In this document: piece by piece, positions 1 to 64,000 of the stretch | How the letters are laid out: every line of letters starts with the position of its first letter | How positions within the stretch are numbered: the first letter of the stretch is position 1 | Assembly (NCBI GenBank): GCA_008501635.1 | Contig: QQUJ01000012.1 | Location: 1 to 64,000 of the forward strand | DNA from: Pseudomonadota bacterium | Lineage (GTDB): Bacteria > Pseudomonadota > Gammaproteobacteria > QQUJ01 | Direction of reading: 5' to 3' | Length of the DNA: 64,000 nucleotides | Translations under genes and position numbers: made by a program | Notes under the pieces: model-generated | Told to the model about the DNA's origin: nothing | What the model saw: only the letters and a program-made list of their open reading frames with translations | The model's database searches: none

Positions 1-338
1 TCCAGCAGATGACGAAAATTGAGAATCGTCGTCTCGTCGGGAACCGGCTCACGCCCAAGGTCAATGCCGGCGAAAAGACACATGGAGCGAGATTCATACA
101 ACGCTTCCTCGGCGCCTGGATCCGACAGGTTGAACCAGTGTTGGAGGAAGTAGATGCGCAACATCCGTTCCAGTTCAATGGGTGGGCGCCCGTTTCCCGC
201 TTTGGGGTAGTGGGGTTTGATGAGCTCACAAAGCTGATCCCATGGAACCACAGCATCCATCTCCGAGAGAAATTTCTCTCGCCGGGTTGGTTTTCGAAAT
301 TGCTCAAATTCCCCCGCGGCAAACGTTTGCTGCTTCAT
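1..338 (-). CDS. IS5-family transposase, N-terminal part (runs off window)
   Basis: An open frame starts at ATG 338 and runs uninterrupted off the left edge, giving 112 codons. It opens MKQQTFAAGEFEQFRK and contains WDQLCELIKPHYPKAGNGRP, LRIYFLQHWFNLSDPGAEEA, and then FAGIDLGREPVPDETTILNF. This is the DUF772-like N-terminal domain of IS5/IS1031-type DDE transposases; PDETTILNFRHLLE is the usual lead-in to the catalytic domain. The DDE residues themselves lie outside the window, so activity cannot be judged. No frameshift is seen in the visible part. Confidence 0.85.
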   Translation of the reverse strand, partial: MKQQTFAAGEFEQFRKPTRREKFLSEMDAVVPWDQLCELIKPHYPKAGNGRPPIELERMLRIYFLQHWFNLSDPGAEEALYESRSMCLFAGIDLGREPVPDETTILNFRHLL

Positions 339-402
339 CGTTTTCTACCGGTTCCAAATAATGCGTGTATTGTCGCAAACTTTGGGACTTAATCAGAGAT
401 GC
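1..402 (-). mobile_element. IS5-family insertion sequence, one end only (cut by window edge)
   Basis: The minus strand carries the beginning of an IS5-type transposase. Upstream of its start codon, near 383-402, the minus strand reads GGCATCTCTGATTAAGTCCC. Its spacing and its AAGTCCC end resemble the terminal repeats of IS5-group elements, so the element probably ends near 402. It abuts the left terminal repeat of the 403-661 element almost exactly, as if it had inserted at that edge. The other end lies outside the window, so target duplication and completeness cannot be judged. The exact boundary is inferred. Confidence 0.6.
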
Positions 403-661
403 CCTATCTCAGAATCCCGCGCGAGCTGTGCCGGTCGCTCGTGGTTTCAGCGCCAGGCGCGGCGAGCGTGGTTGGGTCATTCCCAATGAGCGAGCCGCAA
501 CACCGCGCTGGAGCCACGAGTGGCCGGCCCTTCGGGTTGGCCCCAGAGGTGCGCTGGCGGTGTTCTCGACTTGCCAATAGCGGTTGCTATTGGCTGCGCC
601 TTCGGGCCTACCCAGCGCACCTCTGGGGCTCAACACAGCACGCGGGGGATTCTGAGATAGG
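403..661. repeat. 259-bp non-coding element with terminal inverted repeats (MITE-like)
   Basis: The two ends are near-perfect inverted repeats of about 28 bp. The left end (403-430) begins CCTATCTCAGAATCCC. The right end (634-661) is its reverse complement with two mismatches. Inside is a second inverted pair, GGCCCCAGAGGTGCGCTGG near 539 against its complement near 611-629, and a hairpin GCCAATAGC-GGTT-GCTATTGGC at about 573-595. No credible protein is encoded. The left end matches a second locus at 52753-52795, which includes the shared stretch GCTGTGCCGGTCGCTCGTGG. Together this suggests a miniature transposable element, but no transposase partner can be assigned. Confidence 0.65.
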
Positions 662-719
662 TTCTAGGGAGACAGGGAGTACTGATAAACTGCCACCTTC
701 GACTCAATGGAGCTATTGA

Positions 720-1760
720 ATGGAGTTTTTAAGCGAGTACGGAATGTTCCTGGCCAAGGCGGTGACGATACTGGCGGTAGTACTCGCCGCCACCGCCGGC
801 GTTGTGGCGCTGTCCAGTCGGGGCGCGCCCGGTCGCGCCAAGGAACACCTCGAGGTCAAAAGCTTGAACGACAAGTACCGGGAGACTGCACAAGCCCTGC
901 GCTCGGCGATGCTGCCACCCCCATTGGCCAAGAGGGCGGCCAAGGAGGAGAAGAAGCGACTCAAGGCGGAGGCGAAGCAGCTCAAACACCAGCCCGAAAC
1001 GGGGCGCCATCGGCTCTTTGTACTCGACTTCCACGGTGATATTCGCGCTTCCGCGGTCAATGCCCTGCGCGAAGAGATTTCCGCGGTTCTGGCCGTGGCG
1101 ACCGCGGAGGATGAAGTTCTGGTCCGCCTGGAAAGCGCAGGCGGGATGGTACATGCCTATGGTCTGGCCGCGTCGCAACTGCAACGCATCAGACAACGCA
1201 ACATCCCGCTGACCATTGCAGTGGACAAGGTCGCGGCAAGCGGTGGCTACATGATGGCCTGTGTCGCCACACGCATACTGGCCGCACCGTTTGCCGTACT
1301 CGGCTCAATCGGTGTCATCACGCAGCTGCCGAACTTCCATCGCCTGCTGAAAAAGAACAATATCGATTTTGAGCAGATCACCGCCGGCGATTTCAAGCGC
1401 ACCTTGACCCTCTTCGGTGAGAATACGGAGGTGGCCCGGCAGAAACTTCGCGACGAGGTCGAGGATGTGCACGCTCTGTTCAAGGCTTACGTCATCGAAA
1501 ATCGTCCGCAACTCGATATTGAGCGGGTTGCCACCGGCGAGCATTGGCATGGCATTCGCGCTCTGGACCTCAAGCTGATCGATGAGCTGCGCACCAGCGA
1601 TGACTACTTGATGAATGCCAGCGGAGAACGCGATCTTTTCGAGGTTCGCTTCGTCGCCAAGAAGCCGCTGCTGACCCGGCTCCTGGCCGCCGGTACGCAG
1701 CTAAGACAATCGAGCACGCGCTTCTGGCAATCCGATCAAGAGCCGCCTTCACTGATGTAG
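720..1760 (+). CDS. sohB: SohB-type inner-membrane S49 family serine peptidase
   Basis: A 346-aa protein of the SohB/SppA (S49) family, which cleaves small membrane or signal peptides at the inner membrane. A hydrophobic N-terminal segment (about residues 8-31) anchors it. A charged, probably coiled stretch (66-95, rich in K/E/A) follows, then the protease domain from about 97. The catalytic Ser-Lys dyad is visible as Ser174 in VAASGGYMMA and Lys226 in GDFKRTLTLFG. GSIGVI at 195-200 is typical of the family. Length agrees with E. coli SohB (about 350 aa). The ATG lies just inside a new transcription unit; the gene is followed 19 bp later by a small NTF2-like gene. Confidence 0.9.
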   Translation: MEFLSEYGMFLAKAVTILAVVLAATAGVVALSSRGAPGRAKEHLEVKSLNDKYRETAQALRSAMLPPPLAKRAAKEEKKRLKAEAKQLKHQPETGRHRLFVLDFHGDIRASAVNALREEISAVLAVATAEDEVLVRLESAGGMVHAYGLAASQLQRIRQRNIPLTIAVDKVAASGGYMMACVATRILAAPFAVLGSIGVITQLPNFHRLLKKNNIDFEQITAGDFKRTLTLFGENTEVARQKLRDEVEDVHALFKAYVIENRPQLDIERVATGEHWHGIRALDLKLIDELRTSDDYLMNASGERDLFEVRFVAKKPLLTRLLAAGTQLRQSSTRFWQSDQEPPSLM

Positions 1761-1779
1761 CCCGAGGAGATTGGACGCG

Positions 1780-2199
1780 ATGTATCCGACAGCGAACGAT
1801 GCCGAGCAGGCCTTCTATGAAGCCTTTGAAACCGGCAATCTGGAAGTGATGATGCAGGTCTGGGCGGCAGATGAGACGATTGCCTGCATCCACCCGCTCC
1901 AGCGTCCCTTGAGCGGTGTCGATGAAATCCGCACCGGCTGGGAGCAGATTTTCGCTGGAGAACCGCCCATGGAGTTTCGTGTCAGTCGCCTGCACCGCAC
2001 CCAGAGCGAAGATGTGGCCATCCATATCGTCGAAGAGAATATCCTGGTCGGCAAGGAGCGCGAACCCCACGCACCGGTGCTGGCCACCAACATCTATCGT
2101 CGCGAAGAGGACGGCTGGCGGCTGATGCTTCACCACTCATCGCCGGCACCGCGTACGACAACCCCACCGCTACCCGATATGAGCAGTCGCTTGCACTGA
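1780..2199 (+). CDS. NTF2-like / SnoaL-type protein of unknown substrate
   Basis: A protein of about 139 aa that begins MYPTANDAEQAFYEAFETGN, the usual helix 1 of SnoaL_3/DUF4440 NTF2-fold proteins. It contains MMQVWAADETIACIHPLQRP and ends with a strand pair around DGWRLMLHHSS. Such proteins are small dimeric alpha+beta barrels; the substrate cannot be inferred. An upstream TTG at 1771 is in frame, but GAGGAGA at 1764-1770 is correctly spaced only for ATG 1780, so that start is preferred. It sits 19 bp after sohB and is probably co-transcribed with it. It converges on the DUF1207 gene with 16 bp between stop codons. Confidence 0.8.
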   Translation: MYPTANDAEQAFYEAFETGNLEVMMQVWAADETIACIHPLQRPLSGVDEIRTGWEQIFAGEPPMEFRVSRLHRTQSEDVAIHIVEENILVGKEREPHAPVLATNIYRREEDGWRLMLHHSSPAPRTTTPPLPDMSSRLH

Positions 2200-2215
2200 C
2201 GATCGGTTCTCACGC

Positions 2216-3304
2216 CTAAAAACCGAGATAGATACCGGTACCGAAGTAACGGAGGCGATTGTTGTAGAACTGGCCATGGGGCGAAAAGCCGTTGTACGCC
2301 TCCCATAGCCAGCGCAGATTACGGCGTCCCGGGCCGCCCTTGCCGAACTCCCAGCCCACCTTGAGACTGGTGCTGACCGACCAGTCATGCTCCTCGTAGC
2401 TCTTCATATCCAAGCCACCGATCCAGCGGCCCGAACCCAGGACAGGCTTCACTCCACGATACTCAGCACCGAGATGCAGCATGGCGGGTTCCAGATCGGC
2501 AGGCTCGCGATGCACCAGATACTCACCGCCGGCGTAGCCCCGCCACTGGTTCCAATCGTAGGAGAACACTGCTTCCAGCGCTTCGTAGCTGAGATTCACC
2601 CGATCGGGGTTGGTATTGAGCAAAAACTCATCGCCCAGATGCGAACTCTGGTGATAGAGCCGCAGGCGCATCGAGAAATCTCCGCGCCGGTAGGTGATGG
2701 GCAGACCGATCATGTAATCGGCGTTGATCAAATCAAACGACGGAGCGTCGAGATTGAACTGTGCCAATAGCCCACCCGCCACGCTCACCTGCAGCGCATC
2801 GCCGCGCCGTATGCCCTCCTTGCGGTAGAGGCCAAAGCTCTCGCCGTAGCCCACGGCCGCGATATTGACCGTATCGGCGCGTGTCGTGTAGCGCCGCACA
2901 CTGACAAAAAACCGGGGTTCTTTCGGATCGGCGATCAACGGCCAGAAGGGGTCACCGGCCGGCAGCGCCACAGACTCGGGGCCCACACCCAGCGTCTCCG
3001 CCACGGTGACCTCGGCCTGACTCGGCGCCGCGGGCGATCGCGCAATGTTGAGTCCCTCCATGCCGGGCAAATCGCGCAGTACGCGTTCAGCTTCGCGCTG
3101 TTTTGCATCATCACCGCGGTATAGGTGCAGCGTCACCAGGCCCCTTTGCACCTGAACATCGAAATCGCTGCGCACCCACCCGAGTTCACGCTCCAGGATG
3201 GCACCGATGTAGCCCTGGAGATACAGATCATCGCGTTCGGCCGCCTGGAGTGGATACACCACCGTCATCAACACCACCCAGACAAAACTCCGTAACTTGA
3301 TCAC
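2216..3304 (-). CDS. DUF1207 family protein with BON-like N-terminal domain, probably outer membrane
   Basis: A 362-aa precursor. Residues 1-22 form a signal peptide (hydrophobic core VWVVLMTVVYP, cleavage near QAAE). Residues about 25-95 fit a BON-like domain: VQRGLVTLHLYRGDD, then RVLRDLPGMEGLN. From about 115 the sequence enters DUF1207, recognised by FWPLIADPKEPRFFVSVRRY and a run of alternating aromatic/polar strands ending in YFGTGIYLGF. An aromatic C-terminus is typical of outer-membrane beta barrels. DUF1207 members are outer-membrane-like proteins of unknown function; linkage to a BON-like domain would suggest envelope anchoring. The gene is transcribed divergently from the GGDEF-EAL gene across 464 bp. 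Confidence 0.75.
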   Translation of the reverse strand: MIKLRSFVWVVLMTVVYPLQAAERDDLYLQGYIGAILERELGWVRSDFDVQVQRGLVTLHLYRGDDAKQREAERVLRDLPGMEGLNIARSPAAPSQAEVTVAETLGVGPESVALPAGDPFWPLIADPKEPRFFVSVRRYTTRADTVNIAAVGYGESFGLYRKEGIRRGDALQVSVAGGLLAQFNLDAPSFDLINADYMIGLPITYRRGDFSMRLRLYHQSSHLGDEFLLNTNPDRVNLSYEALEAVFSYDWNQWRGYAGGEYLVHREPADLEPAMLHLGAEYRGVKPVLGSGRWIGGLDMKSYEEHDWSVSTSLKVGWEFGKGGPGRRNLRWLWEAYNGFSPHGQFYNNRLRYFGTGIYLGF

Positions 3305-3768
3305 AACTGGTCCTCATAAGCTCTGTACAATCGTTACCCGCGCAAATTGCGCAGCGGCTGGTCCGGCAGTATAGAACAGGCGCGCCTTTTCCCGTGCCAA
3401 CCCCGCTAGACCCCGGGATTCTACCGCTCTGCGCAGATAATGCGATGCTTCGCTGGTTTCACGGTCAGCGGAACTCGGTATGGTTTGCCGGACGGGCCAG
3501 CTTATGCTGGTGCGCGTAACGATAAAAATAGAAGGACGAGTCCCTGTTCCTGGCCTCTCCCGAAGCGAGTAACGTCAGCGGTCATGCACTGGCCATCGAA
3601 GGTGGCTATCTTGCTGCAGGGGTCCAAAGTGCGGCACCCGTCCCGAAAGACCCTGAACCCAGTGTCGAGCCTCGGACATCCCCTTTTGCACCACTTTGGA
3701 TTACGAACTACTATTTGGAACAAATTATGGAGTGGAAGTCGCACGCGTTGTGCGCTTAGCTGATAACA
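3305..3768. other. 464-bp intergenic region between divergent genes
   Basis: This separates the start codons of the DUF1207 gene (minus) and the GGDEF-EAL gene (plus) and must hold both promoters. I see no convincing gene: the open frame at 3440-3763 has no recognisable domain, poor codon character and no ribosome binding site. No terminator or strong palindrome is apparent. Composition is patchy, with AT-rich stretches near 3515-3530 and 3700-3740. Confidence 0.4.
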
Positions 3769-6700
3769 ATGCAGACATCGGTGGAACAGCAGGAGCTTCT
3801 CGCCGCGCTTCGTAATTCACGCGGTCAGTTAGGTCCGTTGCAGCGCGTTTTGGACGCCGTGCCGACACTGATCTCCTATCTCGACCGCGATCTTCACTAC
3901 CGCTTTGTCAATCAAGCTTACGCCACATGGTTCCGACGCGAGCGCGACGAGATCCTCGATCGTCCGCTGCGGGAGCTCATCGGCGAGAAAACATTCACCG
4001 CAATCAAGTACCACATAGCTCGCGTTCTGAAGGGGGAAGAGGTGCGATTCGAGCAGCAGCGCACCGAGCCGGATGGCAAGCTGCATTGGCTCGACACCCA
4101 TTACCTCCCGGATTTCGATACCACAGGCGGCGTCCGTGGCTACTACGCGTTGATGTCGGATATCACGCCGATCCATGAAACCGAGCAGACCCTCCACAAG
4201 GTTGCGGCAGGCCTGTCAGTGCCCACCAGCGGTGCGTTCTTCGAGGAACTGGTCCGCCACATTGCACAAGCGTTCAACCTCGACTTCGCCTATGTCGGCC
4301 GCTATCTGCCCGACACTGACGAGGTCGCAACCGAGGCTTATTGGGCGCACGGTGCAGTGGCGCCCAACTTTCGTTATCCGCTGGCAGGCACTCCCTGCCA
4401 AACCGTGGTGGGAGGTTCGCTGTGCATCTATCCGCACGATGTGCAGGCGTTGTTTCCCAATGACGATCAGTTGCGACAACTCGATATTCAAGCCTATGCC
4501 GCAATTCCGCTCAAAGACTTCAACGAGACGCCTTTGGGGCTGCTTGCGATCATGGACACGCGCCCGTTCACCAACCCGGAAGAGATCACCGATATTCTGC
4601 GGATATTCGCCAGTCGTGCCGCGGCCGAATTCGAACGTGTGGATGCCACGACCGCGCTGCGTGAAACAGAGGCAAAGCTGCAGGCGGCGACAAAGAACAT
4701 ACCCGGGCTGGTGGTCTTTCAACGCCTCCAGGACCCGCAGGGAAATATCCGCTACGCCTATATGAGCGAGGGCATCCGACAGATGTTCGGCATCTCTCCG
4801 GAAGAGGCGATGCGCAACAGTTCGATCATTATCGATCACATCTATCCGTACGATCGCGAGCGTTTTCTCGATTCTCTGAAGAAAGCCACCGATGAGGCCA
4901 CGCACTGGCACGAAGAATTCCGCATCACCACCGTCGAAGGACGGGTCAAATGGGTCGAGGCCCAGGCACACGCCCGACGACTGGCGGATGGCTCGATACT
5001 TTGGGACGGAGTCACCATCGACATCAGTCAGCGCAAACAGCAGGAAGAACAGCTCCGCGACTACCAGCTGCGCCTCGAAAAAGCGCACGAGATCGCCGGC
5101 ATCGGCAGCTGGGAGTACGACTACAGCACGAATCATGTCGAGTGGTCACAGGGTGTACGCGCCATCTACGGCGTCGATCAGAGCTACCCGGCGGGACCCG
5201 CCGAACTCCTGGCAATCACTCATCCCGATGACCGCCCGGCACTGGAAAACGCCATACAGGGCGCCATTCAGGATAAGCGATCCTACGATGTCGAATATCG
5301 CGTGCTGCATGCCAATGGTGCGATACGCCATGTGCACTCGCGCGCCGAGGTGGTGCGCGATAGCTACGGCAATGTTCAGCGTTTGATCGGTATTGCTCAG
5401 GACGTAACCCTGCAGCGCACCGCGCAGGCCGGTCTTGAGGAGAGCGAGCGTTTCCTCACCACGGTGTTTGAGAATCTGCCCGCCATGATTTTTGTTAAAG
5501 GCGCCGGCGATCTCAAGTTCGTTCACGTCAACCGCAAAAGCGAGGAGGTGATGGGCTACTCCCGCGAGCAACTGATTGGAAAGACCAATCAGGACTTATT
5601 CTCCGGCGAAGAGGCCGACTCTTTCGATGCCACCGATCGCCAGGTCGTGCAGAGCGGCGAGTTGCTCGATATTCCCGAAGAGTCTCTGGAGACGCCTCAC
5701 CTGGGCAGGCGTCTGCTTCACACCAAAAAAATCCCCATACTCGACAAGGCGGGAAATCCGGAGTTCATACTGGGCATCGCCGAAGACATCACCGAGCGCA
5801 AAACCAGCGAAGCGCTGACCAGTCGCCTGGGACGTATCCTCGAGGCCTCTGCCAACGAACTCTACGTATTCGACGCTCAGTCGTTGCGTTTTCTGCTTGT
5901 CAATCGCGGCGCGCGCGACAATCTGGGTTATTCCATAGAGGAGCTGCGGGCACTAACACCCCTCGACATCAAGCCCCATTACGATAGCGAGCGCTTCGAA
6001 AAACTCATTGCACCGCTGCGTTCCGAGGAGACACGCGAAATCTTCTTCAACACCTCCCACGAGCGCAAAGACGGATCTCTCTACCCGGTGGAGATCAAGC
6101 TCCAGTTCTTCGCCAACGAGCAGCCACCGGTTTATCTCGCGGTTGTGCAGGATGCGACCGAGCGCCACCGCACCGAAGCGGAGATGCGCCTGGCCGCCAG
6201 TGTCTTCTCCAACACCACCGAAGGCATCATGATTACGGAGGCCAATGGAACCATCCTGCGCGTCAACCAGGCTTTCACCGCCATTACCGGCTTTAGCGAG
6301 GAAGAAGCCGTGGGGCGCACGCCCGCGATCCTGCAATCGCATCGGCACGACGAGAGCTTTTACCGAAATATGTGGATCTCTCTCTCAGCGCATGGCTTTT
6401 GGCGTGGCGAAATCTGGAACCGGCGCAAGGACGGTGGAGTCCATCCGGTTTGGCAAAACATTTCCGCTGTATACAACGAACAGGGCAGCGTTGAGCAGTA
6501 CATCAGCGTTTTCTCCGATATCTCCGAGAAAAAGATTTCTGAAGAGCGCATCCGGCACCTGGCACATTTTGATGTACTGACCGAACTACCCAACCGATTG
6601 CTGTTCATGGAACGTTTTGAGCACACGCTAAAACGCGCCAAGCGCGACAAGTCGCGTGTTGCCTTGCTATTTCTCGACCTCGATCGTTTCAAACACATCA

Positions 6701-7848
6701 ATGACAGCCTTGGCCATCCGATCGGAGATAGCGTGTTGCAGATTGTGGCCCGGCGGCTAAGGGATTGTTTGCGTGAAGAAGATACCGTCGCGCGTCTCGG
6801 AGGTGATGAATTCACCGTTATCCTCGAACAGATCAAGAGCCCGCGCGATGCAGGAATAGTTGCCACTAAACTCATCGAGACCTTCTCCGACCCGATCGTA
6901 GTCGATGCACACGAGCTACACATCACCACCAGTATCGGCATCAGCATCTTTCCCCAGGACGGCGAGGAGATGACCACCATGATCCGCAATGCTGATGCGG
7001 CGATGTATCGCGCCAAAGAGTTGGGGCGAAGCCACTACAACTTCTATACCAGCGACCTGACCCGCAGCGCCCACGAGAGAGTTCAGATGGAGGCCCAACT
7101 GCGCCGTGCCCTGGATAACAATGAGCTCTATCTTTGCTACCAACCCCAGTACATTCTGGCGACCGGCCAATTGATGGGCATCGAAGCGCTGCTGCGTTGG
7201 AATCACCCCGCAATGGGCATGGTGTCACCCCTGCGATTCATTCCTGTCGCCGAAGATAGCGGCCTCATAGTGCCGATCGGCGCATGGGTGTTAAACGAAG
7301 CATGCCGCCAGCTCAAGGAGTGGCATGATGCCGAAATCGCACAATGCAGCGTTTCCGTCAATCTCTCCGGCCAGCAACTGCAGCGCGGCAATCTTGCAGC
7401 CACCGTCACGGAGGTTCTAGCCGACACCGGGTTGCCTGCGCGTTTTCTCGATCTGGAGATCACTGAAACATATGTAATGAGTGAGGGCATCGATACGATC
7501 AAAGTCATCAGGGCATTGCGCGAACTCGGTGTCAGCATATCCATCGATGACTTCGGCACGGGTTACTCTTCGCTGGCCTACCTCAAGCAACTACCGATTG
7601 ACCGTCTCAAGATTGATCAATCATTCGTACGCGACATTCCCAATGACACCAACGACGAAGCCATCGCCCGCGCCGTGATCGCTCTGGGCAGAAGCATGAA
7701 GCTCAAAGTACTGGCCGAGGGCGTGGAAACCGAAGCGCAACGCGAGTTTTTGGCGAACGAGGGTTGCGACGAGGTACAGGGATTTCTGTTCAGCCGGCCA
7801 CTGCCCGCCGATGAGATGGCGGTGCTGCTACGCAGCCTGCGGCCATGA
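3769..7848 (+). CDS. Multi-PAS/GAF sensor diguanylate cyclase/phosphodiesterase (GGDEF-EAL)
   Basis: A 1359-aa soluble c-di-GMP protein with no membrane segment. Domains in order: PAS (about 25-140), GAF (150-300), then five PAS/PAC units (about 310-430, 440-555, 560-680, 690-800 and 810-925), GGDEF (935-1090) and EAL (1110-1345). GGDEF is intact at 1011-1015 and is preceded at exactly five residues by an RxxD inhibitory site (R1002-D1005). EAL is intact at 1139-1141, with the other active-site blocks present: SVNLSG, LEITET, IDDFGTGYSSL, KIDQSFV and AEGVET. Both catalytic halves should therefore be competent. Several PAS units could bind haem or flavin, but the ligand cannot be told. The nearest downstream gene is a convergent HD-GYP gene, also acting on c-di-GMP. 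Confidence 0.93.
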   Translation: MQTSVEQQELLAALRNSRGQLGPLQRVLDAVPTLISYLDRDLHYRFVNQAYATWFRRERDEILDRPLRELIGEKTFTAIKYHIARVLKGEEVRFEQQRTEPDGKLHWLDTHYLPDFDTTGGVRGYYALMSDITPIHETEQTLHKVAAGLSVPTSGAFFEELVRHIAQAFNLDFAYVGRYLPDTDEVATEAYWAHGAVAPNFRYPLAGTPCQTVVGGSLCIYPHDVQALFPNDDQLRQLDIQAYAAIPLKDFNETPLGLLAIMDTRPFTNPEEITDILRIFASRAAAEFERVDATTALRETEAKLQAATKNIPGLVVFQRLQDPQGNIRYAYMSEGIRQMFGISPEEAMRNSSIIIDHIYPYDRERFLDSLKKATDEATHWHEEFRITTVEGRVKWVEAQAHARRLADGSILWDGVTIDISQRKQQEEQLRDYQLRLEKAHEIAGIGSWEYDYSTNHVEWSQGVRAIYGVDQSYPAGPAELLAITHPDDRPALENAIQGAIQDKRSYDVEYRVLHANGAIRHVHSRAEVVRDSYGNVQRLIGIAQDVTLQRTAQAGLEESERFLTTVFENLPAMIFVKGAGDLKFVHVNRKSEEVMGYSREQLIGKTNQDLFSGEEADSFDATDRQVVQSGELLDIPEESLETPHLGRRLLHTKKIPILDKAGNPEFILGIAEDITERKTSEALTSRLGRILEASANELYVFDAQSLRFLLVNRGARDNLGYSIEELRALTPLDIKPHYDSERFEKLIAPLRSEETREIFFNTSHERKDGSLYPVEIKLQFFANEQPPVYLAVVQDATERHRTEAEMRLAASVFSNTTEGIMITEANGTILRVNQAFTAITGFSEEEAVGRTPAILQSHRHDESFYRNMWISLSAHGFWRGEIWNRRKDGGVHPVWQNISAVYNEQGSVEQYISVFSDISEKKISEERIRHLAHFDVLTELPNRLLFMERFEHTLKRAKRDKSRVALLFLDLDRFKHINDSLGHPIGDSVLQIVARRLRDCLREEDTVARLGGDEFTVILEQIKSPRDAGIVATKLIETFSDPIVVDAHELHITTSIGISIFPQDGEEMTTMIRNADAAMYRAKELGRSHYNFYTSDLTRSAHERVQMEAQLRRALDNNELYLCYQPQYILATGQLMGIEALLRWNHPAMGMVSPLRFIPVAEDSGLIVPIGAWVLNEACRQLKEWHDAEIAQCSVSVNLSGQQLQRGNLAATVTEVLADTGLPARFLDLEITETYVMSEGIDTIKVIRALRELGVSISIDDFGTGYSSLAYLKQLPIDRLKIDQSFVRDIPNDTNDEAIARAVIALGRSMKLKVLAEGVETEAQREFLANEGCDEVQGFLFSRPLPADEMAVLLRSLRP

Positions 7849-7853
7849 CCGAC

Positions 7854-7892
7854 TGACACGCTCCACTGCGTATCGCGTGGAGGATCGTGTCA
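7854..7892. terminator. Candidate bidirectional terminator hairpin
   Basis: Between the stop codons of two converging c-di-GMP genes lies TGACACGCTCCAC, paired with GTGGAG-gat-CGTGTCA across a 10-nt loop: 13 pairs with one 3-nt bulge. No long T run follows on either strand, so its termination strength is uncertain. Its position suits a shared terminator. Confidence 0.5.
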
Positions 7893-7971
7893 GCGGAAGG
7901 TGCTCACTCCGTTCCCCCAGGGCTGTTCGGCGCCGCCGGATCGCGTTGGTTGATGGCCGGACGTGAAGCGC

Positions 7972-9204
7972 TCAAATCTTCGATGCCAGTATCACCCGGG
8001 TCTTGATTCCCCACTTATCCGCCTCCTCATGACCGACGATACGATCGGTTCGGGTATCGGAGGCACGCGACAGGTCGATATCCCGGGGCGTGATGAACTG
8101 CTTTTTGCGCATGTCGTATACCACTCTCACCACCGGTTGCAGCATGTTCTTGTCGCTGGCCTCCACGACGACGGCAAGCCGTCCGCTCTCTAGACGCACC
8201 ACGGTCCCCACCGGATAGATACCCACGCATTGAATGAACTGTTGGGTAAGCAGTGGGTTGAAGTGATATTTGCTCCACTCCAACATGCGTCCCAGCGCGT
8301 CGGTCGGATGCATTCCCGTGTGGTAGCAGCGATCGGAGGTGATAGCATCGTAGACATCAACGATGGCGGACATCTGCCCGAACTGGCTGATCTCATCGCC
8401 TTTCAACTTGCGTGGGTAGCCGGTGCCGTCCCAGCGCTCATGGTGTTCGTAGGCAACAGCGATCGAAATCGGATCGATATCCGGAGACTCGGTAAGCAGA
8501 TTGGCGGAGAGGGTCACGTGACCGCGCATCACCGCAAACTCCTCATCAGTGAGCTTGCCCGGTTTGTTGAGGATCTCCTCCGGCACTTTCATCTTGCCGA
8601 TATCGTGCAGCATCGCACCGATGCCGATTCGGGTGATGGTGTCATGATCCAGGCCGATCGTTTTGGCAAATGCCACCATCAACACACACAGATTGACTGA
8701 ATGTTGGAAGGTGTATTGGTCGGCTTCGCGGATCCGGCCGAGACTGATGAGCGCATCCTTGTTGCGAAAGACCGAATCCACCATCTCGCCCACAACAGGC
8801 TCGACACGGGCCACCTCGATCTGTCGGCCGAGACGCACATTCTGCATCAGATCGGTAGCCACCCGACGTGCCTCATCCTGTACTCTGGACGCTTTCTCCC
8901 GCTCTTCCGCAGCGCTGACCTTGATCGGTTTCAAGGCCGCTTTCGCAGCCTTGTCGGCCAAGCGCTCCAGGTCGGCCTGGCGTGCCTCGGCCGCTTCGCT
9001 CTCGGTGGGTGCGTGAATCAGGTCCAGGCCCTTCGAAGTGTCGATATACAATTCGTGGATGCCGATTGCGCGAACCTTCTCCACGACTTTAAGACTATCG
9101 ACCTTGAACCGTTTGCTGGCAAACGGATGATCCATCCATCCGCAGTTGAGATCGTGAATGTACATCCCCGGCCGAAGCTCGCCGGCCGAAATCTTCTTGA
9201 TCAT
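7972..9204 (-). CDS. HD-GYP domain cyclic-di-GMP phosphodiesterase with DUF3391 N-terminus
   Basis: A 410-aa protein. The N-terminal ~110 residues (MIKKISAGELRPGMYIHDL, then a charged coil) match DUF3391, which commonly precedes HD-GYP. The catalytic domain (about 165-330) has MLHDIGKMKVP (HD motif), RGHVTLS, and AYEHHERWDGTGYPRKLKG, which contains HHExxDGxGYP, the GYP signature. DVYDAITSDRCY follows. Such proteins hydrolyse c-di-GMP (to pGpG or GMP) with a bi- or trinuclear metal centre. No membrane segment is seen. It faces the GGDEF-EAL gene, so the two may act on the same nucleotide pool. A tRNA gene lies upstream on the same strand. Confidence 0.92.
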   Translation of the reverse strand: MIKKISAGELRPGMYIHDLNCGWMDHPFASKRFKVDSLKVVEKVRAIGIHELYIDTSKGLDLIHAPTESEAAEARQADLERLADKAAKAALKPIKVSAAEEREKASRVQDEARRVATDLMQNVRLGRQIEVARVEPVVGEMVDSVFRNKDALISLGRIREADQYTFQHSVNLCVLMVAFAKTIGLDHDTITRIGIGAMLHDIGKMKVPEEILNKPGKLTDEEFAVMRGHVTLSANLLTESPDIDPISIAVAYEHHERWDGTGYPRKLKGDEISQFGQMSAIVDVYDAITSDRCYHTGMHPTDALGRMLEWSKYHFNPLLTQQFIQCVGIYPVGTVVRLESGRLAVVVEASDKNMLQPVVRVVYDMRKKQFITPRDIDLSRASDTRTDRIVGHEEADKWGIKTRVILASKI

Positions 9205-9352
9205 GTAAGCATTCTCAGGTCGCGTTCAAATCCTAATATCAGACCGATTCAGGTCAGCGCTGCCCGACCGCGGCCCGCGACGCCAGGTCACTCTGCAATT
9301 GGCCACTACAGTGTAACGCCCGGTCAAACAAAGGGGCGATTCCAGGGGAAGT

Positions 9353-9428
9353 TGGTGCCGGCAGAGGGACTTGAACCCCCAACCTACTGATTACAAATCA
9401 GTTGCACTGCCAGTTGTGCTATGCCGGC
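9353..9428 (-). tRNA. tRNA-Thr (anticodon UGU)
   Basis: The minus strand folds as a standard cloverleaf: acceptor 5' GCCGGCA pairing with 3' TGCCGGC, an anticodon arm ACTGA-TTTGTAA-TCAGT with anticodon TGT (reads ACA, threonine), and a T arm with GGTTCAAGTCC. CCA is encoded (9353-9355). The body agrees with gammaproteobacterial tRNA-Thr(UGU). In many relatives this gene heads a tRNA-tuf cluster; here it stands alone between the HD-GYP gene and the SPOR gene. Confidence 0.95.
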
Positions 9429-9526
9429 ATAGTTATGATTTTACCTGTCGGCGCTGCAAGTGACGATCTAAATAGTGATCATAGCCAAGCCGCCGAGGTG
9501 AGCCGAGATTCTAAGTGCTGCCCCCA

Positions 9527-10381
9527 TCAGGGGCAAGAACGGGCCTCATATCGGGCCTCGGGATAACGCCTGGTGAGCGTGGCCGCCAGCTCCCGGGACA
9601 TGCGATCGGTGTTCCTTCGACCCAGTTCCAGCCAGTGTATCGCCGACGCACGCTCCTGGCTGTAGATCTTCACGGCGTAGCCGCGTCGCTCCATCTGAGC
9701 GACCAAACGCAGTGCCGACTCCTGCTGACTGAATACGCCGAGCGAAATGGCATTGTTAAACGCGCCACCCATGATAAAGCTGTCGATGCCCTTGGCCTTC
9801 AACTCGCGCAGGCGTTCCAACGCGGCCGCCCGGGAGTCCGCGGCCGGCAGATAGGCGATGTAGCGGGCATCACGGGTCTCACCCTCCGTTGCCAAAGTGG
9901 CGTAGACATTCTGACCGGCAAGAAAACGCGCCGCAGCCCGAGCACGATCCTCGTCGCTGAAGGGGCCAAACCGGGTACATTCCGCGGTGACGGCCGGTGC
10001 GACGACAGGTTCCGGCTCAGGAGATGGCGTGGGTGCAGAAACGGGGGGAGGTGCCGGTGCCGGCGCCGGCGTTGGTTCGGGCTCGGGCTCGGGCTGCTCA
10101 GGCGGAACAGGTGCCTCTGCAACCTTCGCTGGCGTCACCTCGGGCTCAGTCGTAAGGGGTTGGCTCTCCGATTGAGGCACGGCCGGAGTTGCAGCCTCGG
10201 CAAGCTGTGCCGGCGGGCTCGTCGGTAGAGCGCGTTGCTCACCCACCAGTACCAGCGGTGCGACCCCCGCCACAGTAGCCGGCAGGGGTGCCGGCGCTCC
10301 CTGGTTCACCGCGGGCTGGGTCGAATCCCAAAGGAACAGAATCAGGTTGGCCAGCAACAGAATTCCGAATAGCCACCTCAT
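9527..10381 (-). CDS. SPOR domain-containing single-pass membrane protein
   Basis: A 284-aa protein with an N-terminal membrane anchor (residues 3-18, WLFGILLLANLILFLW). A long Pro/Glu/Ala linker (about 25-135) follows, then a C-terminal SPOR-type module (about 135-270: CTRFGPFSDEDRARAAARFL, ISLGVFSQQESALRLVAQME). SPOR domains bind denuded peptidoglycan, usually at the septum; here only the fold and topology are visible. Its start overlaps the coaX stop by 4 bp, as the third gene of birA-coaX-SPOR, an arrangement common in Gammaproteobacteria. Confidence 0.85.
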   Translation of the reverse strand: MRWLFGILLLANLILFLWDSTQPAVNQGAPAPLPATVAGVAPLVLVGEQRALPTSPPAQLAEAATPAVPQSESQPLTTEPEVTPAKVAEAPVPPEQPEPEPEPTPAPAPAPPPVSAPTPSPEPEPVVAPAVTAECTRFGPFSDEDRARAAARFLAGQNVYATLATEGETRDARYIAYLPAADSRAAALERLRELKAKGIDSFIMGGAFNNAISLGVFSQQESALRLVAQMERRGYAVKIYSQERASAIHWLELGRRNTDRMSRELAATLTRRYPEARYEARSCP

Positions 10382-11145
10382 GCGACATTGACCCCTTGCC
10401 CGGTACGCACTATCACCGCCAATCCCTCCAATACCAGATCGGGCTCCAACCGATAGTCGCCTCTCAACAATGGCCGCATGCGCACGGCATCGCCGCCGGT
10501 GAGCAAACGCAGCGAGGTGGCACCGAGTTGTTCATCGAACTGATCGCAGACGCGATCGATAAACGCCGCAAGACAGTAGTGTATGCCGTGCCCGACCGCC
10601 TGCGCCGTGTCATGGCCCAGCAGTTCCGCGGGGATGGCATCCAGCCCGGCGCCGGCATCCAGGTTGATATCGCCACCCGTCAACGAACGGTGCATGGTAC
10701 CGAGACCCGGCGCGATCAATCCACCCAGGTGTTCGCCGGCACCATTGAGCGCGTCAATGGTCACCGCACTGCCGCAATCGACGATACTCACCGCACCGGG
10801 AAACCGGTCGTGAGCCGCCAGCAACGCAACCCACCGGTCCACACCCAGACGCTCGGGCCGCCGATAGCCGTTGGTCACCCCGGCCAGTTTCGCCTGTGGC
10901 GTCACAAACTCCACGCGTGTGCCCCATTGCTGCTGCGCCCATGCGTCCAGCGCGACCTGCACCTCCGAGCGCGCAACGCTTGCCGCCACGATGCGCTTCG
11001 GCAGCTCCAGCGCCGACCAGGCGTTGCGCAGTGAAGCCGAAAAATCCGCATCACGATGTGTAATGGAACCACCGGGGCAGAGTCCATCGGCCGTCAACCG
11101 CATCCACTTGAGTCGCGTATTGCCGAGGTCGAGCAGCAGGATCAC
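10378..11145 (-). CDS. coaX: Type III pantothenate kinase
   Basis: A 255-aa CoaX, the first enzyme of coenzyme A synthesis: ATP-dependent phosphorylation of pantothenate, not inhibited by CoA and usually requiring a monovalent cation. Visible family motifs are LLLDLGNTRLKW (phosphate-binding loop of the ASKHA fold, residues 3-14), GVDRWVALLAAH, SIVDCGSAVTIDAL and GGLIAPGLGTMHRSL. Length is normal. It overlaps birA upstream and the SPOR gene downstream by 4 bp each, so the three are translationally coupled. Confidence 0.93.
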   Translation of the reverse strand: MILLLDLGNTRLKWMRLTADGLCPGGSITHRDADFSASLRNAWSALELPKRIVAASVARSEVQVALDAWAQQQWGTRVEFVTPQAKLAGVTNGYRRPERLGVDRWVALLAAHDRFPGAVSIVDCGSAVTIDALNGAGEHLGGLIAPGLGTMHRSLTGGDINLDAGAGLDAIPAELLGHDTAQAVGHGIHYCLAAFIDRVCDQFDEQLGATSLRLLTGGDAVRMRPLLRGDYRLEPDLVLEGLAVIVRTGQGVNVA

Positions 11146-12122
11146 GACCGCCTCCGCAAGCTCACATCACCGGCGTGAAAGGTGCGGATACCGCCCGCGT
11201 GACGCACACGCAGCGCCCCGGTCTCATCGATCCCCACCCCCTCGCCATCGATCGCGCCACCCGGCGTATGGACGGTCACCGGTTGTTCGCACAAGGCATC
11301 CAGGCGCCGCCAGGGCTGCAGATAGGACTGCAGCCCGGTTTGACCGAAGGCGTCGAGACCGCACAACAGCGTATCGATCATGGTGGCTGCCAGCAGGTTG
11401 CGTGAAACCGTCGCGCCACAACCGGCGCTATGGAGATCGGTCCACGCCTGATCGATGGGCGCCCCCGCGCCGGGCGGCATACGCACATTGATGCCGATGC
11501 CCACCACCACGTAACACGGTCCTCCCGCCTCGCCAGCCATCTCGACCAGGATGCCGCCCAGTTTGGCGCCGCGCCACAGCAGATCGTTGGGCCACTTCAG
11601 TTTCACCTCGGCAACTCCCAGCGATTCCAGCACCTGCGCCGCCATGACTCCCACGGCGAGACTCAAACCCTGTGCCGCCTGCGGTCCGCCAGCAAAACGC
11701 CAGAGCACCGACAGATAGAGATTGCCGGCAAACGGCGAGACCCAGGTCCGACCGCGGCGACCGCGACCCGCCTGTTGCGCCTCCGCCAGGCAGACGCTGC
11801 CGCACGGCGCGCCCGCGGCGCCCTGCTCCATGAGAAATCGATTCGTGGAATCGGTGGCTTCGAACAGATGCAGCCCCGACAGCAGATTTCGGGCACGTTC
11901 GGAAAGTGTTTCGGTGATAAGGCGTTCATCGAGCAGTTCAAGCGGATCGGTAAGCCGGTAGCCGCGACCGGTCACGGCGTCCACAGCCACCCCCATCTCC
12001 GCAAGCCCCCGCAGCGCCTTCCACACGGCGGCGCGACTGACGCCCAGCTGTCGGCCCAGCGTTTCGCCGGAATGAAAACGGCCGTCCTGGAGAATGCGCA
12101 GAATACGGTGGCGGGTGGTCAT
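11142..12122 (-). CDS. birA: Bifunctional biotin ligase / biotin operon repressor
   Basis: A 326-aa BirA. The N-terminal winged helix (about 1-60: RILQDGRFHSGETLGRQLGV, SRAAVWKALRGL) would bind the bio operator. The catalytic domain (80-265) has AQQAGRGRRGRTWVSPFAGN (biotinyl-AMP loop), LKWPNDLLW and GGILVEMAG. The C-terminal SH3-like domain ends with FHAGDVSLRR. An upstream in-frame start at 12239 would add 39 residues without family support, so ATG 12122 is preferred. It is the first gene of birA-coaX-SPOR. Confidence 0.93.
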   Translation of the reverse strand: MTTRHRILRILQDGRFHSGETLGRQLGVSRAAVWKALRGLAEMGVAVDAVTGRGYRLTDPLELLDERLITETLSERARNLLSGLHLFEATDSTNRFLMEQGAAGAPCGSVCLAEAQQAGRGRRGRTWVSPFAGNLYLSVLWRFAGGPQAAQGLSLAVGVMAAQVLESLGVAEVKLKWPNDLLWRGAKLGGILVEMAGEAGGPCYVVVGIGINVRMPPGAGAPIDQAWTDLHSAGCGATVSRNLLAATMIDTLLCGLDAFGQTGLQSYLQPWRRLDALCEQPVTVHTPGGAIDGEGVGIDETGALRVRHAGGIRTFHAGDVSLRRRS

Positions 12123-12293
12123 CGCGCTATTGTAGCAAGCGAATAGCCGATACCACCTTCCCGGCGCATCGACATTGCACGCTGCGCAGGATTCAGGCCG
12201 GTTATTGTGAAGCATCTCCGAGTGCAACGACACTTGCATGCTAGTATATCGGCCGATCCCAATCCCCGATCCGAAAAGAAAACAGGGACCGAG

Positions 12294-12881
12294 ATGAAAC
12301 GCGCACTACTCCTGATAGCTTGTTGCTGGCCGCTGCTGGCACTCTCCGAAACCGTGTGGGTCAACGACATTATCTACCTCGGCATTCGACCTGAACGCGA
12401 CAGCGGCAAGCCGGTAGCGGTGGTGAAATCCGGCACGGTGCTCGAAGTTCTGGAGCGCGAAAAGCGCAACCTGCGCGTTCGCACACCCGATGGCGTCGAA
12501 GGCTGGGTCAGCGTCACCTACATCAGTGACGAGATGCCGGCGCGCCAGCAATTGGCGGCGATGGAAGAGCGCTACGCCAAACTAAGCAGCGAGATGGAAC
12601 GGGTCAACGGCGAGATGGGCAAGGTCAACGAGGCCAACACCACCCTGAGCGCCAATCTGATGAACCTCACCGCAGAACGCGACCAACTGCAGCAGAAGAT
12701 CGCGGAGCTGACACAGGAGATCGAAGCGCTGCGACCGCAGCCTTCCGAGGCCACAGATGCCCGGCTCGAACTCTTCTACTGGGTCGGGGGAAGCGCAGCC
12801 CTGCTGCTGATCGCCTTCGGAAGTGGCGCATCCTGGTATCGTACACGGGTCATGAAACGCCTGGGCGGACTGCGTATCTAG
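12294..12881 (+). CDS. TIGR04211-type SH3 domain protein with coiled coil and C-terminal membrane anchor
   Basis: A 195-aa protein with a signal peptide (about 1-19), a bacterial SH3 domain (20-90: ETVWVNDIIYLGIR, VVKSGTVLEVLEREKRNLRV, GVEGWVSVTYI), a coiled coil (about 95-155) and one transmembrane helix (164-181, FYWVGGSAALLLIAFGSG), followed by a basic tail. This is the architecture of the YgiM/TIGR04211 family, periplasmic and tethered to the inner membrane; function is not known. ATG 12294 is preferred over an upstream in-frame start at 12207 because it opens a proper signal peptide. It converges on the Sel1 gene with 4 bp between stops. Confidence 0.8.
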   Translation: MKRALLLIACCWPLLALSETVWVNDIIYLGIRPERDSGKPVAVVKSGTVLEVLEREKRNLRVRTPDGVEGWVSVTYISDEMPARQQLAAMEERYAKLSSEMERVNGEMGKVNEANTTLSANLMNLTAERDQLQQKIAELTQEIEALRPQPSEATDARLELFYWVGGSAALLLIAFGSGASWYRTRVMKRLGGLRI

Positions 12882-12885
12882 ACCA

Positions 12886-15027
12886 TCAATTGACCGCTGA
12901 CATTTCGCGACTCATACGCTGCGCCTCAACGAGCTGCGTCGGCGACATACGCCGCGCCACGATGTCGCGGTAGTTACCGGCCAGGGTATCGCCACGCGCA
13001 GCGGCAAGATTCCACCACAAATGCGCCTTGACGTAGTCGGGTTTCGTACCCAGCCCCGAAAAATAGATCCGCCCCAGTTCCTGCTGCGCGGGCTGCCAAT
13101 TCTGGCGCGCAGCGCGCTCCAGCCAATTTGCCGCCATGGCGTAGTCCTGCGGGAGCCCCTGCCCGTCAAGATGGAGTTTTGCCAAACGGTATTGAGCCGC
13201 CGGATCGCTCGCTTCCGCCGCCTTTCTCAGCCAACGTGCCGCGGCAACATAGTCTCGCGCCACTCTTCCATCATCGGCATAGAGCTCGCCCAATCTGCGC
13301 TGTGCAGCCGTCGAACCGTTGCCGGCGGCACGCTCGTACCAGCGCATGGCCTCAGGAACATCCTCGGGCAGACCATCGCCACGATCATAGAGCTGCGCAA
13401 GCAGATACTGTGCCTGGACCACGCCGCGCCGGCCGGCCTCCCGATACCAGCGCGCCGCCTCGGGCGTAAAGCGTGCCACCCCATCACCGCCGGCATAAGC
13501 CTCGCCCATGCGCAGCTGCGCTTCGGCATTGCCCTGCTCCGCCGCCTGCCGATACCAGACCACCGCCTCGCGCGCATCTTGCGGCACCCCGTAACCGAGT
13601 CGATAGTAGTCGCCCAAACGACGCTGATAATCCGGTGCGCCCGCTTCCGCCATGCGCCGCACCCAACGCACCGCTTCCGCCGGATTCTGCAGCGGGCCGG
13701 AGGGTCCATAGAGTTGGATCAGTCGCTCCCGTGCGTAGGGATCGCCCGCCTCAGCCCGGCGCTCGTACCAGCGCGCCGCCTGGGCGTCATCCCGCACCGC
13801 GGTGTCCCCCATCGAAAGCAGATCGGCCAGCCGCACCTGCGCGTCCAGCAAATCGGTATCGGCAACACTCAGATACCAGCTCCGTGCCTGGGCCGCATCG
13901 CGCTCAACCCCTGACCCTTGTTCGTAGGCGCGCCCCAGGTAATATCGGGCCAGCGCTACGGACTCATCGCCCGCGGCCAGTTTGCGCAGGATCTTCAGCG
14001 CCTCATCGTAACGACCGGCATCAAAAGCCGTGATCGCCTGTTCCGTCGTTTTCGCCTGTTTCGCGGAACGTTCGGCCAGCGCATCCAGTGCCGCACGCCG
14101 CTCGGCAAGCAGATCCCGCACCGGAGTCTGCGGACTGTCGCTCCGCGCACGGCGTTGCAACTCCTGCCGCACCTCCCCGCGCAGCTCGGCGACGGCCTCG
14201 GCACGGATCTGTTCGCGCACTTCGCCGCGCACATTGACCAGGGCCTCGCGACGAATGCGCTCTTCCTCATCGCGCAGCGCCTGCGCTATGGTCGCCTTGC
14301 GTGCGGCCTCCAGTTCCTGTTTGAACTCGCGCTGGCGACGCTGCTCGCGCTCCGCGCTCTGTCGCTCCAGATTGCGCACCTCGCGCTTGCGTTCCAGTTC
14401 GCGCTTCAGCGCCACCGCCTCGGCGGTCTGCTTGGCCTGGGTGACACCCTCTTCAAATCCCTCGCGGCGCGCCTGCGCCTGAACCTTTTCGAGGACCCTG
14501 ATCTGCTGCTTGGCAACCACGTCGTCAATCTCTTCCTGAAGACGTTGCAGATCCTTCTTGGCGGCCTCGCTGCCGTTGGCTGCGGCGCGGGCGTACCAGA
14601 ACACCGCCTGCATCGGATTCTCTTCCAGGCCCTGCCCCTTCTCCAGGGCCTGCGCCAACCGGTACTGGGCGTCGGGTTCATTGCTCTCGGCGGCGCGGGT
14701 ATACCAACCCAACGCCTGCTCGCCGTCATAAACCACGTACTGGCCCTTCTCGTACATCAGTCCCAATCGGTACTGCGACCGTGCATCGCCCAGCTTGGCG
14801 AGTCCCTCCCAGATCTCGAAAGCCTGTTTATACTCACGCCTTTCGTAGGCCGCCAAGGCATCCTCAAAGGTTGGAGGAGGCGTAGGCACGGCTGCCTGCG
14901 ATGCGGGCGCGCCAGCGGCCGGCACGGCATCGGGCATGGGTGGCCGGTGTGGCTCGTCCTCAGCGGCAATCGCGCTCTGTGCTACCAACAACACTGCGAG
15001 GGCCAAGGTGAGGTTCGTACGCATCAT
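12886..15027 (-). CDS. Large periplasmic Sel1-like repeat (SLR) protein
   Basis: About 713 aa. The N-terminal signal peptide starts at MMRTNLTLALAVLLVAQSAI. Two or three Sel1 repeats follow (about 60-145, e.g. DARSQYRLGLMYEKGQYV), then a highly charged coiled coil (about 150-300, rich in R/E/Q), then roughly ten more Sel1 repeats to the end (e.g. AQLRMGEAYAGGDGVARFTP, AQYRLAKLHLDGQGLPQDYA). Sel1 repeats are TPR-like alpha hairpins that scaffold protein complexes. The open frame extends upstream to 15399, but that part lacks any signal sequence and overlaps the divergent Slp gene, so ATG 15027 is chosen. No catalytic domain is seen. Confidence 0.82.
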   Translation of the reverse strand: MMRTNLTLALAVLLVAQSAIAAEDEPHRPPMPDAVPAAGAPASQAAVPTPPPTFEDALAAYERREYKQAFEIWEGLAKLGDARSQYRLGLMYEKGQYVVYDGEQALGWYTRAAESNEPDAQYRLAQALEKGQGLEENPMQAVFWYARAAANGSEAAKKDLQRLQEEIDDVVAKQQIRVLEKVQAQARREGFEEGVTQAKQTAEAVALKRELERKREVRNLERQSAEREQRRQREFKQELEAARKATIAQALRDEEERIRREALVNVRGEVREQIRAEAVAELRGEVRQELQRRARSDSPQTPVRDLLAERRAALDALAERSAKQAKTTEQAITAFDAGRYDEALKILRKLAAGDESVALARYYLGRAYEQGSGVERDAAQARSWYLSVADTDLLDAQVRLADLLSMGDTAVRDDAQAARWYERRAEAGDPYARERLIQLYGPSGPLQNPAEAVRWVRRMAEAGAPDYQRRLGDYYRLGYGVPQDAREAVVWYRQAAEQGNAEAQLRMGEAYAGGDGVARFTPEAARWYREAGRRGVVQAQYLLAQLYDRGDGLPEDVPEAMRWYERAAGNGSTAAQRRLGELYADDGRVARDYVAAARWLRKAAEASDPAAQYRLAKLHLDGQGLPQDYAMAANWLERAARQNWQPAQQELGRIYFSGLGTKPDYVKAHLWWNLAAARGDTLAGNYRDIVARRMSPTQLVEAQRMSREMSAVN

Positions 15028-15108
15028 CTTCTCGGGCGAACTTTTTAAAAGCCGCACCGCTCCAAGGAACCGGTTATGTTTACGTTTATCGGGCAAGGGG
15101 GAGAACTC

Positions 15109-15645
15109 TTGAGTACCACGCTGCGCCGCGCCGTGTTGGCTGTCGTATTGAGCTCGCTCGCGGGCTGCGCGAGCCCGTTGCCAAAATCCCTGCAACAGGA
15201 CCTTCCCCAAGCACCCGATCTGCACACAGTGTTGCGCGTGCCCCCTGCCCATATCGGCGAGCGAGTGCGCTGGGGCGGTGTCATCATCAAGGTCGAGAAT
15301 CTCGCAACAGGAAGCCAGGTCGAGATCCTGGCGCGGCCCCTCGATGCAGCGGGGCGCCCCACTGTTACGGGGGCTGCACTGGGGCGCTTTATCGCGCACA
15401 CCCGCGAATTCCTCGATCCGCTGATCTACACCGCCGACAGCGAAATCACGCTCACCGGCACCTTGAGTGCTCCATCGTCACGAGAGATCGGGAACTTCCT
15501 CTACACCTATCCGGTAGTGGCAACCGAGGCGCTGCATCTGTGGAGCCCACGCCCGATCCGCCGCGACCCGCCCTACTGGGATGACCCATGGTATCCTTGG
15601 GGCTACCCCTATCCGTGGTGGCGGCATCCGTATCACCCCTACTGA
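15109..15645 (+). CDS. Slp family outer-membrane lipoprotein (first of two)
   Basis: A lipoprotein with lipobox LAGC. The mature part resembles Slp, the starvation-inducible outer-membrane lipoprotein: GERVRWGGVIIKVEN, SQVEILARPLDAAGRP, TLTGTLSA. The C-terminus is rich in Trp/Tyr/Pro (DDPWYPWGYPYPWW). The open frame begins at ATG 15076, but GGGGGAG ending near 15103 is ideally spaced for TTG 15109, which also opens the signal peptide (STTLRRAVLAVVLSSLAGC). The TTG start is therefore preferred though not certain. A paralogue follows 13 bp downstream. Confidence 0.8.
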   Translation: MSTTLRRAVLAVVLSSLAGCASPLPKSLQQDLPQAPDLHTVLRVPPAHIGERVRWGGVIIKVENLATGSQVEILARPLDAAGRPTVTGAALGRFIAHTREFLDPLIYTADSEITLTGTLSAPSSREIGNFLYTYPVVATEALHLWSPRPIRRDPPYWDDPWYPWGYPYPWWRHPYHPY

Positions 15646-15658
15646 CGAGTAACCCATA

Positions 15659-16147
15659 GTGAGCGCGCGTCCCCTTTCCCTGCTGTTGGCCGGCCTGCTG
15701 ATTACCGCCTGTGCGGCTACGCCCAAACTCGATACCCAGGGCATCGACAAGAGCTTGTCGCCCGATCTCGCCACCGAGACCCTGGATCTCTCCAGCGGCA
15801 GACGCGTGCACTGGGGGGGTGTGATCGTCAGCAGTCGCAATCAGGCGGACGAGTCGGTGGTGGAACTGCTCGCCTACCCGCTCGGTGACAGCGGCCGACC
15901 CAATACCGACAGTGCACCGCTCGGGCGGATTCTCGCGGTCAAAAAGGGCTACCTGGAGACGCTCGACTACAGCGCCGGTAAAATCGCCAGCTTCGTCGGC
16001 ACGGTTCAGCCCTCGCGCAGCGGCCGCGTCGGCGCTACGGAGTACCGCTATCCGGTGCTGCAGATCGAACAGAGCGCGCTGTGGCCGCCCAGCGACTACG
16101 GTAAACCGCAGTTTCGCATCGGTATTGGCATCGGCATTTCACGCTAG
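15659..16147 (+). CDS. Slp family outer-membrane lipoprotein (second of two)
   Basis: 162 aa, GTG start. The signal sequence has lipobox ITAC (LSLLLAGLLITAC). The body repeats the upstream Slp pattern: GRRVHWGGVIVSSRNQ, ESVVELLAYPLGDSGRP, KIASFVGTVQPSRSGRVG. It lies 13 bp after the first slp-like gene and 3 bp before the MazG-like gene, so the three are probably one transcript. The pair looks like an old tandem duplication; sequence identity between the two is low. Confidence 0.82.
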   Translation: MSARPLSLLLAGLLITACAATPKLDTQGIDKSLSPDLATETLDLSSGRRVHWGGVIVSSRNQADESVVELLAYPLGDSGRPNTDSAPLGRILAVKKGYLETLDYSAGKIASFVGTVQPSRSGRVGATEYRYPVLQIEQSALWPPSDYGKPQFRIGIGIGISR

Positions 16148-16150
16148 GTC

Positions 16151-16501
16151 ATGGATATCGAAGCCCTGCAACGACAGCTTCGCACCTTTGTGCGCGAGCG
16201 CGACTGGGAACGGTTCCAGAGTCCCAAGAACCTGGCCATGGCACTCACCGCCGAGGCCGGTGAACTGCTCGAGCTCTTCCAGTGGCTGAGTGAAGAGCAG
16301 TCCCGCACCCTCGATCCGCACGGCAAAGACCTCGAAATGGCACGCCAGGAGATCGCCGATGTCCAGATCTACCTGCTCCGCCTCGCCGATCAGCTGGGGA
16401 TAGACCTCGATCGCGCGGTACGGGACAAACTGCGCATCAATGCCGAAAAGTATCCGGTCGATCTGGCCCGCGGCAACGCCACCAAGTACAACCGCCGCTA
16501 G
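16151..16501 (+). CDS. MazG-like nucleotide pyrophosphohydrolase
   Basis: A 116-aa all-alpha NTP pyrophosphatase of the MazG/RS21-C6 group, expected to hydrolyse non-canonical or excess dNTPs to dNMP and PPi. The metal-binding pattern is present: LTAEAGELLELFQW (ExxE) and QEIADVQIYLLRLAD (ExxD). The C-terminal KLRINAEKYPV is typical. Length suits a single-domain enzyme. It follows the second slp-like gene by 3 bp. An rlmJ remnant lies immediately downstream. Confidence 0.88.
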   Translation: MDIEALQRQLRTFVRERDWERFQSPKNLAMALTAEAGELLELFQWLSEEQSRTLDPHGKDLEMARQEIADVQIYLLRLADQLGIDLDRAVRDKLRINAEKYPVDLARGNATKYNRR

Positions 16502-16510
16502 CCCCGCACC

Positions 16511-16845
16511 CTGCTCAGCTATCTGCCTGGCCTACACGCCGGCAATGGTGCCGATGTGCACAGGCACGTGGTGCTGACGCACCCCCTGCGGCTACTCACC
16601 CACAGGGAGTCGCACTCGCTTATCTCGACACCGTATGGCACAGCGGTCAACGAACAGTGCTGCGCGCGGAGTCGAGTCTGCCTGATGGGGCGCACCGTCC
16701 CGGTATGCTCGGTTCGAGCCTCCTCCTGATCGCCCATCCACCCTGGAAATTCGAAGAGATGCTCAGCGAAGCCGTTGCTGAACTCGCCATGCTGCTGGGC
16801 GATCCTGCCTGCGGTCACGAATGGGAATGGCTGCTGGCGGAGTAG
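16511..16845 (+). pseudogene. rlmJ: Decayed rlmJ (23S rRNA A2030 N6-methyltransferase) remnant
   Basis: The plus strand at 16511 reads LLSYLPGLHAGNGADVHRHV, then VLTHPLRLLT, matching the RlmJ N-terminus (MLSYRHxFHAGNHADVLKH) with CTG in place of the start ATG. After a frameshift, 16618-16632 gives AYLDT, which fits the RlmJ YLDTHAGAG motif. The same frame then jumps directly to the RlmJ C-terminus: LRAESSLPDGAHRPGMLGSS, LLLIAHPPWKFEEML, ending WEWLLAE at 16845. About 190 central residues, including the catalytic DPPY region, are missing. The combination of start loss, frameshift and internal deletion marks it as a pseudogene. Part of it (16657-16845) could be mistaken for a 62-aa gene. Confidence 0.8.
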
Positions 16846-16940
16846 CCACGCATGGGCTCCACGGCCGGTTCAACAGCGCCCTCCGGCCGCCTGCAGTGAC
16901 GCTCAATGTCACTTTTCAACATTTGTCGTCAGAAACCCCT

Positions 16941-16964
16941 GGTGCCGTTGTAAAACCCGGCACC
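16941..16964. promoter_or_regulatory. Inverted repeat, candidate upstream activator site
   Basis: GGTGCCG (16941-16947) and CGGCACC (16958-16964) form a 7-bp perfect inverted repeat with a 10-bp spacer, centred about 72 bp upstream of the -12 element of a sigma-54-type promoter. This is the usual distance for an enhancer-binding protein site. It could instead be a terminator remnant of the upstream unit. Function is inferred from position only. Confidence 0.4.
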
Positions 16965-17010
16965 ACTTATCTGATTGTTTAATCATTAACATTCGAGAAA
17001 TTTGATTGAT

Positions 17011-17026
17011 TGGCGTGTACCTTGCA
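17011..17026 (+). promoter_or_regulatory. Candidate sigma-54 (-24/-12) promoter
   Basis: TGGCGTG (17011-17017), 4 bp, then TTGCA (17022-17026). The invariant GG and GC are separated by exactly 10 bp, as in the consensus TGGCACG-N4-TTGCA. It lies 70 bp before the ATG at 17096, with an AT-rich stretch just upstream (16975-17010). This would place the small downstream gene under RpoN and an enhancer-binding activator. Confidence 0.6.
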
Positions 17027-17095
17027 TCTCTACAGGCTACCTGCGGCGCAAAAGATGCCTGGATCGTCACACGATAACCCGGCAAGGAGATCAGA

Positions 17096-17452
17096 ATGAA
17101 TGTTGAGCGGAATTTCAGTCTGTTGGCAGTAGGCATCGGCCAGATCGAACGCCGTCTGCTGAATGGGATTGTCACGCTTTCCACCGCACGCGACCGCGCC
17201 CGCCACTACACCTGGTTCGATCCTGCCGACCAGGGTCTGCCCGATATGGTGGTCGCGATGGCCAACAACGAAGAAGCCCTGACCGAGATCCGGAATAACT
17301 ACTGCGATGAGAGGGGCAATCCTCTTCTGCCGGTCATAGTCCTCGGCATGGCAAGGGTGGCCAACGACTCTTTTCACCACATTCGAGGACCATTGGTGAC
17401 CACACGGGTGCTCGACGAACTCGATCGCACCCCCGCTCATTTTCACGCCTGA
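17096..17452 (+). CDS. Conserved-type hypothetical protein, possibly receiver-like
   Basis: 118 aa with a strong ribosome site AAGGAG (17084-17089) 6 bp before ATG. No family is firmly recognised. The pattern (LLAVGIGQIERRLLNGIV, then DMVVAMANNEEALTEIRNNY, then PVIVLG) resembles the beta-alpha layout of a degenerate response-regulator receiver lacking the phospho-acceptor Asp. The phrase IGxIERRLLNGIVTLS resembles atypical receiver-like proteins seen elsewhere in Proteobacteria, from memory. No signal peptide or membrane segment is seen. It sits behind a sigma-54-type promoter as a single-gene unit. Confidence 0.65.
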   Translation: MNVERNFSLLAVGIGQIERRLLNGIVTLSTARDRARHYTWFDPADQGLPDMVVAMANNEEALTEIRNNYCDERGNPLLPVIVLGMARVANDSFHHIRGPLVTTRVLDELDRTPAHFHA

Positions 17453-17492
17453 ACTTCTCGACCAGCCGACCCGCATGCGCCCCATAGATCAG

Positions 17493-17579
17493 GGCGGCGG
17501 GTCAACACCCCATTCCCGCCGTTGCCGCCCCTCGCGGCGACCCTTCACATTAAGCCCGGACTCGCCTTGACCCGCCGCC
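17493..17579. repeat. 13-bp perfect inverted repeat with 61-bp loop
   Basis: GGCGGCGGGTCAA (17493-17505) is mirrored by TTGACCCGCCGCC (17567-17579). It lies between two hypothetical genes read in the same direction. It could fold in RNA as a long-range stem (terminator or leader structure), or be two half-sites of a DNA-binding protein. No T run follows. Confidence 0.6.
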
Positions 17580-17648
17580 GATCCCGAACTAGCTTCTGAT
17601 CAAGGCACGCCTCCGCAGCACTCCTCTTCTCAACCCGGTGACCCGCGC

Positions 17649-18023
17649 ATGGAACCTGCCCACTCCATCGCCAAGCTCGGCTTTCGCCGCTGGTACGAGC
17701 GGCAATTGTTGTACAGCTTTGCCTGGCTGACGACCTGCCTGCTGTGCGGACTGATCATCGTCGCGATTCTGGAGTTCGTCGGGTTCAGTGCGCCTGGGAT
17801 CACACCTTACATCACGCTGGCAGCGCTCTATTTCATCGGGCTGATGGGATTTCATTCATGGATGACATTCACCAAAAAGATCATGTCGGCGCAACGCTAT
17901 GCCAACCACTCGACCTGCGGGAAATGCGGGTGTTACGGTCGCTACGACGTCCTGTCCAATACCGCGCGGTTTCTGGTGAAATGCCGTCGTTGCGCGCACG
18001 AGTGGACGATCGAGCCGCAATAG
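17649..18023 (+). CDS. Two-helix membrane protein with C-terminal zinc ribbon
   Basis: A 124-aa protein of unknown function. Two predicted transmembrane helices (about 23-45, FAWLTTCLLCGLIIVAILEF; 52-72, ITLAALYFIGLMGFHSW) are followed by a cytoplasmic or periplasmic zinc-ribbon-like module with two Cys pairs, CGKCGCYGRYDV and VKCRRCAHEW, the spacing of rubredoxin-knuckle zinc fingers. No family name is assigned. The CRISPR array starts 80 bp downstream. Confidence 0.6.
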   Translation: MEPAHSIAKLGFRRWYERQLLYSFAWLTTCLLCGLIIVAILEFVGFSAPGITPYITLAALYFIGLMGFHSWMTFTKKIMSAQRYANHSTCGKCGCYGRYDVLSNTARFLVKCRRCAHEWTIEPQ

Positions 18024-18103
18024 GGGTGAGTGGACTTGCAGGTCAAAACTTCGAACACGGGGATCACTCGTCTAGTGGTGTGCCACCCCTGAGAATGTCC
18101 ATT

Positions 18104-21100
18104 GATAAGTGCTTGACCCGCTCGTGAGAGCGGGTGATGCGTCGCTGCCGGGTTTGATATGTCGTGGGCAACCGGTTTCAATCCGCACCCGCTCGTGAGA
18201 GCGGGTGATGCCAATGTATTTTGGGTCATGCCCCCGAAACCGTTGGTTTCAATCCGCACCCGCTCGTGAGAGCGGGTGATGCCGTCCGGCGGCAGCGGAT
18301 TTAACGCTGTACTCAGGGTTTCAATCCGCACCCGCTCGTGAGAGCGGGTGATGCTTATCAGCAGCAAAAAGTGTTCAAGACGCAACTCGTTTCAATCCGC
18401 ACCCGCTCGTGAGAGCGGGTGATGCACAACCTGGAACTCGTATCGCGCGGCGAACTCATGTTTCAATCCGCACCCGCTCGTGAGAGCGGGTGATGCAGGC
18501 GGCTATCTATCTTGATCGTTGGGTGCAGATGTTTCAATCCGCACCCGCTCGTGAGAGCGGGTGATGCGACAAAGCTCGGCTACCCCTACGCCGATACGAT
18601 GGTTTCAATCCGCACCCGCTCGTGAGAGCGGGTGATGCCCACGCTGTACGTCACCGCTACCGCCACCGACTCGTTTCAATCCGCACCCGCTCGTGAGAGC
18701 GGGTGATGCCTTCGCGCTTCGTTCGTTCCGTTCTGGTCCAAGACGTTTCAATCCGCACCCGCTCGTGAGAGCGGGTGATGCCCGACATCACCCACACGCC
18801 GCAGGCGATGCCGAGGTTTCAATCCGCACCCGCTCGTGAGAGCGGGTGATGCGTCGCTAATCGCGCGAATATTGCTGGGTTTACCGCGTTTCAATCCGCA
18901 CCCGCTCGTGAGAGCGGGTGATGCATGACGGACGATGCTACCTCGCAGATCAATCAGCGGTTTCAATCCGCACCCGCTCGTGAGAGCGGGTGATGCGTGA
19001 GCGATCACCGTTGTTGATGAGCAGGAAAATGTTTCAATCCGCACCCGCTCGTGAGAGCGGGTGATGCTGGATTTGCCCAGCACTTCGCCGTCTGATCGTT
19101 GGTTTCAATCCGCACCCGCTCGTGAGAGCGGGTGATGCATAGTCCGTATACGTCCCGCTCGATGTCCCATAGTGTTTCAATCCGCACCCGCTCGTGAGAG
19201 CGGGTGATGCGGCACCCAAAGCGCCCGCGCCAACCGCACCCGCAGTTTCAATCCGCACCCGCTCGTGAGAGCGGGTGATGCACAGGTAATACTGGAGGAT
19301 CAGCTGCGCAAATAGGTTTCAATCCGCACCCGCTCGTGAGAGCGGGTGATGCAGGCCGACCTCCGAGCATGCGCCACCGATGTTTGTGTTTCAATCCGCA
19401 CCCGCTCGTGAGAGCGGGTGATGCTTTGCGCGTCGCCGTTGTGTGCGGAGTGAATCACGTTTCAATCCGCACCCGCTCGTGAGAGCGGGTGATGCTGACG
19501 GGGCGGCCGGCGTCATCCCATTCCCGCCAGTTTCAATCCGCACCCGCTCGTGAGAGCGGGTGATGCGTGCGGTTGATTACCGCCGGAGCGACGGCTTTAG
19601 AGTTTCAATCCGCACCCGCTCGTGAGAGCGGGTGATGCCCGCCCAGTCTCGGCTCGCGAGGGCGCCGATGACTGTTTCAATCCGCACCCGCTCGTGAGAG
19701 CGGGTGATGCGGCACCCAAAGCGCCCGCGCCAACCGCACCCGCAGTTTCAATCCGCACCCGCTCGTGAGAGCGGGTGATGCACAGGTAATACTGGAGGAT
19801 CAGCTGCGCAAATAGGTTTCAATCCGCACCCGCTCGTGAGAGCGGGTGATGCGGTAAGTGGACATGGGTGCAGCCATGCGTTGTCGGGTTTCAATCCGCA
19901 CCCGCTCGTGAGAGCGGGTGATGCTGTTCGATGCCGTCGAACGGCGCCTGGTGCACAAGTTTCAATCCGCACCCGCTCGTGAGAGCGGGTGATGCAGGCG
20001 CCGCTGGTGGCGCCCATCACGGATCTCGATGTTTCAATCCGCACCCGCTCGTGAGAGCGGGTGATGCTTGGTCGTTGATCCAGTTCACCGACACCACGCC
20101 GGTTTCAATCCGCACCCGCTCGTGAGAGCGGGTGATGCAGGCGAATGGTCGGGATCTTCCGGGTGGGAATTAGTTTCAATCCGCACCCGCTCGTGAGAGC
20201 GGGTGATGCATCACCGACGACAATCAGGTAAGCCTGGGATCACCTGTTTCAATCCGCACCCGCTCGTGAGAGCGGGTGATGCTCTTGCCGGTCTGGCGCG
20301 CGAACATACCCGCCTTGTTTCAATCCGCACCCGCTCGTGAGAGCGGGTGATGCCTTCGAGCTTGCGGTTTTCGGCGATCATCTCTTTGTTTCAATCCGCA
20401 CCCGCTCGTGAGAGCGGGTGATGCGATCGGGCAACTCGTCGCAGCGGCAGGGCTTCCAGTTTCAATCCGCACCCGCTCGTGAGAGCGGGTGATGCCTGGG
20501 AGGCGGAACTGCTCCTCGAGCGCGAGGTGTTTCAATCCGCACCCGCTCGTGAGAGCGGGTGATGCCTCTGTGCGCACGATGGTGATGGCGCGTGAGCGCG
20601 TTTCAATCCGCACCCGCTCGTGAGAGCGGGTGATGCGCGGTACCGAGGACGTCACGCTTGAGATGATCAAGTTTCAATCCGCACCCGCTCGTGAGAGCGG
20701 GTGATGCGATCAGGCTGTCGTTGTCGACATAGAGATCGGCTTGTTTCAATCCGCACCCGCTCGTGAGAGCGGGTGATGCGCATGGCCCCAAGGTAGGGGC
20801 CATGCGGGAGGGGGTTTCAATCCGCACCCGCTCGTGAGAGCGGGTGATGCGACAGATCAGCCGCTGCGACTACAGAGACAGTTTGTTTCAATCCGCACCC
20901 GCTCGTGAGAGCGGGTGATGCGTTGACGCTGGTAGCGGGGCTTCTTGATCTTCTGGTTTCAATCCGCACCCGCTCGTGAGAGCGGGTGATGCCCATCGAC
21001 GATCATGTATTCACCAAAGATCATAACGTTTCAATCCGCACCCGCTCGTGAGAGCGGGTGATGCACCTTGGTTTCGGGATGAACGTCGTAAATCCCCGAG

Positions 21101-21280
21101 TTTCAATCCGCACCCGCTCGTGAGAGCGGGTGATGCAGGTGTTGACCTTCACGTAATCATCGGCACCATCTGTTTCAATCCGCACCCGCTCGTGAGAGCG
21201 GGTGATGCAATGTCGCCGCTGAATATGGCGATGGAGATTGGCAGTTTCAATCCGCACCCGCTCGTGAGAGCGGGTGATGC
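18104..21280 (-). CRISPR. Type I-C CRISPR array: 44 full 37-nt repeats plus one degenerate repeat, 44 spacers
   Basis: The first full repeat is at 18175-18211 and the last at 21244-21280, with spacers of 34-36 nt. On the plus strand each repeat starts GTTTCAATCCGCACCCGC and ends AGAGCGGGTGATGC. Transcription is inferred on the minus strand: repeats then end CGGATTGAAAC, the 11-nt 5' handle of type I-C crRNAs, after a 9-bp stem CACCCGCTC/GAGCGGGTG with loop TCAC. The left-most repeat (18104-18140) keeps only its last 24-25 nt, which marks the trailer. The leader is therefore on the right, beside cas2. All full repeats appear identical. Two spacers occur twice (19211-19244 = 19711-19744; 19282-19315 = 19782-19815). 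Protospacer sources cannot be identified here. Confidence 0.98.
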
Positions 21281-21458
21281 TCCGTTTTCGCAACCTCTGG
21301 CTGCGAATACAGAAATACACCTGAATGCGCGAACCTCGACAGATGGTGACGAAGTAATCGTGCGTTTCGGCGTTCAAGAACTGCCAAATTGTTAAAGAAC
21401 AATAGGTTCGCGTATCCGCGAACCTCCCCGCAATCTAGCGATACTGAGGGTTCGCGCG
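21281..21458 (-). promoter_or_regulatory. CRISPR leader with boxA antitermination motif
   Basis: The 178-bp AT-richer region between cas2 and the first repeat on the transcribed strand. At 21386-21401 the minus strand reads TGTTCTTTAACAATTT, essentially the rRNA boxA (TGCTCTTTAACAATTT), about 105 nt upstream of the first repeat. BoxA recruits NusB-S10 and has been reported to protect CRISPR arrays from Rho termination. The transcription start cannot be placed from sequence alone. Confidence 0.75.
21404..21425. promoter_or_regulatory. 9-bp hairpin in CRISPR leader, downstream of cas2
   Basis: AGGTTCGCG (21404-21412), loop TATC, CGCGAACCT (21417-21425). On the minus strand it lies 33 nt after the cas2 stop and directly before boxA. 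It could end the cas2 transcript, act as a protein site in the leader (for example for the integration complex), or be a boxB-like stem next to boxA. The following ATTGTTCTTT is only a weak T tract. Confidence 0.5.
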
Positions 21459-21749
21459 TCATACAACGAGCGTTCCTTCGAAGTCGACCGATCGGAAATT
21501 CCCGTACTCCCTAACTCGCAATTCTGTTGGTTCAGTGATGCGGTAGAAGCGCAAGTTGTCCTCCGACTCGTCGATCTCTACGAGAAGCGACCGTTCCAGT
21601 TCCTCGAATTGCATTTCATTGACCTGGCACTCGAAGACCGATTTCTGAACTCGTTGTCCGACAGATTCACACACCTTGGCGACACGGCGCAGGCGACGGC
21701 GCCCTGCCCGCGTTTCCGTCGACACATCATAGGTTACGATAATTAGCAC
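21459..21749 (-). CDS. cas2: CRISPR-associated endonuclease Cas2
   Basis: 96 aa, ferredoxin-like. It starts [13 protein letters not shown], with the conserved Asp8 after strand 1, then [20 protein letters not shown] and SVFECQVNE, typical of I-C Cas2. Cas2 dimerises and bridges two Cas1 dimers in the spacer-integration complex. It lies 9 bp after cas1 and is followed by the leader and array. Confidence 0.97.
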
Positions 21750-21758
21750 TATGGATTC

Positions 21759-22793
21759 CTATTTGGCCAGGTAGGGCACATAGCCTTCCATCTCGCCTCG
21801 CACGGTGCGTGCCATGAAGCGCGCTTGCATCAACGGCAACAACACGATGGGCATGCTGGTTTCCAATATCGGGTGCGTTACCTCGTCCTGTCGGCGCTCC
21901 TGCCAAGCGGTCACGACCTTGCGACGACCCTGCTCGTTGAGCATCACCGCGCCACCCTCACGTTCGTCAAAGTCGCCAACCGTAACCTGACCCCGATTAA
22001 TCAACGTCAGTGCCAAACGATCGGCAATAACCGAACGAAACTCCTCTTGCAGATCCAGTGCGAAGGCAGCGCGACCGGGGCGTACGGCATGCAGGAAACC
22101 CAGTTGCGGATCCAAGCCCGCCACCTCTAACGCCGAACGACAACTATTCATTAGCATGGAGTAGAGAAATGAAAGCAACGCGTTGAAACGATCTCGCGGT
22201 GGCCGGCGGGTTCGCCCGTTGAGCACAAAATACTCACGTGCGTTGGGTTTGATAACCAGGTTTAGCGCTTCGAAATAACCTCGGGCCGCCTCCCCTTCAA
22301 TGCCGCGCAGGGTGTCCAGGTCCGGGGCTTCCTTGGTGGCTCGCAAGGAAGCAGCGAGGTTTTGGGCTTTGCGAGTTAAGGTTTCCGCCTCTTTCAGCGT
22401 CGATGCCTCGCGAGCTCCCCGCAAAACCACGGATCGGCTGTTCTTCAGTTTGCCCGCCACCACGGCACGAGAGACTTTCACGACAAAGGCGCGGTCACCG
22501 GCCGCCCGGTGTTGGGCCTGGCGCAGCAGTATGTTGCCCGAAACCGGCCCTTCCAAGCGAGCCTTGAATCTCCCAGAATCTTCCAATAGAACCAACGACT
22601 TACCTTCATCCGCCAAGCGATGGATGAGAAAAGGCGACACCATGACGTTGCCAAAGCAGACCAATCCCTCCAGATGGTGCAGCGGTACTTGCAGGCGCTT
22701 TTCCTTTTCCACATCTATGCGCACGGTATTGTTCTCCAAGTGCGCATAGGCGCCCGGGGTCATGACATATAAAGTGTTGAGAATGGTGTGCAT
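21759..22793 (-). CDS. cas1: CRISPR-associated integrase Cas1 (type I-C)
   Basis: 344 aa, normal for I-C Cas1. It begins MHTILNTLYVMTPGAY, a hallmark of the subtype. Metal ligands are recognisable as Glu166 (GIEGEAARGYF), His235 (LGFLHAVRPG) and Asp247/Glu250 (ALDLQEEFR). It inserts spacers at the leader-proximal repeat with Cas2 and Cas4. It is separated from cas4 by 721 bp containing an antiparallel toxin-antitoxin pair, and so needs its own promoter or read-through. Its start codon lies inside the -35/-10 spacer of the antitoxin promoter. Confidence 0.97.
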   Translation of the reverse strand: MHTILNTLYVMTPGAYAHLENNTVRIDVEKEKRLQVPLHHLEGLVCFGNVMVSPFLIHRLADEGKSLVLLEDSGRFKARLEGPVSGNILLRQAQHRAAGDRAFVVKVSRAVVAGKLKNSRSVVLRGAREASTLKEAETLTRKAQNLAASLRATKEAPDLDTLRGIEGEAARGYFEALNLVIKPNAREYFVLNGRTRRPPRDRFNALLSFLYSMLMNSCRSALEVAGLDPQLGFLHAVRPGRAAFALDLQEEFRSVIADRLALTLINRGQVTVGDFDEREGGAVMLNEQGRRKVVTAWQERRQDEVTHPILETSMPIVLLPLMQARFMARTVRGEMEGYVPYLAK

Positions 22794-22823
22794 TAGGTCT
22801 ATTTTGTGTACACAAATGTGTAC
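22777..22823 (+). promoter_or_regulatory. Toxin-antitoxin promoter and palindromic operator overlapping the cas1 start
   Basis: TTGAGA (22777-22782), a 17-bp spacer and TATTTT (22800-22805) make a plausible sigma-70 promoter reading into the antitoxin. Immediately downstream is a perfect palindrome, GTACAC-AAAT-GTGTAC (22808-22823), a likely operator for the Phd/YefM-type antitoxin. The cas1 start codon (22791-22793, minus) lies within the promoter spacer. Any repressor bound here would also cover the cas1 upstream region. Confidence 0.6.
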
Positions 22824-22834
22824 CGGAGATGGTT

Positions 22835-23140
22835 ATGGACTTCATTACTGCACGAGAATTGCGCGCCGAATCGGCCAAGGTGTGGGAGAAGCTGGAAGCC
22901 GGCGAGGAGATCGTCGTTACCCGTAACGGTAAGCCGTTTGCCGTGATTGTCCACACCGATCCGCAAGAACTGGAGAGTACGCTGCGCGCCTTGCGCTGGG
23001 CGAGGTTCGACCGCCTGCTGGCGGAACAGCACAAGCGGGCCGCTGAATTGGGACTCGACAAAATGACCATGGATGAGATCGACGCCGAAATCGCGGCGGC
23101 ACGCAAGGAAAGGCGCGAGCGCGATGCGGGTAATCGTTGA
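22835..23140 (+). CDS. Phd/YefM-family antitoxin
   Basis: About 101 aa. MDFITARELRAESAKVWEKL and EEIVVTRNGKPFAVIVH are the DNA-binding, dimerising Phd/YefM fold. The C-terminal half (TLRALRWARFDRLLAEQHKR and on) is helical and charged and would wrap the toxin. ATG 22829 is also in frame, but GGAG (22825-22828) is spaced correctly only for ATG 22835. The gene overlaps the PIN toxin gene by 17 bp. It sits antisense inside the cas operon, between cas4 and cas1. Confidence 0.9.
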   Translation: MDFITARELRAESAKVWEKLEAGEEIVVTRNGKPFAVIVHTDPQELESTLRALRWARFDRLLAEQHKRAAELGLDKMTMDEIDAEIAAARKERRERDAGNR

Positions 23141-23525
23141 TACCAGCGTCTGGGTTTCGGCCTTCCTCACCCCCCACGGCACCCCCGGCAAGCTGCTGCA
23201 CGAGGTTGAACAGAAACGACTGATCCTGGTATACGACATAACCATCGAAGCCGAGTATCGGGACGTGCTGAGCCGCCCGCGGTTCAACATCGCCCCGGTG
23301 CTGGTGGCCGAGTTTCTGGCGCGACTGCGTGAAGATGGACAGCGAATCGCACCACCACCTGTAGCGCCACTCCGCCTGCCAGACCCTGATGACGCCCCTT
23401 TCATCGCTGCCGCCTTGGCGGCGACCTGTCCTATCATCACCGGCAACAGGCGCCACTTCCCGCCTGAATGCGGCGTGGAAGTGCTGAGCCCCGCACAATG
23501 CCTTTCCCGCCTGTTCACGGAGTGA
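23124..23525 (+). CDS. PIN-domain toxin of a type II toxin-antitoxin pair
   Basis: About 133 aa of the putative PIN-family toxins (COG1569). It starts MRVIVDTSVWVSAFL, with catalytic Asp in VDTS. It has YRDVLSRPRF and an acidic block LPDPDDAPFIAAALA, then IITGNRRHF. PIN toxins are Mg-dependent ribonucleases, often cutting tRNA or rRNA. ATG 23124 opens the domain; the frame also extends upstream to 23073, inside the antitoxin gene, without domain support. The 3' end overlaps the 3' end of cas4 by 11 bp in convergent orientation. Confidence 0.88.
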   Translation: MRVIVDTSVWVSAFLTPHGTPGKLLHEVEQKRLILVYDITIEAEYRDVLSRPRFNIAPVLVAEFLARLREDGQRIAPPPVAPLRLPDPDDAPFIAAALAATCPIITGNRRHFPPECGVEVLSPAQCLSRLFTE

Positions 23526-24153
23526 TCTCCGTGTCATCAACCTCGAAAAGCTCCTTTGCCGCATGCTGCTGCCGCCCCCGCATGGCCACAGCCTCTGGCT
23601 GACAGATCTCCTTCAACGAACACTCCCGGCAACGGCTGTCATTGACTGGTGGCGGCAAATTTCCTGAAGCCAACATGGTACGAATGGCTGCAGCCATCTC
23701 CCCGACCAGCCGGACCAAATCCACCGTCACCTCCACCTCGCGCCGCCGCCGGCTGCTGGCGTGGTAAATAGCGCCGCGGTCTACCGGTCGACCCATCATC
23801 TCCGCAAGACATAGTGCTTGCGCGGCGAGTTGAAGATCATCATGCACCGCCCGCCGCTTGCGGCCATGCTTGAACTCCACTGGGTAAACCGTCCCGTCGG
23901 GATGGAACTCCACCACGTCGGCCTTGCCGATGAGACCCAACTGCTCCGACCAAATCGGCAAGGCCCGCTCAATCCGCACCCCAGCCCGCACCTCGTAACC
24001 CGGAGTATCCACCAAATGGTGCACCGCCTGCCCCCGCGCCGTGTGGATGTTCTCCGCGAACGCCTGTTCGAGATGAATCAACCCACACTGGCGCGGACAA
24101 TAGGCCCAGTGTTGGAGGGCGGAGATGGGGACGGCATCATCCTCCCCCGCCAT
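23515..24153 (-). CDS. cas4: CRISPR-associated exonuclease Cas4
   Basis: A 212-aa RecB-like nuclease with a 4Fe-4S cluster. Cluster cysteines are Cys19 or Cys23 (WAYCPRQCGL) and the C-terminal trio CRECSLKEIC. Nuclease motifs are visible as GLIGKADVVEF and YPVEFKHGRKR, with QLAAQALCLAEMMG (QhxxY-like helix). In type I-C, Cas4 selects PAM-bearing prespacers and passes them to Cas1. ATG lies 2 bp after the cas7c stop. Its 3' end overlaps the opposing PIN toxin gene by 11 bp. Confidence 0.95.
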   Translation of the reverse strand: MAGEDDAVPISALQHWAYCPRQCGLIHLEQAFAENIHTARGQAVHHLVDTPGYEVRAGVRIERALPIWSEQLGLIGKADVVEFHPDGTVYPVEFKHGRKRRAVHDDLQLAAQALCLAEMMGRPVDRGAIYHASSRRRREVEVTVDLVRLVGEMAAAIRTMLASGNLPPPVNDSRCRECSLKEICQPEAVAMRGRQQHAAKELFEVDDTEITP

Positions 24154-24155
24154 CG

Positions 24156-25040
24156 CTACCCGATACGCCGGATCAGGTTGACACCCGCTGGTAAGCTGGC
24201 CTCGGCTACGGCAACCTCATAGTCGGTGAAGTTGCGCGGCACCGTCACGCCGCCCCTGATCTGTAGCTTTATACGCTCAAACAACGCGTGGGCCGGAGCG
24301 TTGCCCAGTTCTGAGTCATGTTTGAACACATAGAGGCCACGCGTGCTCATCTCCCCACGGGCAGCGGAACGATCGTGTTCGAACATCTGCTCCAGCGCCT
24401 GCCACAGCAGTTCCAGATCCTCTTCGGAAAATCCGGTCTGCTTGGCGAGGAAGCTGGAAACGAAACCGTGCGCCAAGTAGAGGCCGTAAGGCACCGTGTG
24501 CTTGCGACCCATGGTGCGATTGTCGCCTTCCTGTTTCTCCGCCTCGGCCTCGGTCGCCACCGCCATACGGGTAATGGAATGCTCTTGGGCAACGATGGGA
24601 TCGATGGAGCGTGCGAAAGTGAGCTGTACTGGACCGCGTACCTGACCGCAATTGACTCCGGTGGACATAACAGCGCCAAAGGTACGCACGTCGAAGAAGT
24701 TGCGACACATCCACGCTTTGGCCTCATCAGCGGCCTCGCCTCCTTTGCGTTTCTTATCATCACCAGCCAACAAGTCTTCGCGGCCAATACCGACATAGGC
24801 GCGCTTGTGCTGGTTGTTTAAAACCGCTTTCTCCTTTACGTAGATCTCGAACGGCGGCAGCTCTCCCTTTACCAGACCGACAAAGTTGCGCACCTTGCGT
24901 TTGAGCGATACGTCGGTGACCAAACCAAATCCGGTTTCGGCGTCCAGGCGCGGCAGGTTGCCGGCGTCCGGATCGCCGTTGGGATTGCCGTCTTTCACGT
25001 CAAACAACAGCACAAAGTCGTAGCGATTGGTCAGGCTCAT
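24156..25040 (-). CDS. cas7c: Cascade backbone protein Cas7 (Csd2, type I-C)
   Basis: 294 aa. It opens [20 protein letters not shown], followed by [20 protein letters not shown], the Csd2/Csh2 signature. Several copies polymerise along the crRNA spacer to form the type I-C effector backbone. It overlaps the cas8c stop by 4 bp and is followed 2 bp later by cas4. Confidence 0.96.
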
Positions 25041-25411
25041 TGGGTTCCCTCCTGGTATTTAGTGGCTTCAGATTTAGTAAAAAAGGCTTGGCGTTGGTGG
25101 TAATAACCGAGTGCGAAACGGCCCTGCTCCGGCAATGGCAAGTGCCGGGGAAAATCGTCCAGCCCGTCAATGATCTCGCCTAGCAGTTTTTCCATTTGCA
25201 CGGCGCGCCCCAGGCTAAGCTTGCCGATATGGTGGTTCTTCAATCGCAGCAAGGTTGTGAATACCGCCACCGGCGTGCTGGAGGCCGCGCCATAGTAGCG
25301 GTCGCGAATGGTGGCATTGAGACCGGGGCTGGCCTCTTCCTGTATCTTCTCCAGCGCGGCGAACAGGCGGCCCAGACGGTAGGCTGGGTTGGGATTTTCG
25401 ATGTCGAGCAT
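25037..25411 (-). CDS. cas11c: Cas11c small subunit, nested in the 3' end of cas8c
   Basis: An internal ATG at 25411, in frame with cas8c, is preceded by GAGAGGGAG (25421-25429) with 9-nt spacing, a good internal ribosome site. It would give a 124-aa protein starting [20 protein letters not shown], equal to the Cas8c C-terminal helical domain. Independent translation of Cas11 from cas8c is established for type I-C systems, with the start at this same [14 protein letters not shown] region as I recall it. The nested start is inferred here from the RBS and this homology. Confidence 0.75.
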
Positions 25412-26785
25412 GATCTTGAACTCCCTCTCTTCTTGGTTTCGGGTGCGGTTTGCATATCGAATGTTTCGATTCAGGCACGCCTTGATGGCCGCCGCCCGCG
25501 GATAGGTCACCTTCTGTTCCGCCCGACAGCGCTGCACCGCGGCGTTGAGCAGTGTCGCCGGATAGGGCAGATCCTCCAGGATGGCGCGCATGACTTCGCC
25601 GCCGAGTTTAGGCGGGATGTTATCGGCCTTGCCTAGCACCGCACAGGCCGTCAGCAGACGGAACAGCGAGAGATGTTCCGGATCGTGGAGTGCTCGGGCA
25701 ACGCGGATGTCGTCAAAATGACGACGCAGCCGTCGCGCCAGATTAAGCGCCGGGGCCGTCTCCCAGAAGCGGATGCTGATTCGCGCGGCATTGGGCGCCA
25801 GACCCAGCACATGGAAACGGGTATCGGCGTCACCCAAGGAGAAGTTGCCAGAATCGACCGACTTGTAGAGTGCCTTCAAAGCCGTCACGCCACGATCCGG
25901 ATCGTCCTTGGGCGGTTCTCCGAACAGGTCCGGGACCATGGATTCCAGATCGTGAGGTTCCTCGGCCCAGAACACCGTGGAGGCATCACCTACCTGGACA
26001 CGCTGACGAGACTCCTTTGCCAGCAGATGGTTCAACGCCGTGGTGTAGGCAAATACGGCAGACCTTCCGATAGGAGCGTTTTCGCCCTGGGCCTTGCCGT
26101 ATGAGCGGAAGGCATTCAGGTTGAAGGAAACGATATTCGCGCCAGAGGTCTGGGCGCCCCATACACCTTTGATGGCCGGGTGAAGCCGCTCGATGGCGCC
26201 TTCCCCGCCCGTTACCAGACAAACGCAGTGCGCATCATCCGCATCAGAGGCGGTATCTGTGGCGGCAACCACTGCCGAACGTTGGCATATCAGCCCCACA
26301 TCGCTGTTGAGGCGGAATGTCATCAGTGGAGTGCCCACGCGCACCTCTTCCCAGATTGGCAACGGCTCGAAGTGCTCCAGATCAAGCGTATTCAGAAAGG
26401 CTTGGACGGCCTTTATCCCGGCATCGCTGCGCACCGCCTCCGGCAATGCCTCTATACGCGCGAGAAAGGCCGCATGCTGCTCGGCGACGCGTTCCGGCTT
26501 GCCACGGGTATCGACACCCAGCACATACTCGGCCGTATCCCACAACAGATTGGCCGCTACACCGGAGGTCTTCTTCACTCCTTGCGGCACCAGGAAGCGC
26601 TGCGCCGTCCTCTTCTTGCCGTCGCCCGAACGGGTATCGGCAATGTTTACCAACCGACCCTGCACATCGATTTCGATGATAAATGGAATTTCCTTCTCCT
26701 CCAGTCCGAAAGCCGGTAGACGGTTCTTTGGATCGGAGTCGGCTTGCTTGCGCCGGTAGTAATCGTTGAGCGCTTGCAGGATCAT
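25037..26785 (-). CDS. cas8c: Cascade large subunit Cas8c (Csd1)
   Basis: 582 aa, typical for Csd1. The start [16 protein letters not shown] is characteristic. It also has [14 protein letters not shown] and [20 protein letters not shown], a conserved Csd1 block. Cas8c recognises the PAM and recruits Cas3. The C-terminal ~124 residues double as Cas11c. It overlaps cas5c and cas7c by 4 bp on either side, so translation is coupled. Confidence 0.96.
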
Positions 26786-27447
26786 CCGCGCACCTCCTCG
26801 CTATCCCAGGCGGGAACGTTGACCCCCCCATTCTCCAGATGAGCACGGAAGAAGCGCGGCGCCGGGTCTGCCGGATCAGTGAAGTCCATGTCATAAAGCA
26901 TGAAGCCGAGATCGCGACTCTCAGTGATCGGTGCAGGTTCGCCATCAACGCTCTTCATCAAGCGAAAACCGGCAGCGAACTCCCGGCACCCCAGGTAGGG
27001 CTGGTTGATGCACTGCCCCTTGCCCGCACGCCGCTCGAACATCTCGTGGTACTTGGCGGCGTTGAATTGTGGATCACGCCCGGCAATGAACTCCAGATCG
27101 GCATGGAGCCGGTAGGCCACGTCACGCAGGAACAGTCCGGCGCGCTGCTGGCGGTCCTCCTCGATATAGAGCGCCAGATCGCCCGTGCCGGTCTTCATCG
27201 TCGTCTCCACGTTGCGAGTGGAGACGACACTGGCCACCTCGTTGCGCCGCAGGCTGATCCAGCGGATCGGCTTGAGCACTTCGATCCTGCGCAGGTGCCA
27301 ACGGATGGCCGGCTTCCACAGGATCGCCTCGAACATCGCCCGCGCAGCAGAGGGCGTGATGACGTCGTAGCTCACCCGCTCCACCTTCATTTCCGGGCGG
27401 GTGAAGCAGGCGAAGTCACCGGAGACTTCAAGACAGTAAGTTTTCAT
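26782..27447 (-). CDS. cas5c: Cas5c (Cas5d), crRNA-processing endoribonuclease of type I-C
   Basis: 221 aa. It opens MKTYCLEVSGDFACFTRPEM, with KVERVSYDVITPSAARAMFE, the standard Cas5d start. QQRAGLFLRDVAYRLHADLE and CINQPYLGCREFAAGFRLM follow. In I-C systems, which lack Cas6, Cas5 cuts the repeat at the base of the hairpin, leaving an 11-nt 5' handle. The repeats here end with such an 11-nt handle. The gene starts 9 bp after the cas3 stop and overlaps cas8c by 4 bp. Confidence 0.96.
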   Translation of the reverse strand: MKTYCLEVSGDFACFTRPEMKVERVSYDVITPSAARAMFEAILWKPAIRWHLRRIEVLKPIRWISLRRNEVASVVSTRNVETTMKTGTGDLALYIEEDRQQRAGLFLRDVAYRLHADLEFIAGRDPQFNAAKYHEMFERRAGKGQCINQPYLGCREFAAGFRLMKSVDGEPAPITESRDLGFMLYDMDFTDPADPAPRFFRAHLENGGVNVPAWDSEEVRG

Positions 27448-27456
27448 ATCCCTCCC

Positions 27457-29739
27457 TCATAAAACGAGTCCAGCCGCAGCGGCTGATATCTCCTCCGTTT
27501 GCAGACCAACTACCGAATCGTAAAGTAGCGAATTTACTTGGACGAACAACCCGGGCATCAACTCTTCGATGTCACCTTGATTCACGAGGCGCTGCGCGTC
27601 GCGCATCCGGACATTGACCGTATAGCGCTGCAGCTTCCGCATTAGCCAGCGTTGAGGTCCCTCCTTGTGCAGGGTGCCAATCAGGGTATCTATGGTGCCG
27701 TCCTTGCCATCACGCCCACGGTAGAGCACAAGGACCGGCACGGTGTCGCCGTCCTTGATGAGCCGGAAGCGTTCGGCGGCGGTGCGGAAATTGACGGCCA
27801 GCTTTCCGCCGTCCACCTCCAGCAGCTTACCGATACCCTCTGCATCCAGCTCGCAGTCGTGATATAGGCGCTCGAAATAGCGACTGAACAGCGCGCGGTC
27901 CAGCACATCACCCGAATAGCCGTGAAGTACCGATTTGCAGGCATCCTCACCGGTGCGCAACATTCCCAGCGGTGCTGGCTGCGGCGGCACAAAAACTTTG
28001 ACGACCCCCATCCTTCCCTCGGCGTTCAACCACCCTTCGCGGTTGCAGCGGCCCGCCGCCTGGGCTATGGAGTCGAGACCGGCCAGGGCACGATAGACCA
28101 CCGGAAAATCGAGATCGACGCCGGCCTCGACCAGCTGCGTACTCACCACTCGCGTCGGTGCACCCGTCTTGAGGCTGGCCTTGATGTCGTCGATGACCGC
28201 TGAGCGGTGAGCGCCGCACATCAGGGCGGAGAGGTGCAGCGTGCCCGGCAGCATGAATCGGTGCAGTTCCCTGGCGTGTTTACGTGTATTGACGATAGCT
28301 AGCACGCTGTCGTGGGCCGCCATCTCTCTGGCCAGCACCTCCCATGCCGCAGGTGTATTCAAATCGCTCGGCAGGTTCACTTCGACGCGCTTCAAGTCAC
28401 GGTAAAGGGTATCGGGATCGGTGATGATTTCGCGCACGTTGTCCAAGCCGCGCCGGCTTTTCGCCGGGTCGAAGTATTCGCGTGTACTCAAGGCCGGCTG
28501 GGTCGCAGTGGACAGCACGACCGACACGCCGTAGTGATCGGTGAGCAGCCTGAGCGTGTCGAGAATGGGCTGAAGAAAGTGCGGGTCGAGCAATTGCGCC
28601 TCATCCAGCACCACGACGCTATCAACGATATTGTGCAACTTGCGGCAACGGGAAGTGCGCGCTGCGAACAGCGATTCGAAGAACTGGACGTTCGTGGTGA
28701 CAACGATAGGCGCGTCCCAGTTTTCACACGCCAGGCGCGACTTGTGACTCTCCCGCTCAGGATCGGATTCCGCATTGCTGTGATGCTCGATTACCGCGTC
28801 GCCGAAGATCGAACGATAGATATCCGCCGTCTGCTCAATGATGCTTGTATACGGTATGACGTAGATCACGCGGCGCTTGCTGTGACGTTTAGCGTGTTCC
28901 AGCGAGAAGGCCAGACTGGAGAGCGTCTTGCCGCCGCCGGTCGGCACCGTAAGGGAAAATAGACCGGGCGGCTCGGCAGCCTTGGCGCGACATTGAACCA
29001 GTATCTCGGCACGGAGTTTGTTAACCAGTGTGTTTGGGGCGTCCGCGGTAAACATGGCCATGTGATGGTCTAACATGTCGAGCAGTTGCGGAATCTCCGG
29101 CCAGTCACCGCGCAGACTACCCTTTTCCGAATTCATGTAGGCTTCGGTATCGAGAAAATCGGCGTCCACCAGGCAGGAAAAGAGCATCCGGATCCACAAC
29201 GCGAATCCCTCTTTTCCACCTGGAACGGCACGCAGATCCGCGGAGAATGTACCGGGGTCGAGAATGGTATCGGGAGGAGACTCGACCAGCGCCTCGTTCA
29301 GCTCAGCGCGGCTGTCATCCAACTCCAGACGGTGCTGCAGGCTGGAATTCTCCGAGTGCCAATCAGACAGCCCTGCGTGGTGGCCGGCAATCAGGTAGGC
29401 AAGCACCCGCCCTTTCTCACCAAATCTATCGCATGCCAGCAGCGCCCCCGCCGTGGAGTGCGGCGCTTTACCCGCTTGTCCCTCTATATGGGCATCGGCT
29501 TCGAAGCCGCTGACGGTGCGGATATAGCGTTGAAAGCGCGCTCGAAACTTTCCCAGATCGTGCCATAAACCTGCCACGTGCGCCCACTCCTTCGCCCCGA
29601 AGCTTTCACCGTAAGCTGCGGCCAGCTCAGCCACTCCTAACAGATGTGCTTCCAGGTCATGCGGTTCGCGCCAGATGCCGTTGGCGTCCTTAGTAGCATG
29701 CGCAATTGGTTTAGGGCGTCCTTCCAAAGAAAGCTCCAT
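27457..29739 (-). CDS. cas3: CRISPR-associated helicase-nuclease Cas3 (HD + DExH)
   Basis: 760 aa. The N-terminal HD nuclease has HDLEAHLLGV, WHDLGKF (His60-Asp61), PHSTAGA and AGHHAGLSD. The helicase has Walker A VPTGGGKT (265-272), DEAQ (379-382), LSTATQPALS (motif III) and, near the end, QAAGRCNREG (motif VI). It unwinds and degrades the target strand after Cascade binding. An in-frame GTG or TTG upstream is possible, but ATG 29739 follows GGAGGG with proper spacing and lies 2 bp after the stop of the 73-aa gene, so the two are translationally coupled. Confidence 0.96.
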   Translation of the reverse strand: MELSLEGRPKPIAHATKDANGIWREPHDLEAHLLGVAELAAAYGESFGAKEWAHVAGLWHDLGKFRARFQRYIRTVSGFEADAHIEGQAGKAPHSTAGALLACDRFGEKGRVLAYLIAGHHAGLSDWHSENSSLQHRLELDDSRAELNEALVESPPDTILDPGTFSADLRAVPGGKEGFALWIRMLFSCLVDADFLDTEAYMNSEKGSLRGDWPEIPQLLDMLDHHMAMFTADAPNTLVNKLRAEILVQCRAKAAEPPGLFSLTVPTGGGKTLSSLAFSLEHAKRHSKRRVIYVIPYTSIIEQTADIYRSIFGDAVIEHHSNAESDPERESHKSRLACENWDAPIVVTTNVQFFESLFAARTSRCRKLHNIVDSVVVLDEAQLLDPHFLQPILDTLRLLTDHYGVSVVLSTATQPALSTREYFDPAKSRRGLDNVREIITDPDTLYRDLKRVEVNLPSDLNTPAAWEVLAREMAAHDSVLAIVNTRKHARELHRFMLPGTLHLSALMCGAHRSAVIDDIKASLKTGAPTRVVSTQLVEAGVDLDFPVVYRALAGLDSIAQAAGRCNREGWLNAEGRMGVVKVFVPPQPAPLGMLRTGEDACKSVLHGYSGDVLDRALFSRYFERLYHDCELDAEGIGKLLEVDGGKLAVNFRTAAERFRLIKDGDTVPVLVLYRGRDGKDGTIDTLIGTLHKEGPQRWLMRKLQRYTVNVRMRDAQRLVNQGDIEELMPGLFVQVNSLLYDSVVGLQTEEISAAAAGLVL

Positions 29740-29741
29740 GG

Positions 29742-29963
29742 TCACCCTCCGACTATCCATCCCAAGAGAAATGCCAATAACACCAGTTGCCGACCTTCCT
29801 TGCCCGCCTTCTCCAACTCCTTCACGAGCTGTTCTTCTTCGTCCACCTCAACCCAGCCGGCAGGCCCGTACAGTCCATCACCGAACGCGGCGAGTAGCTC
29901 ACTGAAATCACCCTCGAAACTGATCTCCACGGTCGGGTGTTTTGATTCCTTGTCAGACACCAC
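29742..29963 (-). CDS. 73-aa acidic protein with hydrophobic C-terminus, directly before cas3
   Basis: Family not recognised. It starts at GTG 29963 (MVSDKESKHPTVEISFEGDF). The sequence is acidic up to KELEKAGKEGRQ and ends in a 14-15 residue hydrophobic stretch, LVLLAFLLGWIVGG. This suggests a tail-anchored or amphipathic membrane peptide; the segment is short for a full bilayer span. The stop codon is 2 bp before the cas3 ATG, and the sequence GGAGGGTGACC serves as both stop and cas3 ribosome site. Its GTG overlaps the end of an upstream 30-aa frame. Tight coupling suggests a real operon member; a CRISPR role is inference. Confidence 0.6.
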   Translation of the reverse strand: MVSDKESKHPTVEISFEGDFSELLAAFGDGLYGPAGWVEVDEEEQLVKELEKAGKEGRQLVLLAFLLGWIVGG

Positions 29964-30045
29964 TGAGCACCTTCACCCGGTTTCGAAAGATGCGCGACTT
30001 TCTTGGTCGCCCAACGCGGGTGGTGCTGTAACGGCAACGGTTCAT
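29953..30045 (-). CDS. 30-aa very basic peptide at the head of the cas operon
   Basis: ATG 30045 follows AAAAGGA with a 7-nt spacer, one of the best ribosome sites in the locus. The product begins MNRCRYSTTRVGRPRKSRIF and carries 8 Arg and 2 Lys with no acidic residue. GRPRK resembles an AT-hook core. Its stop TGA overlaps the GTG start region of the 73-aa gene (GTGTCTGA), so it could be a leader peptide that couples translation into the operon, or a small nucleic-acid-binding protein. No homologue is recognised, and it is too short for certainty. Confidence 0.45.
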   Translation of the reverse strand: MNRCRYSTTRVGRPRKSRIFRNRVKVLSGV

Positions 30046-30087
30046 GACGTGTTCCTTTTATTTTGCTGTGAACTTCCCTATTTACCA

Positions 30088-30115
30088 GCCGGGAGCCTCA
30101 ATTGATGAGGCCGGC
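30088..30115. promoter_or_regulatory. Hairpin in the cas operon 5' region
   Basis: GCCG-gga-GCCTCA (30088-30100), loop ATTGA, TGAGGC-CGGC (30106-30115): ten pairs with one 3-nt bulge. It lies between the PRiA4b/SEC-C gene stop (30157) and the 30-aa frame start (30045). Without a T run it is not a classic terminator. It could attenuate read-through into the cas genes or be an operator. I cannot place a convincing -35/-10 pair in this 111-bp gap. Confidence 0.4.
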
Positions 30116-30156
30116 GCTGGTCTTACCTGATTTTTCTGTATCAGCCGCACCCACAC

Positions 30157-31650
30157 CTAATGCAAACAACACTTCTTGTACTTCTTGCCACTACCACAGG
30201 GGCAGGGATCGTTACGGCCAATCTTCGGTGTTTCGCGCACATAGGGTGCAGCCCAGTCCTGGAAAGGCAAAACCTCTCCTTGCTGCTCGTTTTCAGGCCT
30301 TCGCGCCTCTTCTTCGGCCCAGCGTTCCTGGCGGGCTCTAATCACATCGGGGTCGTGGAACGCCCATGGATTGGTGAAGCGTTCCCACTCCGGTGCGTCT
30401 ACGCCCCGGGCGTAGGAGTCTTCGATATCACGTGCTTCGAAGTGTTTACCGAGACCCGTTTGTCGTGAGGCGAGCATTTCGAGCAACAGCCGGTGACGGG
30501 GACGGGGCGAATCGAGCAACTCACCGCCCAGGTTCAGGCGAAGCGTCCATTCCTCCTGCTCGTCGGCAGCCATCGCAGCGGCCCAATCGAGCGCCGTTTC
30601 GAACACACTTTCACCGCCGCGTTGGGCGAGGGCGAGATAGGTCTCGGCGGCGTTGATGCGGATGTACCAGTCGTGCGCGCGATCTTCCGCCAAGCGCCGC
30701 AGCTCGGGCGCCAGGGAAACCGGTTTATTAGTGTAAAGCGCCGGCCAATTCCCAGCCAACCAATCCTGCGTGTTGTCGTCATCCTCCCTGTCCAGCCGAC
30801 GCATCAGCGCCACCAACTCCCGACCTGCGTTTTCGGTGTCGATCAGACCGAGGATCATGGCGGCGTGCTGGCGCAGCCACCAGTTGCCATCGTCGATATC
30901 GTCGCTCCAAAAGGCCGGTGCGGAGAGCACGCTTGCCAGGGCCTGCACCATGGCATCACCGCGTGCGGCGCAAGCATCGATCAGATTGCGTGGAGCGCGA
31001 TCGCCCGAGCGGCGCAAGATATCGATCAATGCCGGTTCATCGAGGGTGGCAAGTTCGGCGTCGGTAAGCAGTTCCACGGGTGAAAATCCGATGAGTTCGT
31101 CCGCTTCGGCTTCTTCCAGCATCGCGTTGACCTCCTGCAGATCGAAGGCATCGGGATCGAAGTCGTTGCCCAGCCAGTCGCGGGTCTCTTCGTGCTCTTC
31201 GTCATCCAAATCAGCCAGAATTCGGAGCAACCGTTCGTAGCTCGGGATACCGCCGCAGTCCTCGGGCGGGCAAGCGCGCTCACCGGCAAGACAGCGCGGG
31301 TAGCGGTCGCCCGGATCGAGCGGACGCACCTTTTCGATCTTGAGTTCGTGATCCCAGCCGTCTCCGAAATCGTACTCGTAATAGACGGTTTCGCCTTCGG
31401 CAGCAACACCGTTGAGACGCACACCCGCCTCGTCTCGCAGACCGTCGAAATATTCGGAATCGCGCCCACTGTAGACGACCCCTCCTACGCGAAAGGCGTG
31501 TAGATGGCTGTCGGTCCAGCCCATCGCAATCTGCAGGATGACATGCAGTTCTTCGAGCGTGGTGTTGGCTTCCACTTCGATGCGCCGCCAGATGGGAGGC
31601 GCGCTCCCGGTGAGGGTGACTTTGATTCGGTAGATCATGGGTTGTGACAT
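30157..31650 (-). CDS. PRiA4b ORF-3-like protein with C-terminal SEC-C zinc motif
   Basis: 497 aa. The N-terminal ~190 residues form a plasmid pRiA4b ORF-3 domain ([51 protein letters not shown]). A helical, HEAT-like acidic middle (about 200-400) follows. The C-terminus, [21 protein letters not shown] (477-497), is a SEC-C zinc-binding motif. The PRiA4b domain is widespread on mobile DNA but has no known reaction. SEC-C motifs bind zinc and often partner proteins. The gene lies between the WYL regulator and the cas operon on the same strand; whether it belongs to the CRISPR system is unknown. Confidence 0.85.
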
Positions 31651-31790
31651 GGCGTGGCGCTCGTTGAGTTTCCAATCGATACCATGAGATCAATAATCGT
31701 GTCCCTAACCCCCACCCTCTCGACTCGTGTTCCAGACTCCGTTTACCTCCTCCATCCCTGGAGTCGTCCCAACCCGGGAGGGGGTGTGCT

Positions 31791-32762
31791 TCACACGCTT
31801 TTATAAACAGCGAGCGCTGATAGTAGGCGTTTTACCACCTCGCGCCGCAACTTCGCCGGACGCAGCACTTCGACATCCGCGCCATACTTGAGAATATCCA
31901 TGATCAGCTCGCGCGGATCGCTGTAGGGGATGCGCAGCTCCACAGCGCCGTCTTCCAAGACTTTCGATTCCTGCTGCGGGTGCCACTGCTCGTCGGCCAC
32001 CCAGCGCGCGGCGGCGCTGGTGAAACGCAGTACGGCGGTGTGCTTGGGTTCGCCGGCAAAGATGCCATAGGCGGAGGCGAAGTGGCGATCGAGCCGCTTT
32101 TCGTCGATCTCTTTTGCGGTGCCCTCAACCGCGACGATATGCAAACGGTCGAGCGAAAAACTGCGCAGCGCCCGGCGCAGGTGACACCACGCGTCGAGAT
32201 ACCAGTTGGCACGGTAGTGCACCAGCCGCTGCGGGGAGAGCCAGCGCTCGGTGATCGCGTCGCGTGCGCGTCCATGATAGAGCACCTTGAAACGAGCGCG
32301 CTCGACTGTGGCGGTGGCGACCTTGCGAAACACGTCCATATCCACCGGGCGCGGCGCCATTTGCAAAATACGCACGCGTTCGAGCAGTTCGCGGTTACCC
32401 GCCTTGCGATGTGCAAGCAAGTGCTCGATACGTTGTCGTAACGGAATAAGCTCGTCTTCGAGCAGGCTGGGCTGCGTCGGTGTCAACAACCGGTGAGCGG
32501 CAAGCAGGGCATGAAGTTCGGACGGGTTAAACCACAATCCCGGCAGCTCAAACAGCGCACCGGCGTTGTCATCGAGTCGATAGCCGTTGTATTCGCGGTC
32601 GTATTGGACGGGCGCCCCGAGATAGGTGCGGAGATCGTCGATGGCCCGCTGGACCGTGGCGCGCGAGCACTCCAGTTTTTCCTGTAACGTCTCACGCGAA
32701 ATGGGCGTGCGGCGACTGCTCAGGATCTTGTGCAGTGCATAGATGCGATCGAACCGGTCCAT
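31791..32762 (-). CDS. WYL-domain transcriptional regulator (YafY-like) next to the CRISPR locus
   Basis: 323 aa. The N-terminal winged helix (about 1-60: FDRIYALHKILSSRRTPISR, SRATVQRAIDDLR) is an HTH_11 type. The WYL domain (about 145-235) has RFKVLYHGRARDAI, LSPQRLVHYRANWYLDAWCH (WYL triad as NWYLDAWC) and LRSFSLDRL. A C-terminal WCX-like extension follows (DPRELIMDILKYGADVEVL). WYL proteins sense nucleic acids or nucleotides and are repeatedly found beside CRISPR and other defence loci, some as repressors. It is the upstream-most gene of the minus-strand run leading into cas3. Confidence 0.9.
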   Translation of the reverse strand: MDRFDRIYALHKILSSRRTPISRETLQEKLECSRATVQRAIDDLRTYLGAPVQYDREYNGYRLDDNAGALFELPGLWFNPSELHALLAAHRLLTPTQPSLLEDELIPLRQRIEHLLAHRKAGNRELLERVRILQMAPRPVDMDVFRKVATATVERARFKVLYHGRARDAITERWLSPQRLVHYRANWYLDAWCHLRRALRSFSLDRLHIVAVEGTAKEIDEKRLDRHFASAYGIFAGEPKHTAVLRFTSAAARWVADEQWHPQQESKVLEDGAVELRIPYSDPRELIMDILKYGADVEVLRPAKLRREVVKRLLSALAVYKSV

Positions 32763-32827
32763 GGCAGAGCCTTTTCGAGATGTGGCAGTATCCCGATCCT
32801 CTCACAGCAGTGGTGATCGGCATCGCC

Positions 32828-33310
32828 TTAACGCAGCAAAATGGAAATGCCAAACAAGATTACTGCAGAGTATATCCCGGCGAGAAAATCATCAATCATG
32901 ATACCGACGCCGCCCGTCACGCCACGATCGAGGCTGCGGATGGGCCAGGGTTTGAGGATGTCGAAGAGACGAAACAGCAGGAATCCCGCCACGATCCATT
33001 GCCAGCCGCTGGGTGCCAGGCTCATGGTGACCAGGTAGCCGACGATCTCGTCCCAGACGATACCGCCATGATCGTGCACACCGAAATCACGGGCGGTGGT
33101 TTCGCACAGTCCGATGCCGACCAGAAAAAGCAGCGCGGTGACCGCCAGATAGGTCCACAGGGCGAGCGGTTCCAACAGCAGATAGATGGGGATCGCGACC
33201 AGCGTGCCGAAGGTGCCTGGCGCTACCGGCATGGCGCCGCTGCCGAAGCCGCAGGCCAGAAAATGCACCGGATTGCGCCAGACGCTGGGCGGCACGCGGT
33301 TGCGTTTCAC
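32828..33310 (-). CDS. pgpA: Phosphatidylglycerophosphatase A
   Basis: 160 aa, GTG start at 33310 overlapping the thiL stop (GTGA). It contains NPVHFLACGFGSGAMPVAPG (conserved PgpA block), WDEIVGYLVTM, FRLFDILKPWPI and GVGIMIDDFLAGIYSA, together with four hydrophobic helices. It removes the phosphate of phosphatidylglycerophosphate in the inner membrane. The open frame extends to 33424, but the extra residues lie antisense-like within thiL and are not family sequence. Confidence 0.93.
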   Translation of the reverse strand: MKRNRVPPSVWRNPVHFLACGFGSGAMPVAPGTFGTLVAIPIYLLLEPLALWTYLAVTALLFLVGIGLCETTARDFGVHDHGGIVWDEIVGYLVTMSLAPSGWQWIVAGFLLFRLFDILKPWPIRSLDRGVTGGVGIMIDDFLAGIYSAVILFGISILLR

Positions 33311-34287
33311 TCGCCCGCACCCGTGAAGTGCTGGTATCCCAGGGTGCGCGGATCGATGATCTCGCCGTCTGCGATGATGCAACGCAGACCGGGTCGCTCG
33401 TCGATGCGGCCAATGGCGGTGCACCGCGTGCCGAGTCGGGCAAAGCGCGCTTCGATCGCCCCCCGCGCCGACTCCGGCGCCGTGAAACAGAGCTCGTAGT
33501 CGTCACCCCCGCCCAACGGCAGCGCCCAATTGCCGCTGGTGCCAAGATGCCGTTCCATGGCCGCAGACAACGGGAGCCGCGTGGCGTGGATGGTCGCACC
33601 GACACCGCTGGCGTCAAGCAGGTGGCCGAGATCGGCACCCAGGCCATCGGAGATATCGATGGCCGCATGCGCCAGACCGCGCAGGGCGCAGCCCTCGGCG
33701 ATCCGCGGAATCGGACGATCGAGCCGCGCTCCCAGCGTGCTGCGATCGGTGACAGCAACCTCCGCCCGGCCCTGCAGGCCGGCCAGCGCCAGCGCGGCAT
33801 CACCCAGGGTACCGGTCACCCATACCTGATCGCCGGGTCGCGCACCGTGACGGCGCAACGCACTGCCTTGCGGCACATGCCCCGCCACCTGCACCGAGAT
33901 GGTCATTGGGCCGCGCGTCGTATCGCCGCCGATCAACGCCACCCCGGTGCTATCGGCCAGGGCGAAAAACCCGGAGGCAAAGGCGTGGACCCATTGTTCG
34001 TCCGGTTCGGGCAGCGTGAGCGCCAGCGTCGCCCAGGCGGGTTCGGCACCCATTGCGGCGAGGTCGCTCAGATTGACGGCCAGCGCTTTGTGGCCGATAT
34101 CCCGCGGCGCGATGTCGCGAGGAAAATGAACGCCGGCCACCAGCGTATCGATGGCGACCGCCAGTTCCTGTCCGGCAGGGAGGCGCACCACTGCGGCATC
34201 GTCGCCGATGCCCAGTACCACATCGTCGCGCTTGGTGTAATCACGCTTGAAGTAGCGGTCGATGAGTTGAAATTCGCCTAGGGACAT
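33307..34287 (-). CDS. thiL: Thiamine-monophosphate kinase
   Basis: 326 aa. It starts MSLGEFQLIDRYF, then DVVLGIGDDAAVV, LAVAIDTLVAGVHFP (metal and ATP binding) and LAVNLSDLAAMGAEP. GGDTTRGPM and AIDISDGLGADLGHL are classic ThiL motifs. It phosphorylates TMP to TPP. It overlaps pgpA by 4 bp. 131 bp separate it from nusB, and that gap holds a REP-like repeat. Confidence 0.95.
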   Translation of the reverse strand: MSLGEFQLIDRYFKRDYTKRDDVVLGIGDDAAVVRLPAGQELAVAIDTLVAGVHFPRDIAPRDIGHKALAVNLSDLAAMGAEPAWATLALTLPEPDEQWVHAFASGFFALADSTGVALIGGDTTRGPMTISVQVAGHVPQGSALRRHGARPGDQVWVTGTLGDAALALAGLQGRAEVAVTDRSTLGARLDRPIPRIAEGCALRGLAHAAIDISDGLGADLGHLLDASGVGATIHATRLPLSAAMERHLGTSGNWALPLGGGDDYELCFTAPESARGAIEARFARLGTRCTAIGRIDERPGLRCIIADGEIIDPRTLGYQHFTGAGE

Positions 34288-34288
34288 G

Positions 34289-34321
34289 CCCTCACCCTAC
34301 CCTCTCCCGCGAGAAGAGGGA
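34289..34321. repeat. Short CCCTCTCCC/GAGAAGAGGG intergenic palindrome
   Basis: CCCTCACCCTACCCTCTCCC followed by GCGAGAAGAGGG, an imperfect palindrome between nusB and thiL. Related copies occur at 43626-43715 and 55053-55091. This is a dispersed extragenic repeat family. Confidence 0.6.
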
Positions 34322-34418
34322 ACGCAGGACAACGAGCGATCGGCGCTCGGTGGATTCAGTGCCATGGTGCGGGAGCGCTGTAGCCAGCTTCAATAAAGGG
34401 GATGTTGGCAGCGCGATC

Positions 34419-34850
34419 TCAGGCTGCCGGCCCGCGCACCTCGACCGCGCGAACATGTTGCGCCACCTTGTCGAGGACGCTGTTGACATACTTGTGCCCC
34501 TGGTCGGCGCCAAAGCGCTTGGCCAGCTCAATGGCTTCATTGATGACCACGCGGTAGGGCACCTCCGGGTGGGCCACCAACTCGTAGGCACCGAGGCGCA
34601 GGATGGCGCGCTCGACCGGATCGAGCTCGGCGACCTTACGATCGAGCAGCGGTGCGAGATGCTCATCGAGCTCCTGCACCTGCCCCACCACCCCGCGGAA
34701 CAGCTCCTCGAAATAATCGGCATCGGCCTGCGCCATATCCTGGTCTGCCGGAAACGTCGCCTGCAGATTGCCGGGTGTCTCGCCTGTCACCTGCCACTGA
34801 TAGATGGCCTGGGCGGCACAGCGTCGTGACCAGGTGCGCTTGCGGCTCAT
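34419..34850 (-). CDS. nusB: Transcription antitermination factor NusB
   Basis: 143 aa, all-alpha. It has [32 protein letters not shown] and [20 protein letters not shown], then [13 protein letters not shown]: the standard NusB blocks. With S10 it binds boxA RNA in rRNA leaders. The CRISPR leader in this window also carries a boxA, so NusB is a plausible factor there. It overlaps the ribH stop by 4 bp. Confidence 0.95.
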
Positions 34851-35320
34851 CCGCCAATCGATCGCAACAGATTGACCATTTCGATGGCCGAGACCGCCGC
34901 TTCGGCACCCTTGTTGCCGGCCTTGGTTCCGGCCCGTTCGATGGCCTGCTCGATGGTGTCAGTGGTCAGCACGCCGAAGGCGATGGGCAGTCCGTGTTGC
35001 AGCGAGACTTGCGCGATCCCTTTCGTGCACTCACCCGCAACATAGTCGAAATGGGGCGTACCGCCGCGGATCACCGCACCCAGGGCAATAATGGCATCGT
35101 ACTTGCCGGCCTTCGCCAACTGCTGGGCGACCAGCGGCATCTCGAAGGCGCCAGGCGCACGCACCACATGCAGGTCGGCCTCTTTGGCACCGTGGCGGCG
35201 CAGCGTGTCGAGTGCGCCTTCCAGCAGGCTCTCGGTAATGAAGCTGTTGAAACGTGTCACCACGATGGCAAAGTGCGCGCCACGGATAGTGAGATCCCCT
35301 TCGATGGTCTTGGTGGTCAT
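34847..35320 (-). CDS. ribH: 6,7-dimethyl-8-ribityllumazine synthase
   Basis: 157 aa. It has [58 protein letters not shown] (catalytic His in PHFDYV) and [20 protein letters not shown]. It condenses the ribityl pyrimidine with dihydroxybutanone phosphate in riboflavin synthesis, usually as a 60-mer or decamer. It is followed by nusB with a 4-bp overlap and preceded by 228 bp containing a repeat. Confidence 0.96.
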
Positions 35321-35393
35321 GGTTTGGTTCCTGTCAGTTGAATCCTAGGGTGCGTGTAGTAACGGCGAAAGCCGCGAATGGATTGAATGTTGT

Positions 35394-35500
35394 CTCGCGC
35401 AAAGACGCGAAGACACAAGGTTCGCAAAGAAAACAGGAGCATCACTTCGCGGTTCCCGGCGCTCTTGGCGCCTTCGCGCCTTTGCGTTGAAAGGATTCGA
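35394..35500. repeat. CGCAAAGACGC-family intergenic repeat
   Basis: CGCGCAAAGACGCGAAGACA on the left and CTTCGCGCCTTTGCGTTGAA on the right form a long imperfect inverted repeat in the ribBA-ribH gap, ending in GATTCGATGCAGACATTC. Similar composite units occur at 56248-56374 and 57130-57466. They are non-coding, and the family's role is unknown. Confidence 0.65.
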
Positions 35501-35548
35501 TGCAGACATTCTCGGCGTTCGCCGTTCCTGCCCGCATGCCCGACATGG

Positions 35549-36667
35549 CTATTCGCACGCCACGTACTCCACCACCTCCAGGTCGAACCCGGAGAGAGCG
35601 TGAACCCTTTTCGGCGTATGGACGATAACGCGCATCTTGCGCACACCCAGATCGGCCAGTATCTGCGCCCCGATGCCGTGGGTGCGCAGATCATTGACCG
35701 GTTCCTGACGCGGCCACTTGCCGCCCTGATCTTCCAGATCATAGGCACGGATGCGGCGCACCAGATCCTGCGCATTCTCCTCCATGTGCAGCACCACAAT
35801 CACGCCACTGCCCGCACGGGTAATCTGCTGCATGGCGCGGCGCAGCGAATAGCTGGCCTCGCCACCACGCTGCGGTTCGAACAGATCGTCCAGGGTGCTG
35901 CGCATCTGCACGCGCACCAAGGTCGGTTCGTCGGCGCGCACCTCACCCAACGTCAGCGCGAAGTGCAACTCGCTGGTGATGATGTCGCGGTAAGCGTTGA
36001 GACGAAAAGCGCCGTACTCGTTGGGCATGGCGCAACTGGCGACACGCTCGACCGTGGTCTCGTTGATGAGGCGGTATTGGATCAGATCGGCGATAGTGCC
36101 GATTTTGAGATTGTGTTGTTCGGCGAAACTTTCCAGGTCGGGCCGCCGCGCCATGCTGCCGTCTTCATTGAGGATCTCGACGATCACCGCTGCGGGTTCG
36201 AACCCCGCCAGGCGCGCGAAATCGCACCCTGCCTCGGTGTGGCCAGCGCGGGTCAATACTCCACCGGGCTGCGCCATCAGCGGAAAGATGTGCCCGGGTT
36301 GAACGATATCCTCGGCCTTGGCGTCCTGCGCCACCGCGGCGCGCACCGTCACCGCGCGATCGGCGGCGGAGATGCCCGTGGTGACCCCTCTGGCCGCCTC
36401 GATCGACACGGTAAAGTTGGTGGAGTGCTTGGCGTTGTTGTCGCTCACCATCAGCGGCAATCGCAGCTGCTGGCAGCGCTCCTGCATCAGCGTGAGACAG
36501 ATCAGGCCGCGGCCGTATTTGGCCATGAAGTTGATATCCTCCGGCCGCACCTGGGAAGCGGCCATCAGCAGATCCCCCTCGTTCTCGCGATCCTCATCGT
36601 CCATGATGATGACCATGCGCCCGAGGCGCAGGTCGTCGATGATCTCTTCAATACTGTTCAAAGGCAT
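35549..36667 (-). CDS. ribB: 3,4-dihydroxy-2-butanone 4-phosphate synthase with degenerate RibA-like domain
   Basis: 372 aa in RibBA arrangement. The RibB half (1-205) is intact: MIIMDDEDRENEGDLLMAAS (acidic metal site), YGRGLICLTL and RAGHTEAGCDFARLAGF. The RibA half (210-372) lacks the zinc-binding cysteines and catalytic stretch of GTP cyclohydrolase II. Where these would lie the sequence is LVRVQMRSTLDDLFEPQRG, so cyclohydrolase activity is unlikely and a separate ribA is expected elsewhere. The start MPLNSIEEIIDDLR at 36667 is chosen over an upstream frame to 36742 that overlaps the riboflavin synthase gene. Confidence 0.93.
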   Translation of the reverse strand: MPLNSIEEIIDDLRLGRMVIIMDDEDRENEGDLLMAASQVRPEDINFMAKYGRGLICLTLMQERCQQLRLPLMVSDNNAKHSTNFTVSIEAARGVTTGISAADRAVTVRAAVAQDAKAEDIVQPGHIFPLMAQPGGVLTRAGHTEAGCDFARLAGFEPAAVIVEILNEDGSMARRPDLESFAEQHNLKIGTIADLIQYRLINETTVERVASCAMPNEYGAFRLNAYRDIITSELHFALTLGEVRADEPTLVRVQMRSTLDDLFEPQRGGEASYSLRRAMQQITRAGSGVIVVLHMEENAQDLVRRIRAYDLEDQGGKWPRQEPVNDLRTHGIGAQILADLGVRKMRVIVHTPKRVHALSGFDLEVVEYVACE

Positions 36668-36722
36668 AACGACAATTCTATCTGCATGAGCGGCACCAGC
36701 CGCGAACTTTCGTGCCGCGCTC

Positions 36723-37385
36723 CTACGGCTTGAGGAATCCATGCTCGGCGAGAAACGCCAGCGTCACACCGCCGCTGCCGGGTTCCGCGGCGCGCTCGCC
36801 GAGCAGCAGGCGCTCGAGATAGCGGGCGATCAGGTCCACCTCCAGATTCACCGTCGTACCCACGGCGTAATCCCCCATGATGGTCTCTTTTATGGTGTGC
36901 GGCACGATGTTGAGATCGAACACCGCCCCATCGACAGCATTGACGGTGAGGCTGATGCCATCCACCGTAATCGATCCCTTCTCGGCAATGTACCTGGCCA
37001 ACTCCCTGGGCGCCTCGATGCGAAACCGTTCCGAACGGCCGTCGGGACGACGCTCGATCACCTTACCCACGCCGTCGACGTGCCCGCTCACCAGATGGCC
37101 GCCGAGATGGGTGGTTGGCGTGAGCGCTTTCTCCAGATTCACGCGGCTGCCGATACGCAATCCGCCGAGCGTGGTGCGCGCCAGACTCTCGCCCGAGACG
37201 TCGGCCCAAAAACCGTCGCCCGGCAGTTCGATGGCGGTCAGGCAGACGCCGTTGACCGCGATGCTGTCGCCCAGCCCCGTCGCCGCCATCGGCAGTTTCC
37301 CGGTCTGGATACGCAGCCGCGAATCGGCCCCTTGCGGTTGCAGGGCGGCGATGGTGCCGACCGCCTGAATGATACCTGTGAACAT
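36723..37385 (-). CDS. ribE: Riboflavin synthase alpha chain
   Basis: 220 aa, two lumazine-binding repeats. It starts MFTGIIQAVGTI. Repeat 1 has AVNGVCLTAIEL and repeat 2 has ITVDGISLTVNAV, with HLVSGHVDGVGKV between them. It converts two 6,7-dimethyl-8-ribityllumazine molecules to riboflavin. It is 32 bp after ribD; 55 bp to ribB, with a degenerate GAGCGGCACCAGCCGCGA palindrome between. Confidence 0.96.
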   Translation of the reverse strand: MFTGIIQAVGTIAALQPQGADSRLRIQTGKLPMAATGLGDSIAVNGVCLTAIELPGDGFWADVSGESLARTTLGGLRIGSRVNLEKALTPTTHLGGHLVSGHVDGVGKVIERRPDGRSERFRIEAPRELARYIAEKGSITVDGISLTVNAVDGAVFDLNIVPHTIKETIMGDYAVGTTVNLEVDLIARYLERLLLGERAAEPGSGGVTLAFLAEHGFLKP

Positions 37386-37417
37386 TTACTCTTCTCCTCG
37401 GCCGGGATGCGCCCGAC

Positions 37418-38521
37418 CTACCGATTCTTTCCCTGCACCAGTGCCGTGATGCGCCAATCCTTGCCTACGGCGCGGATATCCTGAATCTCCAGCGCGATAC
37501 GCTCCTCCATGGTTTCCATCCCGGGCAGATGAAAGAGCCCGCGCGCCTGATCGCCCATCAGATGCGGTGCCAGGTAGACGATCAACTCATCGATCAGGCC
37601 GGCGCGCAACACGGCACCGCTCAGCACCGCACCGGTCTCCACCAGCACCTCGTTGATCTCGCGTTGACCCAGCAGATCCATCAACCCCGGCAGATCGATG
37701 GTCCCCGGGCGCCCCGGCAGACAGACCACCTCGGCTCCCGCTGCGCGAAGCTCGGCTGCGGCATCCGCCTCTTCCTGGGAGCAGACGATCAGCGTGAGAC
37801 CCGGCTCCTTCAGTAGCTGCGCGGTGGTTGGCGTGCTGAGATAAGGGTCCAGCAACACGCGCAGCGGTTGCAACACCGGCCCGTCATCGATGCGCGCGGT
37901 CAGCGCAGGATTGTCGGCCAACACGGTTCCGATCCCGGTGAGCATCGCCGAGCTACGCGCGCGCAAACGATGGACATCGGCCCGTGCCGCAGCACCGGTT
38001 ATCCATTTACTCTCGCCCGAGGCCATGGCGGTGCGACCATCAAGGCTCATCGCCAATTTGCACCGCACATAGGGGCGGCCCCGGCGCATGCGACTGATGA
38101 ACCCGGGATTGAGCGCCGCGGCCTGCTCCGCAAGCACACCGCTCTGCACCTGAATGGCCGCCGCCCGCAGGCGCTGCAAGCCCTCGCCCGCCACCTGCAG
38201 ACTGGGATCTTCCATGGCCGCAACCACCCGCGTAATACCCGCTGCGATCAGCGCATCGGCGCACGGCGGGGTGCGGCCATGGTGGCTGCACGGTTCCAGC
38301 GTCACGTACGCGGCCGCTCCCCTGGCACGCTCGCCGGCGTCCTGCAGCGCATTGATCTCGGCGTGGGGTTCACCGGCACGCACATGCCAGCCCTCGCCCA
38401 CGATCTCGCCATCGCGCACCAACACACAACCGACCCGCGGATTGGGATCGGTGGTGTAGAGCCCCCGTTGCGCGAGCTGCAGCGCGCGGGCCATATAGCG
38501 GCGGTCGGCGGTGCTGCTCAT
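37418..38521 (-). CDS. ribD: Bifunctional pyrimidine deaminase/reductase RibD
   Basis: 367 aa. The deaminase half (1-145) has the zinc site [10 protein letters not shown] and [19 protein letters not shown]. The reductase half (150-365) has [26 protein letters not shown] and [13 protein letters not shown]. It catalyses steps 2 and 3 of riboflavin synthesis. It overlaps the nrdR stop by 4 bp (ATGA). Confidence 0.96.
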
Positions 38522-39030
38522 CGCTTCTTGTGATCCCCCGGCAGCAACGACAACTGACTGCGCTTCAACTCCACAGACGGTTCGCTCTCGAGTCGTTCGA
38601 TCTCTTCGCGAAACTCGCTCACATCGCGAAAGTTCCGGTAGACCGAAGCGAATCGCACGAACGCCACCTGATCCAGATCGCGCAGCTCACCCATCACCCA
38701 TGCACCGATCTGTTCCGAATTCACCTCGCGCTCGCCAAGGGTGATGAGGTTGTGGTGAATGCGCTCGATGGCGGCTTCCACCAGATCGGTCGCTACCGGG
38801 CGGCGCTCCAGCGCGCGCAGCATACCGCCGCGTAGTTTATCCTCATCGAAAGGGACGCGGCTGCCGTCACGCTTTACCACCCGTGGCATCAGCAATTCGG
38901 CGGTCTCGAAGGTGGTGAAACGCTCGTTGCACTTCAGGCACTCGCGACGGCGGCGCACCTGGGCGCCCTCGCTCGCCAACCGCGAGTCCACCACCTTGGT
39001 TTCATCGGCTCCGCAAAAAGGGCAGCGCAT
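38518..39030 (-). CDS. nrdR: Transcriptional repressor NrdR
   Basis: 170 aa. The N-terminal zinc ribbon is [17 protein letters not shown], with a [12 protein letters not shown] partner. The ATP-cone domain has [20 protein letters not shown]. NrdR represses ribonucleotide reductase genes by binding NrdR boxes when (d)ATP-loaded. It lies between glyA and ribD as in most Gammaproteobacteria. Confidence 0.97.
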
Positions 39031-39039
39031 AATTCAATG

Positions 39040-39086
39040 GTAGGAGCGGCTTCGGGCGCGATGATCGCGGCTGAAACCGCTCCTAC
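39040..39086. repeat. GTAGGAGCGG...CCGCTCCTAC extragenic palindrome
   Basis: GTAGGAGCGGCTTCGGGCGC facing GCGGCTGAAACCGCTCCTAC, 47 bp in all, filling the glyA-nrdR gap. The same sequence recurs at 56127-56199, 56353-56374, 57212-57284, 57446-57466 and 63961-63982. It is a REP-like family; in the glyA-nrdR position it could form a stabilising RNA hairpin. Confidence 0.8.
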
Positions 39087-39094
39087 AGGGTACC

Positions 39095-40348
39095 TTACCC
39101 ATACACTGGGTAGCGCGCGCAGATCGCCAGCGCCTTTGCCTTGACCGCCGCGATCACGGTGGCATCGCCACGGCTGTCGATCACATCGCACATCCATCCC
39201 GCCAGCTCGCTGGCCTCCTGCCCGGTGAATCCCCGGGTGGTGATGGCGGGCGTGCCGATGCGGATGCCGCTGGTGACAAAGGGTGACTGCGGATCGTTAG
39301 GCACGGTATTCATGTTGACGGTGATGTTGGCGCTGCCGAGCCAGGCATCGACATCCTTGCCGGTGAGGCCGGCCTTGATGAAGCTCACCAGAAACAGATG
39401 ATCGTCCGTGCCCTTGGAAACCACGTCGTAACCTCGATCCATGAACACCTTGGCCATGGCGCGGGCGCTGGTCACCACCTGCTGCTGATAGGCCTTGAAT
39501 TCGGGTTGCAACGCCTCCTTGAAGGCCACCGCCTTGGCGGCGATGACATGCATCAACGGCCCGCCCTGGGTGCCGGGAAAGACCATGGAGCGCAGCTTCT
39601 TCTCGATCTCCTCGTTTTCGCGCGCCAGGATCAGACCGCCGCGCGGGCCGCGCAGGGTTTTGTGGGTGGTGGTAGTGGTGACATCGGCAATAGCGGTCGG
39701 ATTCGGGTAGACGCCCGCCGCGACCAAGCCGGCAACGTGGGCCATGTCGACAAACAGCAATGCGCCCACCGCATCGGCGATGTCGCGAAAGCGCTGCCAG
39801 TCCAACACGCGCGAATAGGCCGAAAAACCGGCTATGATCATCTTCGGCCGGTGCTCTTTGGCAAGACGCTCCACCTCGTCGTAATCGACCTCGCCGGTCG
39901 CGGGATCGAGACCGTACTGCACCGCATTGAAAATCTTGCCGGAGAAGTTCACCTTGGCGCCGTGGGTGAGGTGCCCGCCATGGGCGAGACTCATGCCAAG
40001 GATGGTGTCGCCCGGTCTCAGCAGCGCGAAGTAGACCGCGGCATTGGCCTGCGAACCCGAGTGAGGCTGGACGTTGGCGTAGGCGGCTCCGAATAGCTGT
40101 TTGGCGCGATCGATGGCGAGTTGCTCGGCGATGTCCACATACTCACAGCCGCCGTAGTAGCGTTTGCCGGGGTAGCCTTCGGCGTACTTGTTGGTGAGTA
40201 CCGAGCCCTGGGCCTCCAGCACGCGGGGGCTGGCGTAGTTCTCCGAGGCGATCAACTCGATATGCTCTTCCTGGCGCCGCTCTTCGTTCTGAATGGCTGC
40301 CCACAGTTCATCGTCAAAACCCGCAATCTTCATCTCTTTCCCGAACAT
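39095..40348 (-). CDS. glyA: Serine hydroxymethyltransferase
   Basis: 417 aa, PLP enzyme. It starts [20 protein letters not shown], with [20 protein letters not shown] and [39 protein letters not shown] contains the PLP-binding Lys, and [14 protein letters not shown] is near the end. It makes glycine and 5,10-methylene-THF from serine. It leads the nrdR-rib operon on the same strand. Confidence 0.98.
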
Positions 40349-40367
40349 ACGGCTCTCCAGAAATGCG

Positions 40368-40388
40368 AGCGGGCCCGCACGGCCCGCT
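40368..40388. terminator. GC-rich hairpin between HDAC-like gene and glyA
   Basis: AGCGGGCC (40368-40375), loop CGCAC, GGCCCGCT (40381-40388). On the minus strand it follows the HDAC-like gene by about 120 nt and precedes the glyA start by about 20 nt. The T tract is weak, so a terminator or a glyA leader structure are both possible. Confidence 0.4.
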
Positions 40389-40511
40389 GTGTGGTGCTTT
40401 CCGCCCGGGAATCGACTCGCTGACCCCGGTTGGAAAAAGGGCTAAAGGATACCCGAATCGGTAGGTCTTTGCATGGCTTGAGCGCTGAGCGACAGACCTG
40501 GTCGACTCCGA

Positions 40512-41468
40512 TCACGCCGCATCGAGAAGTGAACGCACCACCGCCGTCCAGGCCAGCGCGATGTTCTGATGGTTGTACCCTCCACCGCCGAGCGCCAGCA
40601 GCCGACCGTCGCAGAACTCATTCGCGATCCCGGCCAGGCGGGTCGCCGCGTGGGCGTGAGCGGCGGGGGTATAACACATGTGGGTGATGGGATCGCCGCG
40701 CACGCTGTCGGCGCCGCATTGCAGAATGATGAACTCGGGCCTGCCCGCCCGCAGGTAGTCCTCAACCCGCTGCCAGGCGACCAGAAACTGATCGTCATCC
40801 GCCCCCGGCGGCATGGGGATATTGAGCTTGGTCCCTTTGGCGAGCCCGCGCCCGGACTCATCGGCGGCGCCGGTCCCCGGGTAGAGGTAGCGTCCATCTT
40901 CGTGGATATCGGCAAACAACAGATCGGGATCCTCTTCAAAGCCGTAGAAGACGCCATCACCGTGATGCGCGTCGATATCGACGTAGGCAACGCGCTTCAG
41001 GCCGTATTCGCTGCGCAACATCTCGATGACCACGCCGCAATCGTTGAAGACGCAGAACCCTCCCGCCACGTTGCGTCGCGCGTGGTGCAGGCCCGCGATA
41101 GGTATAAAGGTGTGCCGGCACTGCTGATCCATCAGTTGACGCGCGGCGTCCACCGCGCTGCCGACCACATGGGCCGCCGCTTCGTAGACACCGGGAAACG
41201 CCGGCGTATCGCCGTAATCGAGATAACCGGTGCCGCTCTCGGATTGGCGGATCACCTTGTCGACATACTCGGGGGTGTGGAAGCGTTCGATATCCGCGCG
41301 CTCCGCACAAACGGGGTCGTGCACAGCGACCACCGCGTCGAGACCCTGGCTGATCATGCGATCCCAAAAGACCCCCATGCGCTCCGGGCCGAACGGATGT
41401 TCGTCGCCGAAGCCATAGCGCCCGAGCGCCTCACCCACGTACACGCAAACCGAATGCCCCTTGGCCAT
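40512..41468 (-). CDS. Histone deacetylase superfamily hydrolase (acetylpolyamine/acetoin-utilisation type)
   Basis: About 318 aa. The zinc and charge-relay motifs of the arginase/deacetylase fold are clear: IPIAGLHHARRNVAGGFC, VFNDCGVVIEML, VAYVDIDAHHGDGVFYGF (Asp-His zinc ligands), GGGGYNHQNIALAWT. It would deacetylate a small N-acetyl substrate such as an acetylpolyamine, or a protein lysine; the substrate is unknown. AGGTGG 5 nt before ATG 41468 favours that start over GTG 41477. It is the upstream neighbour of glyA, probably as a separate unit. Confidence 0.9.
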   Translation of the reverse strand: MAKGHSVCVYVGEALGRYGFGDEHPFGPERMGVFWDRMISQGLDAVVAVHDPVCAERADIERFHTPEYVDKVIRQSESGTGYLDYGDTPAFPGVYEAAAHVVGSAVDAARQLMDQQCRHTFIPIAGLHHARRNVAGGFCVFNDCGVVIEMLRSEYGLKRVAYVDIDAHHGDGVFYGFEEDPDLLFADIHEDGRYLYPGTGAADESGRGLAKGTKLNIPMPPGADDDQFLVAWQRVEDYLRAGRPEFIILQCGADSVRGDPITHMCYTPAAHAHAATRLAGIANEFCDGRLLALGGGGYNHQNIALAWTAVVRSLLDAA

Positions 41469-41565
41469 CAAAACCACCTGATCCCAGTGTCGAGTTGCCT
41501 ACACTAAATCGCTAATGCAACGATATTGCAAGGCAGGGTATGGGGACCCCCCACTTTCATGCCCC

Positions 41566-41599
41566 CCAAAAAAGCAGGATCCGGGGCAGGCCCCGGATC
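41566..41599 (-). terminator. Rho-independent terminator of the V4R-like gene
   Basis: On the minus strand GATCCGGGGC pairs with GCCCCGGATC (41578-41599) and is followed by CTGCTTTTTT: a 9-10-bp GC-rich stem with a six-T run, 30 nt after the stop at 41630. Confidence 0.8.
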
Positions 41600-41629
41600 A
41601 TCGTGCAACCGCAACCCCTGAACTTGCAT

Positions 41630-42259
41630 CTAGGCGGGGACAATGTGGTAAGCGCAGCTCGACGCCCCATTGCGCAGGCAGCACTGCCTCTCGACTCGGA
41701 ACATGGGAAGATCTTTCACACCCTTGGGCAGACCCTCGAGCGTGCCGTGGAAAAACCGGCTGTGCAACTCGCTCGGTGCGCCGCGATCGAGATTCCGGGC
41801 GTAGCTCTCCACCGAGATCGCTTCGCCTAAAACAGTGGCGGTGGCGAGGGGCTGTATGCCGGGCATGACCACCTTCTCCAGGGCAGTCTGCAAATCGAAC
41901 GCCTCCTCCCTCACCTCGAGGTTGGAGACCAGGTTCTGCCCGAAACCGCGGCCCAGCTGGTAGAACCGGTTCGGCTGGTCCTCGGCGGGAATGGAGCCTT
42001 TAAGCTCCAGCAGACGATTGGCAATGTTGGGGTAACGGCTCAGCAGCGAAAAGAACAGCATCCGGTCGCGGATCTCGATTTCCCCGGCCTCCGATTCAAC
42101 ACTCTGGAAGCGCTTTTCATCTTCGCTCAGCTCCGGCGCGGCCAACGGCACGACATTGCTGACCTTGAGCGCTGCACGCACGCCTTCGATGCCATTGACG
42201 ACGCTCCTGACGTCATCCTCATCGACCGCCTCATCGCCCTCGACTTCGATCGCCAGCAA
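41630..42259 (-). CDS. V4R-like / unknown regulatory-type protein, start uncertain
   Basis: 209 aa from the first standard start (TTG 42259). The C-terminal part (about 110-205) resembles a V4R (4-vinyl reductase-like) ligand-binding module: FYQLGRGFGQNLVSNLEVRE, HGTLEGLPKGVKDLPMFRVE, CCLRNGASSCAYHIV. The frame stays open 13 codons upstream (VNHVINDAPNGGR) and reads as ordinary protein. AAGGAG (42306-42311) lies 7 nt before GTC (42296-42298), exactly where a start codon is expected. Either the start has mutated from GTG to GTC, or translation begins at the TTG without a good ribosome site. It is downstream of the 75-aa membrane protein. Confidence 0.65.
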   Translation of the reverse strand: MLAIEVEGDEAVDEDDVRSVVNGIEGVRAALKVSNVVPLAAPELSEDEKRFQSVESEAGEIEIRDRMLFFSLLSRYPNIANRLLELKGSIPAEDQPNRFYQLGRGFGQNLVSNLEVREEAFDLQTALEKVVMPGIQPLATATVLGEAISVESYARNLDRGAPSELHSRFFHGTLEGLPKGVKDLPMFRVERQCCLRNGASSCAYHIVPA

Positions 42260-42319
42260 CCTTCCGCCGTTGGGCGCGTCGTTGATGACGTGATTGACCC
42301 GGAGGCTCCTTCTTGTAGC

Positions 42320-42547
42320 TCAATCGCCTCCGCCACCGTCGCCACCGCCTAAATCGCCGAAACCACCGTCGCCCCCCGATCCGCCCCCGCGCAGACGATA
42401 AAACCGGCTCAGGATCACAAACAACAGATAGCCAATGAACAGCAGGTCGACCAGCGGCAAAAGAGCACCATAAAAGTACGACTTGCTTTCCAGGTCGGTA
42501 TGGAACAGTGCAACAACCCCCACTCCGATCACCAGCAGATGTTTCAC
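42320..42547 (-). CDS. 75-aa membrane protein with Gly/Asp-rich tail
   Basis: Two hydrophobic segments (about 3-15, LLVIGVGVVALFH; 28-48, LLPLVDLLFIGYLLFVILSR) and a C-terminal tail made almost only of Gly, Asp and Ser (RGGGSGGDGGFGDLGGGDGG). It overlaps the upstream CDF transporter by 4 bp (ATGA), which supports real translation. Function unknown; the tail may be disordered or bind metal weakly. Confidence 0.7.
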   Translation of the reverse strand: MKHLLVIGVGVVALFHTDLESKSYFYGALLPLVDLLFIGYLLFVILSRFYRLRGGGSGGDGGFGDLGGGDGGGGD

Positions 42548-43500
42548 GCCTGCGGCCCCGGATCAACGGCCTGTTGTTGAGCCTGCTGCAGGTAGTAGCG
42601 GCGCGCTTCGCCTTCGATGAAGACGCGTTTGACCCGCAGGTAACGTTCTTTGATGGCCCTGTCCATGCGCGCGACGGCTTCCTCGACCTCCGTGGCGCTG
42701 GCCGTATAGTGAAAATCGACACTCACATTGACCAGCACGAAATCCGGCCCCATGTGCATGGAGAGTACCTCATTGACGTGGCTGACCTGCGGATGGTTAC
42801 CCACCAGTTCGCGTATTCCTTCGACCACCACGTCATGCGCACTCTCGCCGATCAGCAGACTCTTGGTCTCATAGGCCAGCCATACAGCGGTTCCGCCGAG
42901 AATCAGGCCGATGACGACGGAGGCGGTACCGTCGAGGTAGGGATTGCCGGTCACCTGCCCCACCCAGATGCCGAGAAAGGCGACGATCAAGCCCAGCATC
43001 GCGGCCGAATCCTCGAACAGCACCACGAACAAGGTGGGATCCTTGCCCCTCTGCACCGCCTCGACGTAACTCCACTTGCCCTTGGCCCGCGTGAACTCGC
43101 GAAAGGCGAAATACCAGGCCGCGCCTTCGAAGAGCATGGCCGCGCCCAGCACCAGATAGTTGACGAACGGGTCTTCGATAGGCTGTGGATCGAGAATGTG
43201 CAGGATGCCTTCGTAGATCGAGACACCGGCACCCACGGCGAAGATGAGGATGGCCACCACGAAGCTCCAGAAATAGATCTCCTTGCCATGGCCGAACGGA
43301 AACTGCGCATCAGGCGGCTTCTGTGCCCGTTTCATTCCATAAAGCAACAACACCTGATTGCCGGTATCGACCAGCGAGTGGATCCCTTCCGAGAGCATCG
43401 CCGAACTGCCGGTCCATGCGGCGGCGAAGAACTTGGTGATGGCGATCAGCGCATTGCCCAGCAGGGCGGCGATGATCACCTTTTTCGAGGATGAGGCCAT
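42544..43500 (-). CDS. Cation diffusion facilitator (CDF) family transporter
   Basis: 318 aa, six predicted transmembrane helices. It starts MASSSKKVIIAALLGNALIA. It has SEGIHSLVDTGNQVLLLYG (HSxxD metal site), FPFGHGKEIYFWSFVVAI and a C-terminal cytoplasmic domain (SHVNEVLSMHMGPDFVLVNV). CDF proteins export Zn2+, Fe2+, Co2+ or similar in exchange for protons; the ion cannot be told. It heads a three-gene unit with the 75-aa and V4R-like genes. Confidence 0.93.
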   Translation of the reverse strand: MASSSKKVIIAALLGNALIAITKFFAAAWTGSSAMLSEGIHSLVDTGNQVLLLYGMKRAQKPPDAQFPFGHGKEIYFWSFVVAILIFAVGAGVSIYEGILHILDPQPIEDPFVNYLVLGAAMLFEGAAWYFAFREFTRAKGKWSYVEAVQRGKDPTLFVVLFEDSAAMLGLIVAFLGIWVGQVTGNPYLDGTASVVIGLILGGTAVWLAYETKSLLIGESAHDVVVEGIRELVGNHPQVSHVNEVLSMHMGPDFVLVNVSVDFHYTASATEVEEAVARMDRAIKERYLRVKRVFIEGEARRYYLQQAQQQAVDPGPQA

Positions 43501-43625
43501 GAAGCTGTCTCTAGTAACGACGTCTCAGCGTGAGGTAACACAGGCACACCGATCTTTGCGGTAGTCTATGCAGCAAATCCCATGATGCCTTCTCCGCAGC
43601 GAAGCTGGCGATGGGCATGCCACAA

Positions 43626-43715
43626 CTCCTTCTCCCTCAGGGAGAAGGCGGGGATGAGGGTGGTTAACCATTTCTGCCCTCACCCTGACCCTCTCCCATG
43701 AGGCGAGGGGAAAAG
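43626..43715. repeat. CCCTCTCCC/GAGGGAGAAGG intergenic repeat pair
   Basis: CTCCTTCTCCCTCAGGGAGAAGG on the left and CCCTCACCCTGACCCTCTCC then GAGGCGAGGGG on the right, within the 339-bp gap between the divergent CDF and AAA ATPase genes. No gene is seen in that gap. Same family as 34289-34321 and 55053-55091. Confidence 0.6.
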
Positions 43716-43839
43716 CCCGCGCATGATCGGTAGCCGTTAAAGGTGCGCACTTGTGAACCACTCTGTGCTCAACACCAGCGACTGCAGTGGTACCATGAGC
43801 GCGCGACGCTCATAACCATACAACATCAACCGCATACGC

Positions 43840-45357
43840 ATGAACACCGACCTGCACGAACTCGAACTGCTGCTGCGCTCGCGCTTCCCCATCGTGGTGA
43901 TCGAAACTCACGAAGAGCTGCGCGTGCTGGAACTGTTTCGCCGCCTCACCCCGCAGCTCGGCAAGGCCGTGCTCCACTGGAGCGCCACTGAAGGGCTGGT
44001 GTGGAGTGCCGCGAGCCCACGACTGGAAATCGATAACGGAAACTCGCATAACGCCCAGCACATGGAGCCCGACAAGGTGCTCAAGCACATCAAAGGCGTG
44101 CGCCAGGGCAGCATCTTTATCCTCAAGGATTTTCACCCCTATCTCGACGAACCGCTCAATGTGCGCCTGCTGCGCGAGATCGCGCTGGCGCACGAAGCCA
44201 ACCAGCACACCGTGGTGCTGCTCAGTCCGAGCATCAAATTGCCCGAAGAGCTGAAACGCCTCTGTGCGCGATTCGCTCTGTCACTGCCCACGTACGAGAA
44301 ACTGCGCTCACTCGTTGAAGCCGAGGCGCGCACCTGGAGCAAGGAGATTGGCGGTAAGGTAAAAGCCGACAAACAGGCACTGGAGCAGTTGGTGCGCAAT
44401 CTCCAGGGCCTCACCACCGAAGATGCGCGCCGCCTCGCGCGCAGCGCGATCTATAACGACGGCGCCATCACGCACAGCGACATCGCCGAAGTTCAGCAGG
44501 CCAAGTACCGGCTGCTCGACATGGACGGACTGCTCAGCTTCGAGTACGAAACCGCACAGTTCGGCGAGGTGGGCGGCCTGCACAATCTCAAACACTGGCT
44601 TGGCAGCCGCAAAAAGCCCTTCATCGAACCCGACAACCGCTACGGCCTAAAACCACCCAAGGGTATCCTGCTGCTCGGCGTGCAGGGTGGCGGCAAGAGC
44701 CTCGCCGCCAAGGCCGTCGCCGGCGCTTGGGGCGTGCCGCTGCTACGGCTCGATTTCGCCGCGCTCTACAACAAGTTCTTCGGCGAGACCGAACGCAACC
44801 TGCGCGACTCGCTGAAGATGGCCGAGGTGATGGCCCCCTGCGTGCTGTGGATCGACGAGATCGAAAAGGGCATCGCCACCGACACCCACGACAGCGGCAC
44901 CTCGCGGCGCGTGCTCGGCACCCTGCTCACCTGGATGGCCGAACGCCGCGATCGCGTCTTCCTGGTCGCCACCGCCAACGACATCCAGTCGCTGCCGCCG
45001 GAGCTGATCCGCAAGGGACGTATGGACGAGATCTTCTTCGTCGATCTGCCAGAAACAACCGAACGCGAAGAGATCTTCCGCATCCACGTCGAAAAGCGCA
45101 AGCAGCCGGTGTCGAACTTCAACTTTGCTGAACTGGCGCGCGCCGCCGCAGGCTTCTCCGGCAGCGAGATCGAACAGGCAGTGGTCGCCGGACTCTACGC
45201 GGCGCTGGCCGACGACCGGCCACTGGACAATGCTTTGATACTCCATGAGATCGGCAAGACCCAACCGTTGTCGGTGGTGATGGCGGAAAAACTCCGGGCG
45301 CTGCGCGAGTGGGCGGCGAACCGGACGGTGCCGGCGCAGGGTGAGCGGTCTGCATAG
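43840..45357 (+). CDS. AAA family ATPase, Ycf46-like
   Basis: 505 aa. The N-terminal ~230 residues (ELELLLRSRFPIVVIETHEE, GSIFILKDFHPYL) are the Ycf46-type domain. The AAA module (about 245-470) has KPPKGILLLGVQGGGKSLAA (Walker A at 280-287), CVLWIDEIEKGI (Walker B), ATANDIQSLPPELIRKGRMD (sensor 1 and arginine finger) and GFSGSEIEQAVVAGLY (sensor 2). In cyanobacteria Ycf46 has been linked to carbon uptake; the role in proteobacteria is not known. No membrane segment. Single-gene unit. Confidence 0.9.
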   Translation: MNTDLHELELLLRSRFPIVVIETHEELRVLELFRRLTPQLGKAVLHWSATEGLVWSAASPRLEIDNGNSHNAQHMEPDKVLKHIKGVRQGSIFILKDFHPYLDEPLNVRLLREIALAHEANQHTVVLLSPSIKLPEELKRLCARFALSLPTYEKLRSLVEAEARTWSKEIGGKVKADKQALEQLVRNLQGLTTEDARRLARSAIYNDGAITHSDIAEVQQAKYRLLDMDGLLSFEYETAQFGEVGGLHNLKHWLGSRKKPFIEPDNRYGLKPPKGILLLGVQGGGKSLAAKAVAGAWGVPLLRLDFAALYNKFFGETERNLRDSLKMAEVMAPCVLWIDEIEKGIATDTHDSGTSRRVLGTLLTWMAERRDRVFLVATANDIQSLPPELIRKGRMDEIFFVDLPETTEREEIFRIHVEKRKQPVSNFNFAELARAAAGFSGSEIEQAVVAGLYAALADDRPLDNALILHEIGKTQPLSVVMAEKLRALREWAANRTVPAQGERSA

Positions 45358-45525
45358 TGACCTCACCAGCCGTCATTCCGGTGAGTGCGATAAGGGGTCA
45401 GAGCCCTTAATCTCGATCACCAGCCAGCCACCCGGCTTCAATACTGCACACGCAAACAACAAGGTGCGCAAATTGAGCGTGATCGAATGTAGGCCGTCAT
45501 CGATTTAGTGATCACGGAAATGCTG

Positions 45526-46458
45526 TTATTTTTTCATTTGACCCACCAGCATCTCGGAAAACACCGATGCGGTTATAACCACGATGGCGATAAGCTGGGT
45601 GAGCGTGAGACTTTGATCGAGTATCGACACTGCCAACAGCGCGGCGATAACCGGTTTGAGAAAGAACAAATAGCTACCACGAGTGATGTCGGGAACAGCG
45701 GCCAATCCACCGATCCAGAGAAATTGAGTAATGGTCGTGTTGAAAATCGCCAGGGCAGCGAGAGCGGTCAAAGCCTGCTGATCCAGCCCTGTCAGGCGTT
45801 GTGGCGCGACCCAGATGCCAAAAAATACGCCCACCACCAGCCACAGCCCGATGGCACCGATGAACATCGTGATAGCGGTGATGCGCAGCGCCCCGTATTG
45901 GGTAATAATGGGTTTGACCAGGACCGAATAAGCAGCGACCGCGGCCGCACAGGTAATGGCCATTAAAATGCCGGTCAGGTTCTCTGCGGAACCGGCAAGC
46001 TGCAGCAGGTAACCGTCGGTAATCAGCAGGGCGATGCCAAGCAGTGCGCAGAAGCCGCTAAGGATCTTCGCCATGGGCATAGGCGCGCGATTGATCAGCA
46101 GATTCGATACACCAACAAAAATGGGAATGGTCGTCACCAGCGTCGCCACCTGAACCACCGAGGCAAAATCCAGAGACCAGTGAAAGAACAGGTAAGCGAA
46201 GGTCACGCCGAGAATGGATAATGCCACCAACCTCACGCCGTGTGTTTTCAAAGGCGTCAGCAAATCTCGACTGCCCGGAATTATCAGGGCCAGAATCACA
46301 AGTCCGGCGCCGCCGAGAAGGAAGCGCCAGACAGAAAGTTCGGGACCGGCCACACCCGAGAGTACGGAAACGAATTCCGACGAGGCGTGACCCAGCACGC
46401 CAACGAATACAGCGAGGTAGGCGAGCCCGCTGTGCCGATGCCAGAGCCCCGTTGTCAC
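45526..46458 (-). CDS. EamA/DMT-superfamily transporter
   Basis: 310 aa, about ten transmembrane helices in two EamA halves. SVWRFLLGGAGLVILALIIP, TFAYLFFHWSLDFASVVQVA and SYLFFLKPVIAALLAVSILD are typical of drug/metabolite transporters. Substrate unknown. It overlaps the upstream alpha/beta hydrolase by 4 bp, so the two are co-translated. Confidence 0.9.
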   Translation of the reverse strand: MTTGLWHRHSGLAYLAVFVGVLGHASSEFVSVLSGVAGPELSVWRFLLGGAGLVILALIIPGSRDLLTPLKTHGVRLVALSILGVTFAYLFFHWSLDFASVVQVATLVTTIPIFVGVSNLLINRAPMPMAKILSGFCALLGIALLITDGYLLQLAGSAENLTGILMAITCAAAVAAYSVLVKPIITQYGALRITAITMFIGAIGLWLVVGVFFGIWVAPQRLTGLDQQALTALAALAIFNTTITQFLWIGGLAAVPDITRGSYLFFLKPVIAALLAVSILDQSLTLTQLIAIVVITASVFSEMLVGQMKK

Positions 46459-47273
46459 AGCGCTTTACCGAAGTCGACCAATACCGTGGCTAACGCAGCC
46501 GGTTGCTCGGCGGGCAGCAAATGTGCTGCATCGGGCATATCGATACGCCGCGCATTGGGCAAACGAGCGTAAAGCGACACAACATCATCCAGGTCGAGAA
46601 ATACCCGATCCTGCAAGCCAGTAACTACCAGCACTGGCAGGACCAGCTCTTCGTATGGCACATTCCAATTTACCGCGCCCGCATTGCGCAACAGGTTGGC
46701 GTGGCCGGAATCACTCGGAAGCGGCGCATAGGGTGTATCTTGCAGAAAGTTTCGCCGGTTTTCAGCTAACCATGCTTCGTTGAATAACAAGGGAGCAAAC
46801 AGATCACGGAACAACCCCAGACCGCCCACCCGGGCACAACGCACCAGCGCATCGTTGATCCACTGCAAGCGCGGGCCATCGCAGCGAAGCGTATTAATCA
46901 GCACTAGCCCGCAGACAGCAACACCTTTGATACCGCCAAGCCAGGTTTTGGCAGCGAACAAGCCGCCGATGGAAAGCCCCACCAGGATGACATTGGATGG
47001 CTGTAGGTGTTGCAATAGACGCCGCGCATCTTCGACGATCAGCGACTCGTCAAGATCGAGTTCGCGACTGAAGGGGCTGTCTTTCTGGCCGCGAAAATTA
47101 AAACTCAGCGTGCCATGCCCGGCCGCCCGCAACGTTTCACCGATCACCCCTTCCCACATGCCGGTATCGCCGGTTAGCGCGTTGAAAAAAACGTAGGTTT
47201 TTCCATGCTCATCTCTCGGCGGCGTGTAGATGTAAAACAGGCCGTTGCCATCGCTTAGTTCCAGAATATGCAT
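46455..47273 (-). CDS. Alpha/beta hydrolase
   Basis: 272 aa. The oxyanion region is YVFFNALTGDTGMWEG. The nucleophile elbow is VGLSIGGLFAAKT (Ser in GLSIGG). The acid is probably in LVVTGLQDRVFLD, and the His in PDAAHLLPAEQP. No signal peptide. Substrate unknown; coupling to an EamA exporter suggests a shared small-molecule pathway, by inference only. Confidence 0.87.
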   Translation of the reverse strand: MHILELSDGNGLFYIYTPPRDEHGKTYVFFNALTGDTGMWEGVIGETLRAAGHGTLSFNFRGQKDSPFSRELDLDESLIVEDARRLLQHLQPSNVILVGLSIGGLFAAKTWLGGIKGVAVCGLVLINTLRCDGPRLQWINDALVRCARVGGLGLFRDLFAPLLFNEAWLAENRRNFLQDTPYAPLPSDSGHANLLRNAGAVNWNVPYEELVLPVLVVTGLQDRVFLDLDDVVSLYARLPNARRIDMPDAAHLLPAEQPAALATVLVDFGKAL

Positions 47274-47739
47274 AGTGTTATTTCACTTTGATTATTAAAT
47301 CACCTGGCGCCCAGGTAGTTTAATATTTGCCAGTATCGAAAACGATGTACCGAGTTTCTCCGTTTGCCGGCATTTAGCAACCGGAGCGGCAACGCAAGTG
47401 CGTTACAGCCTGGATCGATACATTGTTATCGAGCTCCCATGCCAGAGCGCCATCGTTGGCTCTTTAAACAATCGGAAACCTCAGGGTCCGTCCCCGGTTA
47501 TTCAGTTTGGTGATTTACAGCCTACCACTGGACCGATTTTTCTCGTAGTTAACCCAGATGCTTGCGCTTAACTGAGTGCCATTCGGCACTGACCCCTTTA
47601 ACTCTGTCAGAAAGTGAAATTGGGACCTGTCGAAATTCCTGAGTCCCTGAGTCCGGCGAATCAGAGCGACCGCCCATCGGTTCGCCCTGGAATGTCTATA
47701 CTGAAAAGCCAACACCATTTCGACACAGAGGCTCAGGCC
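47274..47739. other. 466-bp intergenic region between divergent genes
   Basis: It separates the alpha/beta hydrolase (minus) from the Cys-rich secreted protein (plus). It is AT-richer near 47274-47330. It contains a small hairpin AGTGCC-ATTC-GGCACT (about 47575-47590). An open frame from 47614 in phase with the downstream gene lacks a signal sequence of its own and is treated as untranslated. No other gene is supported. Confidence 0.4.
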
Positions 47740-48924
47740 ATGAAAAAGTGTCAATCTGCAGCATTAGCCGCTGGTTTCGCACTTATCACTATATTAGCGC
47801 TCAGCCCGATCCCCGCAATATCATCGGCAGCGCCAGGAACAACGGTGCGCAACATCTTTGGCCCTGACATCGGCCTGAGTGCCAACCAGTGTCGGGGGGC
47901 CTGTGGTGGTGGCTGCCCGAAGAGCTGTTCGATCGAGGTGTCCTATGAGTGCATGGGCTCGGCCCAGTTACGTCGGGTCGAGGCCTTCACCTGTGGCACG
48001 CATAAGGGTTGCCGGGAACACGATGACTGTCTGGATACCTGCATGCGGAACAATCCGGACTCCGGGGATTGCCAATCTCAATGTGACGCCACGGTAATGC
48101 AACTTTATGGCTTTGAGAACTCGGCATCATGGGCGCTGGGCAAGGGCCCCTATGACGGCGAGACTACCTTTGAGTACACCCGCCACAAGCCCGCCGAACT
48201 CGAACCCGCCTACCGCTGCCCGGAGGGGACCAAACGCCAGTGCGGCGACAGTGGTGGATGCATCGCTGCGAACGGCAGCCCCGTAGACCCGGTGTTCGAC
48301 ACCTATCCCGCCGCAAATAGCGGCGGCATGCGCATCTCCGGATTGCGCAGGGGCCCCCTGTGTGCCATTGGCACCGACAAGGTGTGTGAGCAATCCGCGA
48401 ATATTCGCATGACAGGCACAGACGCCTGCCCCGGCGGCGGTTGCACCCGCTTCGGGATGGAGTTCGACTATGTGAATGCCGATCCCTCAGCCCCGCTGGA
48501 GTGCGCCACCTCCACGCGCGGCGGGGAAGACGATTTCATCGGCGACCTGGTCAAACTGGGCGGGGATGCGATGGCGACCCGCAGCGGCAGCGCCGATGGC
48601 GAAGAGGGTGACGGTATGAGGCAGCTGCTGGGGATGCTCGGCAAGGTGATCGCCAGTGCTGATTCACCGGAGGATATCCAGATCACCATAACGCCCTTTG
48701 ATGAAAACGGTAAGCCAATTGCGTCCCAAAGCGTTGGTAGCGAGCCTGTCAACGGACCGGCACCGATTCCGCGCAGCGTCGACCTGCCCACAGCGAATGG
48801 TCACCTGTTCGTGCCCATGTACCAGTTGGCCGCCAGATTGCAACCCGGTGTGGTCAAGGAGCGCCGGGTCACCTGCACACATAAGGGCCAGCCCGTATTG
48901 GAGACGATATTCGTACTACAATGA
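47740..48924 (+). CDS. Secreted Cys-rich protein with phospholipase-A2-like motif
   Basis: 394-aa precursor. ATG 47740 opens a clear signal peptide (about 1-31, AAGFALITILALSPIPAISS). The mature N-terminus is Cys-dense: CRGACGGGCPKSCSIEVSYE, then CGTHKGCREHDDCLDTC (85-101). The core C-xx-H-D-x-C matches the PLA2 active-site helix (CCxxHDxC, catalytic His94-Asp95), and the preceding Gly/Cys-rich stretch could serve as a calcium loop. The remainder (about 130-394) is polar, with scattered Cys pairs and no recognised domain. A secreted lipase-like role is a hypothesis; the motif could also be chance in a disulphide-rich scaffold. Confidence 0.65.
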   Translation: MKKCQSAALAAGFALITILALSPIPAISSAAPGTTVRNIFGPDIGLSANQCRGACGGGCPKSCSIEVSYECMGSAQLRRVEAFTCGTHKGCREHDDCLDTCMRNNPDSGDCQSQCDATVMQLYGFENSASWALGKGPYDGETTFEYTRHKPAELEPAYRCPEGTKRQCGDSGGCIAANGSPVDPVFDTYPAANSGGMRISGLRRGPLCAIGTDKVCEQSANIRMTGTDACPGGGCTRFGMEFDYVNADPSAPLECATSTRGGEDDFIGDLVKLGGDAMATRSGSADGEEGDGMRQLLGMLGKVIASADSPEDIQITITPFDENGKPIASQSVGSEPVNGPAPIPRSVDLPTANGHLFVPMYQLAARLQPGVVKERRVTCTHKGQPVLETIFVLQ

Positions 48925-49150
48925 AAACCAGAATCAGGGGAGCCTCAGAGCCCTTTACATGTTCCGGATACTTGCCTTCGCTTTGGTCGCTGTCTTCATT
49001 ACGCGGCGGATAGGCGCGTTCATCTTTGGGATGCAGACGCCGATAATCGCCTGGTTCGCTACCTTTAGTCACGCAAGCCTTCTTTGCCGTATCGATAACC
49101 ACAACGCGCTTTACGCAACCCGTTTCTTCTACTGAAGAAAGGTTCGTCCG

Positions 49151-49573
49151 ATGAACGAGGACAATCCCGCACGCAACGAACTGGAAGCCCTGCTGCTGGA
49201 TTTCCACGCCGAGAGCATCGCCCCCGAGGAATTTGCCCGGCGCCTGCTCGACGCGCAGATTTTCATGCCGGTGAAGGATGAGAAGCAGGGCATAGCCGGT
49301 TTCCAGTCCGCGACACAGGCCGAGCCTCTGCTGGTGGAGGATGCGACAGGCCACCGCATCCTGGTGGTGTTCTCCGCGCCGGATCGCGCCAAATCATTCC
49401 TCGCCGCGCATCCCGGTTACGGTGGTGGCCTGCTTACCGAGTTCTCCTGGATCCTGTGCCGCATGGGCGCGGGTGTCGCCATCTCCATCAATCCCGACCA
49501 GACGCCGGGCTTCGATCTCGATCCGGAGATGGTGGCGATGGTCGCCGCTCTGTTACCCGAGGAATTGCCGTAG
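49151..49573 (+). CDS. SseB family protein
   Basis: 140 aa. RNELEALLLDFHAESIAPEE, FARRLLDAQIFMPV, ILVVFSAPDRAKSFLAAHPG and LCRMGAGVAISINPDQTPGF, DLDPEMVAMVAA are typical of the SseB N-terminal domain. The family includes an enhancer of serine sensitivity in E. coli and a secretion-linked protein in Salmonella; the role here is unknown. A weak ribosome site (AAAGG) precedes ATG. Confidence 0.8.
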   Translation: MNEDNPARNELEALLLDFHAESIAPEEFARRLLDAQIFMPVKDEKQGIAGFQSATQAEPLLVEDATGHRILVVFSAPDRAKSFLAAHPGYGGGLLTEFSWILCRMGAGVAISINPDQTPGFDLDPEMVAMVAALLPEELP

Positions 49574-49748
49574 AATCCGCCCAAAGTCCGTGCAATCAGA
49601 TTCTGGCCGCCAGACGCCTTGTGCGTTGTGGCAACGGGAAAAGGGCGTCACCACCCTCTGGCCTGGAATAGATCGCGCACTTGGGGAGCCTCTTACATGG
49701 ACCCCGCCCGTGAATTCGGGCCAGAGGCCAATTCGGGAACGGAAAACA

Positions 49749-50699
49749 ATGCTCAGAGTGACTGCCGGCTGGATCGCCTTGGCGCTCGTCGCGGTGCTGA
49801 TTGCGGCCGCAGCCGTCTATCTATGGGATATGAATCTTGCCTATGAGCGCGTGCGCGCCAGGGGCACGGTCATTCCGTCACCCTACGGGGATATCGAGTA
49901 CACCGCAGCCGGATCAGGCGCGCCGGTTCTGGTGATTCACGGCAGCGGCGGCGGTTACGATCAGGGCGAACTGATCGCGCAGGCTGTGATCGGCGACGAA
50001 TTGCGCTGGATCGTGCCTTCACGCTTTGGCTATCTGCGCTCGACGTTTCGTGATGGCGCCACCTTCGATGATCAGGCGCACGCCTACGCGCACCTGCTCG
50101 ACCATCTCGGTGTGAAAAAGGTCGCCGTCGTCGCGCTCTCGCACGGAGGGCCTTCGGCGCTGCTCTTTGCGCTCCTCTACCCTGAGCGCGTTTCTTCGCT
50201 CACGCTCATCTCATGCGGTGCTGCCTCTTCCACGGAGCTCGAACAGGCGGATGCCAACGAGAAGGGCGACACGCTGACGACGATTTTCCAATACGATCCG
50301 CTCTATTGGGGTATCAGCAAGCTGTTCAAGCAGTCTTTGATGAAGCTGTTGGGGGCAAACGATACGGTCATCGCCAGCCTTGCGCCGGAACAGCATCTGC
50401 TCGTGGATCGGTTGATCGACTACATGAACCCGGTCGCGCCGCGATCTGCCGGCGTCGCCTTCGACAACACGGCCGCCATGCCCAACGAGCGGATCGCCGC
50501 AATCCACGTCCCTACCCTGATCTTCCACGCCAGGGACGACGGTCTGCAGCTCTATCACAATGCCGAGTTCGCCGCCGCGAACATTCCCGGTGCGATACTG
50601 CGCGCTTTCGACAAAGGGGGGCACCTGTTGCTCGCCGTGGAACAGCCGGCGATTCGCGCCGCCGCCCAGCGATTCATTCTCGCCAATATCGACGAATAG
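49749..50699 (+). CDS. Membrane-anchored alpha/beta hydrolase
   Basis: 316 aa. The N-terminal anchor (about 4-27, VTAGWIALALVAVLIAAAAV) is followed by an alpha/beta hydrolase fold: VLVIHGSGGGYDQGELIAQA (oxyanion), VALSHGGPSALLFALLYPER (nucleophile Ser in ALSHGG), LIFHARDDGLQLY (acid), FDKGGHLLLAV (His). It is likely periplasm-facing. Substrate unknown. An upstream in-frame extension to 49341 runs antiphase through sseB and is rejected. Confidence 0.87.
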   Translation: MLRVTAGWIALALVAVLIAAAAVYLWDMNLAYERVRARGTVIPSPYGDIEYTAAGSGAPVLVIHGSGGGYDQGELIAQAVIGDELRWIVPSRFGYLRSTFRDGATFDDQAHAYAHLLDHLGVKKVAVVALSHGGPSALLFALLYPERVSSLTLISCGAASSTELEQADANEKGDTLTTIFQYDPLYWGISKLFKQSLMKLLGANDTVIASLAPEQHLLVDRLIDYMNPVAPRSAGVAFDNTAAMPNERIAAIHVPTLIFHARDDGLQLYHNAEFAAANIPGAILRAFDKGGHLLLAVEQPAIRAAAQRFILANIDE

Positions 50700-50938
50700 C
50701 GACGCGCGGGAAAGGCAACAGACCTATTTTCGCACTCTGCAGCACAGGTATTGTGACACGAGCTGTGGTGCGGGCCTGGGCTCTCCGATTCACTGCGACA
50801 CGGTACAGATCCCCTGCCCGATGAGATCCAATCCCCTTTTTCTTTCCTGATCCTGCGCTAATCTCTTCATTTAATCGTGCCGTTCCGGCGTAACATTGGA
50901 ATGAGCATCAATCCGGCGACACAGGAGGTAGCACAGCC

Positions 50939-51511
50939 ATGTTCGACAGAACCAAACGCGACGCCAAAGAAGAGAGCAACTATCCCGCTTTCGATTCTCG
51001 GGAACCCGCGGCTCCATCCGATTCCCGAACCCGCTCCCGCGAAGCCGCGGTGATCGGCCCTTCGATCCAGATCAACGGTGATCTGAGCGGCGAGGAAGAC
51101 CTGATCATCCAGGGTAAAGTGCAGGGCACTATCCAGCTCAAGGAGAAGAGTCTTACCGTGGGGAATAAAGGCAAGGTGGACGCCAACGTGCTGGCCCATG
51201 TCATCATCGTCGAGGGCCAGGTAACCGGCGATCTCTACGGATCGGAGAGCGTCGCCATCCGCAAAACCGGCAACGTGAACGGCAACATCGTCTCCCCCAA
51301 GGTGGCACTCGAAGAGGGCTGCCGCTTCAAAGGCAGCATCGACATGGACGAAGCGGCGGTGAGCAAAGCCTTCGGTAAGAGTGCATCGGCAGCGACCAGC
51401 AAACCGGATCTGGCGCCACCCAAGCCAAAAGGGCCGGAGATATCCGGGCAGACCAAGACCGAAATCGCCGGCGCGAGCAGTGCCGAGTTCAAAAGCGGTT
51501 CGGCCGCTTGA
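50939..51511 (+). CDS. Bactofilin (polymer-forming cytoskeletal protein)
   Basis: 190 aa with AGGAGGT-like ribosome site upstream. The DUF583 beta-helix core (about 40-135) reads VIGPSIQINGDLSGEEDLII, QGKVQGTIQLKEKSLTVGNK, GKVDANVLAHVIIVEGQVTG and so on, with a hexapeptide-like period. The disordered flanks are rich in Ser/Pro/Lys. Bactofilins self-assemble into filaments involved in cell shape and polar localisation. The next gene is a methyltransferase-like protein. Confidence 0.92.
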   Translation: MFDRTKRDAKEESNYPAFDSREPAAPSDSRTRSREAAVIGPSIQINGDLSGEEDLIIQGKVQGTIQLKEKSLTVGNKGKVDANVLAHVIIVEGQVTGDLYGSESVAIRKTGNVNGNIVSPKVALEEGCRFKGSIDMDEAAVSKAFGKSASAATSKPDLAPPKPKGPEISGQTKTEIAGASSAEFKSGSAA

Positions 51512-51577
51512 ACGCCTGGGATCGCGGTGGCATGGTGCCAACAGAAGTGAGGGGCGCGGCCCCCGACAGTCGACGGC

Positions 51578-52276
51578 GTGGAAACTAGCGTTCAGGCCAC
51601 GGCGTCGACGACGCTGGACCGCCCAGCCCCCGCGGTGCCACAGGGTGCCGACAAACCGTTTGCCTCACCGCTGTTTCAGGAAGTGGCGACCCGCATCGAT
51701 CGCACCACCCGCCGCGTGATTCTGGAGCCGGGCCCGACCAGTACAGGCACATTGCAATTGTTGCAGGGCAAGCGTTGTCGATTGCTGGTGGCCGATGCGG
51801 CGCTGGCATTGAGCGCACTCAGCGAACAAACCCTGAGCGCCGGGCAATTGGAACAGAAGCTCAAAATGCTGATCTTCGACGCCGGCGCGGAACAGGTGGA
51901 CACGGTGTTGTGCTGGGATCTGCTCAACTATCTCAGCCCACCCCTGCTGACAGCCTTCGCCGCGCGGTTGATCGACATTATGACACCGACGGGCGTGATG
52001 CACGCTTATATCCATTCGGCCCACGCCACCATGCCGCAACACCCGCAGCGTTACTCCGCAGTGGGCACCGATCTGGTGACACGCCTGGATCGCGACAACG
52101 CCGCACGCAAGGCGCCTCGCTACAGCGCCTGGGATCTGGAGAAACACGGCATCGGCCTGCGCGTGGAACGCTCGATGCTGTTGCGCAACGGCATGCAGGA
52201 GTACCTGTTGCGCGCGGACTCGACACACGCCGGACCGCGCGATGTGAAGCCGCTCTATCGCAAGCGGCAACGCTAA
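51578..52276 (+). CDS. Methyltransferase-like hypothetical protein
   Basis: 232 aa, GTG start, weak ribosome site. VDTVLCWDLLNYLSPPLLTA followed by LIDIMTPTGVMHAYIHS resembles motifs post I to IV of class I SAM-dependent methyltransferases. However, the glycine-rich SAM loop (motif I) is not evident (VILEPGPTSTGTLQLLQGKR may be its worn remnant). Function unknown. It is 66 bp downstream of bactofilin and probably co-transcribed. Confidence 0.65.
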   Translation: METSVQATASTTLDRPAPAVPQGADKPFASPLFQEVATRIDRTTRRVILEPGPTSTGTLQLLQGKRCRLLVADAALALSALSEQTLSAGQLEQKLKMLIFDAGAEQVDTVLCWDLLNYLSPPLLTAFAARLIDIMTPTGVMHAYIHSAHATMPQHPQRYSAVGTDLVTRLDRDNAARKAPRYSAWDLEKHGIGLRVERSMLLRNGMQEYLLRADSTHAGPRDVKPLYRKRQR

Positions 52277-52467
52277 CGTCGTCGAACTTCGGCGCAAGCT
52301 CAAATACAGGCGCAGGGATGCGCCGAGATAGCGCAACCCGTATCGACCAGGGGCTGGCGTGAGGCGCTCGACCGTTGACGAAAACGCCTCGGTAATCGGT
52401 TTGAGTAAAACAAATGGCCTATTATTCACCTACCGACACCCTTTCAGGGGTTAGAGGGAAGTAGCCT

Positions 52468-52674
52468 ATGAACTTCAAACTGATCTTTGCTCTGGTCCTC
52501 ATCGGCCTTGTCGTTCTGTTCGTTGCGCAAAACGTCGCTATCGTCGAAATCAGATTTCTCATCTGGTCCATCGAGATGTCCCGATCCCTGCTGATGTTCG
52601 CCGTGCTTGCTATCGGCATCACGCTGGGCTGGCTGTTGCACAGCCATTCTGATCACCGCAGAAGCAAACAGTGA
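52468..52674 (+). CDS. lapA: LapA family (DUF1049) small membrane protein
   Basis: 68 aa. Two transmembrane helices (4-24, LIFALVLIGLVVLFVAQNVA; 41-59, LLMFAVLAIGITLGWLLHS) with NVAIVEIRFLIWSIEMSRSL between, the LapA/YciS pattern. LapA and LapB coordinate LPS assembly and LpxC turnover. The usual lapB partner is not adjacent here. Confidence 0.85.
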   Translation: MNFKLIFALVLIGLVVLFVAQNVAIVEIRFLIWSIEMSRSLLMFAVLAIGITLGWLLHSHSDHRRSKQ

Positions 52675-52678
52675 CAGG

Positions 52679-52795
52679 AATACAGTGGCGGCTGAACCAG
52701 ACGCCATAGCCGCAACCGGTACACAGGCAGGTTTCCTTGGCCTAACTGGAATCTATCTCGAAATCCCCTGCTAGCTGTGCCGGTCGCTCGTGGTT
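52679..52795. repeat. Remnant related to the 403-661 element
   Basis: CTATCTCGAAATCCCC followed by GCTGTGCCGGTCGCTCGTGG (52753-52795) matches the left end of the 403-661 element with a few differences. Just left of it, the stretch starting AATACAGTGGCGGCTGAACC (52679-52752) has no coding sense. No right-hand terminal repeat is seen, so this copy is incomplete. It lies upstream of recQ and may contribute to its leader. Confidence 0.6.
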
Positions 52796-52902
52796 CTAGC
52801 ACCTTGGCGAGAGCAATAGACACCCAATCATCAGGCATCACGCACTTGCCCTCGATCTCTCCGCCCGGCACAATCACTCACCTCACGGATCGAGGAACCC
52901 CG

Positions 52903-55023
<2,121 letters not shown>

Positions 55024-55052
55024 GAAAAATGCGCCCCCCGAACGGAAAAGCC

Positions 55053-55091
55053 GCTCTCTCCTCGCGGGAGAGGGGTTGGAGAGAGGGTGGT
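55053..55091. repeat. GAGAGG/CTCTCTCC intergenic palindrome after recQ
   Basis: CTCTCTCCTCGCGGGAGAGG then GTTGGAGAGAGGGTGG: a hairpin CTCTC-CTCGCGG-GAGAG in the gap between the converging recQ and soeC-like genes. Same family as 34289-34321. It may act as a bidirectional terminator. Confidence 0.55.
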
Positions 55092-55123
55092 GTGTTCCTT
55101 AAAGCGGCTGCCTTATCCAGATA

Positions 55124-56104
55124 TCAACTGACGTACTGATAGTAGAGATTCTGCGGGTGCCTGGCCTCGGCGAAGAAGTACCAGCGTTCGGCGATCAATC
55201 CCAGGTACTGCAGCACGAACGCCAGTACCGGCAATGTCGCGGATGATGTGAGGTAGGCGAGCAGCAGCAGTACCACCGGCACTGGGAACACCAGCACCAG
55301 AAACGCAATCCGGATGCCCCTGGTCACCTGCCTGGGACGTCGGTGGAAAAACTCGCGTGTATTGAAGGAGCCGCCGGTCGCGCCCTGCGCCATCTGTACG
55401 ATGTGGTTATGGCGCACGCCGATTGCGGTCTGCAGGTTCGACTTGTGGCGTAGACGCCGGTTACGCAGCAGCGATGCGCCGCGCGTGACAAACGCCGCGA
55501 GGGTGAGAATCGCCGCCCACGCGCCGTAGAATCCCACCAGCCCCACACCCTGCCATGCCGAAAACGCCGCCGCCAGCATGAACCCCGATGCGCTTCCCAG
55601 CAGCAGATAGTTCACCACAGTCAGCCAACTGTGCCACTCCTGCAGGAATTTGAGGCACGCATAGATCATCGCTGTACAGACGAAGAGCAACAGAACCGCA
55701 ATCATCGCAAGCCCGCCCGCGACCAGCGTGGCGTCGACAGGCAAGACGCCGGCCACGGTAAACCACGGTCCCGTCCAGCCGATGAAGTGCAACCCGCTGT
55801 AGAGCGCGATCGACACCACCGTTATCGGAAGCACAATCACCTCCCGCGACAGCCACGACGTACGCCACTGACTGGCGGAGCGCCAGGCGCGTTCCGGACG
55901 CCCCAAGTGAAAGAACGAGGCTATCAGTCCGCCGATCAGAAACGCCACGGCTATTACACCGCCGAACGCATAAAACGAGCGACTGTCCTGTGGCGGCAGC
56001 AGATTGGCGAGGGAGTAGAGCTGCCCCGTGTAGAGAGCCAGAAACAGTCCCTGGCCGACGCCGATCAGGGTGGTGAGAAAAATGACCGAGAATGCTGGGT
56101 GCAT
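55124..56104 (-). CDS. soeC: DmsC/SoeC-type membrane anchor of a molybdoenzyme
   Basis: 326 aa, eight or nine transmembrane helices. It starts MHPAFSVIFLTTLIGVGQGL, then GGLIASFFHLGRPERAWRSA (the conserved His and RPERAW of DmsC proteins), SWLSREVIVLPI and, near the end, ERWYFFAEARHPQNLYYQY. It anchors SoeAB in the membrane and passes electrons to quinone. It lies 279 bp after soeB, with repeats between. The family includes DMSO-reductase anchors, so assignment to Soe rests on the SoeA-like partner. Confidence 0.85.
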   Translation of the reverse strand: MHPAFSVIFLTTLIGVGQGLFLALYTGQLYSLANLLPPQDSRSFYAFGGVIAVAFLIGGLIASFFHLGRPERAWRSASQWRTSWLSREVIVLPITVVSIALYSGLHFIGWTGPWFTVAGVLPVDATLVAGGLAMIAVLLLFVCTAMIYACLKFLQEWHSWLTVVNYLLLGSASGFMLAAAFSAWQGVGLVGFYGAWAAILTLAAFVTRGASLLRNRRLRHKSNLQTAIGVRHNHIVQMAQGATGGSFNTREFFHRRPRQVTRGIRIAFLVLVFPVPVVLLLLAYLTSSATLPVLAFVLQYLGLIAERWYFFAEARHPQNLYYQYVS

Positions 56105-56126
56105 AGTTGTTCAACCAGATATTGTC

Positions 56127-56374
56127 GTAGGAGCGGCTTCAGCCGCGATCAGCGTTGCAGCAAGCACAAAACTCCTATCGCGACTGAAGTCGCTCCTACC
56201 AGCCGTCGTTACCAAAGAGACCAACTTGTGTTGAGAAACATCTTTTCCTCTCGCCAAGACGTCAAGGGCGCGAGAAACCACACAGGGATGCTGTTGCTCT
56301 CTTTGCGTCCTCCGCATCTCAGCGTCTTTGCATTGGAACAATTCGATGCCGTTCGCGGCTTCCGCCGCTCCTAC
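56127..56374. repeat. REP-like palindromes and CGCAAAGACGC-type unit between soeB and soeC
   Basis: 56127-56199 is a GTAGGAGCGGCTTCAGCCGC pair, its second half being GACTGAAGTCGCTCCTAC. 56248-56374 is a second composite (CCTCTCGCCAAGACGTCAAG ... CGCGGCTTCCGCCGCTCCTAC). Nearly the whole 279-bp soeB-soeC gap is repeat DNA. No gene seen. Confidence 0.75.
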
Positions 56375-56383
56375 CCACAATCA

Positions 56384-57115
56384 TTACCAACTCGAAATTT
56401 CATCGAGCGTCTGGGCATCCGCGGGCAGTGCGGGTAACTCGCCCTCTTTCTTCAACGGATTGTCGGCACGCTGCAACTCGTCCTTGTGGATGGTCATGCG
56501 CACCTTGCGCCGCGGCAGGTAGTGGTTGGCCGGGCGCGTTCCCCATTCGGGCATCAGCTGGTAACCGCCGCTCTCGCGGATCGCCATCGATACCTCGGAG
56601 TGTGGATCGTGCACATCGCCGAACAGGCGCGCGCTGGTGGGGCAGGCCATGACGCACGCGGGTTTGCGCTCGCTTTCGGGCAGCGACTCGTCGTGGATAC
56701 GATCGACGCACAGCGTGCACTTCTTCATCACCTTCTGTTTCTCGTCGATCTCGCGCGCACCGTAGGGGCAGGCCCACGAGCAGTACTTGCAGCCGATGCA
56801 CTTGTCGTAGTCGACCAGTACGATGCCGTCTTCCTTGCGCTTGTAGCTGGCGCCGGTGGGACAGACCGGTACGCACGGCGGCTCCTCACAGTGCAGGCAG
56901 CTCTTGGGAAAATGCACGGTTTCGGTGATCGGGTACTCGCCCACTTCATACGTCTGCACACGATTGAAAAAGGTGCCGGTGGGGTTGGCCCCGCGGGTAT
57001 TGAAATCGGTCATGGGACCCGCTTCGCCGTAGCTGTTCCACTCCTTGCAGCTGGTGACGCAGGCGTGACAGCCGACGCAGACGTTGAGGTCGATGACCAG
57101 GGCAAGCTGCGTCAC
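56384..57115 (-). CDS. soeB: SoeB-type four-cluster iron-sulfur subunit
   Basis: 243 aa, GTG start with GGGAG 7 nt upstream. Four 4Fe-4S cysteine groups: CVGCHACVTSCKEWN, CLHCEEPPCVPVCPTGASY, CIGCKYCSWACPYGA and CTLCVDRI with CVMACPTSA. This is the DmsB/PsrB/SoeB fold that carries electrons between the Mo subunit and the membrane anchor. No Tat signal is present, so the protein is cytoplasmic. An upstream frame to 57169 runs into repeat DNA and is rejected. Confidence 0.9.
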   Translation of the reverse strand: MTQLALVIDLNVCVGCHACVTSCKEWNSYGEAGPMTDFNTRGANPTGTFFNRVQTYEVGEYPITETVHFPKSCLHCEEPPCVPVCPTGASYKRKEDGIVLVDYDKCIGCKYCSWACPYGAREIDEKQKVMKKCTLCVDRIHDESLPESERKPACVMACPTSARLFGDVHDPHSEVSMAIRESGGYQLMPEWGTRPANHYLPRRKVRMTIHKDELQRADNPLKKEGELPALPADAQTLDEISSW

Positions 57116-57129
57116 TTTGAAACTCCCTT

Positions 57130-57466
57130 TCTCGCGCAAAGACGCCAAGACGCAAAGAGCGCCAGACAATTGACTACCGCGATCGAAGCATGCTCCTCTC
57201 GTAAGACACCTGTAGGAGCGGCTTCAGCCGCGAAAATATCTGTGGTTTGGCTCATTGCCCCTTCGCGGCTGAAGCCGCTCCTACAATCGGTCATTACCAG
57301 AGAGATCATCATGCGCCTAGAAGAATCTTTTCCTCGCGCAAAGACGCCAGGGGCGCCGCGAGCTGCGCATGGTTTCATTCGATCTTGCTTTCTTTGCGAA
57401 CTTGGCGTCTTAGCGTCTGTGCGCGAAACACGGTTCGATAAACATTCGCGGCTGAAGCCGCTCCTA
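57130..57466. repeat. Composite repeats between soeA and soeB
   Basis: The 382-bp gap holds CGCGCAAAGACGCCAAGACG at about 57134, a GTAGGAGCGGCTTCAGCCGC / GCGGCTGAAGCCGCTCCTAC pair (57212-57284), a second CGCGCAAAGACGCC unit (from about 57331) with inverted AACTTGGCGTCTTAGCGTCT, and a lone GCGGCTGAAGCCGCTCCTAC at 57447-57466. No gene is seen. Confidence 0.75.
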
Positions 57467-57497
57467 CAAGTCTGTGTCGTGTGACCAAGCGCGCTCA

Positions 57498-60368
57498 TCA
57501 GCGCCCCAGCCACCGTCTGATACGCGCCATCCCGCCGGTGCCCGTCATCCCCGGCGGCTCGCCCGGTGAAGCGAACTGCGGCTCGGTATGCTCGGGCTCG
57601 TTGGGTTGCGCCGGGTAGATGCGCACGCGCAGGTCGTACCACGCCGCCTGCCCGGTGACGGGATCGGAGTTGGAGACGTGGTCGCCCGCCGGATTGGGCG
57701 GAAGCTCTTCGTTGATCAGGTGGTTGAGCAGAAAGCCCTTGCGCGCCTCGTCGGCATCGGGTGTCAGACCCCATGCTCCCGCCCCCTTGCCGATGGCGTT
57801 CCAGGTCCACACCGTGTTGGGTTCCACCGCCTCGCTGTGGCGGCAGATACAGCGCACCCGTCCAGTGGGAGACTCGACCCATACCCAGTCGCCATCGGCG
57901 AGGTTTTTCACACGCGCCGTGCGTGGATTGACGAACAGCGCATTGTAGCTGTGGATCTGGCGCAGCCAGGCGTTCTGCGAATCCCACGAGTGGTACATGG
58001 CCATGGGCCGTTGCGTGACGGCGTGCAGCGGATACTCGCTGCGGTCGATCAACTGCTGCTCCAGCGGTTCGTAGTAGAACGGCAGTGGATCGAAATAGGT
58101 TTTCAATCGCTCGCGCAGCTGCTCGGGCGGCTTGCGCGTATCGCCGCGCCCCATGGCGGCGAGGCGGAACTTCTGCAGCACTTCGGAGTAGATGTGCAGA
58201 TTGATCGGCTCGGCGTAGCGGATCAGCGCATGATGGCGCGCCCACTGCAGATAGCCCTTGTTCCAGTTGCGCATGTACTGGTAGCTGCGCAGCAATTCAT
58301 AGTGGAAGTGGCAGTTGTTCTTTTCGTACATTTCCCACTGGCGCGGATTGGGTTCGCCGCGCATGAACTTCTCCCCGCCCTTGCCGCGCCAACCGGCAAG
58401 AAAGCCGATCCCGGAACCGGGTTCGGTTTCGAAGTTGGTGATGAAATCGGGATAGTCGCGGAACTTGCGCTTGCCCTCTTTGGTGACGAAAGCGGGCAGC
58501 TTGAGCCGCGTGCCGAGTTCGATGAGCACCTCCTGAAACGGTTTGCACTCGCCGGTAGGCGGCACCACCGGGATGCGCACCGAATCGACCGGACCGTCGA
58601 ATTCGGAGATGGGCCGGTCGAGCATCGACATCACGTCGTGGCGTTCGAGATAGGTCGTGTCGGGCAGCACCAGATCGGCGAAGGCCACGGTCTCGGAATG
58701 GAAGGCATCGCACACCACCAGAAACGGGATCTTGTACTCGCCGTTCTCGTCGGTGTCGGCGAGCATGCGCCGCGCCTCCTGAGTGTTCATCGATGAGTTC
58801 CACGCCATGTTGGCCATGAACAGCAGCAGCGTGTCGATGGGATAGGGATCGCCGCGCCAGGCGTTGGTGATGGCGTTGTGCATCAGACCGTGCACCGCCA
58901 GCGGATACTCCCACGAGAAGGCCTTGTCGATGCGCAGCGGATTGCCGTCGTAGTCGACGGCGAGATCATCGGGGTCGGCGGGCCAGCCCAGTGGCATGCC
59001 ATCCAGCGGCTGACCGGGGATCACCGCCTCGGGCGTGTTGGGCGGTTTCGCACAGGGCGGTATGGGACGCGGAAACGGCGCCCGGTGCCGAAATCCGCCG
59101 GGCCGGTCGATGGTGCCCAGCAGACTCATCAGGATCGCCAGCGCGCGGATGGTGTGAAAACCGTTGGAGTGCGCCGCCAGTCCGCGCATGGCGTGAAAGG
59201 CCACCGGATTGCCGGTGACGGTCTCGTGCTCGTTGTCCCAGCAGTCGGTCCAGGCGATGGGCAGCTCGATCTTCTGATCGCGCGCGGTGACACCCATCTC
59301 CTGCGCCAGGCGGCGAATGGTCTGCGCCGGAATGCCGGTGATGCGCGCTGCCCACTCTGGCGTGTAGTCGGCGAGGCGCTCCTGAAGCAACTGAAAGGCC
59401 GGTTTGACCGGCGTACCGTCCTTGAGGCTGAACTCGCCCAGCAGGCGCGGATCGACACCCTTCTCACGCGCGGCGCGGGCAACGTTGAGGTTGCGGTCCC
59501 ACCACAGCTTGTTCTGCGGATCGAAGCACCCCTCGTCGGGCGGCACCTCGTAGCGCACGAACATGCCGAACTCGCTGCTGGCCTCATCCAGGTTCACCAG
59601 TTCGGCGGCATTGGTGTATTGCACCAGGAACTCGCGGTCGAAGAGCCCCTGGCGGATCAGTTCGTGATTGAGTGCCAGCAGCAGCGCGCCGTCGGTGCCG
59701 GGCTTGATCGGCACCCACTCGTCGGCGATGGCCGAGTAGCCGGTGCGCACCGGATTGATGGAGATGAAGCGCCCACCGGCCCGTTTGAACTGGCTGATGG
59801 CGATCTTCATCGGATTGGAGTGGTGATCCTCGGCGGTGCCGAGCATCACGAACAGCTTGGCGCGCTCCAGATCCGGCCCGCCGAACTCCCAGAACGAGCC
59901 GCCGATGGTGTAGATCATCCCGGCCGCCATGTTCACCGAGCAGAAGCCGCCGTGGGCCGCATAGTTCGGAGTCCCGAACTGCTTGGCGAAGAGCCCGGTC
60001 AGCGCCTGCATCTGGTCGCGCCCGGTGAAGAGCGCGAACTTCTTCGGATCGGCCTGGCGCAGTTTGCCGAGCCGCTCTTCGAGCATCTGGAACGCCTCGT
60101 ACCAGGAGATCGCCTCGAACTGCCCCTCACCGCGCCTGGCACCCACCTTGCGGCGCAGCGGTTTGGTCAGCCGCGCGGGGGATTTCTGCTTCATGATCCC
60201 CGAAGCCCCCTTGGCGCAGAGCACCCCCTTGTTGAGCGGATGGTCCGGGTTGCCCTCGATGTAGCGCACCTCGCCCGCTTCTAGCGTTACGCGGATGCCG
60301 CACCGACAGGCGCACATGTAACAGGTGGTGTTCTTGACCTCGCGGTGAGGGCTCGCTGTGTGGGTCAT
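57498..60368 (-). CDS. soeA: SoeA-type molybdopterin subunit, cytoplasmic sulfite dehydrogenase
   Basis: 956 aa of the DMSO-reductase superfamily. The N-terminal 4Fe-4S motif is CYMCACRCGIRVTLEAGEV with Cys at GVLCAKG. It also has GGFCSVNMAAGMIYTIGGSF, LFVMLGTAEDHHSNPMKIAI and VLPDTTYLERHDVMSM. There is no Tat signal, matching cytoplasmic SoeA rather than periplasmic relatives. SoeABC oxidises sulfite to sulfate and feeds quinone; length and gene order (A-B-C) fit Allochromatium-type Soe. ATG 60368 (MTHTASPHREVKNTTCYMC) is preferred to an upstream start at 60434. Assignment is from overall resemblance; polysulfide or tetrathionate reductase relatives remain possible. Confidence 0.82.
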   Translation of the reverse strand: MTHTASPHREVKNTTCYMCACRCGIRVTLEAGEVRYIEGNPDHPLNKGVLCAKGASGIMKQKSPARLTKPLRRKVGARRGEGQFEAISWYEAFQMLEERLGKLRQADPKKFALFTGRDQMQALTGLFAKQFGTPNYAAHGGFCSVNMAAGMIYTIGGSFWEFGGPDLERAKLFVMLGTAEDHHSNPMKIAISQFKRAGGRFISINPVRTGYSAIADEWVPIKPGTDGALLLALNHELIRQGLFDREFLVQYTNAAELVNLDEASSEFGMFVRYEVPPDEGCFDPQNKLWWDRNLNVARAAREKGVDPRLLGEFSLKDGTPVKPAFQLLQERLADYTPEWAARITGIPAQTIRRLAQEMGVTARDQKIELPIAWTDCWDNEHETVTGNPVAFHAMRGLAAHSNGFHTIRALAILMSLLGTIDRPGGFRHRAPFPRPIPPCAKPPNTPEAVIPGQPLDGMPLGWPADPDDLAVDYDGNPLRIDKAFSWEYPLAVHGLMHNAITNAWRGDPYPIDTLLLFMANMAWNSSMNTQEARRMLADTDENGEYKIPFLVVCDAFHSETVAFADLVLPDTTYLERHDVMSMLDRPISEFDGPVDSVRIPVVPPTGECKPFQEVLIELGTRLKLPAFVTKEGKRKFRDYPDFITNFETEPGSGIGFLAGWRGKGGEKFMRGEPNPRQWEMYEKNNCHFHYELLRSYQYMRNWNKGYLQWARHHALIRYAEPINLHIYSEVLQKFRLAAMGRGDTRKPPEQLRERLKTYFDPLPFYYEPLEQQLIDRSEYPLHAVTQRPMAMYHSWDSQNAWLRQIHSYNALFVNPRTARVKNLADGDWVWVESPTGRVRCICRHSEAVEPNTVWTWNAIGKGAGAWGLTPDADEARKGFLLNHLINEELPPNPAGDHVSNSDPVTGQAAWYDLRVRIYPAQPNEPEHTEPQFASPGEPPGMTGTGGMARIRRWLGR

Positions 60369-60664
60369 GGGTCGCAGGAAAGATGAGAACGATTTGCAAC
60401 AGTCTGGTAGGTCGCCCCGCGGATAGCCAAACAAATCTCTCTATTCGCCTATTACGACCATCTATTCCATAAGGGAATTTTCGGAGATTCTTATATAGCG
60501 GGTTGTATAGGCTCTGCAACCAACATCGTCTTTCCCGCGAAAGCGGGAGGAGTGGCGCAGGGATGCGCCGTTTACGAAGCCAAGGAAGCAATCGCGTCGT
60601 TCCCGATTTGTGGATCCCCGCTTAGCTGGAAGTGTATTTCTGACACGGCGAAGCTGAGCTTGCA
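60369..60664. other. Intergenic region upstream of soeA
   Basis: About 300 bp without a gene. It holds the soeA promoter region (minus strand) and a small palindrome CCCGC-GAAA-GCGGG near 60535-60548, a common extragenic hairpin. No sigma-54 motif is recognised. Confidence 0.4.
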
Positions 60665-60693
60665 GAAAAAAGAACGGGGCCATTAGGCCCCGT
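60665..60693 (-). terminator. Rho-independent terminator of the PEP-CTERM gene
   Basis: On the minus strand ACGGGGCC-TAAT-GGCCCCGT (60674-60693) is followed by TCTTTTTTC. An 8-bp perfect GC stem with a T run 29 nt after the stop at 60722: the clearest intrinsic terminator in the window. Confidence 0.9.
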
Positions 60694-60721
60694 CTGTAAT
60701 TTATTGGCGTGCGGCCGACCC

Positions 60722-61315
60722 TCAAACTCGACGACGCCCCTTCATCACTATTCCCATAACCAGCAGGCTGATGCCCATCAGAGTCAGGGGCGTGGGCTCA
60801 GACACGGAAGTCGCATTGCGGCCCCAGATCGAGACATGGGAGATCGCACCCTGATTCGGCCAGAAATTCTCCAGGCGAATATCCTCCATACCGTCCCACG
60901 ATGCAAGGTTATAGAAGTAATAACCGGGGCTTGCGTTACCATCCTTGACCGCCAGGTAGCATTCCGGGCAATTGATATTGCCTGCACCTTCCTGCTCAAT
61001 CAGTGCGTTTGAGGGATCACGCGCCGTGTTGGAAAACGTGGTGCTATACCAACCTGCAAAACTGCCCTCTTCTCGCACCAGCGGAATTTCCAGCTCTCGA
61101 TCGAAACCCCACTCAGCTTTGTAAAGCAGCGCGAGAGACGGATCGGAGGCAAGCCCAAACGCATCGTAGATACACCCGGGCTCACAATTACGAGGCCCGA
61201 AACTGTGCCCCGGTATCATATCGCCGGGATTCAGCACCAAGGCGCGTGCCGGAGTCCCGAACAGCAGCAGTGTCGTCGCGACAACTGCAAACAGCGCCTT
61301 CCCGATATTCATCAC
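60722..61315 (-). CDS. PEP-CTERM sorting-domain secreted protein
   Basis: 197 aa. Signal peptide about 1-25 (ALFAVVATTLLLFGTPARAL). The middle domain has two Cys pairs (NCEPGC, NCPECY) and a beta-rich pattern, not assigned. The C-terminal sorting signal is SEPTPLTLMGISLLVMGIVM plus KGRRRV: the P-E-P-like motif is SEPTP, then a hydrophobic helix and basic tail. Such proteins are processed by exosortase (EpsH/XrtA) and linked to exopolysaccharide in biofilm-forming Proteobacteria; the exosortase is not in this window. Single-gene unit with its own terminator. Confidence 0.85.
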   Translation of the reverse strand: MMNIGKALFAVVATTLLLFGTPARALVLNPGDMIPGHSFGPRNCEPGCIYDAFGLASDPSLALLYKAEWGFDRELEIPLVREEGSFAGWYSTTFSNTARDPSNALIEQEGAGNINCPECYLAVKDGNASPGYYFYNLASWDGMEDIRLENFWPNQGAISHVSIWGRNATSVSEPTPLTLMGISLLVMGIVMKGRRRV

Positions 61316-61875
61316 ACAGTCTCCAAAACTTTTACGCTAACTTATCAGAGCATTAAATGTACCAATATATGCAACACTCTGTTTTACTTGATGTTTTCCC
61401 GCAGGTATCGATCGAAGCTCAGCCTGCCATGGCAGAAAATGTAAGATATCCCGACACATTAATGCGGCTTTTTCACCTCGTTTCGCCGGCCATCTACCAG
61501 AAAAACCCTCCTCTGCACCTCACGCCTCCCCACCAGCCGGCGATCTTTACAATCGTCCTCCGCTGGAAAACCATTTAAGGCATTGTTCTTACAATCTATT
61601 TTTTTATGCTCGCCACCCTGGCCATCAACCAAGCGGTTGAAACCAAATATGCCCCAAAACGATCCGGGCGTCTTTTGGTGACTGTAAGACTTTTCGACAC
61701 CCGATCAATGCAATGCGCCGTTGCATCCCCACCACTCTGATTCCCGGCAGTGGCCGCCGAAAGAGTCTCTCGCCTGCAACGGCAGCGCAGTAAGGCGCCC
61801 ACCGTGAGTTACTCGTGGATTTGCGCCGATGCGGCAACGGACACCCAAACGGTAAGGCAAGCTATCAGCCACGAC
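61316..61875. other. Intergenic region between PEP-CTERM gene and Spy/CpxP gene
   Basis: Without a supported gene. It is AT-rich near 61316-61460, where the PEP-CTERM promoter should lie (minus strand), and GC-richer from 61640. A small palindrome TGCAA-TGCGCCG-TTGCA lies near 61709-61726. I see no sigma-54 or PrsK-type motif. The open frame from 61750 in phase with the Spy gene has no ribosome site. Confidence 0.4.
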
Positions 61876-61890
61876 TTTACAGATCTTTAC
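61876..61890 (-). promoter_or_regulatory. Predicted CpxR box
   Basis: The minus strand reads GTAAA-GATCT-GTAAA, a perfect match to the CpxR consensus GTAAA-N5-GTAAA, about 88 bp upstream of the Spy/CpxP-like gene and upstream of an OmpR/CpxR-family regulator gene. The position suits an activator site. Confidence 0.6.
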
Positions 61891-61977
61891 ATCCGCGACA
61901 AACAAGAGAAACCACACCCTTTTATGGTGGACCCCGAGGTTGAAACAAACCATGGCAAGACACATAGGAGATGCACC

Positions 61978-62574
61978 ATGAACGAACAGAATACCCACGA
62001 CAATGACACTCGCAACACCCCCGTATCGCCGAAAAAACCTGCGCGCCGTCGTTGGTTGGGCTATACCCTGGCCGGACTCGCCGGCATTCTCGGCGTCACC
62101 ACAGTGACGGCCATTGCCAAAGGCGGTCCCGACGGCTGGTGTCGCGATGGCGGTGGTTACGAGCGCATGCACTGGGGCGGTGACAAGCAGCGCGGTGGCG
62201 GCTTCGACCCGGAGAAGGCGCGTGGGTTTGCCGAACGCAAGGCAGATCGTCTGCTCTACGAACTCGATGCAACGCCCGAACAGCGCCAACAGGTGAAGGA
62301 GATTCTCGGCAAGGCCTTCGCCGACATGGGCGACAAACGTGGTCAGCGCCAGCAAGACCGCCAAGCCTTTATCGAGATCCTGAGCCAGCCGGAGATCGAT
62401 CGTGCCAAGTTGCAGGCGCTGCGCAGCGAGCGGATACAGGAGATGGCGCAGAGATCGGAGCGCATGACACAAGCCTTCGCCGATGCCGCCGAGGTGCTGA
62501 CACCCGAACAGCGCGCCAAACTGGGCGAGGTGATCGGTCAGCGCGGTTTTGGACCGGGGCGCCATCGTCGGTAG
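61978..62574 (+). CDS. Spy/CpxP-family periplasmic protein with LTxxQ-like motifs
   Basis: 198 aa. After a hydrophilic head, residues about 26-48 form a membrane or signal segment (LGYTLAGLAGILGVTTVTAI). The helical part carries ELDATPEQRQQVKEILGKAF and EVLTPEQRAKLGEVIGQRGF, two TPEQR repeats equal to the LTxxQ motifs of Spy/CpxP. Spy is a chaperone and CpxP damps CpxA. AGGAG lies shortly before ATG 61978. It starts a unit with cytochrome b561 and a response regulator, behind a CpxR box. Confidence 0.82.
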   Translation: MNEQNTHDNDTRNTPVSPKKPARRRWLGYTLAGLAGILGVTTVTAIAKGGPDGWCRDGGGYERMHWGGDKQRGGGFDPEKARGFAERKADRLLYELDATPEQRQQVKEILGKAFADMGDKRGQRQQDRQAFIEILSQPEIDRAKLQALRSERIQEMAQRSERMTQAFADAAEVLTPEQRAKLGEVIGQRGFGPGRHRR

Positions 62575-62690
62575 TCGCCGATCGCAACTCGGATTAATCG
62601 TCGACATATGCTGGGGCGGGTACCAAACCCGCCCCGGTTTCGTATAAGTTGGTGACCCTGTTCGCTGTTTCTCAATTCGGAGGAATCTAC

Positions 62691-63230
62691 ATGTCGCCGT
62701 CGCGTTATCATCCAACCCTCGTCGTACTGCATTGGCTGTTGGCCTTCCTGGTCATCTTCTCCCTCGGGATGGGGACGTTCGTACTGACGGCGCTCCCCAA
62801 TGATTCTCCTGACAAGCTCTTCGCGCTGGGCGGCCACATGGTCGCGGGTCTCCTTATCCTCACTCTCATGGTGATTCGCTTCGCAGTGCGCAGCTTCACG
62901 CAGAAACCGCAACCTGCTTCCACCGGCAATCCGCTCTTGGACAAGATCGCCGTGCTTAACCACTACGCACTCTACCTTCTGGTCATCCTGATGGCTGCCA
63001 GCGGCATCGCCACCTCGGTACAGGCGGGTCTTCCCGATATCGTCTTCGGCGGTTCCGGCGCGCCGTTGCCGGACAGCTTTGCGATCTATACCCCGCGTGT
63101 CGCACACGGCATCATCGCGAAGTTGCTGCTGGCGATCGTGGCGCTGCACGCGCTGGCCGCGCTCTACCACCAGTTCGTGCGCAAGGACAATCTGCTGGCC
63201 CGTATGTGGTTTGGGCAGCGCTCCGGGTAG
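62691..63230 (+). CDS. Cytochrome b561
   Basis: 179 aa, four transmembrane helices with the haem-ligating histidines in HPTLVVLHWLLAF, GGHMVAGLLILTLMV, LNHYALYLLVILMAASGIAT and VAHGIIAKLLLAIVALHALA / ALYHQFVRKD. Diheme b561 proteins oxidise ubiquinol or reduce superoxide at the inner membrane. GGAGGA precedes ATG 62691. It lies between the Spy/CpxP gene and the response regulator. Confidence 0.9.
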   Translation: MSPSRYHPTLVVLHWLLAFLVIFSLGMGTFVLTALPNDSPDKLFALGGHMVAGLLILTLMVIRFAVRSFTQKPQPASTGNPLLDKIAVLNHYALYLLVILMAASGIATSVQAGLPDIVFGGSGAPLPDSFAIYTPRVAHGIIAKLLLAIVALHALAALYHQFVRKDNLLARMWFGQRSG

Positions 63231-63259
63231 CTGGAGCAACGCAAGAGATTCCCCAAACC

Positions 63260-63955
63260 ATGGCGCTACAGGTATTGATGATCGAGGATGACGAACAGCT
63301 CGCCGCCATGGTGCGCGAGTATCTCGCGCAATCGGCATTGCAAGTCACACACCGCGCCACCGCCGGCGCCGGTGTCGAGGCCGTGGCGCACAACGATTAC
63401 GATGCTGTCATCCTCGATATCATGCTGCCCGATTTCGATGGTTTTGAGGCATGCCGCCGTATTCGAGCGCACTCCGACGTCCCCATCCTGATGCTCACCG
63501 CGCGCGGTGATGCCGAGGATCGCATCGTCGGCCTGGAGATCGGCGCCGATGACTACCTGCCGAAACCCTTCAACCCGCGCGAACTGCTGGCGCGGCTGCG
63601 CGCAATTCTGCGCCGTCGCGCGGCAACCGATGCGCCGACGCAGCCGCTGTTGCGCTTCGGGCGATTGACCATCGACCGCGATGCGCATGCGGTGCGGCTC
63701 GATGGCGAGGAGCAACCGTTGACCGGGTATCAGTTCGATCTGCTCGCAACGCTCGCCGAAAATGCGGGCCGTGTCCTTTCGCGCGATCAGCTGATGGATC
63801 ATCTGCGTGGACAGGAGCTGGAGGCCTTCGATCGCAGTATCGATGTGCATATCTCGCGCATCCGTGCAGCCATCGAAGACGACCCCAAACACCCGCGCCG
63901 CATACTCACCGTTCGCGGCACCGGTTATCTGTTTGCAAAGAAACAGGATGAATAG
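63260..63955 (+). CDS. OmpR/CpxR-family response regulator
   Basis: 231 aa. The receiver (1-118) has acidic pocket IEDDEQ, phospho-acceptor Asp53 in VILDIMLPDFDGF, Thr80 and Lys102 (DDYLPKPF). The winged helix (130-228) has LTGYQFDLLATLAENAGRVL, LSRDQLMDHL, SIDVHISRIRAAIEDDPKHP and VRGTGYLF. It resembles CpxR/RstA. The next gene to the right, outside the window, is expected to be the histidine kinase. ATG 63260 opens the receiver; the in-frame extension to 63206 overlaps b561. Confidence 0.93.
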   Translation: MALQVLMIEDDEQLAAMVREYLAQSALQVTHRATAGAGVEAVAHNDYDAVILDIMLPDFDGFEACRRIRAHSDVPILMLTARGDAEDRIVGLEIGADDYLPKPFNPRELLARLRAILRRRAATDAPTQPLLRFGRLTIDRDAHAVRLDGEEQPLTGYQFDLLATLAENAGRVLSRDQLMDHLRGQELEAFDRSIDVHISRIRAAIEDDPKHPRRILTVRGTGYLFAKKQDE

Positions 63956-63960
63956 CACCT

Positions 63961-63982
63961 GTAGGAGCGGCGGAAGCCGCGA
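63961..63982. repeat. GTAGGAGCGGCGGAAGCCGCGA extragenic repeat
   Basis: A further copy of the GTAGGAGCGGCTTCAGCCGC family, directly after the response-regulator stop and running to near the window edge. Confidence 0.7.
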
Positions 63983-64000
63983 CATACTGTTATCGATGCG

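Follow-up and report, generated by a model that had tools for sequence, protein, structure and literature searches.

A 73-codon frame at the head of a type I-C cas operon, probably a gene and on balance a lineage-restricted orphan coupled to cas3

The cas operon of type I-C systems is composed of seven genes in the canonical order cas3-cas5c-cas8c-cas7-cas4-cas1-cas2, and the locus described here has all seven in that order, together with a CRISPR array. Two features set it apart from the canonical operon: an extra 73-codon frame 5′ of cas3, termed here ORF73, and a toxin-antitoxin pair placed antisense between cas4 and cas1. In the WYL-headed type I-C loci of Thiobacillus type (L062, L066, L071, L090, L091 and L098) the gene for a WYL regulator lies 5′ of cas3 on the same strand, as it does here; the difference is that there it abuts cas3, whereas here a PRiA4_ORF3/SEC-C gene and ORF73 intervene. 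WYL1 with Cas13d is a known case of a WYL regulator associated with a CRISPR system (PMC6547453), and WYL regulators of CRISPR systems are listed in PADLOC. A further set of loci (L041, L061, L068 and L129) also has a non-core gene immediately 5′ of cas3, but that gene encodes a HIRAN protein, i.e., a member of a recognised recurring family, while ORF73 is unrelated to it in sequence and is without relatives. Finally, there are leader frames of translational coupling, which stop a few nucleotides from the next start and contain the next ribosome site; typical leader peptides are shorter than ORF73. Within the window, i.e., the whole stretch of 64,000 nt that was analysed, the locus comprises the following features:

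19530–21301, unstranded, CRISPR array, 25 repeat copies listed
21459–21749, minus strand, cas2
21759–22793, minus strand, cas1
23515–24153, minus strand, cas4 (family searches)
24156–25040, minus strand, cas7/csd2 (family searches)
25037–26785, minus strand, cas8c/csd1 (family searches)
26782–27447, minus strand, cas5c (family searches)
27457–29739, minus strand, cas3 of the Cas3c type, HD plus helicase (family searches)
29742–29963, minus strand, ORF73, acidic 73-aa frame with a GTG start and without known family
29970–29973, minus strand, AAGG, ribosome-site-like, 6 nt 5′ of the ORF73 GTG
29953–30045, minus strand, 30-aa basic frame MNRCRYSTTRVGRPRKSRIFRNRVKVLSGV, pI 12, with ribosome site AAAAGGA at 7 nt
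30095–30111, unstranded, inverted repeat GCCTCA-attga-TGAGGC (GCCTCAATTGATGAGGC) in the gap between the PRiA4_ORF3 gene and the 30-aa frame
30157–31650, minus strand, PRiA4_ORF3 domain plus SEC-C motif protein, the upstream neighbour (family search)
31791–32762, minus strand, HTH-WYL-WCX regulator (family search)

ORF73 starts with the GTG at 29963, which is immediately followed by another GTG, and ends with TGA (29742–29744), leaving a gap of 2 nt to the cas3 ATG at 29739. The cas3 ribosome site, GGAGG, is located within the codons GGA GGG of the last two glycines of ORF73, with a spacing of 6 nt. Both the 2-bp distance and the use of the end of the frame as the cas3 ribosome site had been pointed out in the first-pass annotation and were confirmed in the sequence; the coordinates, length and sequence that it gave for the frame were matched exactly on re-reading. 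A longer version of cas3, starting from the ATG at 29760 (MDSRRVTMEL), would overlap ORF73 by 19 nt, and of the two starts the ATG at 29739, with its GGAGG, has the better ribosome site. The stop-start junction between ORF73 and cas3 is similar to the cas5-cas8c and cas8c-cas7 junctions in the window. With its stop so close to the next start and the cas3 ribosome site inside it, ORF73 resembles a translationally coupled leader frame, and it differs from such frames by its length and its gene-like composition. No terminator-like site was detected on the minus strand from the PRiA4_ORF3 gene to cas3, nor was any RNA family found in the cas3 leader.

The question whether such a frame is a gene can be approached from its position and from its composition. 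When leaders of the same composition were simulated, 6.9% of them had a frame of 73 aa or more whose end fell within 40 nt at the start of cas3. In this genome, a frame of at least 60 aa ends at 25 of the 131 gene starts that have upstream regions free of called genes (these 25 include some real genes), and in other cas3 loci, e.g., L043, L063, L081, L104, L124 and L130, unrelated frames of 60–176 aa end at cas3. Since frames of this kind are not rare by chance, the position of ORF73 is weak evidence for a gene. Composition was scored by a frame-specific Markov model, for which 350 long genes out of 710 kb of sequence from this genome served as the training set; the genome was sampled as about 650 kb of stretches in place of its whole length. 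ORF73 scored +0.057 bits/nt, which places it at the 34th percentile of the real gene segments, while the remaining five frames of the same stretch scored from −0.13 to −0.56 bits/nt. A score as high as that of ORF73 was reached by 1.6% of the 1154 spurious frames taken from inside genes and by 6% of the 335 intergenic ones. The comparison was judged by these percentiles; Gaussian Bayes factors, which were slightly against a gene, were set aside because they are distorted by outliers of the training set, whose mean is far under the median. In a plain codon model the synonymous component of ORF73 was −0.03 (6.5th percentile of gene segments), which is not gene-like; what signal there was lay in the amino acids encoded and not in the choice among synonymous codons. 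Plus-strand frames over the same stretch (29644–30105 and 29675–29905) were also considered as genes and were rejected, as they score as non-coding.

ORF73 thus combines frame-specific, gene-like composition with a ribosome site, the two properties expected of a protein-coding frame, and to judge from these it is probably a genuine gene; that it is translated seems fairly likely. The competing explanation, under which ORF73 is open by chance within an untranslated cas3 leader, gives rise to no stable product and serves no function, is possible, if rather doubtful. It draws on the frequency of such frames in simulated leaders, on the unrelated frames that end at cas3 elsewhere, on the synonymous codon use and on the failure of every search to find a relative, but it has to account for a Markov score typical of genes and rarely reached by spurious frames, as well as for the AAGG at 6 nt and the tight junction with cas3.

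Relatives of ORF73 were searched for broadly. Pfam, NCBIfam, PHROGs and PADLOC gave no match at E values up to 10, and comparison with PDB sequences returned only two de novo designed proteins with E about 1, i.e., chance matches. Equally negative were the searches of 72,556 plasmids and of 50,697 phage records, the pattern scan of viral contigs in IMG/VR, and those of 369 genomes of the class and 299 of the phylum, and 46 genomes with the nearest Cas3 relatives (a search that lacked a positive control of its own). Weak matches in single genomes (E 0.006–0.09) lie inside frames of 316–2104 aa, are at the level expected when hundreds of genomes are searched, and were rejected. The region 5′ of cas3 was inspected in 99 other loci, namely those with at least 284 nt upstream, taken from the class (20) and from GTDB contigs (80), two sets with an overlap of one locus or more (entered as L050 and as L117). 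No relative was present in any of the 99 (phmmer with all filters off gave nothing below E 2), and Cas3 is 65–72% identical in many of these loci. The statement of the first-pass annotation that the protein matches no Cas family familiar to it is borne out, as it went unrecognised by all family libraries tried. The CRISPR accessory role proposed there gained no support, for the conservation of the frame before other cas3 genes on which it depended is absent in these 99 loci. Because the searched genomes include no other of the same order, the orphan status of ORF73 may reflect missing relatives.

The protein itself is acidic, as had been noted earlier, with pI 4.3 and 15 D/E residues against 6 K/R. 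Its C-terminus, QLVLLAFLLGWIVGG, holds a hydrophobic tail some 15 residues long, in which three of the final six are glycine. The 15-residue tail has a Kyte-Doolittle mean of 2.06 and −7.4 kcal/mol on the octanol scale; over 19 residues the highest Kyte-Doolittle mean reached is 1.09, under the customary cut-off of 1.6 for a membrane span. A tail anchor was taken to need a C-terminal hydrophobic span of about 18–20 residues, and the tail of ORF73 appears short for that; by these measures the case for a membrane role is weak. An AlphaFold model made from the ORF73 sequence alone is helical with low confidence (pLDDT 59, pTM 0.25) and, given these values, unsuited to a fold search.

Several candidate functions were rejected on the basis of these searches: a conserved type I-C accessory (no relative in the 99 loci and no match to a Cas or defence family), a phage or anti-CRISPR protein (no relative in phage records, IMG/VR or PHROGs), and a partnership with the PRiA4_ORF3 gene (25 PRiA4_ORF3 loci showed no relative beside them). 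A narrower proposal is that ORF73 is a dedicated Cas3 accessory restricted to its clade, e.g., an acidic brake or a membrane tether. The frame does adjoin cas3 and is coupled to it by position, and the product is acidic, tentatively helical and hydrophobic at its C-terminus; yet it is missing where Cas3 itself is well conserved, its hydrophobic stretch looks too short for a membrane span, and neither a structural nor a family match is available, which makes this proposal unlikely. More specific, and very unlikely, is a clade-specific Cas3 binder that restrains or localises Cas3, so that helicase-nuclease and brake would be co-translated. It is also conceivable that ORF73 is a member, diverged too far for recognition by sequence search, of a known family of small proteins, be it antitoxin-like, of phage origin or otherwise. 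Small proteins easily drift past detection, and the locus has other mobile-type genes, the Phd/PIN pair between cas4 and cas1, but even a permissive threshold brought no match in the four family libraries and the PDB matches are of the chance kind; we regard this origin as quite unlikely.

The explanation to which we incline, by a narrow balance, is that ORF73 is a real orphan gene, translated and confined to its lineage, which stands first in the cas operon of a type I-C system that is ordinary in other respects. It occupies a variable slot between the upstream WYL regulator and cas3. A ribosome ending ORF73 would sit on the cas3 ribosome site and could re-initiate on cas3, and in this way translation of ORF73 may help to set the level of Cas3, as the spacing suggests. 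From the arrangement of the junction we infer that translational coupling to cas3, in cis, is the best-supported effect of ORF73. The protein, in turn, may have a job particular to its lineage or may do nothing essential to immunity; nothing found speaks for a conserved role as an effector, as a sensor or at the membrane. Should ORF73 be translated, it would illustrate on a small scale the recruitment of an orphan gene to the front of a CRISPR operon, from where it could adjust the output of Cas3. On the present findings it defines no shared CRISPR component.

Between ORF73 and its upstream neighbour lie two small elements. The 30-aa basic frame, preceded by a strong ribosome site, runs at its stop 11 nt into the start of ORF73; its score of −0.042 bits/nt indicates a composition that is not gene-like, and a family-library search with it gave no match. 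The inverted repeat at 30095–30111 occurs in one copy in the window and could be an operator at which the WYL regulator acts or, alternatively, a hairpin.

The slot 5′ of cas3 is variable in these bacteria, and WYL, PRiA4_ORF3/SEC-C and HIRAN genes recur in it. In several of the type I loci from the class (L171, L172, L175, L178, L179, L180, L181 and L189), genes for a WYL regulator and a PRiA4_ORF3 protein (often with SEC-C) are found together, 5′ of cas3 or of a Cas3-like helicase, as at 30157–32762 on the minus strand of the window. Among 25 loci of the class with PRiA4_ORF3/SEC-C relatives, a WYL regulator adjoins in 10, and cas3 or a Cas3-like helicase lies within a few kb in 8, which include I-C and other type I systems. 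The WYL regulator and PRiA4_ORF3 genes are a candidate for an unrecognised CRISPR-linked pair; no literature on PRiA4_ORF3 with cas3 was found, which reflects the limit of the literature searched as much as a result. HIRAN-domain genes stand directly 5′ of cas3 in at least five I-C loci. These small genes occur in L041, L044, L061, L068 and L129, and one lies near a Cas3-like helicase in L180; some of the products have a Tat-like N-terminus (MTRRDFL).

The toxin-antitoxin pair in the gap between cas4 and cas1 consists of a gene for a Phd/YefM-type antitoxin (22829–23140, plus strand) and a PIN_3 toxin-like gene (23073–23525, plus strand), both antisense to the operon. Of 51 other loci, all but one have 233 nt or less between cas4 and cas1, and therefore the pair would not fit in those 50. 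In L065 (Hydrogenophilales), relatives of the antitoxin and toxin (66% and 52%, respectively) are located directly 3′ of cas4 in the same orientation.
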